Source: Candidatus Eiseniibacteriota bacterium (GTDB lineage Bacteria; Eisenbacteria; RBG-16-71-46). Taken from it: a stretch of DNA of 58,891 nucleotides. The notes below the pieces were generated by a model, which saw only the letters and a program-made list of their open reading frames with translations, did not search any database and was not told the DNA's origin. Positions 1-58,891 of this stretch are shown here, piece by piece. The first letter of the stretch is position 1. Every line of letters begins with the position of its first letter. The stretch lies in assembly GCA_025360715.1 (NCBI GenBank), contig JANYBS010000235.1, positions 1 to 58,891 of the forward strand, written 5' to 3'. The translations under genes and the position numbers were made by a program.

Positions 1-2183
1 GGCCAGCAGCGTCTTGCCATCGGGTGCCCAGGAGGCCGATTCCAGGAAGAGCGCCGGCACCACCGCCACCGAATCGCGTGGACCGCTGCCGCCGCTGCGG
101 ATGATCTGCAGCACTTCGTGCCCCGACTCGCGGCTGGTCGCCACGATCCGCTGCCCATCGGGCGACCACGCGCAGGCCTCGTAGGGATCGATGCCCGTGA
201 GCAGGCGCGTGGGCACCGCGCGTTCGAGGTCCACCTGCCAGAGATCGTTGCCCATGGTCGCCAGCGCCGACTTCTGGTCGGGCGAGAGCGACCCCACCCA
301 CCAATCGCCCTGCGGTAGCGCGAGCGTGCTGCGCGTGAGGCCCTCGCGGTCAACCCATTCCAAGGTCGAAGCCGGACGAGGGTTCACCATGTAGAGCAGA
401 CGCCCGCGGGCCGAGGCGGTCACGGCCGGCTCCGCGTCCATGTCGCCGGGGGTCGGCGCGTCATCAAGCGCGAAGCGCTCGCCGCTGAGCGTGCCGCTCG
501 AGGCATCGAAGCGCTGCGCGATGATCTTGCGGCCCTGCACGAATACCAGATACCCCGGCTCCGCATACGCGGCGCCGCTTTCGGCTTCGAGGATGACCTT
601 CGACTTCGTGGAGCCGAGCGTACCCATGCGGACCGCGAACCCCTTGGGGCCGCGCGGCACGGCGGTGAAGAGGAAGTGCTCGCCATCGGGAAGGAACGTG
701 GGGAAACGGTGCGACCCTTCCCCGCGCGAGGCGTCCAGCTCGGTTGCCGCCTCCGGCGTGCCGCCCGAGGCCGGTACTCGAAAGATCGGGCCCGAGGAAC
801 GCGGCGCGAACAGGATCACGCCCTTGCTGCCCCACGCGGTCCCGCGCGGGTCCGACGCATCGGCGAGCCTCGTGATGCCGCCGCCGCCTACAGGAATGCG
901 GCAGAGGCCCTTCTCCTTGGCGGAGTCGAATGCCACATAGCGGCCGTCGGGCGACCAAGCCGGATAGATCGCGCCATCCGTGCCCTCGAGCACGCGCGGC
1001 ACCGGAGTGTCGAGTTGCCATATCCACAGCCGCATCGGCGCATCGGTGCCCTGAGCGCACGCCAGCGCATGATCGCCATCGGGCGCGATCGCCACCGAGC
1101 TCCAATAGTCGCGGATCGCAAGGCCGCGCGGCACCGCGATGTCGGCGACGACGGGCGCCTCGCTGCGCCCGCGCAGGCTCCACAGGCTCCACGCCGCCAC
1201 GAGCAGCGCGACTACCGCGAGCGCCCACGCGATCCACGCGCCTGCGCTGCCCGCATGCCGCGGCGCTGCGGGAAGCACCGGCGCGGCACCCACGCCCGAC
1301 TGCGACGCGGGCTCGGCGATCCAGCCCAGCTGTAACTTCACGTCGTGCGCGCTCTGGATGCGGTCGGCAGGGTCCTTCGCCAAGCATGCGCTCACCACGC
1401 GATCGAGTGCCGGCGGCGCCATGGGTGCCGCAGCCGAGACGGGCGCAGGCGCGACATGCATGATCGCGGCGATCAGGCTCGCCTGCGACTTGCCATCGAA
1501 CGCGCGCCGACCCGTCGCCATCTCATGCAGCACGCAGCCCAATGCCCACAGGTCGCTGCGCGTGTCGGCTTCGCGGCCTTCCAACTGCTCGGGCGACATG
1601 TACTGGAACGTGCCCACGATCGCGCCCTCGGCCGTGAGGGGTGACGCCATCGTGGGTGATTGCGTGAGCGCCGCCATGGTGGCGCCACTCGCGCTCACGG
1701 GACCGCTTGCGACCGACGCGCGCGCAAGGCCGAAGTCCATGAGCTTGGCGCCGCTTCGCGTGAGCATCACATTGCCCGGCTTGAGGTCACGGTGCACCAC
1801 GCCGGCGCGATGCGCGCGGTCGAGTGCGTCGGCGATCTGCGCGCCGATGCGCAGCACGTCGGCGGTGGGCAGCGCGCCCTTGAGCAGCCGCTGGGCCAGC
1901 GTCTCGCCTTCGATCAACTCCATGACCAGATAGTCGGTCTCGCCCTCGCGGCCCACATCAAAAAGAGTGCAGATGTTCGGATGGTTCAGGCTCGAGATGG
2001 TCTTCGCCTCGCGCTCGAAGCGCGCGCGGATGTCGGCGTTCGAGGTCAGGTGTTCGGGCAGCACCTTCACCGCCACATCGCGGCCCAGGCGCGGGTCCGT
2101 GGCCCGGTACACCTCGCCCATGCCGCCGGCGCCCAATGGCGCGACGATCTCGTACGGGCCCAGCTTGGCTCCGGGTTGCAGCG

Positions 2184-2187
<4 letters not shown>
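1..2187 (-). CDS. Ser/Thr protein kinase with C-terminal TolB-type propeller (partial)
   Basis: Hanks-type kinase, a membrane sensor or effector that phosphorylates Ser/Thr. It is cut by the left window edge after 729 codons. Seen: the glycine loop [11 protein letters not shown] near residues 20-30, catalytic lysine in VAVK at 41, HRDLKPGN near 133-140 and DFGLAR about 20 residues later. A hydrophobic helix lies near 316-339. After it come repeated WSPDGR/WAPDGK motifs typical of PD40/TolB beta-propeller blades, still running at the edge. This tail differs from the FlgO-TPR tails of the next three kinases. The ATG at 2187 overlaps the stop of the upstream kinase (ATGA), so translation is probably coupled. 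The frame stays open to base 1. Confidence 0.9.
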
Positions 2188-4445
<2,258 letters not shown>

Positions 4446-4508
4446 CGGGCGAATCTAACTGAAACCGGGCTCACGTATCACGCGGAATGAGACCCGGCGC
4501 GACGCCGC

Positions 4509-6809
4509 TCACGCGGGGAAGCCCATCCGCGCGATGAACGCGTCCCAGCGCGGGTCGCCGTGAAGCGGCCGGAACGCGACAAGGAACCGGATATCGGTCA
4601 GCCAGGGCGCGCGCAGATCCACCGCACGCTCGAGCCAGCGGAAGGCGTCGTCCGTCTCGCGGCGCTGGGCATGGACGCTTGCCACGCTCAAAGCCGCGGC
4701 GCCACCGGGGATGGCGAGTAGTTCTGCGAGCGCGGCGTCCGAAGCCTCGCGATTCCCCGCGGCATACTGGACGATCGCGAGGGTCGAAAGCCCGAAAGCG
4801 TCCTTGGCGGCCGCGGCGGCCAGCGGCTGTGCCTCGGCGATCTCGCCTGCATCCACCAACTGCTGCGCGAGGTGCGATACGGCGATGGTGTTGCCCGGCG
4901 CGAGGACGATGCAACGCCGAATCAATTCGCGGGACTCTTCGAGACGGCCTTGATAATCCAGCAGGATCGCCAGGTTCATGTGTGAGATCGAGCTCAACGG
5001 CTCGCGCAACAAGGCCTGACGGAAGTACGTCTCGGCTTTCGCGAACTGTCCAAGCGCACGATAGAAGCCTCCTGCGAAAACCACGAAGAACTCGCTCTCG
5101 GTGTCCAGTGCATCCGCCCGTTCAAGCCACTCTTTGGCTTTGACCCAATTGCGCTCGAAACGCAATTCGATCCAACCACGACCGGCGACGGCTTCGGGCA
5201 GAGTGGGATCGATCGCCAACGCCCGGTCCAGGCCTGTGCGCGCGAGCGCAAGCATCTCCTCGAGTGGGAACCAGCCCATCTCCGCGGCGCGGATCCGCGC
5301 GCGAGCGAGCTCCACATGCACGATCGCATACTCCGGGTCGAGCGCGATCGCCTGTTCCAGGTGCAGGATCGCCTGCGCGTTGTCCTCGCGCACGTAGCGC
5401 GCCGACAGGTGCCGGCCGAGCATGAACAGACGATGCGCTTCGGGGTTCGTGCCGCGCCCACGCGCGGCGATCGCCACTTCGGCGCGCACCTCCCCGCTCG
5501 CCTTGGAGTCAGAGTCCTGGCCGAGCAGTGTCGTGCGCAGTTCCTTGACGACGCTCTGGGCGATGTCGTCCTGCAGCGCGAAGATGTCATCCAACGTGCG
5601 GTCATAGGTCTCGGACCACAGCTGGAATCCATCCGCGACCTTCACGAGCTGCACCGAGATGCGCACGCGCGCGCCGCTCTTGCGGACGCTGCCTTCCAGA
5701 ACGGTCGCCACGCCCAGGCGCTGGCCGATCACGCTCACGTCGATGTTCTGGCCCTTGAACTGGAAGCTCGACGTGCGGCCCGCCACGCGCAGGCCGCGGA
5801 TCTTGGCGAGCACATTCAGCAATTCCTCCGCCAGGCCGTCGGAGAAATACTCATTCTCCTCGTCGCGGCTCATGTTCACGAATGGCAGGACTGCGATCGA
5901 GGGCGCTTCTGCGGCCGGAGTCGTGGGCGTCGTGTCGCCCGCGGCCTTAGCATCCAGCGAGACGGCGCGCAGCGCCGCCAGCAACTCGCTGGCCGAGCCG
6001 AATCGCTCCGCCTTCGCCTTTGCCAGGCAACGCAGCACGAGCGACTCGAGCGCAGCCGGCGTCTCGGCACGGCGCCCTCGGAGAGCGGGCGGCGCATCGC
6101 GAAGGATGGCGCTGGCGACATCGGCTGCTGTCGCGCCACCGTACGGGCGCACGCCCGCGACGAGCTCGTGCAACACCACGCCCACGGCGTGCAGGTCGGT
6201 GCGCGCGTCAGCCTCCTCGGCGCGGACCTGTTCGGGCGCCATATAAGGAACGGTGCCCAGCACCTGGCCCACGGTCGAGAGCGGCGCGGCAACGGTGGCC
6301 GCCTGCGTGGAGTCGAGCGAAGGCGCATCGGCTGCCGATTTCGCCAAGCCGAAATCGAGCACTTTCACCCGGCCATCCACGGTGAGCATGATGTTCGCGG
6401 GCTTGAGGTCGCGATGCACCACGCCGCGTGCATGCGCCGCCTCGAGTGCAGCGGTGAGCTCGCGCGCGATGCGCAGCGCGCGCTCGAGCGGCAGGCCACC
6501 AGGCGTGACCAGGTGATCCAGGCTCTCGCCCTCGACCAGCTCCATGACAAGGAAGCGCACGCTCCCGGCATCCTCGATCGCATGCAGTGTGACGATATTC
6601 GGATGGTTGAGCGCGGCCACGGTGCGCGCCTCGCGCTCGAAGCGCGCCAGACGTTCGGGGTCCTGCGCCATGTCCGCGGGTAGCACCTTGATGGCGATCT
6701 CGCGGCCGAGTCTTGAGTCGCGCGCGCGATACACCTCGCCCATGCCGCCGGCGCCGAGCGCGCCGAGGATCTCGTAGTGGCCGAGCGTGCTTCCGGGCGT
6801 CAGCGGCAT
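4509..6809 (-). CDS. Ser/Thr protein kinase with FlgO/TolB-like domain and TPR repeats
   Basis: A 766-residue paralogue of its neighbours, with near-identical N-terminus ([20 protein letters not shown]). Kinase landmarks: K41 in [13 protein letters not shown] at 132-140, DFG at 152-154, APEQ at 191-194. A short Pro/Thr/Ala linker (290-303) leads into the FlgO-like domain ([22 protein letters not shown], about 304-435), then TPR-type helices. There is no obvious membrane segment. It starts 9 bases after the stop of the 6819-9200 kinase, with AGGGG six to seven bases before the ATG, so the two genes are co-transcribed. It carries its own [10 protein letters not shown] activation-segment region and is probably active. 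Confidence 0.92.
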
Positions 6810-6818
6810 GCGGCGCCC

Positions 6819-9200
6819 CTAACGCACATCGCTGCCCTGCGGCAGGCCCGATTCGATGCGCACTTCCTTGAAGCAGCGGTGCACGCTCGCTTCCATCATG
6901 GGCGCCTCGAGCGGCCAGATGAGCGCCTTGTCCGCGACACGAGGGGCGAAGGCCGGGCGGTCGAGCAGCGGATGCAGCATGGGATCCATGCGAACGACGG
7001 CCATCGAGAACGCCCGCATGTGCATCTGGAGCATCACCGTTTCGGCCGCGTCGAACTCGCCCAGGCGGAGCGCTAGCACTGCGAGCATCTGCGTGGCGGG
7101 TGCGACCATGCGGGAACGCGGAGCCAGATCGAGCACGATCCGCCGCGCCTCCTCGACTCGTCCCGCCAGCAGCGCGACTCCGGCATCGAGTGCGAGGGCC
7201 TCAGCGGCACGGATGCCGTCGGTCGACGCCGCTTCGCGCTGCGCCAGGAACGCCTGCGTGTCGCCGCGCCGGAATTGCAGCCACGCCAGGCCGGTGTGCG
7301 TGGCCGCCACGTAGAACGGGCCATCGTCGCAGGCGAGCGCTCGCACGAGCGACCGAGCGGCCTCGTCCGAGCGCCCGGTGATCGCGGTGATCCAGAACAG
7401 CCAATGAAGGCCGAAGGCCTCCTGCGGATCAATCTCGAGCGTCCGCCGGACCATGCGCTCGGCGCCGGCGTAGTCAGCTTCCCGCGCACAGTAGGCGGCA
7501 AGGTTCATCAGCGAAGGCGTGTGCCGCGGATCGACCGTGATCGCCTTGCGCAGGACATCCGCCGCCGCATCCTCGTCATCGCGCTGACTCAGGTTGACCG
7601 CGAGCGCCTTGTAGCCGTCGGCCATGTGCGGCGCAAGCGCGATCGCCTTCTCCGCAGCCTCACGTCCGCGCTGGAAGTTCTCCTCTTTGTGGGTGCCATC
7701 ACCCCACTGATTGAGCTGGCCATACGTATCCGCCAGCCCGGCCCAAGCCTTGGCGTAGTTCGGGTCCAGTTCGATCGCCTTGCGGAACAACTCAAGCGCC
7801 GCCTTCAAGGACGCTTCGTCGTATTGTCCGTAAAGCTCTCGCGCCTTCAGGTACAAGTCATACGCCTGCGCGTCCTGCGGGCGGTCCTTCACCAGCGCTG
7901 CCGCTTCGGCCGGGGTGAGCGCTACGCGCAGCGCCTCGGTGATCGCCGAGGCGATCTCTTCCTGCACGGCGAAGACATCTTCCAGAGTCCGGTCGAACCG
8001 CTCGGCCCAGAGCTGAAAGCCGTCGGCGGCGTTGCTGAGCTGCGCGGTGATGCGCACACGGTCGCCCGAGCGCCGCACGCTGCCCTGCAGCACCGCGCCC
8101 ACGCCCAGTTCCGCAGCGACCTTGGCCAGGTCCACCTCGGAGCCGCGGTATTTGGCGACGGCATTGCGCGAGGCCACGCGCAGCGCCTTGATCTTGGACA
8201 GGTCGGTGAGGATGTCCTCGGTGATGCCGGCGCAGAAGTACTCGGCTTCTTTGTCGGCGGCCAGGTTCTCGAAATACAGCACGGCCAGCGACGGCACCGC
8301 GGCGCGGATGCCGGAACTGCTCGAACCGCTCGACGACGCATCGGCGGCGATGGCGACCAACTCGCGCTTGAGATCGCCGATGTCGCGCGGGCGCGCTTCG
8401 ACGTCCTTGGTGAGGCAGCGCCGGATGATATCGACGAGTCGCGCCGGCGTGCCTGCAGGCAGCGCATTCCAATCCGGTTCGCGTTCGAGGATGCGCGCGA
8501 TGATGTCCGAGGCCGTCTCGCCGGCGAAGGTCTGCCGCGCGCTCAGGCATTCGAAGAGCATGCAGCCGAACGCCCACACATCCGCGCGGCGGTCCACCAC
8601 GCGCCCGCGCGCCTGGTCGGGGCTCATGTACGCCGCGGTGCCCAGGATCGCGCCGGCGACCGTGCCCGAGAGTGCCATGGTCGGCGACACGCTCAGGTCC
8701 GGTGATGACATCTGCTCGGTGGCGCCACCCTTGGCCAGGCCGAAGTCGAGCACCTTCACCACTCGCGCCGGCGTGAGCATGACATTCGCGGGCTTGAGAT
8801 CGCGGTGGACGATGCCACGCTCGTGCGCGGCCTCCATGGCCGACGCGATCTGCGTGGCCACCTCGAGCAACTCGCGCACCGGCAGCGGTCCACGGGCGAT
8901 GCGCGCGGCGAGCGTCTCGCCCTCGACGAGTTCCAACACCAGGTACGGCGTGCCGGAGGATTCCTCGAGGCCGTGGATGCTGGCGATGTTCGGATGGCTC
9001 AGGGAAGCGAGTAGCCGCGCTTCTCGCTCGAAACGCGCCAAGCGCTCCTCGTGGCCGGCGAATCCGTCCGGCAGGCCCTTGATGGCGACCTCGCGGCCCA
9101 GCCGGGTGTCGCGGGCGCGATAGACTTCACCCATACCGCCCGCGCCCAAGGGCGCGGTAATCTCGTAGGGGCCAAGCCGGGTGCCGGGGGTGAGTGCCAT
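6819..9200 (-). CDS. Ser/Thr protein kinase with FlgO/TolB-like domain and TPR repeats
   Basis: A 793-residue paralogue and first gene of the kinase array. Kinase domain about 10-285: VAIK (K41), HRDLKPANV (132-140), DFG (152-154), SPDQ in the APE position. A Ser-rich linker (289-297) precedes the FlgO/TolB-like domain (SLAVLYFENLAADKEAEYF), followed by about eight TPR-like units with the usual A..Y..LG..Y pattern. No transmembrane helix seen. It follows the dolichol-kinase-like gene with a 38-base gap. That gap holds TAACTT nine bases before the ATG and no clear Shine-Dalgarno. The tail suggests protein-protein scaffolding; substrate unknown. Confidence 0.92.
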   Translation of the reverse strand: MALTPGTRLGPYEITAPLGAGGMGEVYRARDTRLGREVAIKGLPDGFAGHEERLARFEREARLLASLSHPNIASIHGLEESSGTPYLVLELVEGETLAARIARGPLPVRELLEVATQIASAMEAAHERGIVHRDLKPANVMLTPARVVKVLDFGLAKGGATEQMSSPDLSVSPTMALSGTVAGAILGTAAYMSPDQARGRVVDRRADVWAFGCMLFECLSARQTFAGETASDIIARILEREPDWNALPAGTPARLVDIIRRCLTKDVEARPRDIGDLKRELVAIAADASSSGSSSSGIRAAVPSLAVLYFENLAADKEAEYFCAGITEDILTDLSKIKALRVASRNAVAKYRGSEVDLAKVAAELGVGAVLQGSVRRSGDRVRITAQLSNAADGFQLWAERFDRTLEDVFAVQEEIASAITEALRVALTPAEAAALVKDRPQDAQAYDLYLKARELYGQYDEASLKAALELFRKAIELDPNYAKAWAGLADTYGQLNQWGDGTHKEENFQRGREAAEKAIALAPHMADGYKALAVNLSQRDDEDAAADVLRKAITVDPRHTPSLMNLAAYCAREADYAGAERMVRRTLEIDPQEAFGLHWLFWITAITGRSDEAARSLVRALACDDGPFYVAATHTGLAWLQFRRGDTQAFLAQREAASTDGIRAAEALALDAGVALLAGRVEEARRIVLDLAPRSRMVAPATQMLAVLALRLGEFDAAETVMLQMHMRAFSMAVVRMDPMLHPLLDRPAFAPRVADKALIWPLEAPMMEASVHRCFKEVRIESGLPQGSDVR

Positions 9201-9238
9201 GAAGCGCGCAAGTTATCAGAAGCGGCGCGGGTTCGCTG

Positions 9239-9898
9239 CTAGAGCAACATCAGCTTCATGGCGTAGCCCGCTGCCAGCGTGATGCCCAGGTTGTCATCGA
9301 GCGGGATGGGCAACATCTCCACAATGGTGGCCGTGAGCGCGCCGACCAGCACCACCTGCCAGGGCATGTGATGCACGGTGACCAGGTACACGCCCCACAG
9401 CAGGCAGACGACCAGACAGCCCAGCGCGCCTTCGAGCGACTTGCGGAAGAACTTGTGGCGTCCGTACGCGCGGCCCACCAAGGCACCGAAGGCATCGCCC
9501 AGCACGGTGAAGCCCAGTGCCGCGGCGGCCACCGGCTGCGGCAGGATCTCGATCGCGAGCAGCGCGGCGAGCAGAAGGTACGTGGATCCGAGCAGGCTGA
9601 ACTCCTCGTGCTCGCGGATCATCTCGCCGAAGAAGGACTTGAAGAACTTCTTCACGCGGTCATCGTGCAGGCGGAACAGATCGACCGCGATCGCGCCCAC
9701 AGTGAGCAGGATGAAGAGCTGCCGGAATTCGGATCTGCCACGCGGCCAGGGCAGGAACTCCCACAAGAGCCCGAGCGGCAGCACGATGAAGCCCAGGTGT
9801 ACGAGCTTGCGGCGGAACTCCGTCTGCCACTGCGGACGGCGCAGCGGCTCGAGTGGATCGTTCCTGTCATTCGGGTTGTTCGGCGCGGGAGTACTCAC
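9239..9898 (-). CDS. dolichol/phytol kinase-like CTP transferase family membrane protein
   Basis: A 219-residue protein with about six membrane helices. It resembles the SEC59/VTE5-type polyprenol, phytol or diacylglycerol kinases that use CTP to phosphorylate a lipid alcohol. Seen: the RRKLVHLGF segment near the start, LGDAFGALVGRAYGRHK (nucleotide-binding type loop), KSLEGALGCLVVCLL, then EMLPIPLDDNLGITLAAG, all in the family order. I chose the GTG at 9898. Another GTG at 10000 is in frame but would overlap the transglycosylase gene by 38 bases and adds a Pro-rich, unconserved segment. Neither start has a strong ribosome site. It lies between an envelope enzyme and the kinase array; a role in prenyl-phosphate recycling is plausible but unproven. 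Confidence 0.8.
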   Translation of the reverse strand: MSTPAPNNPNDRNDPLEPLRRPQWQTEFRRKLVHLGFIVLPLGLLWEFLPWPRGRSEFRQLFILLTVGAIAVDLFRLHDDRVKKFFKSFFGEMIREHEEFSLLGSTYLLLAALLAIEILPQPVAAAALGFTVLGDAFGALVGRAYGRHKFFRKSLEGALGCLVVCLLWGVYLVTVHHMPWQVVLVGALTATIVEMLPIPLDDNLGITLAAGYAMKLMLL

Positions 9899-9962
9899 GG
9901 ACGCAAGGTTATCAGAAGCAGCGCCGTGCCGGACGACTCCATCGGGTGGAATCGTAGGCCCC

Positions 9963-11993
9963 TCATCGGCCGGAGGGTGCCAGCTCGTGGTAAGCGGCAC
10001 GAAAGCCGGTGATGCGCTTCACGTAGTCCTGCGAGTCGGCGTTGGACGCCACCTCGCAGTAAAGCGCCTCGCCCCCGCGCGCGATCAAGTCGCGCCAGTC
10101 CTTGCGCACTGCGCTGGGCCCGGCGTTGTAGGCCGCCAAAGCAACCGGCACGTGGCGCTCGAAGCGCCGCAGCAGTGCGCCCAGGTACTGCGCGCCGTAA
10201 CGCACGGCGTGCGCAGGGTCGAACAGTATGGCTTCGCCCGGCGCGCCCTCGCGCAACGCGCGCGCCGCGTCGCTCGCGGCTTCGACCTTGAGCTGAGTGA
10301 GCCCAAGCGCGTTGCTGCGCGAACGCGCCCGCGGATCGAAGCGGCTCTCCTGGCGGATGAGCCCCCACAGCAGCGGCGCGTCCATCGAGATGGAATCGAC
10401 CGCCGCCGCACGCACCAGCGGCTCGAACGCCGGCGGATACGCCCACGGCACGAGCGCCCATTGAATCGAATCCGCGCGCGACTGCGCAGCGCCGATCGCG
10501 CGGTCCACCCACAGCGTGCCCAGCGCGGTCCGACCACACGAGAACGCCATGCGCGCCGACGCGAGCCATTCGGCGATGCCGGGACGCGTGACATCGAGAC
10601 GCGCATCGGCCGCCGCCCAGCGCGAGAGAAGCGTCATGGCGTCCTCGCCCGTGGAATCGGCGGCGAGCAGACGCCGCGCGCGGAGCAGCACGGTAGCGCT
10701 CGAGTCCTCTGCTGCCTCGAGCACAGCGCCCGGCCAGCCGCGCACGCCCAACGTCTCGCGCGCACACGCCCGGTAGAAGGCATAGCCGGGCTTGCGCGCC
10801 AACATCATCAAGAGCGAGTCGCCGCGTGCGCGGTCTTTCGCACTGCCGCGCAGGATCACGCCGCGCCAGAACTGCGCGGCTTCGCTCGTGGCGCCTGCGA
10901 ATGCGAGACCTGCGGAATCGCGCTCGCCGATCGCAAGCAGGATGAGCCCACGCTGCACACGCGCATCGCTCGCACGCGGACCGCCCATCTGCGCGAGGCG
11001 CGCGAAGCCGGCGATCGCATCGCGCCAGCGGCTGCGGTCCTGCGCCTCGCGCGCGAACTCCCACTGCGCGGTCGCGCGCGTGTCGGCGTCACCGCTCCGG
11101 CGAACGATGCGCGTATAGAGCGCCAGCGCCGAGTCCGTGCGCGCCGCATCGCGCAGACAGCGCGCGCGCTCCAGCTCGATCTTGAATCGCTCCTCGCCCT
11201 CGGGTGCCGAGCGCAGCGCGGAATCCGCCCACACGCGCGCCTCGAGTGGCCGACGCGCCGCGCGCTGGACCTCGGCCAGACGAAGCGTGATGCGCCAGCG
11301 CTCGGCACCAAGCAGTCGCGGCGTGCGCGCGAGCAACGCCCGCAGGCGGCGCGCCGCCGAAGCGCGGTCGGCGCGCAGCACATCGATCTCGACGGCCGCG
11401 CGCGCGATCTCAAGCGGCAGCACATCGCGCCGCGCCGCCGCGATGCTTTCGAGCAACACCAGCGACGGCACAGCCGCCGCCGCCACGCCCGGGTACGTCT
11501 GCACGGCCCGACGCGCGAACTCCTGCGCGCCCGAACTGTCACGCAGCCCCAAGCGCAGCCGCGCGCGCGACCACAGCCACGCCGCACGTTCCCCCTCCGG
11601 CCAGGCGTTGAGGTCAGAAGCAGCCAGCAGCGTGTCGGCGCGCGCGGTATCGCCGCGCGCCACGGCGATGCGCACGCGCTGATCGAGCGCGAGCCACGCC
11701 CACGGCGAGGTCGCGAGCGAGGGCCGCGCCAGCAGCGAATCCGCGCGAGCGGTATCGCCGGCCGCGAGTTGCGCGAGCGCCGCGCGCCGAACCAGTGCAG
11801 GGTCGCCGCCGCGCGCCTGCTGCAGCCACCACGCGCGCACATCGCCGCGAGCGCTCGTATCCGGCGCCGGCGCAAGCTCCCAGCGAACGCGCCCGGCTTG
11901 CGCCTGCGGAGCGGCCGGCGATTGCGCCTTCGCGCTGCCTGCGAACGCCAGCATCAGCAGCGCGCCGCACCAGACGCGCGCGGAGCCGCTCAA
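9963..11993 (-). CDS. Slt-type soluble lytic murein transglycosylase
   Basis: A 676-residue periplasmic enzyme that cleaves peptidoglycan glycan strands to 1,6-anhydromuropeptides. It has a signal peptide (cleavage near SAKAQ), then a long Ala/Arg-rich helical superhelix typical of Slt70. The catalytic domain is at the C-terminus. Key residues: Glu in IRQESRFDP (about 548), NALGLTQL, and the AAYNAGPSAV motif. The start is a TTG that overlaps the upstream gene's stop (TTGA at 11990-11993), so translation is coupled. It is co-directional with guaA and a small membrane protein. Confidence 0.9.
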   Translation of the reverse strand: MSGSARVWCGALLMLAFAGSAKAQSPAAPQAQAGRVRWELAPAPDTSARGDVRAWWLQQARGGDPALVRRAALAQLAAGDTARADSLLARPSLATSPWAWLALDQRVRIAVARGDTARADTLLAASDLNAWPEGERAAWLWSRARLRLGLRDSSGAQEFARRAVQTYPGVAAAAVPSLVLLESIAAARRDVLPLEIARAAVEIDVLRADRASAARRLRALLARTPRLLGAERWRITLRLAEVQRAARRPLEARVWADSALRSAPEGEERFKIELERARCLRDAARTDSALALYTRIVRRSGDADTRATAQWEFAREAQDRSRWRDAIAGFARLAQMGGPRASDARVQRGLILLAIGERDSAGLAFAGATSEAAQFWRGVILRGSAKDRARGDSLLMMLARKPGYAFYRACARETLGVRGWPGAVLEAAEDSSATVLLRARRLLAADSTGEDAMTLLSRWAAADARLDVTRPGIAEWLASARMAFSCGRTALGTLWVDRAIGAAQSRADSIQWALVPWAYPPAFEPLVRAAAVDSISMDAPLLWGLIRQESRFDPRARSRSNALGLTQLKVEAASDAARALREGAPGEAILFDPAHAVRYGAQYLGALLRRFERHVPVALAAYNAGPSAVRKDWRDLIARGGEALYCEVASNADSQDYVKRITGFRAAYHELAPSGR

Positions 11994-12490
11994 TCGATCG
12001 CCCCGTGCGCGCGATCGAACCGCGCCTCGAGCGAGCGCACGATGTGGCCGTGGAGCCGCCGCGCGTCGTCACGGCCCAGGAAACGCCCGAAGAGCAGCAG
12101 CCCCAAGAAGACGCAGCCCCACGTGCCGGCGGACAGGTAGTCGCCTTGCAGCGCTAGGCGCGTGACGCCGATGAGCACCAGCGCCACGAGTGGCAGCATG
12201 ATCCAGAGAGGGGTGCCGTAGCGGAGCCGCAGCTGTGAGCCCTCGCCCAGACTTTCGGCGTGCACACTCGCCCAAGTCTCGGCGAAATTCCGCCGCCGCG
12301 TGTCGATCCGCACGATCACGCTCGAGCCGAACTGGGACACGCTCACTTCCGGCGCGCGCAGGCGCTCTTTCACCTGGGCAGGCGCGACGGGTGCAACCAT
12401 CCGCAGCTCGGCCTGGGAGAACAGGTTCCACCATGAGAGTTGCGGCGCTGCTTGCGCTGCTTCGATCTCCGGATTGTCGCTCACTCCCAT
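11990..12490 (-). CDS. small membrane protein of unknown function
   Basis: A 166-residue protein I cannot assign to a family. A soluble N-terminal domain (1-95) has alternating hydrophobic strands (VSVSQFGSSVIVRID). Two hydrophobic helices follow (about 96-115 and 121-138) and then a basic tail with RRLHGHIVRSLEARF. Its start overlaps the end of guaA by 10 bases, and its stop overlaps the TTG of the transglycosylase, so it sits inside a translationally coupled run. The pattern resembles small proteins with a PH-like N-domain, but that is only a guess. Confidence 0.75.
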   Translation of the reverse strand: MGVSDNPEIEAAQAAPQLSWWNLFSQAELRMVAPVAPAQVKERLRAPEVSVSQFGSSVIVRIDTRRRNFAETWASVHAESLGEGSQLRLRYGTPLWIMLPLVALVLIGVTRLALQGDYLSAGTWGCVFLGLLLFGRFLGRDDARRLHGHIVRSLEARFDRAHGAID

Positions 12491-14019
12491 TCGATCGTCG
12501 CCGGCGGTTTGCTGGTCACGTCGTAGACGACGCGATTGACGCCGCGCACCTCGTTGGCGATGCGGCTCGCTGCGCGCGCGAGCAACTCGTGCGGCAGCCG
12601 CGTCCAGTCGGCGGTCATGCCATCCACGCTATTGACCGCGCGCAAGGCGATGACCTTCTCGTACGAGCGTTCGTCGCCCTTCACACCTACCGTGAAGACG
12701 GGCAGCAGCACCGCGAACGCCTGCCACGTGCGGCCGTACCACTTATGGCGCCTGAGTTCCTCGATGAAGATCGCGTCGGCTTTGCGCAGCACGTCCAGGT
12801 CCGGCTCGTGGATCGCACCCAGGATGCGCACGGCGAGTCCCGGCCCCGGGAACGGATGACGGTCCACGAGGTGCGCGGGCAGTCCGAGCGCTCGGCCCAA
12901 TTCGCGCACCTCGTCTTTGAAGAGCCAACGCAGTGGCTCGACCAGCTTCATGTTCATGCGCTCGGGAAGTCCGCCCACGTTGTGGTGCGACTTGATGACC
13001 TGCGCGCCGAAGCCGGCCGAGGCGCTCTCGATCACGTCGGGGTAGAGCGTGCCCTGCGCCAGGAACTCGAACTTGCCGATCTTCTTGGCCTCGCGTTCGA
13101 ACGCTTTGATGAATTCGCCACCGATGATCTTGCGCTTCTTCTCGGGATCCGAGATACCTGCGAGTCTACCCAAGAACTGGCGCTGCGCGTTGACGACGCG
13201 CAGGTTCAGGTGCCGCCGCATGCCCAGCTCACGCACGACCTCGGCCGCTTCGTCCATACGCAGCAGGCCGTGATCGACCAGCACGCATGTGAGTCGGTCG
13301 CCGATCGCGCGATGGATGAGCGTGGCCGCCACGGTGGAATCGACGCCGCCCGAGAGCCCGCAGAGTACGTGCCCCTTGCCCACCTGGGCGCGGATCTCGC
13401 GCACAGCCTCACGGATGAAGCCCTTCATGGACCAGCCGCCCTTGAGGCCCGCGACCTTGAACAGGAAGTTGCTCAGCACCTGCTTGCCGTAGGGCGAGTG
13501 CACGACTTCGGGATGGAATTGGATCAGATGGAAAGGCAGCTTCTCGTGGCGCGCCGCGGCGAAAGCGCAGTTGCTCGTGTGCGCCACCTTCTGCCAGCCG
13601 GGTGCCAGCGACTGCACTTCGTCTCCGTGACTCATCCAGGCCTTGAACCGCTTGGGGACCCCGGCAAACAAAGGTGAAGGCTTGTCGATCACGAACGTGG
13701 CCACGCCATATTCCGCGTGCTTCGCCTTGGCGACGGCGCCGCCCATGATCTGCTGCGTGACCTGGAAGCCGTAGCAGATGCCCAGCATGGGCTTCTTCAG
13801 ATCGTAGAGCCCGGCCGGCGGCATGGGCGCATCCACCTTGTAGCCGGACGCCGGCGAACCACCCAGGATGATCGCGCTGGGCTTCTTGGCGCGAATCGCC
13901 GCCAGCGACGAGTTGCCCGGGATGATCTCGGAATACACACCCAGCTCGCGGACGCGGCGGGCGATCAACTGCGTGTATTGCGAACCGTAGTCAAGAATAA
14001 GCACGAGTTCACGGGGCAT
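12481..14019 (-). CDS. guaA: GMP synthase (glutamine-hydrolysing)
   Basis: Converts XMP to GMP using ATP and glutamine; cytoplasmic, last step of guanylate synthesis. The 512 residues match the normal length. The N-terminal class I glutamine amidotransferase domain begins LVLILDYGSQYTQLI; its nucleophilic Cys is in GICYGFQ (about residue 82) and its His-Glu pair in QFHPEVVHSPYG. The ATP-pyrophosphatase P-loop is SGGVDSTVA near 223-230. The C-terminal dimer domain ends in KPPATIEWE, as expected. It lies 17 bases downstream of purH, so IMP made by PurH is used next door. Confidence 0.97.
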   Translation of the reverse strand: MPRELVLILDYGSQYTQLIARRVRELGVYSEIIPGNSSLAAIRAKKPSAIILGGSPASGYKVDAPMPPAGLYDLKKPMLGICYGFQVTQQIMGGAVAKAKHAEYGVATFVIDKPSPLFAGVPKRFKAWMSHGDEVQSLAPGWQKVAHTSNCAFAAARHEKLPFHLIQFHPEVVHSPYGKQVLSNFLFKVAGLKGGWSMKGFIREAVREIRAQVGKGHVLCGLSGGVDSTVAATLIHRAIGDRLTCVLVDHGLLRMDEAAEVVRELGMRRHLNLRVVNAQRQFLGRLAGISDPEKKRKIIGGEFIKAFEREAKKIGKFEFLAQGTLYPDVIESASAGFGAQVIKSHHNVGGLPERMNMKLVEPLRWLFKDEVRELGRALGLPAHLVDRHPFPGPGLAVRILGAIHEPDLDVLRKADAIFIEELRRHKWYGRTWQAFAVLLPVFTVGVKGDERSYEKVIALRAVNSVDGMTADWTRLPHELLARAASRIANEVRGVNRVVYDVTSKPPATIEWE

Positions 14020-14036
14020 TCGGGTGCAGAGTCCTT

Positions 14037-15611
14037 TCAGTGCCGGAACGTGCGGCGATCCGTGAACACCATGGCGATGCCAAGGCGATCGGCCTCGGCG
14101 ATGACTTCGGGATCCTTCACACTGCCGCCGGGCTGCACGATGGCGGTGATACCGGCCGCGGCGGCGTTGGTGACCCCATCGGGGAACGGGAAGAACCCGT
14201 CGCTCGCGAGTACGGCGCCCTTCACATCATGCCCGGCGCGCTTGGCCTTCATGAGCGCCACATCCACCGCGTCGACGCGCGAGGTCTGACCGCTGCCCAG
14301 ACCGATGAGCGCTTCGCCGCTCGCGATCGCGATGGCGTTGCTGCGCGCGGCGCTCACGACCTCCCATGCAAAGATCAGCGCCGCCATCTCGGCGCCACTG
14401 GGGGCGCGCTTCGACACATTGCGCCACGGCGGCGGCGCGCCGTCGCTGTTGCGCTGCAGCAGCGCCCAGGGCCCCACGAGCCGCACCTGCCACGGGTCCG
14501 CGCAGGCCAGGTCGGCCGGGGTCAACTGCACCAAGCGCAGGTTCTTCTTGCCGCGCAGCGCCTGGTCGGCGCCCTCGGCGATGGCGGGGAACGCGACGCA
14601 CTCCACGAACTGCGCGCTCAGCGCCTGCGCCGTGACGGTGTCGAGGGTGCGATTGAACGCCACGATGCCACCAAAGGCCGAGAGCTCATCGCTGCGCAGC
14701 GCCCGCGCATAGGCCTCATCGAGCGCGGCGGCGGTCGCGGCGCCGCAGGGCTGGTTGTGCTTCACGATCACGCAAGCCGGCTGCTCGAATCGTCCCACCA
14801 ACTGCACGGCGGCTTCGAGGTCGAGCAGGTTGTTGTAGGACAGCGACTTTCCCTCACGCCACGCGTCGAACGCGTGGCGGGCGCCCGCCCGTGCGTAGAG
14901 CGCCGCGGGCTGATGAGGGTTCTCGCCATAGCGCAGCGTGCGCGCCCGCTCGAGCGCCAGCGTGTGGAACTCGGGCGGCGCTTCGCCCTCGCTGCGCCGC
15001 GCTAGTTCGGCCGCGATCGTGCCGTCATACCGGGACGTGTACGCGAACGTGGCGAGCGCCCAGCGGCGGCGGTGTTCCGCGGTCAACCCGCGCTCGTATG
15101 CGGCGAGCGCTTCCGCGTACTGCGCGGGGTCATGCAGCACCACGACGCGGTCGTGGTTCTTGGCCGCGCCACGCAACAGCGCGACTCCGCCGATATCGAT
15201 CTCCTCGATCATGCCGGCATCATCGAGCGCCATGCCCTTCTGCTCGAACGGATAAAGCGAGACCGCCACGAGGTCGATGGGCTCGAGGCCGCGCTCCGCG
15301 AGCGCCGCCATGTCGGCAGGCGCATCCCCGCGGGCAAGGATCGGCGCGTGTACGTGCGGATGCAGCGTCTTGACGCGGCCGCCCAGCAACTCGCTGAAGC
15401 CCGTCCATTCCTCGACCGCGGTCACGGGGACACCGGCGTCGGCGAGCGCCTTCGCGGTGCCGCCGCTCGCCAGGATGCGCGTGCCATGTGCGACCAGGAC
15501 TTGCGCGAATGCCGCCGCGCCCGTCTTGTCGCTCAGCGAGAACAGCGCGGCGCGCGGCCACCCCGGCGCGACCGTGCGAGTGGGTGCTTGCTGCGATGAC
15601 GGCGCGCTCAA
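14037..15611 (-). CDS. purH: bifunctional AICAR transformylase / IMP cyclohydrolase
   Basis: Catalyses the last two steps of IMP synthesis. It has 524 residues from a TTG start at 15611. I prefer this start because a strong GGAGGTG lies seven bases upstream and the TTG overlaps the stop of purC (TTGA). A longer frame would run 183 bases into purC. Seen: the MGS-like cyclohydrolase domain with SLSDKTG, SGGTAKAL and GRVKTLHPHVH. The transformylase domain follows with RYGENPHQ, LSYNNLLDLEAA, the KHNQPCGAAT catalytic Lys-His pair near 281, and the family C-terminus ending in FTDRRTFRH. A clear purine operon member. Confidence 0.96.
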   Translation of the reverse strand: MSAPSSQQAPTRTVAPGWPRAALFSLSDKTGAAAFAQVLVAHGTRILASGGTAKALADAGVPVTAVEEWTGFSELLGGRVKTLHPHVHAPILARGDAPADMAALAERGLEPIDLVAVSLYPFEQKGMALDDAGMIEEIDIGGVALLRGAAKNHDRVVVLHDPAQYAEALAAYERGLTAEHRRRWALATFAYTSRYDGTIAAELARRSEGEAPPEFHTLALERARTLRYGENPHQPAALYARAGARHAFDAWREGKSLSYNNLLDLEAAVQLVGRFEQPACVIVKHNQPCGAATAAALDEAYARALRSDELSAFGGIVAFNRTLDTVTAQALSAQFVECVAFPAIAEGADQALRGKKNLRLVQLTPADLACADPWQVRLVGPWALLQRNSDGAPPPWRNVSKRAPSGAEMAALIFAWEVVSAARSNAIAIASGEALIGLGSGQTSRVDAVDVALMKAKRAGHDVKGAVLASDGFFPFPDGVTNAAAAGITAIVQPGGSVKDPEVIAEADRLGIAMVFTDRRTFRH

Positions 15612-16540
15612 CGGACACCTCCGCTCAGACGTTGGATCGCTTCCAGATATCGTTCCTGCGTGCGGCGCACGACCTCGTCCGGCAATGCCGGCGCGGGCGG
15701 CTCGTGGTTCCAGCCGCTTCGATCGAGCCAGTCGCGAACGTATTGCTTGTCGAAACTCAGCAGGCGGCCGGCCTCGTATTCGCTTCGATCCCAATACCGC
15801 GACGAATCGGGCGAGAGCGCCTCATCGATGAGCGTGAGCTCGCCATCGACAAGGCCGAACTCGAACTTTGTGTCAGCGAGCACCAGGCCGCGCGCCCACG
15901 CATGCTCACGCGCCTCTTCATAGAGCGCGATGCTGCGCGCACGCAGCGCTTCGCTTGTCTCGCGCCCGGCGATCTCCACCATGCGCTCGAACGGAATGTT
16001 CTCGTCGTGCCCTTCGTCGCTTTTGGTGGCCGGCGTGAAGATCGCGGGCTCGAGCCGGCTGCCGTCCTGCAGCCCGGCGGGCAGCGCGATACCGCAGACA
16101 CTCTGCGTGTCCTTGTATTCGCGCCAGCCGCTGCCGGTGAGGTAACCGCGGACCACGCATTCGATATCGATGCGCTCGGCGCGCCGCACGAGCTGGGCGC
16201 GGCCGTGCAAGTCGTCCGCGTGCGAATGGAACGGCTCGGGGAAGTCCGCGGGGTCGTCGCTCACCAGATGGTTCGGGCGCGCGGCGGGGAGGATCCGCAT
16301 CCAGAACGCCGAGATCATCGACAGGATCGCGCCCTTGCCAGGGATCGGTGTGGGCAGGATCGAGTCGTACGCCGACAAGCGGTCGCTGGCGACGATCACG
16401 AAGTGTTCGGGGCCCGCCTCGAAGACCGAGCGAACCTTGCCGCGGCGCCACGGCTGGGCGCCCGGGATGTGCACTTCGCGCACGGCATGCGCGGGCTCAA
16501 GCCATTCACGCGGCACTTGGATCGCAGTGGACGTATCCAT
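15608..16540 (-). CDS. purC: SAICAR synthetase (phosphoribosylaminoimidazole-succinocarboxamide synthase)
   Basis: Joins CAIR and aspartate with ATP to give SAICAR in purine synthesis. The 310 residues have the long, yeast-type form. Seen: GKVRSVFEAG and ASDRLSAYDSILPTPIPGKG near the start, VVRGYLTGSGW in the middle, then LADTKFEFGLVDGELTLIDE and the SPDSSRYW motif. The next gene, purH, begins inside its stop codon. A 53-base gap separates it from the HAD gene upstream, and an AGGAGGGGAAG tract lies just before the ATG. Confidence 0.96.
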   Translation of the reverse strand: MDTSTAIQVPREWLEPAHAVREVHIPGAQPWRRGKVRSVFEAGPEHFVIVASDRLSAYDSILPTPIPGKGAILSMISAFWMRILPAARPNHLVSDDPADFPEPFHSHADDLHGRAQLVRRAERIDIECVVRGYLTGSGWREYKDTQSVCGIALPAGLQDGSRLEPAIFTPATKSDEGHDENIPFERMVEIAGRETSEALRARSIALYEEAREHAWARGLVLADTKFEFGLVDGELTLIDEALSPDSSRYWDRSEYEAGRLLSFDKQYVRDWLDRSGWNHEPPAPALPDEVVRRTQERYLEAIQRLSGGVR

Positions 16541-16593
16541 CTTCCCCTCCTGCCGCCTCTCGGGACGGCCGTTCAGGTGGTGTGGTGGCAGAA

Positions 16594-17364
16594 CTAGGGC
16601 CCGGCCGACAAGTTAACGCGTGCGACCGGAGTGCGAAAGTGGGCGGCCAGATAGGCCGGCAGATCCTGCATGTGCGCCACGCTCAGCCCGCCTTCACGGC
16701 CGTACGTGCCGTCGCCATCCATGAGCACGAAATGCATGCCCGCAGATGCCGAACCCACTTCGTCGACCGATCGGATGTCGCCCACGTACACCGCGTGTCC
16801 AGGCGCCACGCCCATGCGCTCGAGTGCGATCTGGAATATCCGCGGATCGGGCTTCTCGATGCCGACGAGCTGCGAGTCCACGACGAACTCGAGTCCCTCG
16901 CGCACGCCGCAGACGATCAGGTGATGCTCCGCGCGGCCATCGGAGTTGCTCACACAACACGCGCGCAGCCCCAGCGCCGGCAATGCATCGAGCATCTCGC
17001 GCGCGCCTTCGACCGCTCGGCCCCACAGCAAGGAAGGCGGTCGGGCCTTCTCGAACATGAGCGCCATGGCCTCCTCGAGCACGGGATGCCGGCACCCGAG
17101 CGCCTCGAGCATGCCTGCGAAGTAAGCTTCCGTCGGCACGCTGCTACCGAGCGGCGAGAAGCTGGGCCTAAGGTGTTTGTGCTTTGGTGATGCGGCGGCC
17201 AAGTCGTACATGCGGCGGCCCCGCACCTCGGCACGGCGCACTGCGGCCACGTCGGCGGTCACGCCCAGACCAGCGAGCATCGTGCTCAGCCACTCGAAGT
17301 CCAGACGCACGAGCGTGCCGCCGGCATCGAAGACGACGGCCTGCAGCAGCGGCAGCTCAGCCAT
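16594..17364 (-). CDS. HAD-superfamily hydrolase
   Basis: A 256-residue haloacid-dehalogenase-type phosphatase. Motif I is FDAGGTL: the nucleophile Asp is present but the usual second Asp (DxD) is Gly. That pattern is common in dehalogenase-like and some phosphatase members, so the general acid may differ. Motif II is VSNSDG, the Lys motif is GIEKPDPRIF, and motif IV is VYVGDIRSVDEVG. The cap is helical (about 20-110). Its start overlaps the end of purN by eight bases. Its position between purN and purC suggests a nucleotide or sugar-phosphate housekeeping role, but the substrate cannot be read from sequence. Confidence 0.87.
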   Translation of the reverse strand: MAELPLLQAVVFDAGGTLVRLDFEWLSTMLAGLGVTADVAAVRRAEVRGRRMYDLAAASPKHKHLRPSFSPLGSSVPTEAYFAGMLEALGCRHPVLEEAMALMFEKARPPSLLWGRAVEGAREMLDALPALGLRACCVSNSDGRAEHHLIVCGVREGLEFVVDSQLVGIEKPDPRIFQIALERMGVAPGHAVYVGDIRSVDEVGSASAGMHFVLMDGDGTYGREGGLSVAHMQDLPAYLAAHFRTPVARVNLSAGP

Positions 17365-17995
17365 GCGAGACCTCGTTGGCCCCGGCGTCCGCGAAGAGCA
17401 GGCGGCGGCCGTCGACCGTCCACGGCTGCGTGAGGAAGCGCTTCACGGCGTCCGGATACAGCGCGTGCTCGGCCTCGTGCATGCGGTGCGTGAGGCGCTC
17501 AAGCGCCTCGCCCTCGCCCACCTCGATCGCGCGTTGCGCGATGATCGGCCCGGCATCGAGTGCATCCTCGACCAAGTGCACCGTGCAGCCCGTCACTCGC
17601 ACGCCGTGGCGGTGCGCCTGGCCGATGGCGTCGAGGCCTGGAAAGCTGGGCAGCAGCGAGGGATGGATGTTGAGCAGGCGCTGGGCGAAGCGCGCCAGAA
17701 AAGGCGCATGAAGCCGCCGCATGAATCCCGCGAGCAGCACCACATCCACCTCACGCTCCTCGAGTGCGGCGAGCCACGGCGCTTCATCCTCGAGCTTGGT
17801 GCGGAAGCGTCCGGCGGGCGGCGTGAGCGCTTCGATACCGAAGCGGCGCGCGCGCTCGAGCGCGTAGGCCTGCGGGTTGTCCGACAGCAGCGCCACGATG
17901 CTGCCGCCCAGGTCGCCCGCGGCATGCGCCGCAGCGAGGGCTTCGAAGTTGCTGCCGTTCCCCGATGCAAGGACGGCGATACGCGGTGACGGCAT
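17357..17995 (-). CDS. purN: phosphoribosylglycinamide formyltransferase
   Basis: Transfers a formyl group from 10-formyl-THF to GAR. It has 212 residues from the ATG at 17995 (MPSPRIAVLASGNGSN). An earlier in-frame start adds 12 unconserved residues. Seen: the phosphate-binding ASGNGSNFEAL, the Asn-His pair in LNIHPSLLPSFPG, and the catalytic Asp in HLVEDALDAGPII. The length fits the family. It is followed by the HAD gene with an eight-base overlap and sits 48 bases after comEC. Confidence 0.95.
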   Translation of the reverse strand: MPSPRIAVLASGNGSNFEALAAAHAAGDLGGSIVALLSDNPQAYALERARRFGIEALTPPAGRFRTKLEDEAPWLAALEEREVDVVLLAGFMRRLHAPFLARFAQRLLNIHPSLLPSFPGLDAIGQAHRHGVRVTGCTVHLVEDALDAGPIIAQRAIEVGEGEALERLTHRMHEAEHALYPDAVKRFLTQPWTVDGRRLLFADAGANEVSHG

Positions 17996-18043
17996 GGAGC
18001 GCACACCGCAATCTAGCTTGGCGCATTTCATGCGGCAAGCGCG

Positions 18044-20491
18044 TCACGGTTGCGCGCGCGGTCGCCACGCGCCGCGCGCACGAGCGGCTTCGAGCGCGCG
18101 CGCGTGCCACGGCTCGCCGCGGCGCCAGTCCAGACGGTCGACACCCACCGGACCCACGTCATACCAGAGCAGGCCGTCATGGTCCGTGCGTTCCAGCACC
18201 GCACCCCCGCGCCCGAGCCTGCGCACAGCGCCCGCATCGGGATGGCCATACACGTTGCGCGCGCCCACCGACAGCACCACGCGTTCGGGCTGCGCGCGCG
18301 CGACGAATGCCGCGCCACTCGACGAGCCGGAGCCGTGGTGCCCCGCCTTGAGCAGCGCGACCGGGGCGCATGGTGAGAGTTGCGCCTCGACCACACTGTC
18401 GGCATCGGCCATGAGCCACGCGCGATGCGATCCGCCACCCACCTCGAGCACGAGTGCCGCCGCGTTGTCGCCGCGGCGCGCGATGTTCGCCTCACCGGGC
18501 GCGCCGGGCCGCGGGGGCCAGCGCGCGATCATGAGCGGCGCCCTCCCCAGTGTATCGCCCGCGCCCACAGGGCTGGCGCCGAACCGTACACAGGGCCCCG
18601 GCACGCCCGGCCGTGGCGCCGGTGCGACGAACGCGCGCACCCGCACGCCGCGGCGCACGGCGTCGCTGCCGCCCGTGTGATCGCCGTCATCATGCGTGAG
18701 CGCGAGCAGCCGCAACTCGCGCACACCGGCCCAGCGCAGCACGGGCAACACGGCGCCCTCGCCCGCATCCCAGTGCGGCCCGCGGGCGCCGCAATCGATC
18801 AGGCTCCAGCCGTCTTCGCCCGCCACGACGAGCGCATCGCCCTGCCCCACGTCGATCGCCAACAGCCACCAGTGTCCCGGCGCAGGCAGCAACGGGCGCG
18901 CCGAGAGCGCCGCGAGCCATGAACAGACCGCGAGTGCGGCGCCCAGCACCGCGATGCGGCTGCGAGCGGGCGTCCACGGGCGCGCTCGAGCGCGCACACT
19001 GCGCGGCGGCGCAAGCGCCAGTGCCAGCGTGACGGCGCCCATGGCCGCGATCCACGCGAGCGCCGGCGCATGCCCCGTGGGCAGCAACGCGAGCGGCACG
19101 CGCGCAGCGGCGCCGGTGACGGCGCGGATCATGCGGGCCAACGGCTCGCAGGCTTGCAAAAGCGCGCCGGCGCCGCCCGGTGCGAGCGCCTCGAGCGCTC
19201 CGCCCGCCCACGCCGCAGTGAGCAGCAGCTCGGTGAGCGGCATCACCGCGACGTTGGCGAGCAGGCTCGTCCACGGCAGCGTGTGGTAGCGCGCGAGCAT
19301 GAGCGGCAGCGTGGCCACCTGCGCAGCGGCGGTCACGCCCGCCAGTTGCAACGCATGTCGTACGAGCGTCGTCGCCCAGGTGAAGCCGCGCGCTGGCGCG
19401 TGCGGCGGCGGCGCGAGCGCGGCGGCCGCTGTGGTCAGCGCAAGGATCCCCGCGCTCGCGGCGAACGAGAATTGGAACGCCAGGTCGCGCGAGAGCCCCG
19501 GTGCGCCGAGCAACAGCAACAGCGCGGCCACTGCGAGTGATTGCAGCGCGTCGTGCGCGCGGCCGGTCAATCCGGCGCCAGCGCGCGCGCACTCCCCCGC
19601 CACGGCGCGCAGCAGCGACGGCATGGGCCCGGCGAGAGCCGCGAATCCGCACGCGGCCAACGCGCCCACGAGCGCGCGAGCGCGCGGCCCGCCGCGCAGG
19701 CTGGCGGCGATACCGCGTGCCATCGCCGCCAGCCAGCCCACGTGCAGGCCCGAGAGCGCGATCAGGTGCACCAATCCGGCCGTACGCACCTCGGCATCCA
19801 GTTCGGGACTCATCGCCGAGCGATCGCCCAGCACGAGCGGCACCGCCAGTTCACGCGCCAGCGGCGAGAGCGCGCCATCGAGCGCCGTCTGTACGTGGCC
19901 GCGCACAGCGCTCACCCAGCGCCGCGGCGCCTGCGCCAAGCCCCGTGCCGGCCGCACGCTCGCGTGAAAGGCGCGGCCGGAGCCCAGCACGTGCGCAGCG
20001 TCGGCCGCCGCCAGTGCATCGAACGCGCCGGGGTTGCTCGCGGCGTGCGGCGCTTCGATGCGCGCGAAGACGACCACCGTGTCGCCCCACTGCGCCGCGC
20101 ACGCCGGAGGCAGCCGTAGGCGAAGGCGCGCGCCCCGCGGCAAAGGCGGCGTGCAGCGGCACACGCGCACGAGCGCGACCGGCGTGCCGCTCTCGCTTCG
20201 TGGCGGCTCGAGCACCACGGCCGCGCAGCGTAAGTGCATCTCGCCCACCGCAAGCGCGGCACGCATGTGCGCCAGCCGGGCGCGCTCCGCGCCGCCGCGC
20301 GCCACGCCCACGCTGAGCGCAAGCAGCACCAGCGCCACGCCGGCGGTACGCCGGGGCGCGCGCCACGCCAGAGCGGCCAGCAGCAGCGCAAGCGCGAGCC
20401 ATGCCGCAGCCGCAGGCCAAGCCAGCGCCGGCGCGAGCGCCAAGCCCATCCACAGTGCAGCCGCGATCCCCAGCGCTGTGCGTCCCGCCAT
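18044..20491 (-). CDS. comEC: ComEC/Rec2-family DNA uptake channel protein
   Basis: An 815-residue inner-membrane protein of the competence system. N-terminal hydrophobic helices (1-65) and an OB-like loop (75-160) precede the Competence domain with VLGDRSAMSPELDAEVR and HLIALSGLHVG near 220-250. About eight further helices run to about 520. The C-terminal metallo-beta-lactamase domain has DVGQGDALVV (about 550) and THDDGDHTGGSD (about 600), a variant of the usual HxDxDH, plus LLKAGHHGSGSSSG. Domain order is the full-length Rec2 type. It is the first gene of the long run with purN. No other competence genes are in the window apart from a PilB/GspE-type ATPase. Confidence 0.9.
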   Translation of the reverse strand: MAGRTALGIAAALWMGLALAPALAWPAAAAWLALALLLAALAWRAPRRTAGVALVLLALSVGVARGGAERARLAHMRAALAVGEMHLRCAAVVLEPPRSESGTPVALVRVCRCTPPLPRGARLRLRLPPACAAQWGDTVVVFARIEAPHAASNPGAFDALAAADAAHVLGSGRAFHASVRPARGLAQAPRRWVSAVRGHVQTALDGALSPLARELAVPLVLGDRSAMSPELDAEVRTAGLVHLIALSGLHVGWLAAMARGIAASLRGGPRARALVGALAACGFAALAGPMPSLLRAVAGECARAGAGLTGRAHDALQSLAVAALLLLLGAPGLSRDLAFQFSFAASAGILALTTAAAALAPPPHAPARGFTWATTLVRHALQLAGVTAAAQVATLPLMLARYHTLPWTSLLANVAVMPLTELLLTAAWAGGALEALAPGGAGALLQACEPLARMIRAVTGAAARVPLALLPTGHAPALAWIAAMGAVTLALALAPPRSVRARARPWTPARSRIAVLGAALAVCSWLAALSARPLLPAPGHWWLLAIDVGQGDALVVAGEDGWSLIDCGARGPHWDAGEGAVLPVLRWAGVRELRLLALTHDDGDHTGGSDAVRRGVRVRAFVAPAPRPGVPGPCVRFGASPVGAGDTLGRAPLMIARWPPRPGAPGEANIARRGDNAAALVLEVGGGSHRAWLMADADSVVEAQLSPCAPVALLKAGHHGSGSSSGAAFVARAQPERVVLSVGARNVYGHPDAGAVRRLGRGGAVLERTDHDGLLWYDVGPVGVDRLDWRRGEPWHARALEAARARGAWRPRAQP

Positions 20492-20699
20492 GCGCCAGCA
20501 TCACGCGAGAAGCGTGCCGCGACACGCGGCCTCGCGCACCCGCGCGACGCAAGCAGTGGGACACGCACGGGGCCCGCACGCGCAGCACCGGCAAGCCGGA
20601 TGCGCGCGGCTTCACGCCCGAAAACACCTCACACCCTCGTCCACGGCGTGGACAGGGGCGTGAATCGTGGCGGCGCCTTGCGTGCGCTCGCGAGCGCGA
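20492..20699. other. intergenic stretch between the PEGA gene and comEC
   Basis: About 208 bases with no convincing gene in any frame. A perfect six-base inverted repeat with a GGC loop lies at 20639-20653, just past the end of the PEGA gene read on the minus strand. It lacks a T-run, so a terminator role is uncertain. No -10 box of the kind seen elsewhere in this window was found upstream of comEC. Confidence 0.4.
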
Positions 20700-23600
20700 C
20701 TAGTTCGCGGCCTTCGCGGGCACGTCGCTCTTGGCGCCCTTCGGCGCGCGCGGCTGCGCTGGGGCTGCGTGCGCGGTGGCCAGTGTGGCGCTCTGGATCT
20801 CGGAGAAGACCTCGTCGCCCTGCTGCGTCATGGCGCTCACGTACCAGCGCGTCTGGCCCTGGCCGTCGAACGCGTTGAGCGGGAAGACGCTGGCGACGAC
20901 CGTGCCATTGGGGCCGCGCATGACGTTCATCGGATAGCGGCGCCACAGGCCTTCGGTCGCGCGCACGTGCAGCCACGACTCTCGCACATCGGTGGGCTGC
21001 AGGTTCTCGAGTTGCGCCGAGATGAGCGTCGTGGCATTGGCGGGCATCACGCGTTGCGGAGCCAGCAACGTCACGTGCGCCGTCTCGATCTCAAGGCCGA
21101 AGTTGAACGTGGCGAAGCGCTGGTTGCCGCCCGGCAGGTCGATCACCTGCACGGGGGCGGTCTCACCGTGCCAGGTCAAGCGCAGGCTGTGCGGGCCGCG
21201 CGGCAGCTCGAGCGAGACCGGCGTGCTGCCGCGCAGCTCGCCATCGACGAACACCTGCGCGCCCGAGAGCGCCGAGGCGCCCTGCTCATCGTTGAGCAGC
21301 GCCTGCGCCTGGATCACGCCGTTCGCCGGCGCGGCCATGGGATGCGCGACCAACTGCGCCGTGCGACGAACACCCACTTGGATCGTCTGCGCCCACGCCG
21401 GCATGCCCGGGCCGCTGAACTGCACCTCGTGCAGACCCGGCGCGATCGACTCAAGCTTGACCGGCGCGTAACCCTGCGGCTTGCCGTCGACGGCGACGGC
21501 GATGGGCACTCCGGAGTCGGCGGCGAAGATCTCGAGGTCGCCGTTGAGCGTCTGGTCCAATGCGACCTTCTGGTTCTTCTCGCCACGCACGGGGAACTTC
21601 GCGCTACCCAGATCGGTGAGCGTGAGGGTGACCATGTGTTCGCCGGGCGCGAGTTCTAGCTTGGCCGGCGTGCGCTTGGCGACGTCCTTGCCATCGATGG
21701 CGATCCACGCGCCCGGCGGATCGCTGTCGATCGCAGCGGTGAAGCGCGGCGCGCCGAGTCCCACCGCGCGCGCCAGGCGCGCGAGCGGCCCCGGTTCGTC
21801 CTTGTTGGCGCTCTGCATGCCACCCAGCCACCAGCCAAGCGCGAAGAGCACCACGATGAGACTGCCCCACGCCCACGGCTTGCGATACCACGCAGAAGGC
21901 GCCTTGAGTTCTTCTGGGCTCGGCCACGAAGCACGCACGGCTCCAGCAGGACGCGCCCCGCTCGCGGCGGCGCGCGCCGGCGAACTCGGCGTGAGCTCGA
22001 AGGGGGGCTCGCTTGCATCAGCACGCGGCGCCGCCGCCACGTTAAGCACGGGCGGCGCCGTGGGCGGCACCATCACACGCAGCACCGGCGGCGCGCTGGG
22101 CGCGGCCTCGGGAATGCGCAGTTGCGGCGGCGCGACGGGCGCCTCGGGCGAGGCGGCGCGCACGGCGGCGAGCTGCTCCGGCAGCGGCGCGACCGACGAC
22201 GGCGTGACTGCGAGCGGCGGCGCGGTCGTTTCGCGCGGCAGCTCCACGCGCAACACCGGCGGCGCCGCAGGCGGCTGCGGACGCACGGGCACCTGCGGGA
22301 TGGCGAACGTCTCGTGCGCACCGACCGGTTCGTGGTCCACGCTCACCGGCGCGGCAGGATCGCTCGTGAGCATCGGCGGTGAGATCACCGGCAGGCTCGC
22401 AACCTCGGCGTCGCTCATCTGCGCGGCGGTCGCTGCAGCGGGCGGGCTCGGCGCGGTCACCGAAGGCGCAGGAGCGCTCGCAGCCGGCGCGCTCGCAGCG
22501 GCGCTGAACATGCTGGCGAACGTCGCGGGAGCGAGCTTGGAATCGAGCGCAGGCAGTGGCGCAGGCGTCGGCTCAGGCGCGGCGAGCGCGAGTGGCGGCA
22601 TCGGCGCGAGCGCGCTGGAGCGCGCGGACGCAGACACGGAGGCGGGATCAAGCGTGGATGCGACCGGCGCGGCGGGCGGCTGCGCCTCGAGCGCGGCGGC
22701 GTGCGCATGTGCCGCGGACTCGCGCTCGGCGACATCGCCCCCGAATGACGCCGCCATGAGTTCCTGCTCATCGGCGCTGAGCGATTCGTCGTGCAGCAGC
22801 GTCTCGGGGGCGTCCTGCGCAGCGAGCGAGGGATCCTCCCATGCGATCGCGGCCTGCTCGTGCGCGATCGTGACCGGCTCGTTCGGCTCCGCAGGCACGG
22901 ATGCCGAGAGCAGCGAGTCGTACGCCGAGAGCGGCGCGGGCTGATCGCCGTAGAGCGGCGCGGACTCGGCGGTGGCATTCGCGGTGCCCTCGGCGGCAGG
23001 CAGCATCTGAGGCGGATCGCGATCGTCCTGCTCATCTTCTTCAGCGTGCGGTTTGCGGCCCCAGCTCAGGAGACGGTTGAGCCAGCGACCCACCGGGTGA
23101 GCGGCGCGCGCGGGCTGCTCGGCGGCCTCCGGCTCGAAGGCCGGCGGCTCCGGCGCGAAGAGCGCGGAAGCTGCAGGCTCGGATGCCGCGGCGGCAATGT
23201 GGCTGGCAACGTGGCTGGCAACGTGGCTGGCAACGGTTGCATCGGCCTGCGGCGACGCGACCGCCACGTCGACTGCGAGCGGCTCCGCAGATGCCACCTC
23301 GCGCTCCAGCGGGCTCGACAGCCCTGGCTGGTGTTGAGGCAACGCCTCGGGCAATGGCGCGACGGACGCCTGCGCGGGCTCCGGCATCACGGCCGGTTCG
23401 ATGCTCGCGCGCGCCGCTGCGACCTCGGCTGGCGCCTCGCTCCGGGCGACCGGCTGTGGCGCATCCTCGCGCGAAGCAGGCGCGGCATCCTCGACGCCGG
23501 CGGCCGACCACTCGGCCTCGACAGCCGCGGGCGCCGCGAGTTCGCTATCGCCCTGCGGCCAGTGATCGAGCGAGACCATGACGTGCGTGCTGCCCTCGAA

Positions 23601-24044
23601 GAGGAACGCACGCGCCTCGCGGCCTTCTTCGTCGCGCACCCGCACCCACAGCGGCTCGAAAGGTTCACCGTCGCGCAGCACCTGCACACGGGCTTCGCCG
23701 ACCCAGCCGAAGGCGCCACCGGAAGGCGTGTCGACGAACGCAACGGAGCACGGGCCGCTCTCGCCTTCGCGATGCCACAGTTCGGCATGCGAGAAGAGCA
23801 AGCCGGTGAGGGCATGATGGAGGATCGCCGGGATCGCGCGTACGCGCATATCGGTGGCCGAGGTCTCGCGGGCGACGCCGGCCAGATCGTGCAGCCAGCC
23901 TCCCACCTCGGCGGGCGTGAAGCCGGCAGGCACACCGAGCAAAACGAGTTCCAGCTCGCCGGCGGACATGCCGGCGGTGAGGACTTCCCCGTGCGTGCGG
24001 GTCGTGACCACCCAACGAAGGGCGGTGTTACCGGCGAGGGTCAT
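20700..24044 (-). CDS. large single-pass PEGA-domain protein with disordered linker
   Basis: A 1114-residue protein. Residues 1-180 form a folded N-terminal domain I do not recognise (ends SLDHWPQG). A long Ala/Pro/Glu-rich linker (about 180-720) includes a threefold VASH repeat and several RVELP/RVMVP-like short motifs. One transmembrane helix (about 722-742, WGSLIVVLFALGWWLGG) follows. Then come three PEGA-type beta modules: PPGAWIAIDGKD at about 775, GVPIAVAVDGKPQGYAPVKL at about 840, and GAQVFVDGELRGSTPVSLEL at about 930. A final beta-sandwich (980-1090) ends the protein. Topology: N-domain cytoplasmic, PEGA side outside. PEGA modules are often found with bacterial Ser/Thr kinases, as here. 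A 10-codon leader ORF overlaps its start. Confidence 0.85.
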   Translation of the reverse strand: MTLAGNTALRWVVTTRTHGEVLTAGMSAGELELVLLGVPAGFTPAEVGGWLHDLAGVARETSATDMRVRAIPAILHHALTGLLFSHAELWHREGESGPCSVAFVDTPSGGAFGWVGEARVQVLRDGEPFEPLWVRVRDEEGREARAFLFEGSTHVMVSLDHWPQGDSELAAPAAVEAEWSAAGVEDAAPASREDAPQPVARSEAPAEVAAARASIEPAVMPEPAQASVAPLPEALPQHQPGLSSPLEREVASAEPLAVDVAVASPQADATVASHVASHVASHIAAAASEPAASALFAPEPPAFEPEAAEQPARAAHPVGRWLNRLLSWGRKPHAEEDEQDDRDPPQMLPAAEGTANATAESAPLYGDQPAPLSAYDSLLSASVPAEPNEPVTIAHEQAAIAWEDPSLAAQDAPETLLHDESLSADEQELMAASFGGDVAERESAAHAHAAALEAQPPAAPVASTLDPASVSASARSSALAPMPPLALAAPEPTPAPLPALDSKLAPATFASMFSAAASAPAASAPAPSVTAPSPPAAATAAQMSDAEVASLPVISPPMLTSDPAAPVSVDHEPVGAHETFAIPQVPVRPQPPAAPPVLRVELPRETTAPPLAVTPSSVAPLPEQLAAVRAASPEAPVAPPQLRIPEAAPSAPPVLRVMVPPTAPPVLNVAAAPRADASEPPFELTPSSPARAAASGARPAGAVRASWPSPEELKAPSAWYRKPWAWGSLIVVLFALGWWLGGMQSANKDEPGPLARLARAVGLGAPRFTAAIDSDPPGAWIAIDGKDVAKRTPAKLELAPGEHMVTLTLTDLGSAKFPVRGEKNQKVALDQTLNGDLEIFAADSGVPIAVAVDGKPQGYAPVKLESIAPGLHEVQFSGPGMPAWAQTIQVGVRRTAQLVAHPMAAPANGVIQAQALLNDEQGASALSGAQVFVDGELRGSTPVSLELPRGPHSLRLTWHGETAPVQVIDLPGGNQRFATFNFGLEIETAHVTLLAPQRVMPANATTLISAQLENLQPTDVRESWLHVRATEGLWRRYPMNVMRGPNGTVVASVFPLNAFDGQGQTRWYVSAMTQQGDEVFSEIQSATLATAHAAPAQPRAPKGAKSDVPAKAAN

Positions 24045-24073
24045 CTTGCGAGGAACATCCTTGCGAGGAACAT
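24041..24073 (-). CDS. 10-codon leader ORF coupled to the PEGA gene
   Basis: Reads MFLARMFLAR followed by TGA. The TGA shares three bases with the ATG of the PEGA gene (ATGA at 24041-24044). An AAGGAG lies nine bases upstream of its ATG (24083-24088), whereas the PEGA ATG itself has no such site at normal spacing. The repeat in the peptide comes from a 15-base tandem duplication (24045-24074). This looks like translation-coupled loading of ribosomes onto the PEGA gene. An older in-frame start lost by frameshift is an alternative. Confidence 0.5.
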   Translation of the reverse strand: MFLARMFLAR

Positions 24074-24074
24074 C
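24045..24074. repeat. 15-base direct tandem duplication
   Basis: The unit CTTGCGAGGAACATC occurs twice with no spacer, at 24045-24059 and 24060-24074. It covers the whole leader ORF before the PEGA gene and preserves its frame. Confidence 0.9.
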
Positions 24075-24135
24075 CTAAGGGGCTCCTTCCCCAACAACGC
24101 ACCCAGCGCGGACAGGTGCCACGCGGCTCCTTGGC

Positions 24136-24165
24136 AAGCTAAGGCTTGGACAGTGCAAGTGTCAA
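24136..24165 (-). promoter_or_regulatory. candidate promoter of the PEGA gene
   Basis: TTGACA (24165-24160), an 18-base spacer, then TAGCTT (24141-24136) followed by GCC. The same -10 string and spacer length occur at the tRNA-Leu promoter. Predicted transcript start is near 24129, giving a leader of about 55 bases before the leader ORF. Confidence 0.6.
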
Positions 24166-24279
24166 TGGGCAGCGGAGTTGTGGCATGTCCCGTGCAAGAA
24201 CGTGCGGGACGGGCGCGTGTCTGCCGATGATTCTAGGAAGGCCCAGCGGCCGGAACGTGCGAGTTGACAGTAACCTGCC

Positions 24280-24309
24280 TTGCAGAACACACGCCAAGCC
24301 ACGTAGTTT
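24280..24309 (+). promoter_or_regulatory. weak candidate promoter of the LysM transglycosylase
   Basis: TTGCAG (24280-24285), an 18-base spacer, TAGTTT (24304-24309). The spacer and -10 fit the window's pattern but the -35 is poor. A better TTGACA at 24264-24269 lacks a -10 at normal distance. Confidence 0.3.
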
Positions 24310-24358
24310 CGGCGGGTTCACCACCCGTGCAGCGGATGGATCTGCGAGACGGAGACCT

Positions 24359-26068
24359 ATGACTTTCTGCATCAAACTGCGCAACACATTCGCTCTGGCC
24401 CTACTGGCAGCCCTGACGTTCGCCAGCCTGACCCCAGGCGCTTCCTACGCCGCGGGCGCTGCCCCCGCCGTGCGCGATTCCGCCAACTCACCGACGCCCG
24501 CGCCCAAGGGCGGGGCTCTGGTGCCCGAGATCGAGCCGGGTGTCACTGCCCCGACCGATACGAGCGAGGCGGCGCTGCTCAACCAGCCGGCCATCGAGGA
24601 CATCCCGCTGCAGATGAACGCGGACGTCCTGAAGTGGATCCAATTCTTCACCGGCAACGGCCGTAGCACCTTCGAGCGCTGGCTCAAGCGATCGGGCCGC
24701 TACATGGAGCTCTTCCGCACCGTGCTCCAGAAGGAAGGCCTGCCGCCGGATCTGGTGCATCTCGTGTTCGTCGAGAGCGGCTTCAACATGAACGCGCGCT
24801 CCTACGCAGCCGCGGTCGGCCCTTGGCAGTTCCTGCAGAGCAGCGGCAAGCTCTTCGGCCTGAACGTGGACAAGTGGGTCGACGAGCGCAAGGACCCCGA
24901 GAAGTCGACGGTCGCCGCCGCGCGCTACCTCAAGCACCTCTATGGCATCTTCGGCGATTGGCCCCTGGCACTGGCGTCGTACAACGCTGGCGAGGGCACC
25001 GTGCTGCGCGCGATCAAGGCGCAGGGCACCACCAACTACTGGGACCTCAAGCTGCCGCGCCAGACCGAGGAGTACGTGCCGCAGTTCATGGCCGCACTCG
25101 CGATCACGCGTGACCCTGTCAAGTACGGCTTCTCCGACGTCGAGATGGACGACCCTCTGCGGTTCGATGAGATCTCGATGCGCGGCGCCGTCGACCTGCG
25201 CGCGATCGCGAAGCTCGCGGACTGCTCATTCGAGGACCTCAAGGCGCTCAACCCGGCGGTGCGAAGCATCGCCGTCAAGGGCAATGACGGCTTCACCACG
25301 ATCCGCGTGCCACTCGGCAAGAGCGAGGTCATCCAGCAGAAGCTCAGCAAGGGAAGCCAGCTGCCGGCCGTGGACCTGACCGTGCGTCACCGCGTGCAGC
25401 GCGGCGAGACGCTGCGCAGCATCGCTGCCGAGTACTCGGTCAGTCCCAAGCAGATCGCGGCGGCCAATGGCATCTCGCGCCATCACCCACTGCGGCGCGG
25501 CATGCTGGTCACCGTGCCCGCCAGCATGCGCGCTCCGGCGCCCGAGATGATCGATCGCACCCAGGACCCGCGTGCATCCACCGCCTACGTCCCCGCTCGC
25601 AAGATCGGCCTTCCGGCCAGGCTCAACGGCAACAGTGATGCGGCCGACCGCAAGCATGTGACCGTGGCCCAGGGCCAGACGCTGTGGATGATCTCGCAGT
25701 CGGCCGGGGTGAGCGTGGACGAGATCCGCGAATGGAACCACCTCACGAGCGACGCGCTCACGCCGGGCCAGCGCCTGCGCATCCACACGGGCGATGACGC
25801 TGCCACGGTCGCCGCGACCGCTGCGAGCGACAGCGTGCAGATCGCGAATCTCAGGGCGCCTTCGGGCCGCAAGCACGGCAGGCAGAGCGCGCACAGCCGC
25901 GCCGGCCATGCCAGCAGCGGCGGCGCGAACAGCGTGCGCGTGCGCAAGGGCGACACGCTCGGCGCGATCGCAGCCCGGCACGGCGTGAGCGTGCAGGAAC
26001 TGCGCCGCGCGAACCACCTTCGCGGCAACAACGTGCGCCTTGGCCAGAAGCTGAGGCTTCCGGGTTAG
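24359..26068 (+). CDS. MltD-type lytic transglycosylase with three LysM domains
   Basis: A 569-residue secreted peptidoglycan hydrolase. The start at 24359 has GGAG just upstream and gives a signal peptide (LALLAALTFASLTPGASYAAG). The catalytic SLT domain (about 80-260) has Glu in LVFVESGFN (about 139), GPWQFLQSSGK and LASYNAGEG. Three LysM modules for glycan binding lie near 340, 434 and 527, each with the [GN]xTLxxI core (GETLRSIA, GQTLWMIS, GDTLGAIA). It is divergent from the PEGA gene and ends before a strong bidirectional terminator. Confidence 0.93.
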   Translation: MTFCIKLRNTFALALLAALTFASLTPGASYAAGAAPAVRDSANSPTPAPKGGALVPEIEPGVTAPTDTSEAALLNQPAIEDIPLQMNADVLKWIQFFTGNGRSTFERWLKRSGRYMELFRTVLQKEGLPPDLVHLVFVESGFNMNARSYAAAVGPWQFLQSSGKLFGLNVDKWVDERKDPEKSTVAAARYLKHLYGIFGDWPLALASYNAGEGTVLRAIKAQGTTNYWDLKLPRQTEEYVPQFMAALAITRDPVKYGFSDVEMDDPLRFDEISMRGAVDLRAIAKLADCSFEDLKALNPAVRSIAVKGNDGFTTIRVPLGKSEVIQQKLSKGSQLPAVDLTVRHRVQRGETLRSIAAEYSVSPKQIAAANGISRHHPLRRGMLVTVPASMRAPAPEMIDRTQDPRASTAYVPARKIGLPARLNGNSDAADRKHVTVAQGQTLWMISQSAGVSVDEIREWNHLTSDALTPGQRLRIHTGDDAATVAATAASDSVQIANLRAPSGRKHGRQSAHSRAGHASSGGANSVRVRKGDTLGAIAARHGVSVQELRRANHLRGNNVRLGQKLRLPG

Positions 26069-26092
26069 AGCACGCCGCGCGGCGCGCAGACG

Positions 26093-26132
26093 AGAAGCCC
26101 GGTCACTCGTGAGAGCGACCGGGCTTCTTCTT
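26093..26132 (+). terminator. bidirectional intrinsic terminator
   Basis: A perfect 12-base stem (AGAAGCCCGGTC / GACCGGGCTTCT at 26093-26104 and 26117-26128) with an inner CTC-GAG extension and a TTCTT-type tail. It lies between convergent genes, 25 bases after the LysM transglycosylase and 48 bases before the end of glgC. Confidence 0.8.
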
Positions 26133-26179
26133 GGCAACGGGAGCGCTCCACTCGCGGCTGGAGGCCGCAGGCTTGTCTA

Positions 26180-27457
26180 CTAATGCATCGACTCCGGGCC
26201 ATCGACCACGCCGCCGCTGGGCACCGGCGCCGTGAAGTCGGCTTCCGTGACCGATGCGCCGATGCGCGCATTGCGGCCCACGGTGAGCCCTTCAGGGATG
26301 CGCGCTTCCTTGCCGACGACCACGAGCCCGCTCGAGAGATGTTCCGGACAGGCGCGGTTCGGTGACATGTCATCGCCGTGGCCGATGCGCGCACCGGCGC
26401 CGATGATGACCTCTTTGTCGAGGATCGCCCGCTCCAGATGCGCGCCGGGGCCGATGAGCGTGTCGTGCATGACGATGCTGTCGCGCACGACCGCGCCCGC
26501 AGCGACGGTCACGCCCGGGAACAGCACCGAGTTGATGACCTCGCCCGCCACGCGGCAGCCATTGGCCACCATCGAGTGCGTCACGCGCGAGCCGTGCTCG
26601 AAGCGCACCGGTGCGCGGTCCGCACTCTGCGTGTGGATGATCCACGACGGATCGTGCAGGTCGAGCGGCGGCTTCTTGCCGAGAAACGCCAGGTTCGCGT
26701 CGTAGAACGAATCGAGCGTGCCCACATCCTGCCAGTACTCGCGGAACGGATACGCGAACACCCCTTCCCCGCGCTCGACCAGCCGCGGGATGATGTCCTT
26801 ACCGAAGTCATGAGAGGAGCCCGGCATGCCGGCATCCTCGACGAGCCAGCGGATGAGCGCCTCGCGGTCGAAGAGGTACACGCCCATGGACGCCATGCGC
26901 GAGGTGACCGGGCCCTTGGGCTTCTCCTTGAATGCCGTGACGCGGCCGGTCGCCTCGGTCTCGAGGATGCCGAACTGATCGACTTCGTCCTCGGGGACTT
27001 CGGTCACGGCGACGGTCAGCAGCGCGCGGTTCGCGCGATGGAACGCGTACAGGACGTTGTAGTCCATCTTGTACACGTGATCGCCCGAGAGGATGAGCAC
27101 TTCATCCACGCGGCGGCGCTTGAGATGCGTGAGGTTCTGGTAGATGGCGTCGGCCGTGCCCTGGTACCAGTCGAACTGCGCCGCGCCGGGCGCGGGCTGC
27201 AGCAGCTGGATGCCGCCGCGCGAGCGATCCAAGTCCCACGGGCGGCCGATGCCGATGTGTTGATTGAGCGAAGTCGGGCGGTATTGCGTGAGCACACCGA
27301 TATCGAAGATGCCGGAGTTCACGCAGTTCGAGAGCGCGAAGTCGATGATGCGGTACTTGCCGCCGAACGGCACTGCCGGCTTGGCGCGGCGCTCGGACAG
27401 CAAGCAAAGGCGGCTACCGACGCCGCCGGCGAGTACGAATGCATAGCGTCCGCTCAT
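26180..27457 (-). CDS. glgC: glucose-1-phosphate adenylyltransferase (GlgC), catalytic-type copy
   Basis: Makes ADP-glucose from ATP and glucose-1-phosphate for glycogen synthesis. It has 425 residues from the ATG at 27457, with GGAGCTGCG before it and a four-base overlap with the upstream paralogue. Seen: AGGVGSRL nucleotide loop, RAKPAVPFGGKYRIIDFALSN with Lys26 (equivalent to E. coli Lys39), catalytic Asp region LSGDHVYKMDY, glucose-1-phosphate Lys in FKEKPKGP, and a left-handed beta-helix end. The usual Arg of GGRGSRL is Val here. Second gene of a two-gene operon. Confidence 0.93.
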   Translation of the reverse strand: MSGRYAFVLAGGVGSRLCLLSERRAKPAVPFGGKYRIIDFALSNCVNSGIFDIGVLTQYRPTSLNQHIGIGRPWDLDRSRGGIQLLQPAPGAAQFDWYQGTADAIYQNLTHLKRRRVDEVLILSGDHVYKMDYNVLYAFHRANRALLTVAVTEVPEDEVDQFGILETEATGRVTAFKEKPKGPVTSRMASMGVYLFDREALIRWLVEDAGMPGSSHDFGKDIIPRLVERGEGVFAYPFREYWQDVGTLDSFYDANLAFLGKKPPLDLHDPSWIIHTQSADRAPVRFEHGSRVTHSMVANGCRVAGEVINSVLFPGVTVAAGAVVRDSIVMHDTLIGPGAHLERAILDKEVIIGAGARIGHGDDMSPNRACPEHLSSGLVVVGKEARIPEGLTVGRNARIGASVTEADFTAPVPSGGVVDGPESMH

Positions 27458-28725
27458 CGCAGCTCCTCGAACCAGCGACGGTTTCGCACGATCGTGCCTG
27501 TGCGAAGCAGACCGTCGGCGAAGTCTTCGTAGCGGCCACCCACACCCACCATCGACGGGCGCTCCATGCGGCCACCCGGCGGTATCCAGGCGTCTTTGCC
27601 CACCAGGCACAGGCCGTCGAGGAGCTCGGTCGCTTCGGACTCTGCTGGAGCCCCGCTTGCGGCATCGGCGCCGATCACCGCGCGCTCGCCGACGCGCACA
27701 TACTTGTCGAGGATCGCGCGGTCGATCACGGCCCCCGCCTCGATGCGCGTGTCGGCCATGATGACGCTGTCCTTCACCTCGGCGCCCGGACCCACGTATA
27801 CGCCTGGGAACAGGATCGAGCGCTGCACGCGCCCTTCGATGCGGCAGCCGTTGGCGATCAGGCTGTCGGCGATGTCGGCGCCCTCGGCCGCGACCACGGG
27901 CGGGCGCTCTTCGTCACGCGTCAGGATCGGCCAGCGTGAATCGCGCAGCAGGAAGCGCGGCTCGGTGGCGACGAGTTCCAGATTGGCGCGGTAGTACGAA
28001 CCCACGGTACCCACGTCCTCCCAGAAACCGTTGAACTCATGCGCGTACACGCGCTCGCCCGCTTCGACGAGCGGCCGCAGCACGTCGAGCACCAGATCGA
28101 CCGGGCGGCTGCGAAGCATCTCGCCGAGCACCTCGAAGTCGAACACGTATACGCCCATCGACGCGTGCGACGCGGCGCTGCGGTCGGGCTTCTCTTCGAG
28201 CGCGCGCACGCGGCCGCCGCGATCCATGGTGACCATGCCGAAGCGCTTGGTCTGATCGGCCGGCACGCGCGTGACCGCAAGCGTGACCGACGCGCCGCGC
28301 TGCTCGTGCGCCAGGAAGAGCGCGCGGTAGTCCATTCGGTACACGTGATCGCCCGAGAGCACCAGCACCTGATCGGGCCGGTGGTTCTCGATGAAGTCCC
28401 AGTTCTGCGTGATGGCGTCGGCAGTGCCGCGGTACCAGCCCGCATGACTGCGCGTCTGGTAGGGCTGCAGGATGTCGACCCCGCCCTGGCGGCGGTCCAG
28501 GTCCCACGGCCGGCCCGCGCCGATGTGATCGTTGAGCGAGGCTGGCGCGTGCTGCGCGAGCACGCCCACGCGCTCGATACCTGAGTGGCAGCAGTTGCTG
28601 AGCGAGAAGTCGATCACGCGGTACTTGCCGCCGAACGGCAGCGCACTCACGGCACGCTCGGCAGAGAGCACACCGAGCCGCTCGCCACCGCCGCCGGAGA
28701 GGATCAACGCCATCACATTGCGCAT
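27454..28725 (-). CDS. GlgC paralogue, possible regulatory subunit
   Basis: A 423-residue adenylyltransferase homologue with start at 28725 (GGAAGG upstream). An earlier frame start adds 36 unconserved residues. It keeps SGGGGERL, PFGGKYRVIDFSLSNC, LSGDHVYRMDY and an EEKPD Lys region. The RAKPA motif is RAVSA: Val26 and Ser27 replace the Lys-Pro pair that touches the activator and nucleotide in catalytic GlgC. By analogy with GlgD of Firmicutes and the large plant subunit, it may be a modulatory partner in a heterotetramer with the neighbouring copy. Equally it may have a different allosteric site. Confidence 0.88.
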   Translation of the reverse strand: MRNVMALILSGGGGERLGVLSAERAVSALPFGGKYRVIDFSLSNCCHSGIERVGVLAQHAPASLNDHIGAGRPWDLDRRQGGVDILQPYQTRSHAGWYRGTADAITQNWDFIENHRPDQVLVLSGDHVYRMDYRALFLAHEQRGASVTLAVTRVPADQTKRFGMVTMDRGGRVRALEEKPDRSAASHASMGVYVFDFEVLGEMLRSRPVDLVLDVLRPLVEAGERVYAHEFNGFWEDVGTVGSYYRANLELVATEPRFLLRDSRWPILTRDEERPPVVAAEGADIADSLIANGCRIEGRVQRSILFPGVYVGPGAEVKDSVIMADTRIEAGAVIDRAILDKYVRVGERAVIGADAASGAPAESEATELLDGLCLVGKDAWIPPGGRMERPSMVGVGGRYEDFADGLLRTGTIVRNRRWFEELR

Positions 28726-28778
28726 CGGGTCCGCCTTCCATGAGCTTGTGTGCGCGAAGAAAGATGAGAACGCTACGG

Positions 28779-28808
28779 ACACTAATGAAGCGCCCTCGGC
28801 CCGGTCAA
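28779..28808 (-). promoter_or_regulatory. candidate promoter of the glgC pair
   Basis: TTGACC (28808-28803), an 18-base spacer, TAGTGT (28784-28779). The predicted transcript start is near 28772, with a 47-base leader before 28725. The -35 lies mostly in the loop, and the spacer in one arm, of the hairpin that ends the PorV-like gene. Confidence 0.5.
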
Positions 28809-28824
28809 CTACCGGGCCGAGGGC
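28792..28824 (-). terminator. hairpin terminator of the PorV-like gene
   Basis: A perfect 13-base stem (GCCCTCGGCCCGG / CCGGGCCGAGGGC) with a 7-base loop, 23 bases past the PorV-like stop on the minus strand. There is no long T-run after it. The glgC promoter overlaps it. Confidence 0.7.
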
Positions 28825-28847
28825 GGAAGACATTGCTGGAATAGCGG

Positions 28848-29969
28848 CTACCAGCTGAAGGAGGCGCTCACCAGATGGGTCGTGTCGAGATTCTTGTCGT
28901 CGGGGAACTGTGGGTCGCTCGCGGCGAAGAACCGATGCAGCGACGCCGCGTAGTCCGCGCCGAAATGCTTGTAGCGCACGCCCAATCCGAAATCGAGATC
29001 CTTACCGCTCATTCCCGAGCGCAGCGCGAGCGTGTTGCGGTACCAGTATTCAAGCCCGGTATGCAGGTCGGCATCGACGCTGCCAAGCTTGATCTGGCTG
29101 TCGAACGCGCGGTCCTCGAAGCTCCAGCCCAGGTCCACCGCCCACGTGAGCGCATGACGCTGCGCCGGGAAGAAGTTGAACGCCGCACCCGTCGTGAGCG
29201 ACGGCGCCACGAACTCGCGCGTGCCGTTACTCCAGCTCAGGTAGGTGGTCGTGAGGTCGTGCATGACGGCGCTGATCGTGACGGCATCCGACGCCATGTA
29301 GAGCGCACCCGCATCAAGCCCGGCGCCGAACGACGTGACATGATCGCCCGCGAGAGTGTCGGGGATGCTCTGGCGCACGAACTTGAGCGTGCCACCGTAA
29401 GCCCAGTGCGGCCCGCGCTGACGCGCATACGACAGGCCCATCGCCAGGTCCGCGCTGCTAGCCATATAGAGGTCCTGCGAGTTCAGCAGCAGGCGCTCAC
29501 CCGGATCCCACTTGCCATTGCCCTGGCCGTTGCCCGGCGTGAGCGGATCGTTATCGCTGCCGTAGTCCAGGAAGTCGATGCCCGCGCGCAGCGAGCCGCC
29601 TCGCGGCGTGACGGGAATGTCGTTGACACCCACCCAGGTGCCGCTCAGGCCGAACGCCGCTCGATTGCCGCCCTTGGCGGACTTGAGCGGCATCACCGCG
29701 CCGCCGAAGTTGTGGTTCACGAGGCTGCCGAACTGTTCGGCGTGCTGGAGGAACGCCTCGCGGTACGGCAGAAAGACCATGCCGGCGGGGTTCCAGTACG
29801 GCGAGGTCGCGTCATCGGCGACGGCGCTGAACGCGCCACCCATGCCGACGGCGCGCGCGCCGACGGCGATCTTCATGAACTCCCCCGCGTACTTCGTGGC
29901 GGATGCCGGCGCGACGCACAGGAGGGACAGCGCGGCGGCAATCGAGATGCGGGCGGAAAGGCGCTTCAT
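28848..29969 (-). CDS. PorV/PorQ-family outer-membrane beta-barrel protein
   Basis: A 373-residue outer-membrane protein of the PorV/PorQ (UPF0164) type. It starts at 29969 with GAGGAGACGC before the ATG. A signal peptide ends near PASA-TK. The family N-terminus is clear: AGEFMKIAVGARAVGMGGAF, then ATSPYWNPAGM. Many amphipathic strands follow and it ends with SASFSW, a typical barrel end with Trp/Phe. Such proteins help type IX-linked surface secretion in Bacteroidetes, but no other type IX genes are visible here, so its role is open. Confidence 0.88.
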   Translation of the reverse strand: MKRLSARISIAAALSLLCVAPASATKYAGEFMKIAVGARAVGMGGAFSAVADDATSPYWNPAGMVFLPYREAFLQHAEQFGSLVNHNFGGAVMPLKSAKGGNRAAFGLSGTWVGVNDIPVTPRGGSLRAGIDFLDYGSDNDPLTPGNGQGNGKWDPGERLLLNSQDLYMASSADLAMGLSYARQRGPHWAYGGTLKFVRQSIPDTLAGDHVTSFGAGLDAGALYMASDAVTISAVMHDLTTTYLSWSNGTREFVAPSLTTGAAFNFFPAQRHALTWAVDLGWSFEDRAFDSQIKLGSVDADLHTGLEYWYRNTLALRSGMSGKDLDFGLGVRYKHFGADYAASLHRFFAASDPQFPDDKNLDTTHLVSASFSW

Positions 29970-30020
29970 GCGTCTCCTCATCGTGGACCCGGACGAAACC
30001 ATGTGATGGCGTGCGCAGGG

Positions 30021-30050
30021 AGCGTAGGAGCCTGCGGAATCAGATGTCAA
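30021..30050 (-). promoter_or_regulatory. candidate promoter of the PorV-like gene
   Basis: TTGACA (30050-30045), an 18-base spacer, TACGCT (30026-30021). The -35 lies within the last codons of the upstream ORF, two bases before its TGA. The leader to the ATG at 29969 would be about 45 bases. Confidence 0.55.
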
Positions 30051-30678
30051 CCGGTGTCGGCACCGGCTTCCACTCCGGCCAGCTCGCATTGCCGAGTGGC
30101 TGCGCGATACGCCATTCGCCGCGTAGACGTACCAGTTCGCTGCCGGTCTTGAACATGCGTTCCTCGAAGACTCCCTTCGGCCGGTAGTGCACCTCATAGG
30201 ACACCATCACGCGGCCCGCCGTCACGGGCAGCGAATGGAAACCCTGTAGCCACAACTCGTCCGTCGGCGGCAGGAACCACAATGCACCCGGTTCGGGCAG
30301 GTCGTGACGCCCCTCCACGAAGCATTCGAATGCCGTATCGCCATCATCGTGGCGCAACGCGGACCAGTACGTATGAAGCGTGGAACTGGGCGAGCGAAAG
30401 CGCGGATCGACGCGGCAGCGCTCCCCCTGACCGAGAAGGCTGACGCAAGCGAGGAACAGCCACACGAAGTGCATCGGGCGAAGCGTGCTGCGCAGCGGCG
30501 CGGCAGGGACTTCCGCCGACGGTACGAACGGTTCTACCCCGTCCACCCCGGTGGGCGTTCCCTGTTTCTCGATCTGTTTCTCGATCTGTTTCTCGGTCTG
30601 GTTCTGGACCAGCTCAGCGTCGCGATGCAGGAGGTCGAGTCGCAAGTGCGCGTGCCTGAAGTTGCCGGCGGCGTCCAT
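30040..30678 (-). CDS. protein of unknown function, probably frameshifted at its 5' end
   Basis: A 212-residue frame I cannot assign. From residue 69 it could be a secreted protein (MHFVWLFLACVSLLG, then mature RFRSPSSTLHTYWSALRHDDG). The C-terminus (WRIAQPLGNASWPEWKPVP) resembles small conserved lipoprotein-like domains that measure stress-type phenotypes, but no match is certain. A 12-base repeat encodes the QIEK tripling. Third-codon-position GC shows coding in a different frame upstream (ATG at 30814, MPGANLVLADRQRG), shifting near 30715-30735. The real gene probably starts at 30814, 25 bases after rluB. It may be a true pseudogene or an assembly indel at a CCCGGG run. Confidence 0.55.
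   Translation of the reverse strand: MDAAGNFRHAHLRLDLLHRDAELVQNQTEKQIEKQIEKQGTPTGVDGVEPFVPSAEVPAAPLRSTLRPMHFVWLFLACVSLLGQGERCRVDPRFRSPSSTLHTYWSALRHDDGDTAFECFVEGRHDLPEPGALWFLPPTDELWLQGFHSLPVTAGRVMVSYEVHYRPKGVFEERMFKTGSELVRLRGEWRIAQPLGNASWPEWKPVPTPVDI
30562..30597. repeat. 12-base tandem repeat, three copies
   Basis: Unit CTGTTTCTCGAT, perfect twice and with one change in the third. In the minus-strand frame it encodes QIEKQIEKQ. Confidence 0.85.
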
Positions 30679-30839
30679 GACGCACGGCGCTCCCGTCGAG
30701 AGGATGTACGGGTGGCGCCCATCCCGGGCGCACCTGGGTCACGACCGTAGACCGCAAGCTTCGTTCCGCCTCCCCGCGCTGGCGATCGGCCAGCACGAGG
30801 TTCGCGCCCGGCATCAGCCCTGCGCCGGGACATGTTGTG

Positions 30840-32975
30840 TCAGCGCGACTTACGCCCTCGCGGCGGACCGCCCGCACGGTCGTCGCGACGCGGACCACGC
30901 GGCGCGGGACCGCGCGCCGGGCCGCGGCCTGAGCCAGCCGCCCCAGTACGGGCGCGCGACTGGGTCGGACCACCCCGGCGCGCATCGGCTCCAGGTGCGG
31001 GTCCGCGGGACGGGCCGCGAGAAGGACCGCGGCCAGCAGGACGGGCTCCCGGCCCGGCGCCGAAGCTCGGACGCTTCGAAGGTGCACGCTCCGGACGCGT
31101 GCCGCCGAAGTCGCGCCCGGCAGCCGGCCGGCCGGCCGGGCGTCCACGCCCTGCCCCCGCTCCGGCGCCGCCTCGCGGACGCGGATCCTCGGCCGTGGAA
31201 CGATCGCGCGCCGCTGGACGGTCGCGGCGGCCTCCGACCTCGGGACCGCGCGGCGGACGCGTGTCGCCGAAGCGGCCACGGGGACGGCGCTCATCAGGGC
31301 CCGGCTCGGTGAACTTGGCGAACGGCTGGCGCTTGGGGAACGCCGGGCCGGTGACCTTGCGCGGCGTGCGCTCGAATTGCGCGAACGGCCGCGAAGCATC
31401 GCCACCCTTGCCACGCGGCGCGGTGCCTGCAGGGCGCTCGCCGCCAAAGGCGCGCACGCCGGGACGCGGCCCGCGCTTACCCTTGCGGTCATCGCGACGA
31501 TCGCCGCGCGGCGTGGGCCGCTCGGTGGGACCGCTGCGCATGCGTGAGTCACGCGGCACGCGCGGCTCGCGCGCCTCGGCGTACTCGCGCTCCGGCGGCG
31601 CGCTCGCGGCGGCGCGCGACGAGCGGCGTGGCGCGCGCGGCTCCCGAGTCTCGCGCGGCGCATGAGTCTCGCGCGGCTCCCGAGTCTCACGCGTCTCGCG
31701 AGTCTCGCGCGGCGCACGTGACTCGCTGACCGCCCGTGGCGATGCGGTCGGCTTGCGCGGTTCACGGGGCTCACGGGGCTCACGGGGTTCACGGGGTTCA
31801 CGGGGTCCGCGTGCGCGGCTCACCTCGGGCGCGTGCCACGGAGCGGCACCACGCGTGCGCGGAGACTCTGCCGAGTCCTCCTCGCCGCCCGGATCGTCGC
31901 TGCCGTACTCATCACTCTCGCCGCCTTGTACGAAGTCGGCGTCGCCGCGCTTGCGGCTCGCGCGCACCGGCCACACGGCCTCGGCGCCATCGTCATCGTC
32001 CTCGAACACCGGCGAGCCCTTGGGAGCGATAGCGCCACCCAGGAAGGTGTCTTCATACTCGACGTCGTCGTCGAAGTCTTCAGCCTCCGGCCTCGAAGGC
32101 TCCGGCGACCGCTTGCGCGATGAAGGCGCGTAGGTCGCCTCGCCGCGAGTCGCCTCACCGCGCGTGCCTTCGGCCCGCAGGCCCTCGGGGCGAGTGCGCT
32201 TGGATGCGCCGCCGGGCTGGTGGCCGCGTGACGTCCCGCCCGTGCGAGCGCGCGGACGAGCCGACACCTTGCGAAGGCGTTCGACCTCGTCCTCGGACAA
32301 CTCGCGCCACATGCCGCGCGGCAACGGTCCCAGGCGCACCGGGCCGTAGCCCACGCGGTGCAAGCCCGTGACCTGGATTCCGACGGCCTCGCACATGCGG
32401 CGAACCTGGCGGAACCGGCCTTCGTGGATCACGACCTCGATCATGATCGCGGCGAATCCGGGATCGATGCGGCGCACGCGCGCGGGGCTGCTCACCACAC
32501 CCGGCTCGAACTCGACTCCATTGGCGAGGCGGTCCAACTGGCGCTGACTCGGCGCGCGGCCCAAACGCACGCGGTACACCTTGTCCACGCCGTAGCGCGG
32601 ATGCATGAGGTGATGCGCGAGCTCGCCATCGTTCGTGAGCAGCAGCAAGCCGCTCGTGTCGGCGTCCAATCGCCCCACCGGGAAGAGCCGCTGGCCCGGC
32701 GGCAGGTAGTCCTTCACGGTCTGGCGGCCCTGCGGATCGTCTAGCGTGCTGATCACGCCGACCGGCTTGTTGAGCACGAAATAAACGTTCGCGTGGCGCT
32801 TCGGCAGCGGGCGGCCGTTCACCTCGACCTTGTCGCGATCGATCTCGATCTGCGTGCCAGGCTCGGTGACGAGGCGACCGTTGACGCGAACATGGCCTTC
32901 CTGGATCAGCACGTCGCACTTGCGGCGCGCGCCGATGCCGCGCTCGGCCATCAGTTTGTTCAGACGAATCGACAT
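30840..32975 (-). CDS. rluB: RluB-type 23S rRNA pseudouridine synthase with giant disordered tail
   Basis: Converts a uridine of 23S rRNA to pseudouridine. The 711 residues are more than twice the usual 240-300. The S4 RNA-binding domain is at about 3-60; the catalytic domain has PVGVISTLDDPQGR, GRLDADTSGLLLLTND (catalytic Asp104), HEGRFRQVRRM and GLHRVGYGP. From about 245 to the end the chain is low complexity: an acidic block (DDDVEYED), then PRE tripeptide repeats, RET/REP repeats and an RG/PR-rich end. The tail may bind RNA or ribosomal proteins. It is last-but-one in the trpS-scpA-scpB operon, a placement that is common for rluB. Confidence 0.92.
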   Translation of the reverse strand: MSIRLNKLMAERGIGARRKCDVLIQEGHVRVNGRLVTEPGTQIEIDRDKVEVNGRPLPKRHANVYFVLNKPVGVISTLDDPQGRQTVKDYLPPGQRLFPVGRLDADTSGLLLLTNDGELAHHLMHPRYGVDKVYRVRLGRAPSQRQLDRLANGVEFEPGVVSSPARVRRIDPGFAAIMIEVVIHEGRFRQVRRMCEAVGIQVTGLHRVGYGPVRLGPLPRGMWRELSEDEVERLRKVSARPRARTGGTSRGHQPGGASKRTRPEGLRAEGTRGEATRGEATYAPSSRKRSPEPSRPEAEDFDDDVEYEDTFLGGAIAPKGSPVFEDDDDGAEAVWPVRASRKRGDADFVQGGESDEYGSDDPGGEEDSAESPRTRGAAPWHAPEVSRARGPREPREPREPREPREPRKPTASPRAVSESRAPRETRETRETREPRETHAPRETREPRAPRRSSRAAASAPPEREYAEAREPRVPRDSRMRSGPTERPTPRGDRRDDRKGKRGPRPGVRAFGGERPAGTAPRGKGGDASRPFAQFERTPRKVTGPAFPKRQPFAKFTEPGPDERRPRGRFGDTRPPRGPEVGGRRDRPAARDRSTAEDPRPRGGAGAGAGRGRPAGRPAAGRDFGGTRPERAPSKRPSFGAGPGARPAGRGPSRGPSRGPAPGADARRGGPTQSRARTGAAGSGRGPARGPAPRGPRRDDRAGGPPRGRKSR
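31761..31805. repeat. 9-base tandem repeat, five copies (PRE repeat)
   Basis: Units TTCACGGGG or CTCACGGGG repeat five times. On the minus strand they encode Pro-Arg-Glu in tandem within the RluB tail. A looser nine-base pattern continues at about 31630-31730. Confidence 0.85.
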
Positions 32976-32976
32976 G

Positions 32977-33504
32977 TCAGAGGCTCTCCGGTCTTGAAAA
33001 ACGTGTCACCAGTGCGCGGTGCTGTGGGAACGCCGCGAGGAGTTGCTCGCGCGTACCCATCTCGAAGTCCGCGAAATCGAATCCCGGCGCCACGGTGCAA
33101 CCCAGCAGCGCGAACGAGGCGCCCTCGCCCGGCTCGGCGCCGAACCAACAACCGTTCGGCACCACACATTGGAATGTCTCGCCCCGGTCCACATCGCGGC
33201 CCAGCCGATGCATCCGGTACTCCCCAGCGGGCGTGAGCACATGCAGGTGGAGTGGTCCGCCTTCATACAGATGCCACACCTCGTCGGCGTGCAGGCGGTG
33301 CAGGCGGGAATGCTCCCCTGCCTGAAGAAGATAGTAGATGGCGGTCGAAAGCGCGCGGGATGCCCCGAAACGCCCGGGAAGTGCCCCGGCGGCGAGCGCC
33401 TCGGAGCTGCGATAGGTCTCACGGAACCAGCCGCCCTCGGGATGAGGCACCAGGGTGAGCGCCTTCACCCAAGCAGCGGCGTCCTTGGACGCGCCGGGGC
33501 TCAT
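32977..33504 (-). CDS. cupin-superfamily protein (DUF985 type)
   Basis: A 175-residue single-domain cupin-like protein with HPEGGWFRETYRS, then STAIYYLLQAGEHSRLHRLHADEVWHLYEG and a later CVVPNGCWFGAEPG. Several conserved His and Glu residues would form the metal site. Members are seen in plants and bacteria but their substrate is unclear. The stop is one base before the rluB start, so the genes are coupled. Its own start lacks a clear ribosome site and lies 48 bases after scpB. Confidence 0.87.
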   Translation of the reverse strand: MSPGASKDAAAWVKALTLVPHPEGGWFRETYRSSEALAAGALPGRFGASRALSTAIYYLLQAGEHSRLHRLHADEVWHLYEGGPLHLHVLTPAGEYRMHRLGRDVDRGETFQCVVPNGCWFGAEPGEGASFALLGCTVAPGFDFADFEMGTREQLLAAFPQHRALVTRFSRPESL

Positions 33505-33552
33505 GACGGCACTCGATGGCAGACCAGGCGGCAGCGATGCGCCGCGCGGGTT

Positions 33553-34665
33553 TCAGTGGCGATCGTCGTGCTTGGTGAGATGCGCCTCGGGATGGGACTC
33601 GTCGTCTTCCGCATCCCCGTCGTCATCGTCATCCTCATCCTCGTCGTCATCTTCGTAGTCGTCGTCGAATTCGTCCTCGTCCTTGTCATCTTCATCCTCG
33701 GACTCGTCGTCCTCGTACGACTCATCATCATCCTCGTCGGCATCCGCGTCCGAGGCCTTCAGGTCGCCACCCACCTCAGCGACATCGGCGACTCCATCCA
33801 CGAGCAACGCATCTGCCTGATCCATCGAGAAGGCGTCTTCGTCGACGACCTCCTCTTCCGCATCGGCGTCGTCATCCTCGTCGGCGTCGTCATCGTCATC
33901 TTCGAATTCATCATCGTCGTATTCATCTTCGGCGTCGTCTTCATCCGTCGCGGCGGCCGCTCGCGTATGCGCCACGTCTTCGCCGCCCGGCATCGTCTCG
34001 GCGGCTGCGGCGGTGACACCCTCGGCCAGCAGGGCGACTGCAGCGCCATCACCCAGCGTCTGTTCGCCCTCCGCCAGCGCGACCGGCATACCGCTCTCGG
34101 GATCGAGCTCCATCATCTCCATCTGCTCGGGCTCTCGAGCCGCAACTAGCGCACGCAACTCCTCGGGACGCGGCAGCTCGGTGAGGTCCTTGAGGCCGAA
34201 GTAGTTGAGGAACTCCGGCGTCGAGCCGTAGAGCAGCGGCCGGCCGACCACGGTCGAGCGGCCCTTGATCGTGACGAGATTGCGCTCGAGCAGCGTGGCC
34301 ATCACGCCGCTGGCGTCGACGCCACGGATGGCCTCGACCTCGCTCTTCGTGACCGGCTGCTTGTACGCGATGATCGCCATGGTCTCGAGCGCCGCGCGCG
34401 AAAGCCGCGTCTTGCGCTTGCCGCGCAGCATGCGCGTGATCCACTCCGCCTGCTCCGGCCGCGTCATCACGACCCAGCCGCCGCTCATCTCGCGTAGTTC
34501 CACACCTGCTTCGCGCGCTTGGTACTCCTCACCCAGCGCTTGCAGAGCGGCAGTGAGGTCTTCGGACGTGGTCTCGAGCGCCTCTCCCAGAAGGGCCAGC
34601 GTCAGCGGCTGGTCCGACGAGAAGAGCAGCGCCTCAACCGCCGATCGCAGATTCGACGGGGGCAT
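33553..34665 (-). CDS. scpB: ScpB, condensin accessory protein, with a long acidic tail
   Basis: A subunit of the SMC-ScpAB chromosome-segregation complex. It has 370 residues from the ATG at 34665 (AAGGAAG upstream), overlapping scpA by 32 bases. Residues 1-180 are normal ScpB: two winged-helix domains with AVEALLFSSDQPLTLALLGEAL, IIAYKQPVTKSEVEAIRG and LLYGSTPEFLNYFGL. Residues 180-370 are an unusual Asp/Glu-rich tail, with runs such as EDDDDDADEDDDAD. ScpB is normally about 180-280 residues. The tail may mimic DNA or bind basic partners. Confidence 0.94.
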   Translation of the reverse strand: MPPSNLRSAVEALLFSSDQPLTLALLGEALETTSEDLTAALQALGEEYQAREAGVELREMSGGWVVMTRPEQAEWITRMLRGKRKTRLSRAALETMAIIAYKQPVTKSEVEAIRGVDASGVMATLLERNLVTIKGRSTVVGRPLLYGSTPEFLNYFGLKDLTELPRPEELRALVAAREPEQMEMMELDPESGMPVALAEGEQTLGDGAAVALLAEGVTAAAAETMPGGEDVAHTRAAAATDEDDAEDEYDDDEFEDDDDDADEDDDADAEEEVVDEDAFSMDQADALLVDGVADVAEVGGDLKASDADADEDDDESYEDDESEDEDDKDEDEFDDDYEDDDEDEDDDDDGDAEDDESHPEAHLTKHDDRH

Positions 34666-35527
34666 TCGGGTCACTTCCTTCCTGGAGTCGGGGCAGGATG
34701 ACGATGTCATCGAAGTTGGCGTCCTGCGTCACGATGACGCGGCCGAGCTTGATCAGCTCGAGGAGGGCCATGAATGAGACGATGATCTCCATGCGAGCGC
34801 GAGCATGGAAGACGAGTGCCGAGAACATGAGCCGACCATCTTCGAAGACCGTGCGCGCGATGAGCGACATCTTGTCCTCGATGTCGTAAAGCTCGGTAGT
34901 GACGGAGTACACCACGCGCTCGGGGCGGCGCGCCATGACACGATTGAGCGCTTCGAGAAGATCGAACAGCGTGGCCGGCGCAAGCGGCAGCGGACCGGCA
35001 TCGTCCTCGGTGGGCACCATGCCGCGCTCGAAGAGCGTGCGACGCAGCGCCTCGTGGGACTTGAGCGTCTCCGATGCTTCCTTGTACAAGCGGTACTCGA
35101 TCAGGCGCTGGACGAGCTCTTCGCGCGGATCGCCCTCGTCCTCCTCGTCGTCGCTCTTGGGCACCGGCAGCAGCATCTTCGCCTTGATGCGCATGAGTGT
35201 CGCGGCCATCACGAGGAACTCGCCCGCCACATCCAGATCGAGCGATTGCATGAGTTCGATGTACGCCAGGTACTGCTGCGTGATGCGCGCGATCGGGATG
35301 TCGTAGATATCGACTTCGTCGCGCTTGATCAGGTGCAGCAGCAGGTCGAGCGGGCCTTCGAAGCGGTCGAGCTTCACGTTGACCGTGTTGCGGGGCGTCT
35401 TGACCAGCGGCTCGCCGTCGCGGTCGCGCGCGGCAGGGCTCTCGACCTGCAGGTCCGGCGGCGTCACCGCGAGCGCGGCTTCGCCCGCCGGCTCACCGTT
35501 CACGTTCTCGCCCTGATCGTCGCTCAT
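34634..35527 (-). CDS. scpA: ScpA, kleisin subunit of SMC condensin
   Basis: A kleisin that bridges SMC heads. It has 297 residues with about 45 extra unconserved residues at the N-terminus, then LDRFEGPLDLLLHLIKRDEVDIYDIPIARITQQYL, the family signature. The middle segment is acidic (SDDEEDEGDPREELVQRLIEY). The C-terminal winged helix (FMALLELIKLGRVIVTQDANF) binds the SMC head. The ATG is inside the stop of trpS (ATGA) and the end overlaps scpB. Confidence 0.95.
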   Translation of the reverse strand: MSDDQGENVNGEPAGEAALAVTPPDLQVESPAARDRDGEPLVKTPRNTVNVKLDRFEGPLDLLLHLIKRDEVDIYDIPIARITQQYLAYIELMQSLDLDVAGEFLVMAATLMRIKAKMLLPVPKSDDEEDEGDPREELVQRLIEYRLYKEASETLKSHEALRRTLFERGMVPTEDDAGPLPLAPATLFDLLEALNRVMARRPERVVYSVTTELYDIEDKMSLIARTVFEDGRLMFSALVFHARARMEIIVSFMALLELIKLGRVIVTQDANFDDIVILPRLQEGSDPNAPVESAIGG

Positions 35528-36576
35528 GAGGGCTCCACGACGGACTTGACGCCCATCGCACTCCGCACCAGGTCCATGGTCTCGCGCGCCACTTCGCGCG
35601 CCTTCGCGGTGCCGTCGCGCAGCACGTCACGCACGGCATCGGGATCGTTCGCCCAGCGCTCGCGGCGCTCACGGATGGGTGCGAGCGCCTCGGTCATGAC
35701 GGCCGCCAACCGGCGCTTGTCGGCCACACAGCCCAGCCGACCCGCGCGGCACTCGACCGCGATCGCGTCCGCTTCGCCGCTGTTGAACTTGCGGTGATAC
35801 TCCCACACCACGCAGCCCGGATGCCCATCGGACTCATCGGCCTGCGGACGGCCCGGGTCGTCCTTGCGGAGCTTCTTCGGGTCCGTGTAGGCCGACATGA
35901 CGAGCTTCTCGATCGCCGCGGGCTCTTCGGCGAGCATGATCGCGTTCTTGAGGGACTTGCTCATGCGGCGGCCATCGAGCCCCAGCATGCGCGCGAAGGC
36001 TGTGAGCTGCGCCTCGGGCTCGGGGAACACGGCCGCGCGCTCCTGGCAGTACACATGGTTGAAGCGCCGCGCGAGTTCGCGCGTGAGCTCCACGTGTGGC
36101 ACCTGATCCTCGCCCACCGGCACATGCGTGGGGCGGTAAAGCAGGATGTCGGCGGCCTGCAACACGCTGTAGCCCAGGTGGCCGTACGAGATCGTCTGCT
36201 CGTCCAGACATAAGTCCTTGATCTGTTCCTTGAGCGTGGGGATGCGCTCGAGCCGCGCCTTGGAGACGAGCATCGACAATAACAGATGCAGCTCGGCGTG
36301 CTCTTTGACCGCGCTCTGCACGAAGATCACGCTCTTGGCCGGATCGAGGCCCGCGGCGAGCCAGTCGAGCACCATGTCCCAGATGTTCTGCTGCAGATCG
36401 GCGGTGTGCTCGTAGCCCGTGGTGAGCATGTGCCAATCTGCGACCATGTGGAAGTTCGTCCAGCCCGCATCCTGCAGCCGCACCCAGTTCTCGAGTGCGC
36501 CCACGTAGTTGCCCAGATGCAGGCGCCCGGTGGGGCGCATGCCCGAGAGGATGCGTTGGGTGGATACCGAAGTCAT
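35524..36576 (-). CDS. trpS: tryptophanyl-tRNA synthetase
   Basis: Charges tRNA-Trp. It has 350 residues from the ATG at 36576 (GGAG at seven bases). A longer frame upstream encodes repeat-derived junk. Class I motifs: PTGRLHLGNY (HIGH-type) near residue 15, GEDQVPHVELTRELA, and RRMSKSLKNA (KMSKS). There is a 41-residue stretch with a DDPGRPQADESDG loop before the C-terminal helices. It is the first gene of the scpAB operon, with a promoter about 230 bases upstream. Confidence 0.95.
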   Translation of the reverse strand: MTSVSTQRILSGMRPTGRLHLGNYVGALENWVRLQDAGWTNFHMVADWHMLTTGYEHTADLQQNIWDMVLDWLAAGLDPAKSVIFVQSAVKEHAELHLLLSMLVSKARLERIPTLKEQIKDLCLDEQTISYGHLGYSVLQAADILLYRPTHVPVGEDQVPHVELTRELARRFNHVYCQERAAVFPEPEAQLTAFARMLGLDGRRMSKSLKNAIMLAEEPAAIEKLVMSAYTDPKKLRKDDPGRPQADESDGHPGCVVWEYHRKFNSGEADAIAVECRAGRLGCVADKRRLAAVMTEALAPIRERRERWANDPDAVRDVLRDGTAKAREVARETMDLVRSAMGVKSVVEPS

Positions 36577-36634
36577 CGAGCAGCTCCGCGGCGGCGATCG
36601 CCGCTCGAGGGCAGGGCCGCGGGAGCGGTCACCA

Positions 36635-36676
36635 GCCGGTGGGCGGGCACGGGAGCTGCAGTCCGCGCCCACCGGC
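36635..36676 (-). promoter_or_regulatory. leader hairpin of trpS mRNA
   Basis: An 11-base perfect inverted repeat (GCCGGTGGGCG / CGCCCACCGGC) with a 20-base loop that has its own small stem around CTGCAG. It lies about 60 bases before the start codon in the long leader. Function not known. Confidence 0.4.
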
Positions 36677-36806
36677 GAGCCGGCGCGGGCGTGGAATGGC
36701 GAGGGCTGGTGCGAACCGCCTTGCGTTCCGGCGACGCACCGAGGCAGATGAGGTGGACTCTCACCGGACGCGGCTCCTGTAAGAACGGGTATCTTGTTGG
36801 CGGGGC

Positions 36807-36836
36807 AGGATATCCGAGGCAGGCTGCGAGGGTCAA
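36807..36836 (-). promoter_or_regulatory. candidate promoter of trpS-scpAB operon
   Basis: TTGACC (36836-36831), an 18-base spacer, TATCCT (36812-36807). The transcript would start near 36800, giving a leader of about 225 bases. The 12-base tandem repeat touches the -35 from upstream. Confidence 0.6.
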
Positions 36837-36898
36837 GGATTCCCCGCAGGATTCCCCGCAGGATTCCCCGCAGGATTCCCCGCACAGGATTCCCCGCA
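36837..36898. repeat. 12-base tandem repeat, five copies
   Basis: GGATTCCCCGCA occurs four times in perfect tandem (36837-36884), then CA, then a fifth copy (36887-36898). It abuts the trpS -35 box. Confidence 0.92.
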
Positions 36899-36992
36899 CC
36901 CTGCGCGCGCCGCCTGAGCCTTCGCTTGAACCTCATGTGTCACACGAGCTGACGGCCGCAACTGCATTCCCGCGAACGAACGCGGGCAACAG

Positions 36993-38399
36993 TCACACCG
37001 CGAGGCCGCGCGCGGGCTTGCCCGCCCCCAAAAGCGCGATCGCCACCGCCGCCAGTGCCAGGACGCCGGTGCCACTGGCGAGCACGACACGGGCGCTCGT
37101 CTGTGCGCCGACGATGCCGCCGAATGTGACGCCGGCCAGCATGAGCGCCATGCTCAGGAACTGCGACGCTGAGGCGACGCGGCCGCGCAGGTGTTCGGCC
37201 GCAAGTTCCATGCGCCGGCTGCCGGCATGGATCACGAACAGCGCGAGTCCGCCATCGCCGATCAGTTGCTGCGCAGCGAGCAGCGCCATCGCGGGCGTGG
37301 CGGCGTGCGCCGGTGCAAGCGCCGCGAGAGTGAAGCCCAGCACCGCGAGGAGCAGCCCCGCCGTCATGACCCTGCCCTGTCCATAGCGATCGCCGAGCCG
37401 CGGCGCGAGCCACGCCGCCGCGAGCCCGCTCACACCGCCGAGTCCGAAGATCATGCCCAAGGGCCCGGCGGGCAGTGCCAGCTCGCGCGTGCAATAGAAC
37501 GTGTAGCTCGCCATGAAGGTTCCGAACATGAAGTGCATGAGCGCGTCGGCGAGCGCGAGCCCGCGCTGCTCACGCACAGCGAACGTCGCGGCGAGGCCTT
37601 CTCGCACGTCCGCGATGAATGCAGCCGTGGCCTGCGATAACGACGCATGCGCCCGCGGCTGCGGCCGTGGCTCCGGGGTGCGGATCGCGGCGAGGAAGCC
37701 GGCCGAGAGCACGAACGAGACCGCATCGACTGCCACCGCGATCGGCCCGGTGAGCCACTGCACGAGCCAGCCGGCGATCCCGAATGCGCTCATCTCGGCG
37801 ATCGAACCGGTGCCGGAGAGTTTCGCGTTCGCATCGACGAGTGCATCCACACCCACGAGCGTGGGCAGGTAGGCCATGCGCGCGACATCGAAGAGGGTGT
37901 TGAAGACGCCGCACAACGCTTGCACGACAAGCAGCAGTCCAAAGCTGAGGTGGTGCGTGACCGCCGCCACGGGCACCGCGGCGAGCGCCAACGCCCGCGC
38001 GATATCGCACAAGATGAGCAACGGGCGGCGAGGCATGCGATCGACCCACGCGCCGGCGAACAGCCCCACGGCAAGCGAGGCGATGAGGTCCGCAGAGTTG
38101 AGCACCGCGAGCTGCGCGAGCGGCACATGCAGCGCGAGCGAAGCGGTGAATGGGATCGCGATGCGCGTGACGAGCGAACCGAACAGCGAGACGCCGTGCG
38201 CGGACCATAGGAGCAAGAAACCTGCGGCCTCCGGCCGCGGGTCTTGCGGCGGCATCGCGGCGGCGGCTGCTGAGGCCTCCGGCCGCGGGACTCGTGGCGG
38301 CATCGCGGCGGCTGCTACCAAGGCCTCCGGCCGCGGGTCTTGCGGCGGCATCGCGGCGGCGGCTGCGGCTTTCGGATCCTCCGGCCGCGGTTCGCTCAC
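36993..38399 (-). CDS. MFS exporter (EntS-like) with repeated N-terminal extension
   Basis: A 468-residue major-facilitator transporter with 12 predicted helices. Seen: AGAWVDRMPRRPLLILCD (loop 2-3 motif), FDVARMAYLPTLVG, a central cytoplasmic loop, and GLGGVSGLAAAWLAPRLGDRYGQG in the second half. It looks most like EntS/Bcr-type drug or siderophore exporters. The start is GTG 38399, overlapping the SpoIIE-phosphatase stop (GTGA). Residues 4-58 are three copies of a 16-residue unit (AAAAAMPPQDPRPEA-like), which come from a 48-base DNA repeat and are unlikely to be transport related. Confidence 0.88.
   Translation of the reverse strand: MSEPRPEDPKAAAAAAMPPQDPRPEALVAAAAMPPRVPRPEASAAAAAMPPQDPRPEAAGFLLLWSAHGVSLFGSLVTRIAIPFTASLALHVPLAQLAVLNSADLIASLAVGLFAGAWVDRMPRRPLLILCDIARALALAAVPVAAVTHHLSFGLLLVVQALCGVFNTLFDVARMAYLPTLVGVDALVDANAKLSGTGSIAEMSAFGIAGWLVQWLTGPIAVAVDAVSFVLSAGFLAAIRTPEPRPQPRAHASLSQATAAFIADVREGLAATFAVREQRGLALADALMHFMFGTFMASYTFYCTRELALPAGPLGMIFGLGGVSGLAAAWLAPRLGDRYGQGRVMTAGLLLAVLGFTLAALAPAHAATPAMALLAAQQLIGDGGLALFVIHAGSRRMELAAEHLRGRVASASQFLSMALMLAGVTFGGIVGAQTSARVVLASGTGVLALAAVAIALLGAGKPARGLAV
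38227..38370. repeat. 48-base tandem repeat, three copies
   Basis: Units at 38227-38274, 38275-38322 and 38323-38370, about 85-90% alike, with a partial fourth at 38376-38390. They encode the Ala/Pro-rich N-terminus of the MFS protein. Confidence 0.9.
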
Positions 38400-40159
38400 G
38401 CGGGCAGGCGTCGCACCACGAGCAACGTGAGGTCGTCGGTGGGGCCGCGCTCCCCTGCCCATGTCGTGACCGCATCGACGATGGCTTTGAGGATCTCCTC
38501 GGCAGAGTCACTCGCGTGCTTGCGCATGAGCGCCTCGAGACGCGCTTCGCCGAACTGTGCCTTGGACTCGTTCTCGGCTTCGCTCACGCCATCGGTGTAC
38601 AGCACAAGCAGGTCGCCGGGACCGATCGCGATGGGGCATTCCTCGTAGCGCGCATCGGGCAGCACACCGAGCGCGACGCCACCTTCTGTCAGTTGTTCGA
38701 CGCGACCGTCGGCCTTCAGCAGCATCGGCGGGTTGTGACCCGCGTTGCTGTAGATGAGCACGCCGTTCTTCCAATCGAGCACGCCGTAGAACGCGGTCAC
38801 GAAACGTTCGCGCTCCGTGCTCTCGTGCAGCAACTGGTTGGCCTTGCGGATCACCGCACGGATCGCGAATTCGTTGCGGATCTCTGCGAGCAGGCTCATG
38901 CGGAAGCCGGCCATGAGCAGCGCCGCCGGAATCCCCTTGCCCGACACGTCGGCGATCGCCAGCCCCAATCGCGTCTCGGAGACCGGGATGAAGTCGTAGT
39001 AGTCGCCGCCCACTTCATCGTGCGTGATGCTCGTGCCCGCAAGCTCGAAGCCCGGGATGATCGGCGCCGACGCCGGCAGGAACGAGCGCTGGATGTCGCG
39101 CGCCACAGCCAGTTCCTTCTCGAGGCGGCGCTGCTCGACCCGGTCATGCGCCGTGCGCGCGCGCTCGACGGCCACGGCCGCCTGCGCCGCGAAAGCCGTG
39201 AGCAGCTCCAGATGTCCCTCGTGATAGGCATCGAGCATGTCGCTCTCGAGATTGAACACGCCGATCGTGCGGCCCTCGATCACCATGGGCGTCGCGATCT
39301 CGGAACGCGTCTCGAGCCGCGCGGCGACATAGCGCGGATCGGTGCGCACGTCCGACACGATGACCGATTCACAGGTCTTGGCGACCCAGCCCACCAGGCC
39401 CTGGCCGATGTTCAACTGGAACGCCTCCTCGGAGCCGTCGGGATATCCCGCGTGACTCACGAGTTCGAGCACGTGCGTGCCACGCCCGACCAGATAGATC
39501 GCCGCGGCGTCGTAGTCGATCACCTGACGCAGCGACTTGAAGATCGCCTCGATGACCTCTTCCAGGTCGAAGGGCGCAGACAGTGTGCGCGTGATATCGA
39601 GCAGCACGTCCTTCTCGAGCGCGCGGCGCTCCATCTCTTGATAGAGCAGGGCGTGATCGAGTGCGAGCGACACGCTCTCGGCGGCGACCTCGAGCCGGTC
39701 GAAATCCTCGGCGGTGAACTCACCCGAGCGCTTCTCAAGGCATTCGATCGCGCCAAAGGGTTCGCCGCGGCGCAGCAGCGGGATCACGAGCGCGGTCTGG
39801 AACGCCTCGGCGGCACCAAGCAGGTCCGCCGGGCGCGCGTCTGCGGCGCCCAGACGCAGCGCCTGACCATGCGACATCGCCCAACCCGCCAGACCCTCGC
39901 CCGCTGGGAGCCGCAACTCGCGGCTGAGGGAACCCTCTTGGAACTCGCGCGCCACCAACCGGCGGCCACCGCGGCGCGACACCCAGACGCGCACCCGGCC
40001 CGCATCGACCAACCGCTGGCACTGCCGGGTGGCGCTGCGGAGCAATTCATCGAATTGCCCGGTGCCCTGCAGCCCCTCGGGGCCAAGCAAGGACAAGGCG
40101 GAGATGCGCGGCCACGAAGGATCGGGCGGCGAGGCAGGACTGCGGGAGTCGTCGTTCAC
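38396..40159 (-). CDS. GAF-GAF-SpoIIE (RsbU-type) Ser/Thr phosphatase
   Basis: A 587-residue PP2C-type phosphatase that likely acts on an anti-sigma-factor antagonist. Two GAF-like domains lie at about 30-175 and 180-345 (GLAGWAMSHG and GLVGWVAKTCESVIVSD). A linker with VARDIQRSFLP precedes the SpoIIE domain, which has VGGDYYDFIPV, ADVSGKGIPAALLM, SNAGHNPP, LYTDGVSEAEN and PTDDLTLLV; the metal-binding Asps are present. No partner anti-sigma genes are in the window. The GTG start at 40159 has a TAGGTT six bases before it and no ribosome site, suggesting a leaderless mRNA. Confidence 0.92.
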   Translation of the reverse strand: MNDDSRSPASPPDPSWPRISALSLLGPEGLQGTGQFDELLRSATRQCQRLVDAGRVRVWVSRRGGRRLVAREFQEGSLSRELRLPAGEGLAGWAMSHGQALRLGAADARPADLLGAAEAFQTALVIPLLRRGEPFGAIECLEKRSGEFTAEDFDRLEVAAESVSLALDHALLYQEMERRALEKDVLLDITRTLSAPFDLEEVIEAIFKSLRQVIDYDAAAIYLVGRGTHVLELVSHAGYPDGSEEAFQLNIGQGLVGWVAKTCESVIVSDVRTDPRYVAARLETRSEIATPMVIEGRTIGVFNLESDMLDAYHEGHLELLTAFAAQAAVAVERARTAHDRVEQRRLEKELAVARDIQRSFLPASAPIIPGFELAGTSITHDEVGGDYYDFIPVSETRLGLAIADVSGKGIPAALLMAGFRMSLLAEIRNEFAIRAVIRKANQLLHESTERERFVTAFYGVLDWKNGVLIYSNAGHNPPMLLKADGRVEQLTEGGVALGVLPDARYEECPIAIGPGDLLVLYTDGVSEAENESKAQFGEARLEALMRKHASDSAEEILKAIVDAVTTWAGERGPTDDLTLLVVRRLPA

Positions 40160-40203
40160 GCGGCCAACCTAACGTCGGGCCGCGGGGGCCGCAAGCGTCG
40201 AAG

Positions 40204-40229
40204 GTGTTTGCGCAAGTTCCTGCAAACAC
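40204..40229. promoter_or_regulatory. operator-like inverted repeat
   Basis: A perfect 8-base inverted repeat GTGTTTGC / GCAAACAC with a 10-base spacer, in the 173-base divergent region between the phosphatase and PilB/GspE genes. Half-site spacing fits a dimeric DNA-binding regulator. No regulator gene is adjacent. Confidence 0.4.
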
Positions 40230-40332
40230 TCGGCGAATCGCCAGCTGCGCCGGCAATCCCCGCTCAATCCCACGGCCCGGCCTGCCGATATCCCATGGGA
40301 GTTGACACCCCCCTATTCGTGGAGGCCCAGGG

Positions 40333-42297
40333 ATGGCCGGCGAACACAAGCGACTCGGTGACCTGTTGATCCAGGCGGAGATGATCACGCCGGACCAGCT
40401 GGACGCGGCGATCCAAGAGCACAAGAAGAGCAACCAATTGCTCGGTGCCACGATCGTACGCATGGGTTTCGTCACCGAGACGCAGGTGCTGCATCTGTTG
40501 CACGAGCAGCTCGATCTGCCGTTGGTCGATCTTGACACCACGACCGCCGACGAACAGGCGCTCTCGAAGATCAAGGAAGAGCAGGCCAAGAAATACATGG
40601 CGCTTCCGATCGAGATCGAGGGCCGCAAGACGCTCGTGGTGGCGATGGCCGATCCGCTCAACGTGTCCGCGCTCGAGGACCTGCGGTTCCACGCTGGCAT
40701 GTTCATCAGGCCAGTCCTCGCGGCGCCGTCGCAGATCCTGGAAGCAATCGAGCGCTACTACCATATTGATTCCTCGATGAGCGAGGTGATCCAGAGCATC
40801 ATCTCGAACGAGGACGATGTCGTCGTCAATGCGCTTCAGGAGAACGACGAGCGGCAGGCGATCGATGAACTGATGAAAGAGGCCGAAGGCCGGCCGATCG
40901 TGCGCCTCACGAACTGGCTGCTGCACCGCGCCGTGGAAGAGCGTGCGAGCGATATCCACATCGAGCCGCAGAACAACGAACTGATCGTGCGGCTACGCGT
41001 GGACGGCCTGCTCCGCGAAGAGCAGCGACTGCCCAAGTGGACCCAGGGCGCGATCGTCTCACGCATCAAGGTGCTCTCGAACCTGGATATCGCCGAGAAG
41101 CGCCAGCCGCAGGACGGCCGCCTCGTGGCCGAGATCGCGGGACGCCGTGTGGACCTGCGCGTCTCGACGCTCCCGCTCACGAATGGCGAGAAGGTCGTCA
41201 TGCGCGTCGTGGACCAATCACGCGCGAACATCGAACTCGACACGATGGGCATGACGGAATACGACCTCAAGCGCGTGAAGAACTTCCTGGACCGCCCGCA
41301 GGGCATCGTCCTGGTCACCGGTCCCACGGGCTCGGGCAAGTCGACTCTGCTCTATTCCGCGCTGCGCGAGATCCAGGACATCACCCGCAATATCACCACG
41401 GTCGAGGACCCGGTCGAGTACCAGCTCAACGGTATCAACCAGGTGCAGGTCGATGAGAAGGCGAAGAAGACATTCGCCGCATCGCTGCGCTCGATCCTGC
41501 GCCAGGACCCGGACGTGATCATGCTGGGCGAGATCCGTGACCGCGAGACCGCGCAGATCGCGTTCCGCGCCTCGGTCACCGGCCACCTCGTGCTCAGCAC
41601 CGTGCACACCAACGATGCGGCTGGCGCCGTCACGCGACTGATCGACCTGGGATTGGAGCCCTTCATGGTGGCCACGTCGCTCGTGGGCGTGATCAGCATC
41701 CGCCTCGTGCGCACGCTGTGTCCCAAGTGCAAGTCGACTTACGAAGTCGAGGCGGCGAGCCTCAATCGCGTGGGTGGCACCCACCACGCGACCGACAGCA
41801 CGGTCACGCTCTACAAGGGCGACGGCTGCCCGAACTGTCGCGGGACGGGATTCACCGGCCGGCTCGGGATCTTCGAGGTCCTCGAAGTCACCGATTCCAT
41901 GCGCAGCCTGATCGCCCGCGGCGCACCCGACAACGAGATCCGTACCGCCGCGATCGACCAGGGCATGGTGCCCATCGGCCAGGACGGTCTCTCGAAGGTG
42001 CTCGACGGACGCACCACGCTCGATGAGGTCACGCGAGTCGTGTATCTGGCGGAGCAGGAGCTCAAGGTCTGCCCCGGCTGCACCAAGGTGCTGTCGGCCG
42101 AATACGACTATTGCCCGGCCTGCGGCGTCTACGTGAGCCAGCACTGCGAACGCTGCCGCAAGCGCGTGGAATCCGACTGGGAGTTCTGCCCCGGCTGCGG
42201 CTGTGAGAACCGCCACGGCAAGAAGGCCACGGGCGCCAAGTCCGGCGATTCGCGACTCACGCCGATCCCGCCCAGTATCCGGCGTCGCGCGAGCTGA
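40333..42297 (+). CDS. PilB/GspE-type secretion or pilus ATPase with double zinc-ribbon tail
   Basis: Assembly ATPase of type IV pili or type II secretion. GGAGG lies seven bases before the ATG. The 654 residues hold an N-terminal T2SSE-N domain (ERYYHIDSS end near 155), then ASDIHIEPQ and RVDGLLRE, Walker A GPTGSGKST near 330, the LGEIRDRET Walker B region near 397, the His box VLSTVHTNDA, and the tetra-Cys zinc module (CPKC about 461 and CPNC about 499). After the ATPase it carries a further CPGC, CPAC, CERC and CPGCG array (about 579-625), a DZANK-like double ribbon. That tail is unusual for this family. Confidence 0.92.
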   Translation: MAGEHKRLGDLLIQAEMITPDQLDAAIQEHKKSNQLLGATIVRMGFVTETQVLHLLHEQLDLPLVDLDTTTADEQALSKIKEEQAKKYMALPIEIEGRKTLVVAMADPLNVSALEDLRFHAGMFIRPVLAAPSQILEAIERYYHIDSSMSEVIQSIISNEDDVVVNALQENDERQAIDELMKEAEGRPIVRLTNWLLHRAVEERASDIHIEPQNNELIVRLRVDGLLREEQRLPKWTQGAIVSRIKVLSNLDIAEKRQPQDGRLVAEIAGRRVDLRVSTLPLTNGEKVVMRVVDQSRANIELDTMGMTEYDLKRVKNFLDRPQGIVLVTGPTGSGKSTLLYSALREIQDITRNITTVEDPVEYQLNGINQVQVDEKAKKTFAASLRSILRQDPDVIMLGEIRDRETAQIAFRASVTGHLVLSTVHTNDAAGAVTRLIDLGLEPFMVATSLVGVISIRLVRTLCPKCKSTYEVEAASLNRVGGTHHATDSTVTLYKGDGCPNCRGTGFTGRLGIFEVLEVTDSMRSLIARGAPDNEIRTAAIDQGMVPIGQDGLSKVLDGRTTLDEVTRVVYLAEQELKVCPGCTKVLSAEYDYCPACGVYVSQHCERCRKRVESDWEFCPGCGCENRHGKKATGAKSGDSRLTPIPPSIRRRAS

Positions 42298-42302
42298 TCA
42301 CC

Positions 42303-42330
42303 GCGGCCGGGCCCGATGCGCCCGGTCCGC
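42303..42330 (+). terminator. hairpin after the PilB/GspE gene
   Basis: Ten paired bases with one bulge (GCGGCCGGGC / GCCCGGTCCGC), starting five bases after the stop. There is no clear T-run. Confidence 0.4.
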
Positions 42331-42427
42331 CGCGCATCGAGGTTGAAGCGCCCCAGCCTTACCCATTAGGCTCGTGCGACGTTCGCCCGATTCCCGCCTC
42401 GCACGTCTCCTTGGGAAGGGGTGCCCA

Positions 42428-44272
42428 TTGCCGGCTCTCTACCTGCTCCTCTGCTCCGCGCTCGTCGCGGTGATCGCCTACCGCACGTATGGCGTGTTCC
42501 TGGCTACTCGCGTCGCCGTGGTCGATGACATGCGCCGCACCCCGGCGCACGCGCGGCCCGACGGCCACGACTTCGTGCCCACCAAGCGCTGGGTGCTTTT
42601 CGGCCACCACTTCGCCGCGATCTCGGGCGCCGGCCCGCTTTTGGGCCCGGTGCTCGCGGCGCAGTTCGGCTATGCGCCGGGCTTCTTGTGGTTGCTGCTG
42701 GGCTCGGTGCTAGCCGGCGGCGTGCATGACTTCATCACGCTTACCGCCAGCGTGCGCAGCGGCGGACGCTCATTGGGGAACATCGCGCGCGAACAGGTGA
42801 GCCCGCTCACGGGTGCTGCCACGAGCATCGCGATCGTGTTCGTCATGGTGGTGGCACTCGCGGCGATGGCGCTCGTGGTCGTGAACTCGCTCAAGGACAG
42901 CGCGTGGGGCGTGTTCTCGATCGGCTGCACCATCCCCATCGCACTGGGCATGGGCATCTGGACCCATCGCATCCGTCCGGGCGCGGTGAAGCCGGCCACT
43001 GCGGTCGGCGTTGCCCTATTGCTCCTCGCCGTCGCCGGCGGCGCGTATGTGAATGACTCGGCGCTCAAACACTATTTCCTCTTCAGCGACAAGGGCATCG
43101 CCGCGGGCCTCATGGTGTACGGCTTCGTCGCCTCGGTACTGCCGGTGTGGCTGCTGCTGTGCCCGCGCGATTATCTATCGAGCTTCATGAAGATCGGCGC
43201 CATGCTCGTGCTCGCGCTGGGCGTGGTGATCGTGAACCCGCATCTCAAGATGCCGGCCGTGACGCCATTCGTGGCCGGTGGTGGTCCTGTGATCCCGGGA
43301 CCGCTCTTCCCGTTCGTGTTCATCACCATCATGTGCGGCGCGATCTCGGGCTTCCATTCGCTCATCGCGTCGGGCACCACCCCCAAGATGGTGGACCGCG
43401 AAGCCGACCTGCTGCCCATCTCGTACGGCGGCATGCTGCTCGAAGGCTTCGTGGGCGTTGTCGCGCTCATCGCCGCATGCTCGCTACACCCAGCGGATTA
43501 CTTCGCGATCAACTGCAAGCCCGAGGTCTTCGCCGCTCTCGGCATGAAGACCGTGAACCTGGACGCACTCTCCGCGCAGGTCGGCGAAAGAATCGCGGGC
43601 CGCCCCGGCGGCGCGGTCTCGCTCGCGGTGGGTATGGCGCAGATCTTCACCTCGCTACCCTTGCTCAAGGGCTTCATGGGCTTCTGGTACCACTTCGTGA
43701 TCATGTTCGAGGCGATGTTCGTGATGACGCTCATCGACACCGGCACGCGCGTCACGCGCTACATGTTCCAGGAGGTCGGCAGCATGATCGTGCCGGGCTT
43801 ACGCGACTGGACCGGCTTCGCTCCCGCGGTGCTCTTCAGCGCGCTCAGCGTGGCGGCATGGGGCTACTTCGTGTGGACCGGCAGCATCATGTCGCTCTGG
43901 CCGCTCGTGGGCGTGAGCAACCAGTTGCTCGCCGCCATCGCGCTGGCGATCGGCACGAGCTGGCTCATCAACCAGGGCCGCGCGCGCTATGCCTGGACCA
44001 CGATCCTGCCGCTGGGCTTCATGTGCGTGAACACGCTCACCGCCGGCTGGATGAACCTCTCGGTCAACTACCTGCGGCCACAGCTCAAGGCCGGCGCGCC
44101 GGATCTGATGGCGGCATTCGCACAGGCACCGGTGCCCGCACGCGCGCAGTGCGTGGTCACGCTCATTGTCATGGCGCTCATGATCGTCATCACCGGCGAC
44201 TGCCTGCGGCACTGGCTCACGCGCTCCGGTGCGGCGCGCGATGCGGGCCTGGCCGCACCGGCGCAGCTGTGA
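42428..44272 (+). CDS. cstA: CstA-type carbon starvation/pyruvate-peptide transporter
   Basis: A polytopic inner-membrane transporter of the CstA family (peptide or pyruvate uptake). I chose the TTG at 42428, which has GGAAGGGG six bases before it and gives an N-terminus MPALYLLLCSALVAVIAYRTYG like the family. A GTG at 42374 adds 18 basic residues. Family landmarks: the VLFGHHFAAISGAGPLLGPVLA block, GGVHDFITL, FHSLIASGTTPKM, and FMFVMTLIDTGTR-type motif. It has 614 residues and many helices. Followed two bases later by a thioredoxin-like gene. Confidence 0.94.
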   Translation: MPALYLLLCSALVAVIAYRTYGVFLATRVAVVDDMRRTPAHARPDGHDFVPTKRWVLFGHHFAAISGAGPLLGPVLAAQFGYAPGFLWLLLGSVLAGGVHDFITLTASVRSGGRSLGNIAREQVSPLTGAATSIAIVFVMVVALAAMALVVVNSLKDSAWGVFSIGCTIPIALGMGIWTHRIRPGAVKPATAVGVALLLLAVAGGAYVNDSALKHYFLFSDKGIAAGLMVYGFVASVLPVWLLLCPRDYLSSFMKIGAMLVLALGVVIVNPHLKMPAVTPFVAGGGPVIPGPLFPFVFITIMCGAISGFHSLIASGTTPKMVDREADLLPISYGGMLLEGFVGVVALIAACSLHPADYFAINCKPEVFAALGMKTVNLDALSAQVGERIAGRPGGAVSLAVGMAQIFTSLPLLKGFMGFWYHFVIMFEAMFVMTLIDTGTRVTRYMFQEVGSMIVPGLRDWTGFAPAVLFSALSVAAWGYFVWTGSIMSLWPLVGVSNQLLAAIALAIGTSWLINQGRARYAWTTILPLGFMCVNTLTAGWMNLSVNYLRPQLKAGAPDLMAAFAQAPVPARAQCVVTLIVMALMIVITGDCLRHWLTRSGAARDAGLAAPAQL

Positions 44273-44274
44273 GG

Positions 44275-44862
44275 ATGCGCGCCCTGGGCGTGCTACTCGT
44301 CGTCGCTGCGCTCGCGGCGTTGGTCTGGCGCTCGCAACTCTTCACGGTCGCGCGCCCCGGCGCGCATCCGCTGCCGCTCGCGCTGCTCACGCCCAAGGCG
44401 CGCCGCGTCGCCGATGTGGACGTGGTCCTCGCCGCGGTGCCCGTGGGCATGGAGCGCATCCACGCCGGCAACGCTCCGGTGCTCGTGCACTTCTGGGCGC
44501 CTTGGGAGCACCACAGCGGCCCGCAGGCGGTCGCGCTCGACTCGTTACGGCGCGGCCTGCCGCCCGGGGCGCTGCAGTTCGCGGTCGTGTGCTTCGATCC
44601 CTATCCGTCGGTGGCGCGCTATCTGGGCCGGATGCGGTTGCGCCTGCCCGTGCTGCTCGACCATCGCCGCGACCTGTCGGCTGTGCTGCCGTGCCCCAGC
44701 ATGCCTTACACGTACGTGATCGACGCCGGTGGCCGCATCATGATCGAGCAGGCTGGTGAAGTGGATTGGCTTGCGCCGGCCACGCGCGCAGCGCTCGACA
44801 GCGTGATCACCGCGCCGCCCGCGCTGCCCTCTGCTGCGCCGGCGCCCCTGCACGGCACCTGA
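44275..44862 (+). CDS. membrane-anchored thioredoxin-fold protein lacking the CxxC motif
   Basis: A 195-residue protein with an N-terminal hydrophobic helix (RALGVLLVVAALAALVWR) and a thioredoxin-like domain. It resembles TlpA/ResA-like proteins, with FAVVCFDPYPSVARYL, PVLLDHRRDLS and a PYTYVIDAGGRI strand containing a cis-Pro. The active-site position reads HFWAPWEHHSGPQ, so both cysteines are gone and it cannot do disulfide exchange. The start is two bases after cstA, so it is part of that transcript. Function unknown; a scaffold or a partner of CstA is a guess. Confidence 0.82.
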   Translation: MRALGVLLVVAALAALVWRSQLFTVARPGAHPLPLALLTPKARRVADVDVVLAAVPVGMERIHAGNAPVLVHFWAPWEHHSGPQAVALDSLRRGLPPGALQFAVVCFDPYPSVARYLGRMRLRLPVLLDHRRDLSAVLPCPSMPYTYVIDAGGRIMIEQAGEVDWLAPATRAALDSVITAPPALPSAAPAPLHGT

Positions 44863-44876
44863 GGCGCGGGCGAGAA

Positions 44877-44919
44877 CGCACGAAGCCTCGGGGCGCCGAG
44901 CGCTCCGGGGCTTCGTGCG
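44877..44919. terminator. bidirectional hairpin terminator
   Basis: An 11-base perfect stem CGCACGAAGCC / GGCTTCGTGCG with a GC-rich inner stem, between the convergent thioredoxin-like (plus) and DUF6580-like (minus) genes. Confidence 0.7.
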
Positions 44920-44929
44920 ACTTGAATAT

Positions 44930-45436
44930 TCAGGCCGCGACGGCCTTGCCGCGCAGCCGCGCCGCCAATGCCTGCAGCAGCGCGTGACCGCCGAAGAGCG
45001 CGCCGCTGAAGAGCAGGTCGCTCGCGAGCGTGTTGCGGAAGAACGGGATCGCCGCGACGTAGCACTCGCTCAGTCCCGCGAGCGTGCGCGGGTAGTAGCC
45101 CGACAGCCACATCCCCAGGTTCGAGATCACGAAGAACGCCACCGCGCTCGCAAGCCCTGCGACCGCGGTGCGGCCGACCCCGCGCTGCTTTTGCAGCAGG
45201 AGCGTTCCAAGAGCAAGACAGGCGGCGAAACCCAGATAGTTCATGAGCATCGCGATCGGCAGATAGAAGCCCAGGAAGGCGTCGCTCAGGATCAGCGCTG
45301 CGAACGGCACCAGCCACGCGGCGCGCTTGTCGAGGGTCGCGCCCGCGAACAGGCCGATGGCGGCCACCGGAGCGAAGTTCGGCGGATGCGGCAGGAGACG
45401 CGATGCGGCGGCGAGCAGGATGAGGACGACGACCAT
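44930..45436 (-). CDS. small polytopic membrane protein (DUF6580-like)
   Basis: A 168-residue protein with about six helices. Start at 45436 has AGGAGG eight bases upstream; a longer frame adds 57 unconserved residues. The N-terminal block SRLLPHPPNFAPVAAIGLFAGA, the ALILSDAFLGFYLP segment and the YYPRTLAGLSECYVAAIPFFRNTLASDLLF block match a family often called DUF6580 and suspected of small-molecule uptake by its ECF-like look. Its substrate is unknown. It has its own promoter. Confidence 0.78.
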   Translation of the reverse strand: MVVVLILLAAASRLLPHPPNFAPVAAIGLFAGATLDKRAAWLVPFAALILSDAFLGFYLPIAMLMNYLGFAACLALGTLLLQKQRGVGRTAVAGLASAVAFFVISNLGMWLSGYYPRTLAGLSECYVAAIPFFRNTLASDLLFSGALFGGHALLQALAARLRGKAVAA

Positions 45437-45521
45437 CGAGACTGCCTCCTGAGGGCGGCCGCTGCTGGAGGCGAGCGGACCGGCGTGAGTCCAGACGAGA
45501 GAAACACGTTCGAGCCCTCGG

Positions 45522-45550
45522 TTGATAGAGCACATCGCCCGCAAGGTCAA
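45522..45550 (-). promoter_or_regulatory. candidate promoter of the DUF6580-like gene
   Basis: TTGACC (45550-45545), a 17-base spacer, TATCAA (45527-45522). The leader of about 80 bases has no riboswitch consensus I can name. Confidence 0.45.
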
Positions 45551-45625
45551 GCAAGGACGGGTGAACCCATCGTCCCCGCCGCACCGGTCCGGCCCGAACG
45601 GATTCACAAAGAGTTAAAAAAGTAC

Positions 45626-45655
45626 TTCACAAGTTGTAAAAGTTGTTGCTAGGCT
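45626..45655 (+). promoter_or_regulatory. candidate promoter of the secreted EXO-like gene
   Basis: TTCACA (45626-45631), an 18-base spacer, TAGGCT (45650-45655). It lies in an AT-rich patch (45603-45650) with a near direct repeat beginning TTCACAA at 45603 and 45626. Confidence 0.45.
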
Positions 45656-45744
45656 CCGGCCGCCCCGCCCGGCGACCAGCCCCACGCGAGCGTGGCAGCG
45701 CGTTTCCTCGTGTAGAAGTCCCCCTTCTCGATGGAGGAACACCG

Positions 45745-46686
45745 ATGAAGAAGCTGATCCTCTTCGCCGCTGCACTCAGCCTGGCCGCCGCCCCCGCATT
45801 CGCGCAGGATCGTCTGCAGCGCGAAGACGGCGTGTGGCATGTGCGCGGCGACGATGGCGAGATCGTCCACGTGATGGCGAGCCCCGAGCTCGCGCGCTCC
45901 GCCGAACTCGGCCGGGGCCACATGGTCGACATGGCGCAGTCACCCAACCGCCTCAATGGCTACTCGGTCTTCAACGCGAGCTACGGCACCATCCCCGGCC
46001 AGCTCGATGACCACGGCGGCACGGTGGTCTCGAACGCCGCGTTCCAGCCGATCTTCTACAACTCGGCAACGGCGGCCTCGCTCCAGTCCGGCATCGACAA
46101 CATGGTGAACAATCTCAGCGGCTCCGACCCGGGCATGAAGGTCATCACGCAGTACAGCAAGTCCGGCAACGCGATCTCGGCGACCCTTACGCATACGGCC
46201 GACTTCGTCGACAACAAGACGGCGCCGAGCCGCATCTCGGATTCCGGCGTTCGTACGTACCTGACGGGCCTCTTCAACGCCCACAGCATCACGGCGAACG
46301 GCAACACGATCTACGGCGTGTACCTGCCGAGCGGAACGGTGTCCACGAACGGTTCTTCGCGCTCGTGCACCAGCTACTGCGGCTACCACAGCAGCTACAC
46401 GTACAACGGCATCACGGTGCTGTACGCGGTGCTGCCGTACAACAACTGCAGCGGCTGCTCGTTGAGCGGCAAGACCGTCGTCGACATGATGACCATCGTG
46501 TCGGGTCACGAGATCCGCGAAGCGATCACGGATCCGGTCAACGCGTGGTGGGAGTCGTCGTCGGGCTACGAGGCTGACGACAAGTGCGCGTGGCACAACC
46601 TGTATCAGCAGGCGGGTGGCGCGTGGATGCAGCCGGAGTATTCGACCGGCTTGGGCGGCTTCGCGAAGGGCTGCATCACGCCGTAG
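45745..46686 (+). CDS. secreted PHI-1/EXO-like protein with metalloprotease-like HExxE motif
   Basis: A 313-residue exported protein. GGAGG lies seven bases before the ATG. The signal peptide is KKLILFAAALSLAAAPAFA-Q. The body has YSVFNASYGTIPGQLDD, an Asn/Ser-rich beta region, paired Cys (SCTSYCGYHSS; NNCSGCS) and VSGHEIREAITDPVNAWW followed later by EADDKCAWHN. This order (HExxEAxTDP ... ExxDxC) recalls the phosphate-induced protein 1/EXORDIUM family and zincin-like peptidases. I see no other recognisable domain. Enzyme activity is uncertain. Confidence 0.8.
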   Translation: MKKLILFAAALSLAAAPAFAQDRLQREDGVWHVRGDDGEIVHVMASPELARSAELGRGHMVDMAQSPNRLNGYSVFNASYGTIPGQLDDHGGTVVSNAAFQPIFYNSATAASLQSGIDNMVNNLSGSDPGMKVITQYSKSGNAISATLTHTADFVDNKTAPSRISDSGVRTYLTGLFNAHSITANGNTIYGVYLPSGTVSTNGSSRSCTSYCGYHSSYTYNGITVLYAVLPYNNCSGCSLSGKTVVDMMTIVSGHEIREAITDPVNAWWESSSGYEADDKCAWHNLYQQAGGAWMQPEYSTGLGGFAKGCITP

Positions 46687-46708
46687 GCTGTCGTCACATC
46701 TGTGTGCG

Positions 46709-46734
46709 GAGGGCGGCATCACGGTGCCGCCCTC
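46709..46734 (+). terminator. intrinsic terminator-like hairpin
   Basis: A 10-base perfect stem GAGGGCGGCA / TGCCGCCCTC with a 6-base loop, 22 bases after the EXO-like gene, then a moderately T-rich tail (TGCATTTCCCTT). Confidence 0.7.
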
Positions 46735-46793
46735 TGCATTTCCCTTGGATCGCCGTCCCTGGACGGCCCCTCACATCAATCGACGAGGACTCG

Positions 46794-47936
46794 ATGAATC
46801 CGCTGCTCTTCGCGCTCGCACTGCTCGCGAGTCAGGTCGTCGCCGTCGTCAACGGCAAGCCGATCACGCGTGAGGATCTGGACGCCGTGCTCTCCAAAGG
46901 CGGCAGCCAGGAGTACCACGACTCCATCGCTGACCTGCGCGACTACGAGCATGCCTCGGTGCGGGACTTCCTGGGCCGCCAAGCGCTCGAACGCATGGCG
47001 AAGGAGATGAACCTGCCGCCGGATTCGATCTACGCGCGCATCGCCACGAGCGACTTCGACAAGTTCGATCCCAATCTTCGCAATCGCATCCAGCAACAGC
47101 GCGAGCGCATCTACAAGACCGAGCGCGCGGCGCTCGATGAACTGGTCCAGGCGCGACTCTTCGAGACCGCCGCCAAGGCCAAGGGCATGACGACCGAGCA
47201 GCTCAAGCGCTCGATCGAGAACCAGGCGCCGGCCGTGACGAAGAGCGACCTCGACTTCATCAAGGCCTACGAGAACGTAAAGCTGACCGCCAGCGCGACG
47301 ATCGCCCCCGGCGACGGCCGCCTCGAGGCCGCGATCCGCGGCGCGCGCATCGAGCAGGCGCGAGCGCAGCTCATCGCCGGCGTCACGCCCATCGCCAAGC
47401 CGGAGAACCTGCTGCCGGCGCCGCGCGTTCAGGTCTCCACCGCGAATGCGTCACTGGTGGGACCGGCGAACGCACCGGTGCGGGTGGTGATCTTCACGGA
47501 CTTCGAGTGCCCGTACTGCCGCGAGTCCGAGATGACGCTCAAGACGCTGCGCGAGAAGTACGGCGACCGCTTGGCCCTCTACTACCTGAACTATCCGCTG
47601 CCCACGCACGAACACGCCATGCCCGCGGCGCATGCGGCCGCAGCGGCGGCCGCGCAGGGCAAGTACATGGCCTACCACGACGTGCTCTTCTCGCATCAAC
47701 AGGACCTGGCCCACCCCGACTTCGGCGCTTGGGCCACCGCCGCGGGCCTGGACCGTGCCGCATTCGATAGGGCGATGCAGACCGACGCACCCAAGCGCCG
47801 CGTGGATGCCGACATCCGCGAGGGTGTGGCAGCTGGCGTCTCGGGTACACCGACGTTCGTGGTGAACGGCCGGCTCGTGGTCGAGAACGAAGCGCTCTCG
47901 CAGATCGTCGACGAGGAGATGGCCGCCGCCAAGTGA
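46794..47936 (+). CDS. SurA_N-like/DsbA-type thioredoxin fusion
   Basis: A 380-residue exported protein. Start ATG 46794, GAGG close before it. A short hydrophobic N-terminus leads into VVAVVNGKPITREDLDAV, the classic opening of SurA/PpiC chaperone domains, then helical residues to about 215. The C-terminal domain (about 220-375) is a DsbA/Thioredoxin_4 fold with the CPYC redox pair in FTDFECPYCRES and the cis-Pro loop VSGTPTFVVNG. A disulfide oxidase or isomerase for envelope proteins is likely. It ends before a very long hairpin. Confidence 0.88.
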   Translation: MNPLLFALALLASQVVAVVNGKPITREDLDAVLSKGGSQEYHDSIADLRDYEHASVRDFLGRQALERMAKEMNLPPDSIYARIATSDFDKFDPNLRNRIQQQRERIYKTERAALDELVQARLFETAAKAKGMTTEQLKRSIENQAPAVTKSDLDFIKAYENVKLTASATIAPGDGRLEAAIRGARIEQARAQLIAGVTPIAKPENLLPAPRVQVSTANASLVGPANAPVRVVIFTDFECPYCRESEMTLKTLREKYGDRLALYYLNYPLPTHEHAMPAAHAAAAAAAQGKYMAYHDVLFSHQQDLAHPDFGAWATAAGLDRAAFDRAMQTDAPKRRVDADIREGVAAGVSGTPTFVVNGRLVVENEALSQIVDEEMAAAK

Positions 47937-47953
47937 CAGGCGACGACCCCCAA

Positions 47954-48022
47954 AAGCCAAAGCGCGGTGTCGATGCGGGAGCCCTCAACAGGCGTTCCTG
48001 CAACGACACCGCGCTTCGGCTT
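47954..48022. terminator. long bidirectional terminator hairpin
   Basis: 19-base arms with one mismatch (47954-47972 and 48004-48022), and an inner 7-base stem in the 31-base loop. It ends the DsbA fusion gene on the plus strand. On the minus strand it follows tRNA-Ala, where it is trailed by CTTTTGG. Confidence 0.7.
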
Positions 48023-48029
48023 AAGAAGA

Positions 48030-48105
48030 TGGTGGAGCTGAACGGGATCGAACCGTCGACCTCCTGACTGCCAGTCAGGCGCTCTCCCAGCTGAGCTACA
48101 GCCCC
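48030..48105 (-). tRNA. tRNA-Ala (anticodon GGC)
   Basis: A complete 76-base tRNA. The acceptor GGGGCTG pairs with CAGCTCC; the anticodon arm is CCTGA-CTGGCAG-TCAGG (anticodon GGC); the T arm has GGTTCGATCC; CCA is encoded. Confidence 0.97.
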
Positions 48106-48127
48106 ACACAGCATGTTCGGCAACAAG

Positions 48128-48157
48128 TAAATACACTGCCCGGGCCACGCCCGTCAA
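48128..48157 (-). promoter_or_regulatory. promoter of tRNA-Ala
   Basis: TTGACG (48157-48152), an 18-base spacer, TATTTA (48133-48128). The predicted start is about 16 bases before the tRNA. Confidence 0.65.
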
Positions 48158-48184
48158 ACGCCGCAGCCCGCGTCCGGAGGCGCG

Positions 48185-50338
48185 TCAGGGGCTTCGCAGC
48201 GCCGCCTGCGCCGCGCTGCCGCCCGGGATGCGCGCCTGAAGCAACTCGCGCCAGCGCGGCAGCGCCTCGTCGGCCCCCGCCAGCGCCGGCGCCAAATCCT
48301 CGTAGCGCGCCAGCGACGCGAGCGCGGCTTGATCGCGCCCATGGATCATCTGCACGTAGGCCCAGCGCCGCCACGCCTCGCCGTCCTCGGGCGCCAGCAC
48401 ATGCGCGGCAAAGGCCTCGATCGCGCCCTCGTCCTGCGCGCCGTGCACCTGCATCATCAAATCGGCCGCCAGCGCGTGCAGCGGGGCATCATAGGCATAC
48501 GCTTGCCGCGCCGCGCGCAGCAGCACCGTGGCCTGCACGCTGTCGCGCGCCGCCAGTCGTGCCTTGGCCGCAGCGACGACCGCGCCGGCGCCGGCGCGCG
48601 GCTGGAGCTGCTGCATTCGCGCAAGCGAGTCGGCGCGCGCGCGATCGCCTACGCCGTATGCGGTCCACAGGTAGCCATAGAGCGCAAACAGGTCACCGGG
48701 CTGCACCACCAGACTCTGCCGCAGCGCCGCGTCAGCGGCCGCGATGCGCCCTTCGAGCAACATGCCGTACGCCGCCTGCGACCATGCGCCGGGCTCGCGC
48801 GTGTGGTCCGTGAGCTGCGGCCGGTCGTTGCCCGTGTAGACGAGCCGCACGGGCCCGCGTGCCAGCATCGCGGGATCGAACTGCGTCAGGTAGTAGCTGC
48901 GCAGCGTGCTGTCGCGATACACGCCGCGCAGCACTGGACCGTTGCCGGTCTGCACGGCGCACCATGCCGGGATGCCGGCGAGCAGCATGGTCGTGTGCGG
49001 CTCCACCGCAGGCACCGCCGCGCGGATCTCCGCGATCACGCGCGCGGACTCGCGCATGCCGCGCTCCAGGTAGAAGCGATTCACATGCGATTGCCGGCTC
49101 CACTCCCCCGGCGCTGTGGCGAACTCCTGGACCGCGCGCGCCTGGTGCGCGGCGATCCCGAGCGCCACGACCACCACCGTCGCGGTGCCGCGCGGCAGCC
49201 GCGCCAGGTACAACCCCGCGAGCAATGCCACGCCCGCCATGGCGAAGAGCAGGTAATACGCGCTCCAGATCGGCGCGACCGCGGCCACGGGCAGCGTGCC
49301 CGCCACGATCCACGCGATCGCCATGGTGAGCGTGCCGGGCGTGCCGGGCGTGCCGGGCGCAGTGGGCGCGGCGGCAGGTGCGTCGTCGCGCGCGCCCTGC
49401 GCCGCTATCGCGCCGCGGCGTTTGCCGCGCGGCGGCGCGGGTGTGCAGCGCTCGCGCGCGCGTTGTGGCCAGCCCGGAGCGAAGAAGCCCACCGCGAGCG
49501 TCACCACGAGCAGCGCCGCCAGCACATCGGCGCCCGGCCAGCGCACGGGCAGGAACGGCAGCGCGTCACTCGCCCACTCCAGACCGAGCGCCGTGCGCAC
49601 GAGAGCGGCCACTGCCGCCAGCGGCCCCCACGGCGAGAGCGCCAGGCCGCTCGCGCCGACGCGTGCATGCGAGAGCGCGAGCCCCGCCGCGATCGCCCAG
49701 ATCAACGTCGCCGCCGGGTAGCACCACGCGCGGCGCAACGTCTCGCGCCACGACTCACCCGAGCGCCGCGCCAGCAGCAACGCGGGAATGCACGTGAGCG
49801 CCACGGTCTCCTTGGCGAGGGGCGCGATCACCAACAGCACGCATGCGAGCAAGCGGCGGTCGTACGCCGCCGCCAGCAGTGCGGCGAGCGCCAGCGTCAC
49901 CGCGAGCAGGTCCTGCGCGCCACACGCCCAGAGCACCGGTACGTCGGCCGCGCAGGTGAGCGCGAAGATCGCGGCGGCGATCGCGGCCACTGCTTGGCCC
50001 GCCACACGCCGCGCCAACGCCCAAAGCAGCGTGATCGCGATCAGGAAGAGTGCGATGTTCGCGCAATGGAATGTGGCGGCACTCTCGCCGCTCGCGTGGC
50101 TCACTGCCCAGAACCACGCCGCGCGACCAAGTGGGCGGAAGTAATTCCCAAGCGGATCGGGCGCGAGCAGAGCGCCCACGAGGCCGCGACCACGCACGGC
50201 TTCCAGGAACAGCCAGTCGTCGGCGAAGAACGGCGCCGACAAGGCGCCGCGGTGCACGAACACCGCAGCGAGCAGCGCTGCAATCAGTCCCCAGAGCCCC
50301 GTGGCCCGGTTCGGCGCGGGTTTATCGAAAGCGCTCAG
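48185..50338 (-). CDS. polytopic membrane protein (GT39/PMT-like) with C-terminal TPR-type helices
   Basis: A 692- to 717-residue protein. About 12 hydrophobic helices fill the first 400 residues, with the first-loop Asp pair in APFFADDWLFLEA that is typical of GT-C glycosyltransferases. The soluble C-terminal part (450-690) contains TPR-like units. The GTG at 50263 would remove most of helix 1. The frame is open 25 codons further to a CTG at 50338 that overlaps the DUF853 stop (CTGA), giving a complete helix. A glycosyltransferase is likely but unproven. A PGT repeat lies at about residue 330. Confidence 0.78.
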   Translation of the reverse strand: MSAFDKPAPNRATGLWGLIAALLAAVFVHRGALSAPFFADDWLFLEAVRGRGLVGALLAPDPLGNYFRPLGRAAWFWAVSHASGESAATFHCANIALFLIAITLLWALARRVAGQAVAAIAAAIFALTCAADVPVLWACGAQDLLAVTLALAALLAAAYDRRLLACVLLVIAPLAKETVALTCIPALLLARRSGESWRETLRRAWCYPAATLIWAIAAGLALSHARVGASGLALSPWGPLAAVAALVRTALGLEWASDALPFLPVRWPGADVLAALLVVTLAVGFFAPGWPQRARERCTPAPPRGKRRGAIAAQGARDDAPAAAPTAPGTPGTPGTLTMAIAWIVAGTLPVAAVAPIWSAYYLLFAMAGVALLAGLYLARLPRGTATVVVVALGIAAHQARAVQEFATAPGEWSRQSHVNRFYLERGMRESARVIAEIRAAVPAVEPHTTMLLAGIPAWCAVQTGNGPVLRGVYRDSTLRSYYLTQFDPAMLARGPVRLVYTGNDRPQLTDHTREPGAWSQAAYGMLLEGRIAAADAALRQSLVVQPGDLFALYGYLWTAYGVGDRARADSLARMQQLQPRAGAGAVVAAAKARLAARDSVQATVLLRAARQAYAYDAPLHALAADLMMQVHGAQDEGAIEAFAAHVLAPEDGEAWRRWAYVQMIHGRDQAALASLARYEDLAPALAGADEALPRWRELLQARIPGGSAAQAALRSP
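49332..49358. repeat. 9-base tandem repeat, three copies
   Basis: GTGCCGGGC repeated three times. On the minus strand it encodes PGTPGTPGT in a loop of the polytopic protein. Confidence 0.85.
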
Positions 50339-51918
50339 CGCCGCCGCCGTGTCGCACCGCCGAGCAGCGCGCCCATGAGTCCGCGCGCCAGCTGCGTGCC
50401 CACCGAGCGCGCCACACTCGTGGCCATCGCGCGCGCGATCGGCGAACTGAGCGCCGCGCCCACCACGGCCGCCGCGCCGGCGATCGCCGCCTCGGTGCCG
50501 CCCGCGTGCGGTGCGGCCACGCCGCCTGCGGGCGGCGGCGCCGCGGGCGTTGCCGCGTCGCGCGAGGCCTGCGCCGAGACCGCCACGCGCGCACTGAGCA
50601 TCTCGCGCGCGCTCTCGCGATCGACTGCCGCGGCGTAGTGCTGGACTTGATCGGAAACCATCAGGTGTTGGCGCATCTCGTCGGCCGCGAGCGGGCCCAT
50701 GCGCGAACCCGGCGGCACCATGCGCGTGGCAAAGGGCATGGTCGGAGTGCCTTGGGGCGTGAGCACGGTCACGAACGCCTCGCCGATACCAAGCGAAGTG
50801 AGCGTCTTCTCCACCTCATAGAATGGCGTCTTGGGGTAGGTACGCGCCGCCGCCTGCAGCGCTTTGTCGTCATCGGGCGTGAAGGCGCGCAGGGCGTGCT
50901 GCACGCGGTGGCCCAACTGGCCCAGCACGGTGGACGGCACGTCCTTGGGGTTCTGCGTCACGAAGTACACGCCCACGCCCTTGGAGCGGATCAAGCGCAC
51001 GACCTGCTCGATCTGGTCGAGGAACGCCTTGCTGGCGTCATCGAAGAGCAGGTGCGCTTCATCAAAGAAGAACACGAGCTTCGGCTTGTCGACATCGCCC
51101 ACCTCGGGCAGGTCGTGGTAGAGCCGCGCGAGCATCCACATCATGAAGGTACTGAAGAGCGCGGGCTTCTCCTGGACGTCGGAGAGCTCGAGCACGCTCA
51201 CGATGCCGCGCCCGGCGTCCACGCGCAGCAGGTCGTTCAGGTCGAACTCCGGCTCGCCGAAGAATGCGTCGGCGCCTTGCTGCGACAGTTCGACCATCTC
51301 GCGCAGCAACACGCCCACGGTCGCCTTGCTCATACCGCCGTAGTCTTTGAGTTCGTCGGCGCCGTCGCCGCTCAGGTACTGCAGCACCGCGCGCAGGTCG
51401 GCCAGGTCGAGCAGCGGCAGGTGCTTGTCGTCGGAGTATTTGAACACGAGCGACAGCACGCTGGACTGCGTGTCGTTGAGCCCCATCACGCGCGCGAGCA
51501 GCAACGGCCCGAATGACGACACCGTCGCGCGCAACTGTGCGCCGCCGCTGCCGGTGAGACTCAGGAATTCCGTAGGGCAACCCGCGCTCTTCCAGGCGAA
51601 GCCCGTGTCCTTGGCGCGCTGCGTCACGCGATCGTCGGCCTTGCCCGCCACCGCGATACCCGAGAGGTCGCCCTTGAGGTCGGCGAGAAACACCGGCACG
51701 CCGGCGGCCGAGAATTGTTCGGCCAGCACCTGCAGCGTCTTCGTCTTGCCCGTGCCCGTAGCGCCGGCGATCAGGCCATGACGGTTGGCCATGGCGAGTG
51801 GCAGCCGCACGATCGGCTCGGGATCGCACTCGCCCTCATGCACCACTGCGCCCAACACCAATGCCGGGCCACTGGCCGGGAACGCCGCACGCGCTGCTTC
51901 GAGCACCTTGGGATCCAT
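50335..51918 (-). CDS. HerA-like ATPase of the DUF853 (YjgR) family
   Basis: A 527-residue P-loop ATPase. Start ATG 51918 with AAGGAG nine bases upstream. Walker A GATGTGKTKTLQVLAEQF near residues 53-70; LADLKGDLSGIAV; Walker B LVFFFDEAHLLFDDA near 280; FVTQNPKDVP and HRVQHALRAFTPDD. These are characteristic of DUF853, related to HerA/FtsK hexameric DNA pumps. The C-terminus is Ala/Gly/Pro-rich with a putative amphipathic helix. The native role of this family is unclear. Its stop overlaps the start of the polytopic gene. Confidence 0.92.
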   Translation of the reverse strand: MDPKVLEAARAAFPASGPALVLGAVVHEGECDPEPIVRLPLAMANRHGLIAGATGTGKTKTLQVLAEQFSAAGVPVFLADLKGDLSGIAVAGKADDRVTQRAKDTGFAWKSAGCPTEFLSLTGSGGAQLRATVSSFGPLLLARVMGLNDTQSSVLSLVFKYSDDKHLPLLDLADLRAVLQYLSGDGADELKDYGGMSKATVGVLLREMVELSQQGADAFFGEPEFDLNDLLRVDAGRGIVSVLELSDVQEKPALFSTFMMWMLARLYHDLPEVGDVDKPKLVFFFDEAHLLFDDASKAFLDQIEQVVRLIRSKGVGVYFVTQNPKDVPSTVLGQLGHRVQHALRAFTPDDDKALQAAARTYPKTPFYEVEKTLTSLGIGEAFVTVLTPQGTPTMPFATRMVPPGSRMGPLAADEMRQHLMVSDQVQHYAAAVDRESAREMLSARVAVSAQASRDAATPAAPPPAGGVAAPHAGGTEAAIAGAAAVVGAALSSPIARAMATSVARSVGTQLARGLMGALLGGATRRRR

Positions 51919-51958
51919 CGACACGCACTCCTTTGGGTTGGGGGCCGCAACGCACCGC

Positions 51959-51987
51959 ATGCTAAGCGGCCGTGTGCTCGCTGCCAA
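51959..51987 (-). promoter_or_regulatory. candidate promoter of the DUF853 gene
   Basis: TTGGCA (51987-51982), a 17-base spacer, TAGCAT (51964-51959), leader about 35 bases. Confidence 0.5.
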
Positions 51988-52051
51988 CTCCGCAATATGC
52001 GGCCCGCTGCAGTCCGCAGCGCCGACGCCCGCGCGAGATTCCTACGATTCC

Positions 52052-52083
52052 TTGACCCGCGCTCGCGCCGCTTCGGCTAGGCT
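52052..52083 (+). promoter_or_regulatory. candidate promoter for a leaderless start
   Basis: TAGGCT (52078-52083) ends six bases before the ATG at 52090. TTGACC lies 20 bases further upstream (52052-52057), a longer spacer than elsewhere. There is no Shine-Dalgarno, so the transcript may begin at the ATG. Confidence 0.4.
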
Positions 52084-52089
52084 GCGCAT

Positions 52090-55000
52090 ATGACTCCCGA
52101 ACCACGCGCCATCTTCCACGACCCCAGCGGCCGCCGTCGGCGCTGGACGCTGCGCATCGCCGTGGGGCTGGGCGCGCTGCTCGTGGCCATCCTGGGCGTC
52201 TTCCTTTTCAGTCTGATCGCGGTGCCGATCCTGCCACCCACCGAGGGACTCTCGGTGCCGCTGAGGCGGGCGCTGCGTCCCGAAGCCGCGATCCCGCTCA
52301 AGCGCGAGACCGCCATCCAGCGCTTTCTCCTGCGCGAGGAGCGTCGCAAGCTGCTGGCACAGATCTCGAGCGACGAGCGCGCGGCACGCGCCAAGGTGGC
52401 CAAGCGACGCACGGCCGCCGGCCCCAACGGCATCGTGGCCGCGTTCTACGCCACATGGCAGGAAACCGGCATCCACTCGCTGCGCGCGAACGCCGACAAG
52501 ATCACCCACCTGCTGCCCCTGTGGCTGCGCATCGGCGAGACCGCCGATGGCCTGGACACGCGCGATTGGGTGCTCGAGAACACGCCGCGCAACAAGGACG
52601 TGCTCAAGATCGTGAAGCAGCACCACATCGCGGTCATGCCCGTGCTCAGCAATGCCCACGAAGGGCGTTTCGACACCGCGCTCGCGCACGAGCTGCTCAC
52701 GCATCCGGCCAAGCAGATGAAGCTCGCCAAGGAACTGCGCGATTGGCTCGCGCAGCACGGCTTCATCGGCGTCAACATCGACCTTGAGAACCTGAGCGCA
52801 GCCGACACCCATCTGGTGCCGGCGTTCCTTGCACGCGTCACCAGCGTGCTGCATCCCGCGCAACTGCAAGTGAGCTTCGATCTCGAAGTCGATGGCGACG
52901 TGCCCGATGCCGGACTGGTGGCGCGCAATGTCGATTTCGTGGTGCTCATGGCGTACGACCAGCACTACGTGGCGGGTGAAGCCGGGCCATTGTGCGGCAT
53001 CGACTGGTTCGGCCAAGCGCTCGACCGCACGCTTGCCAAGATGCCGCCCGAGAAGCTCGTGCTCGGCGTGGGCAACTACGCGTACGACTGGACCAACGGC
53101 CGCGCCCCCGCCGACGTGATGACCTACCAGGAAGCGCTCTTCCTGGCCGCCGACAGTCACGAGGGAGTACCGCCTTCGGAGGTCGTTGACTTCGACTCGG
53201 TCGCCTTCAATCCGACGTTCCATTACGAAGACGAGCAGAACCGCGATCACGAGGTCTGGATGCTCGACGCCGTCACTGCTGCGAACCAGCGCCAGGTGGC
53301 GCTTGCGCACGGCGTGAAGGGTTCGGCGCTGTGGGTGCTCGGCACGGAGGACCCGTCGGTGTGGAGTTTCCTTGACCGTGCGCGCCCCGATGCCGTGCCC
53401 GATTCGATCGCCCTCGCGCGCACGAGTTTTCCGTACGACGTGGAGTTCCAGGGCGATGGCGAGTTGCTCTCGGTGGCATCGCTGCCGCAGAACGGCGAGC
53501 GTCGGCTGGACCGCGAGCCCACCACGGGGCTCTTCAGCGACGAGACGTACCTGAAATACCCCAAGAGCTACCTGCTGCACCGGCAGGGCTTCCAGCCCAA
53601 GGAACTCGCGCTCACATTCGACGACGGCCCCTCGGGGGATTTCACGCCGCCCATATTAGACGAGCTCAAGACCCTCAAGGCGCCGGCAACGTTCTTTGTG
53701 ATCGGCGACAATGCCGAGCACCATCCGGGCCTGATCCAGCGCATGTGGGCCGAAGGCCACGAGGTGGGCAATCACACCTACTTGCACCCCAACCTCGCCG
53801 CGATCTCGCCGCAGCGCGTGGACTTCGAACTCAACGCCACTCAGCGCGTGCTGCAGTCGCAGCTCGGCCGCTCGACGTTGCTCTTCCGGCCGCCCTACAA
53901 CGCCGACGCCGAGCCCACCACCAGCGATGAAGTGCTGCCGATCCTCGCCGCCGCCAAGCTGGGGTACATCACCGTGGGCGAGTACCTGGACCCCCAGGAC
54001 TGGCGCCTGTACACCGCCGACGGCGTGCGCCGCACGCCGCGCGACATCGCCGATGCTGTGGTCGAGGCCGTGCACCGCGGCCATGGCAACGCCATCCTGC
54101 TACACGATGGCGGCGGCGATCGCACGGCGACCATCGAGGCCATGCGCCTGTTCGTGCCGCAGCTGCGCGCCGAGGGTTACACGTTCGTGCCCGTCTCGTC
54201 ACTGGCCGGCGTGTCGCGCGACAAAGTCATGCCGCCCGTGAGCGCGCGCGACCGCGCGCTGCTGGGCGGCGACCGCATCGCCTTCGAGCTGCTCTTCTTG
54301 GTGCAGAACTTCCTGCGCTGGGCGTTCATCACCGGCATCGTGCTGGGCGCGGCGCGCGTGTTCTGGATGACGATCCTGGCGCTCATCGCGTGGCAGCGCG
54401 AGAAGAAGCGCGCTTTCGCGCCGGGTCCGTTGCCGAGCGTGAGCGTGCTCATCGCCGCCTATAACGAGAAGCCCGTGATCACACGCACCATCCAGGCCGT
54501 GCTCGCCAATCATGCGCAACCGCTCGAGATCATCGTCGTCGACGACGGCTCGCGCGACGGTACTGCGGACGAGGTCGAGGAGAGTTTCCGGGGACATCCG
54601 CTCGTGCGTCTGATCCGCCAGGCCAACGGCGGCAAGTCCAGCGCACTCAACCGCGCCATCGCCCAGGCGCGCGGCGAGATCCTGATCTGCTTGGACGCCG
54701 ACACGCTCTTCACGCCCGACACCATCGGCCGCCTGCTTCGGCACTTCAGCGACCCCAAGGTTGGCGCTGTGGCCGGCAACGTGAAGGTCGGCAATCGCGT
54801 GAACGTGTGGACGCGCTGGCAGGCACTGGAATACATCACGAGCCAGAACCTGGACCGCCGCGCCTATGCGCTGCTCAATGCCATCACCGTGGTGCCCGGC
54901 GCCGTCGGCGCGTGGCGGCGGCAAGTGGTGCTCGACGCCGGCGGCTTCCGCACCGACACGCTGGCCGAGGATATGGACCTGACATGGCGCATCCGCCGCC

Positions 55001-55602
55001 AAGGCTGGGTGATCGCCAACGACAGCACCGCGATGGGCTTCACCGAAGCGCCCGACTCGATCGAGACGCTCTATCGCCAGCGCTTTCGCTGGAGCTTCGG
55101 CACGCTGCAGTGCCTGTGGAAGCACCGCGATGCCATTGGCCGGTACGGCTGGTTCGGGCGGCTTGCGTTGCCCACGCTGTGGCTGTTTCAGATCGGCTTC
55201 CAGACGCTCTCGCCCATCATCGACCTGCAAGTCATCTACACGCTCGTGATGGTCACCTCGAGCTACATCACGCGCGGCTTGCTCACGCAGGACTGGCAAC
55301 CGCTGCCGAACGCGATCGAGAGCTTATCGACCGTGGGCTTTTTATACCTGTTCTTCTTCCTGCTCGAACTCTTCGGCGCCACGGTGGCCATCTTGCTGGA
55401 GCGCGAGAAGAAGCGGTTGCTGTGGTGGCTCTTCTGGCAGCGCTTCATCTACCGCCAGGTCATGTACGCCGTCGTGTGGCGTTCGCTGCGCACAGCTGTG
55501 ATCGGCCATCACGCCGGCTGGGGCAAGCTCGAGCGCAAGAACACCGCGACCATCGACGCCGCCGCCGATCCGGCCGGCGACAACGCGCCGACGCCGGCTT
55601 GA
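52090..55602 (+). CDS. GH18-like/polysaccharide deacetylase/GT2 synthase trifunctional protein
   Basis: An 1170-residue membrane protein with three enzyme domains. After an N-terminal helix (24-47) a GH18-type glycosidase domain (about 105-440) has GVNIDLENL with the catalytic Glu (about 230) and VVLMAYDQHY. A NodB deacetylase (about 500-720) has LTFDDGP, GNHTYLHP (HxxxH) and FRPPYN. After two helices a GT2 processive synthase (about 780-1010) has DDGS, DADT, EDMDLTWR and QRFRW, then C-terminal helices to 1130. Together they resemble PgaB plus PgaC in one chain, so a deacetylated polysaccharide such as a poly-GlcNAc is the likely product, but it could be hyaluronan-like. Confidence 0.92.
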   Translation: MTPEPRAIFHDPSGRRRRWTLRIAVGLGALLVAILGVFLFSLIAVPILPPTEGLSVPLRRALRPEAAIPLKRETAIQRFLLREERRKLLAQISSDERAARAKVAKRRTAAGPNGIVAAFYATWQETGIHSLRANADKITHLLPLWLRIGETADGLDTRDWVLENTPRNKDVLKIVKQHHIAVMPVLSNAHEGRFDTALAHELLTHPAKQMKLAKELRDWLAQHGFIGVNIDLENLSAADTHLVPAFLARVTSVLHPAQLQVSFDLEVDGDVPDAGLVARNVDFVVLMAYDQHYVAGEAGPLCGIDWFGQALDRTLAKMPPEKLVLGVGNYAYDWTNGRAPADVMTYQEALFLAADSHEGVPPSEVVDFDSVAFNPTFHYEDEQNRDHEVWMLDAVTAANQRQVALAHGVKGSALWVLGTEDPSVWSFLDRARPDAVPDSIALARTSFPYDVEFQGDGELLSVASLPQNGERRLDREPTTGLFSDETYLKYPKSYLLHRQGFQPKELALTFDDGPSGDFTPPILDELKTLKAPATFFVIGDNAEHHPGLIQRMWAEGHEVGNHTYLHPNLAAISPQRVDFELNATQRVLQSQLGRSTLLFRPPYNADAEPTTSDEVLPILAAAKLGYITVGEYLDPQDWRLYTADGVRRTPRDIADAVVEAVHRGHGNAILLHDGGGDRTATIEAMRLFVPQLRAEGYTFVPVSSLAGVSRDKVMPPVSARDRALLGGDRIAFELLFLVQNFLRWAFITGIVLGAARVFWMTILALIAWQREKKRAFAPGPLPSVSVLIAAYNEKPVITRTIQAVLANHAQPLEIIVVDDGSRDGTADEVEESFRGHPLVRLIRQANGGKSSALNRAIAQARGEILICLDADTLFTPDTIGRLLRHFSDPKVGAVAGNVKVGNRVNVWTRWQALEYITSQNLDRRAYALLNAITVVPGAVGAWRRQVVLDAGGFRTDTLAEDMDLTWRIRRQGWVIANDSTAMGFTEAPDSIETLYRQRFRWSFGTLQCLWKHRDAIGRYGWFGRLALPTLWLFQIGFQTLSPIIDLQVIYTLVMVTSSYITRGLLTQDWQPLPNAIESLSTVGFLYLFFFLLELFGATVAILLEREKKRLLWWLFWQRFIYRQVMYAVVWRSLRTAVIGHHAGWGKLERKNTATIDAAADPAGDNAPTPA

Positions 55603-55606
55603 CCCG

Positions 55607-57067
55607 CTAGATATCGGAATCGTCGGTATCGCGCACCCAGCGCGCGTAGATGAAGATCGCCACCGCCGAAGCCACTCCGATGCCCACGAACGGGTACCAG
55701 ACCTGATAAGGCTGGTACGCATGCCACAGCATCGCGGTCGCCGCGTTGGGATCGAGATTCGTGAGCTTCTGCACCGCCTCCATCGCGTTCGTGCGATCGA
55801 CGCCCGCCGGCACGCCGCCGTGCAGCTGCAGATAGCGCAGCGCGAGCCCCGCCTTCTCGCCCACCTTGCCGTACAGGTCGCCCGCCATGAACGAGCCGTA
55901 CGCCCAGCCGATGGCCGTGGGCATGTTCGCGTAGCCCATGTACAAGCCCTTCTTGCCCTCGGGCGCGATCACGCCCAGGTAGTCGTTCATCTTGGGGCTC
56001 GAGAGCATCTCGCCCAGCGCGAAGAACGCGATGCCCAGCAGGCACGCCACGCCCGACATGGTGAAGCCCGCCGCCAGGAGACCGGCAGACGCGATCGCGA
56101 TACCGATGAAGATCGAATGGACCCGCCGCATGCGTGTGACCAGATGCGAAACCCACACCACCAAGAAGACAATCAGGAATGCATCGAGATTGATCATCCA
56201 CTCCTGCGCCACCATGGTGCCGCGCGGCGTGACCGTGGTGAACGTGGCGGGCAGATGCAGTGCCGCGACGATCGCGCGCGAGTCGACCCAGTCCACGATG
56301 AAGTTGGGCAGCAGGTCGAAGAGCTGCATGAACATGAGCCAGAAGCCCGACATGATCAGGATGAACACCAGCAGCCGCGGGTGGAACAGGTTCGTGACAG
56401 TGTCGCGCGCCGTCTGCCAGAAGCTCGCGGTCTGCGGCGTGCCCGCGCTCACGTTGGGGTAAGTGAAGAGCATGAGGAAATTCAGCGACACGATGACCGC
56501 GCAGCCGAAGAACACCGTCGGCCACGAATAGCCGTGCAGGTAGTGCGCCAGAGGCGGCCCAAGGAACCCGCCCACATTGACGAGCATGTAGAACAGCCCC
56601 CAGCCAATCGAGGAGCTGCGCTTATCCATGGTGCACTGCAGCGCGCCCCACACGCCCGGCTTGAAGATGGCCGTGCCGAACGCCAGCACCAGACAGCCCG
56701 CGGTGAACGACCAGAAGTCGCGCTGCGTGGCCATGAGCAGATAGCCCGCGACCTTGATCGCGATTGATACCGCGATGGTCTTCTTGTAACCGTACCGGTC
56801 TGCGAAGCCGCCCGAGAAGATGGGCACGCCGGATTGCACCAGCGCCCAGAGCGTGAAGATGAGTCCCTTCTGCGCCTGTGTGAAGTGCAGGCCATGGATG
56901 TCGTCGGCCTGGGCGATGTAGATGGGGATCACCACGCGCACGCCGTAGTAGGCGAGCCGCTCGAACATCTCCATCAGGTTGAGCATCCAGAACGCGCGCG
57001 GAAGCGCAGCGAGTTGGGTGAACAGGCGGGGCGACTGGACCGGCTCGGCTTTTGGTGACGCGCTCAT
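55607..57067 (-). CDS. POT/PTR2-family proton-dependent oligopeptide transporter
   Basis: An 486-residue MFS transporter of di- and tripeptides. It starts at 57067 with GGGGGA before the ATG; a longer frame adds 29 unconserved residues. Seen: NLMEMFERLAYYGVR (ExxERFxYYG motif), FGTAIFKPGVWG and FYMLVNVGGFLGP (POT signature), LSSPKMNDYLGVIAPEGKKGLYMG. About 12-14 helices. It converges on the trifunctional gene with only 4 bases between the two stops. Confidence 0.9.
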   Translation of the reverse strand: MSASPKAEPVQSPRLFTQLAALPRAFWMLNLMEMFERLAYYGVRVVIPIYIAQADDIHGLHFTQAQKGLIFTLWALVQSGVPIFSGGFADRYGYKKTIAVSIAIKVAGYLLMATQRDFWSFTAGCLVLAFGTAIFKPGVWGALQCTMDKRSSSIGWGLFYMLVNVGGFLGPPLAHYLHGYSWPTVFFGCAVIVSLNFLMLFTYPNVSAGTPQTASFWQTARDTVTNLFHPRLLVFILIMSGFWLMFMQLFDLLPNFIVDWVDSRAIVAALHLPATFTTVTPRGTMVAQEWMINLDAFLIVFLVVWVSHLVTRMRRVHSIFIGIAIASAGLLAAGFTMSGVACLLGIAFFALGEMLSSPKMNDYLGVIAPEGKKGLYMGYANMPTAIGWAYGSFMAGDLYGKVGEKAGLALRYLQLHGGVPAGVDRTNAMEAVQKLTNLDPNAATAMLWHAYQPYQVWYPFVGIGVASAVAIFIYARWVRDTDDSDI

Positions 57068-57110
57068 GAGTCCCCCGTGGTATCGGATTCCAGGACAACG
57101 AATGTGGTCG

Positions 57111-57139
57111 AGCCTAGCCTGACACGTGCAACGTGCAAA
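57111..57139 (-). promoter_or_regulatory. weak candidate promoter of the POT transporter
   Basis: TTTGCA (57139-57134), a 17-base spacer, TAGGCT (57116-57111). The same -10 string occurs at two other genes. Confidence 0.35.
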
Positions 57140-57191
57140 GGGCCGCCGAACCAACTGTGCCGCCGAACCAACCGGCCACTCTTCGCGCGCG

Positions 57192-57221
57192 TTGACGCTG
57201 CCTCGACCGCGCTGATAGCTT
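57192..57221 (+). promoter_or_regulatory. promoter of tRNA-Leu
   Basis: TTGACG (57192-57197), an 18-base spacer, TAGCTT (57216-57221) followed by GC. The predicted start is about ten bases before the tRNA. Confidence 0.65.
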
Positions 57222-57238
57222 GCGCGTCCCCCTTCGGT

Positions 57239-57327
57239 GCCGGAGTGGCGGAACTGGCAGACGCGCCGGACTCAAAATCCGGAGTTGCGCAAGCAGCGTG
57301 TGGGTTCAAGTCCCACCTCCGGCACCA
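57239..57327 (+). tRNA. tRNA-Leu (anticodon CAA)
   Basis: An 89-base class II tRNA with a long variable arm. The acceptor GCCGGAG pairs with CTCCGGC; the anticodon arm is CCGGA-CTCAAAA-TCCGG (anticodon CAA); the T arm has GGTTCAAGTCC; CCA encoded. Confidence 0.96.
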
Positions 57328-57869
57328 ATCTTCCAACAGCTGACGCTGCCGAGGGTGCGTCATCGTCCGCCTTCGTCCCCGACGACTATGCGGGAACTAT
57401 GCAGGTTCTCCTTTGGAAATCAGCCCTGCGGCCGACACCCTGGCAAGATCGGCTTCGGAGACAATCTCGTAGCGGCGGTAGATCGACTCCGACTTATGCC
57501 CGGCAAGCTTCATCGCGTTCGAGTCTGGCAGCTCCCATGAGCGCTACGCCGCGGCGGCCGGCCTGCCGCCGAGTTTTGGCCCGCGCAGCCATGGCATACG
57601 GCGGCTGCTCGTGCCCTCGACGCCGGGCGTGGCGCCGAGGATGACCGTGCCCCCCTGCGGCACTGAAAGCTCTCGACGACGGGCGCATAGGCGAATCTAT
57701 CGACCCGGCGGCGGATCGACTACCTCGACGGACTCGCCCGGAGCGATGCTGTCGGCAAGATCACCCAATGTGAATAAGGCAACCCTGCTGAGGATGCAAT
57801 TCGCCTAGCCAGCCGTGTGGGTGTAGAGTCGTAGTCACGGTTAAACGACCGCGCACGGAGGCGCGACAA
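57328..57869. other. degraded accessory stretch downstream of tRNA-Leu
   Basis: About 540 bases with no intact gene. It contains the integrase remnant and short frames without recognisable products. No repeat of the tRNA 3' end was found before the window edge. Confidence 0.5.
57397..57536 (-). pseudogene. tyrosine recombinase (integrase) C-terminal remnant
   Basis: A short minus-strand frame reads SWELPDSNAMKLAGHKSES then IYRRYEIVSEADLARVSAAG, ending at a TAG. This matches the end of phage-type integrases: an AMKLAGH segment, then the nucleophile Tyr in RRYEIV. A TAG interrupts the frame immediately upstream and no other integrase motifs are seen, so it is a decayed fragment. It lies 70 bases from the 3' end of tRNA-Leu, a common attachment site. 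Confidence 0.65.
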
Positions 57870-58250
57870 GTGCCGAGGTCGCCGATGCACTACAACCTGC
57901 TGGGTGCCGCCCAGCGCCGCGATGGCAATGCCCACCTCCTGCAAGTGATCCCCACCGCCGCGTTCGCCGCACGCGCCGCGAGCGAGCCGGGCCACATCAC
58001 GATCCCCTTCAACTCAGACAGAACGTGGCTGTCGTTTGCGATGAGCCCGACGGAACTGCGGAGTCGTCGCTCGAGGTTGCCTAATTGGTGTGTGCCTGCA
58101 GCTCGGGTTGCCCCCCAGGGGCGACGCACTTCGGGCACCCGTTCTGCTGGGGCGCTTCACTCACTTCGTTCCCACGCGCGTGCTCGCTCGGGGAGCCCAG
58201 CGTCACTCGCTGCAGTGAACCGACCGACCTCCACGGCGGCGTCTTTGTGA
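57870..58250 (+). CDS. 5' part of a probable frameshifted gene
   Basis: GTG start with a perfect GGAGG eight bases upstream. The frame codes well by third-position GC as far as about 58065 (MHYNLLGAAQRRDGNAHLL and ITIPFNSDRTWLSFAMSP), then loses that bias. The next frame takes over near 58085. The two frames probably make one protein with a one-base shift near a GTGTGTG or CCCCCC run. Product unknown. Confidence 0.4.
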   Translation: MPRSPMHYNLLGAAQRRDGNAHLLQVIPTAAFAARAASEPGHITIPFNSDRTWLSFAMSPTELRSRRSRLPNWCVPAARVAPQGRRTSGTRSAGALHSLRSHARARSGSPASLAAVNRPTSTAASL

Positions 58251-58612
58251 AGACGATCGACATCCCGGGCCTGCCGACTTCAGGCTTGATCAGCATCGCC
58301 GCCGATGATTTTGCCGAGGTTCGCGTGAACAGCGTGCTCGCTGGCTCATCTGGAAGCACGACGGACTACGGGGCTGCCGGGGCCGCGCAAGGCTCCATCG
58401 AGGTGATCGACCTCACGCCCTTCCAACTGGGCGGCAACAACGTCATCCCGCTCCGTGCGCAAGACGGCCCCGTAGCGTTCACTGGTGGTCGCTGTGATCC
58501 CTGCACCAACTCAGGGAACCCCGCAGGCGTCCTCTTCGGGAGCAGCATCAGTTTCACGGCGGCGACACAGTCGGCGCCAGAGTCATGGGGCAAGTTCAAG
58601 ACCACCTATTAA
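58085..58612 (+). CDS. secreted beta-sandwich type protein fragment
   Basis: A 175-residue frame from a TTG that directly follows TAA. The part from residue 52 (GGVFVKTIDIPGLP, SIAADDFAEVRVN, DLTPFQLGGNNVIPLRAQD) matches a jelly-roll, carbohydrate-binding-like repeat found in secreted bacterial proteins. It ends 15 bases before the next gene. The N-terminal 50 residues are Cys-rich and low confidence. It probably continues the 57870 frame after a frameshift. Confidence 0.5.
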   Translation: MVCACSSGCPPGATHFGHPFCWGASLTSFPRACSLGEPSVTRCSEPTDLHGGVFVKTIDIPGLPTSGLISIAADDFAEVRVNSVLAGSSGSTTDYGAAGAAQGSIEVIDLTPFQLGGNNVIPLRAQDGPVAFTGGRCDPCTNSGNPAGVLFGSSISFTAATQSAPESWGKFKTTY

Positions 58613-58627
58613 TGAGAGGAGTTCACC

Positions 58628-58891
58628 ATGCGTCTCTTTGGAGCAGCATTGTTCTTGGCTGCATTTGCCTTGGCTTCCCCCGACCGAGCAAGTGCCGACG
58701 GCGTTTGGACTACTGTCTTTCGCGATGATTTCGACGGCGTGGTTCTGAATGACGCCGCCTGGGTCGTCGAGTCGGCTAATGGGTCTTATGACGTGTCTGG
58801 TGGGGCGCTCAAGCTCCGCTCGCTCCCGAGCGGATTGCCGCAGATTGCCACCCGCGCTGGGGTCATTCCCGCCGGCGCGCCGATCAAGCTC
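58628..58891 (+). CDS. secreted concanavalin/LamG-like protein (partial)
   Basis: Starts at ATG 58628 with GAGAGGAG six bases upstream and runs off the window after 88 codons. A signal peptide (LFGAALFLAAFALASPDRASA) is followed by VFRDDFDGVVLNDAAWVVES and YDVSGGALKLRS, the usual opening of a concanavalin-like glucanase/LamG jelly roll. Codon use is less GC-rich than in the main run, fitting an accessory origin. Confidence 0.75.
   Translation, partial: MRLFGAALFLAAFALASPDRASADGVWTTVFRDDFDGVVLNDAAWVVESANGSYDVSGGALKLRSLPSGLPQIATRAGVIPAGAPIKL

Follow-up and report, generated by a model that had tools for sequence, protein, structure and literature searches.

A ten-codon leader ORF at a PEGA-domain gene, probably a by-product of start-site duplication, and its predicted translational coupling

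The window, meaning the whole 58,891-nt stretch of DNA analysed here, belongs to a 4.29-Mb draft genome in 253 contigs and carries on its minus strand a gene for a PEGA-domain protein preceded by a short leader ORF. The features of this locus are as follows:

20700-24044, minus strand: gene for a PEGA-domain protein of 1114 aa (Pfam PF08308, 4.2e-21), with the start at 24044 supported by orthologue N-termini.
24041-24073, minus strand: leader ORF MFLARMFLAR*, with final sense codon AGA and stop TGA within an ATGA shared with the PEGA gene.
24045-24073, minus strand: 29-nt insert (15 + 14) reaching from the presumed ancestral start position to the PEGA ATG, found in no orthologue (alignment A1, 16 orthologue upstream regions).
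24045-24076, minus strand: exact 15-nt tandem repeat (AGGATGTTCCTCGCA x2 + AG), from TRF and a tandem scan.
24079-24092, minus strand: GGGG-AAGGAG-CCCC, a potential 4-bp hairpin with the Shine-Dalgarno (SD) sequence in an ANGGAN hexaloop; ancestral SD of the PEGA gene.
24083-24088, minus strand: SD sequence AAGGAG, 9 nt 5' of the leader ATG and 38 nt 5' of the PEGA ATG.
24136-24165, minus strand: promoter-like site read from the sequence, TTGACA (24165-24160), an 18-nt spacer and TAGCTT (24141-24136).

Along the minus strand, TTGACA-18-TAGCTT is followed by GGGGAAGGAGCCCC (24092-24079), TTAGG and then the leader, whose codons are ATG TTC CTC GCA AGG ATG TTC CTC GCA AGA TGA, with the ATG at 24073-24071. 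The leader stop (TGA, 24043-24041) overlaps the PEGA ATG (24044-24042). An earlier sequence-only reading of this DNA had described AAGGAG as positioned for the leader ATG rather than the PEGA ATG, the leader TGA as overlapping the PEGA ATG, and a 15-base duplication as doubling the peptide to MFLARMFLAR without a break in frame. This anatomy was borne out throughout: the SD lies 9 versus 38 nt from the two starts, ATGA occupies 24044-24041, and the repeat extends without mismatch over 32 nt (24045-24076).

The position of the PEGA start was examined from both sides. Upstream of 24044, the PEGA frame reads DVPRKDVPRK and is preceded by an in-frame TAG (24077-24075); no start codon in this frame lies between the TAG and 24044. 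The leader-less upstream start that the sequence-only reading had named as evidence against its proposal was thus looked for and not found 5' of 24044, and no orthologue has a PEGA frame running through the leader, since none has the leader. The start at 24044 is supported by the orthologues, all of which have 10 to 11 residues before an invariant Trp. A GTG at codon 12 was rejected as the start, as it has no SD and lies past this Trp. The N-terminal region of the protein (23526-24044, minus strand, ~170 aa) is itself conserved, with invariant W11, G19, G116 and W133. No Pfam family matched this region of the window protein, whose motif ...FGWVGxAxVxVxxDG... bears a faint resemblance to a degenerate PP2C-type phosphatase.

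Pairing energies were calculated with an assumed conserved 16S tail (ACCUCCUUA), the tail itself not being read from the genome. On this assumption, SD pairing amounted to -8.0 kcal/mol for the leader ATG, -3.4 (16 nt) to -5.5 (22 nt) kcal/mol for the PEGA ATG, and -6.1 to -11.8 kcal/mol for the orthologous PEGA starts. A weak AAGG lies 14 nt 5' of the PEGA ATG. The leader therefore has what is expected of the upstream member of a coupled pair, namely its own start signal and an overlapping stop, and the PEGA ATG, under the same assumption about the 16S tail, is a downstream start without strong independent initiation. The pairing that does exist 5' of the PEGA ATG would allow direct initiation at 24044 through AAGG/GGAUGUU 9 to 14 nt upstream, or an SD-independent start, with the leader irrelevant. 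We regard this as quite unlikely, because the orthologous starts pair more strongly and ribosomes should be loaded first at the leader ATG, which has a strong SD at a distance of 9 nt.

We compared the locus with 16 other genomes of the same family that encode the PEGA gene, 15 of which have a recognisable upstream region; the sixteenth encodes a PEGA protein of 28% identity and has no recognisable upstream element. The nearest relatives are ~60-64% identical in the PEGA protein, and the set holds no second genome of the window species. In two family genomes, G002 and G006, no start of the PEGA gene was seen, and in both a contig end truncates the lytic transglycosylase gene next to it; a protein search of genome contigs added no further relatives. 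The leader ORF was absent from all 15 recognisable upstream regions, including those of same-genus relatives. Their common layout is a TTGACA...TAG-type promoter, about 60-75 nt, the SD region and the PEGA start. The SD region reads GGGGAGGGA(A/G)CCCC in nearly all of the 15, followed by 0-7 nt and the ATG or GTG of the PEGA gene; it is altered in G014, G005 and G007. A promoter-like TTGACACTTG...TAGC is likewise conserved in nearly all orthologues at a similar distance 5' of the SD. In its longer form, TTGACACTTGC...TAGCTTG (24136-24165, minus strand), this element is strongly conserved across the family, and its spacing to the PEGA SD is similar throughout.

Alignment A1 showed a single clean insert in the window, directly 3' of the conserved SD and unique to the window. 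The distance from the -35 element to the SD is 73 nt in the window versus 75 nt in the nearest relatives. Because this distance is nearly unchanged, the insert is confined between the SD and the start, and the leader ATG occupies the position of the ancestral PEGA ATG. The copies in the insert (ATG-TTC-CTC-GCA) and the PEGA start of the window (ATG-ACC-CTC-GCC) share the pattern ATG-N3-CTC-GC, and the PEGA start of the nearest relative reads AGG ATG AGT CTC GCC. Furthermore, ATGA or GTGA opens the PEGA gene in 12 of the 15 orthologues. The ATGA overlap is thus no sign of selection for coupling: the tetranucleotide is inherited, and an upstream ATG in one of the three frames stops there.

The repeat extends into the PEGA gene. 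TRF scored 2.9 copies over 24034-24076, a count explained by the PEGA start itself (24046-24033, AG-ATGACCCTCGCC), which is a degenerate third copy with one G fewer than the other two. The array appeared local in TRF and the tandem scan, and it exceeds chance, order-1 Markov shuffles giving 0-1 such arrays per window. The genome nevertheless has other arrays with units of 11-12 nt, mostly 12: counts of exact arrays with a period of 10-24 were 4 in the 59-kb window and 2 in 88 kb elsewhere in the same genome. At ~4 arrays per 100 kb, by our own estimate, a handful at start codons genome-wide is unsurprising. Short tandem duplications are denser in the window than in the other contigs sampled. 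Three near-perfect 12-nt arrays (23193-23235, 30562-30605 and 36836-36898) lie, respectively, inside the PEGA gene, in an ORF and 5' of a tryptophanyl-tRNA synthetase-like gene.

The third copy lacks exactly one G, and the spacing of 29 nt would need one more base to be in frame. Were the true population sequence 30 nt long here, or had a base been lost by assembly error, the PEGA protein would carry MFLARMFLAR before MTLAG and there would be no separate leader. The AGG that precedes the ATG in the nearest relative and the status of the genome as a single draft of 253 contigs are compatible with this. However, a ten-residue extension would be an outlier among orthologues with a uniform 10 to 11 residues before the Trp, and the site of the possible missing base is not a long homopolymer; we therefore consider this reading unlikely.

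We judge it likely that a recent tandem duplication, local to the PEGA start site, produced the leader as a by-product and that the PEGA gene is now probably translated by termination-reinitiation. We infer the following order of events. The ancestral state would have been promoter, SD, 0-7 nt and PEGA ATG. The start segment AGG-ATG-N3-CTC-GC would then have been copied twice between the SD and the start, the junction with the native copy being shorter by one base, so that the old SD would now feed a new first ATG, 29 nt from the PEGA ATG and out of its frame. Ribosomes starting at the leader ATG would read ten codons and halt at the TGA inside the inherited ATGA of the PEGA gene. Restart of the ribosome or 30S subunit on the overlapping ATG would be the most likely outcome, aided by the weak AAGG 14 nt upstream.

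In E. coli and archaea, ATGA overlaps are established sites of termination-reinitiation, and the degree to which an SD is required varies (PMC6728339). Such overlaps commonly support coupling, a downstream SD not always being essential (PMC6728339; PMC12548453), and a gene can receive ribosomes from a short ORF upstream of it (PMC12548453). In E. coli, removal of the downstream SD often lowers reinitiation by 60-90% (PMC6728339), so coupling to the PEGA gene may be inefficient. The last leader codon, AGA, is rare in the window genome (2.1 per 1000) and might slow termination, or hinder or regulate the reinitiation step. Coupling is nevertheless the best reading of the anatomy, with a strong leader SD, a weak PEGA SD and the ATGA overlap, and to this extent the sequence-only reading is supported. 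Its "clean design" is not, as the leader occurs in no relative and both the SD and the ATGA are inherited from the PEGA gene. Expression of the PEGA gene probably runs through a two-cistron arrangement that evolved naturally and by accident, and the leader peptide itself is probably not functional.

A regulatory or sensing role for the leader, as an attenuator or arrest peptide, or a slippage switch based on the repeat was also considered. The repeat is exact and its copy number could vary, and its units end in the rare Arg codons AGG and AGA (2.3 and 2.1 per 1000). However, the leader is missing from every orthologue, same-genus relatives included, adding or removing 15-nt units preserves the frame and so could not switch the PEGA gene on or off, the regional fold is no better than that of shuffles (z-score -0.40), and there is no slippery heptamer. 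We hold this explanation to be highly improbable, and the slippage-based control suggested earlier was not upheld. The same observations removed several candidate classes: frameshift fusion, as no slippery heptamer precedes the leader stop; a UTR-wide structural element, at the z-score given above; and regulatory leader peptides, for which neither conservation in orthologues nor an alternative RNA structure was found. Phase-variable repeat switches were likewise rejected, the 15-nt unit lying 3' of the promoter with the promoter-to-SD distance nearly unchanged. The leader is not a conserved control device but a peculiarity of one species and ordinary in kind, a uORF most likely coupled to the PEGA gene by reinitiation.

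The arrangement resembles bicistronic coupling at -4 (ATGA) overlaps, in which a short ORF has its own strong SD, an overlapping stop and a weak downstream SD (PMC12548453, PMC6728339). It differs from known pairs of this type in that the leader visibly originates, in one species only, from duplication of the start of the gene that it precedes, and in that coupling is here a prediction. The nearest natural precedent is the insertion of MIRU elements at mycobacterial start codons, where an internal ORF is coupled at -4 nt (PMC12548453). In both cases repeat-derived sequence at a start codon gives a short ORF with a -4 overlap, and in the MIRU case expression survives the insertion; MIRU is a dispersed mobile element, whereas the window has a local 15-nt tandem duplication.

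On our preferred reading, start-site duplication with predicted coupling, the locus clearly illustrates how a coupled uORF can arise in one or two steps, through a duplicated start that takes over the existing SD. Where a gene already opens with ATGA, roughly one of the three frames would yield a ready-made -4 overlap, and start-site duplication would be a simple way for bacteria to acquire uORFs neutrally.

The SD element GGGG-ANGGAN-CCCC is a more conserved feature of the locus than the leader, kept at the PEGA gene by most relatives and very rare elsewhere in these genomes. In the window genome (4.29 Mb), the pattern GGGGANGGANCCCC has two occurrences. In 20 family genomes, the exact GGGG-ANGGAN-CCCC gave 17 matches, 12 at the PEGA gene (in 12 genomes) and five elsewhere, versus 5 matches for the reversed control pattern. 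The second exact copy in the window genome (G000:C99:8316-8329, minus strand) immediately precedes an ftsA-like gene that starts with GTG; this gene, identified by reading its sequence, lies 5' of an ftsZ-like gene. When 84,980 species were scanned for the promoter and hairpin in combination, seven contigs were returned, all from the phylum Candidatus Eisenbacteria and all agreeing in length with contigs that carry the PEGA gene.

ANGGAN hexaloops are a known target of CsrA/RsmA (PMC7652899, PMC3791407), and the PEGA gene resembles the 5' UTRs bound by these proteins in its conserved GGGG-ANGGAN-CCCC over the SD. It differs from them in that only one such site was recognised and the helix showed no covariation, its stem being nearly invariant, which makes this a resemblance rather than proven membership. 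The ANGGA(N) motif lies in the hairpin loop over the SD, and CsrA is encoded in the window genome (1.6e-25), with a csrA gene in 18 of the 20 family genomes. Absence of CsrA was compared with loss of the hairpin: G014 has no CsrA and an altered SD, but G005 and G007 have CsrA and an altered SD as well. In isolation the SD hairpin folds at -7.0 kcal/mol; the longer UTR fold favours other pairings. CsrA control of the PEGA gene through this hairpin is accordingly put forward as a hypothesis, because the stem is too invariant for covariation and the longer fold does not favour the hairpin.

If such control existed across Candidatus Eisenbacteria, the hairpin would here have been captured by the newborn leader ORF and would reach the PEGA gene only by termination-reinitiation. 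This extension is tentative and in our view rather doubtful; if true, it would mean that a regulatory site was relocated by duplication of a start codon. The lineage-wide conserved SD hairpin is a candidate CsrA target in an uncultured phylum. Elsewhere in the window, two adjacent glgC-like genes (glucose-1-phosphate adenylyltransferase type, by reading) occupy 26180-28833 on the minus strand, beyond the divergent lytic transglycosylase gene.
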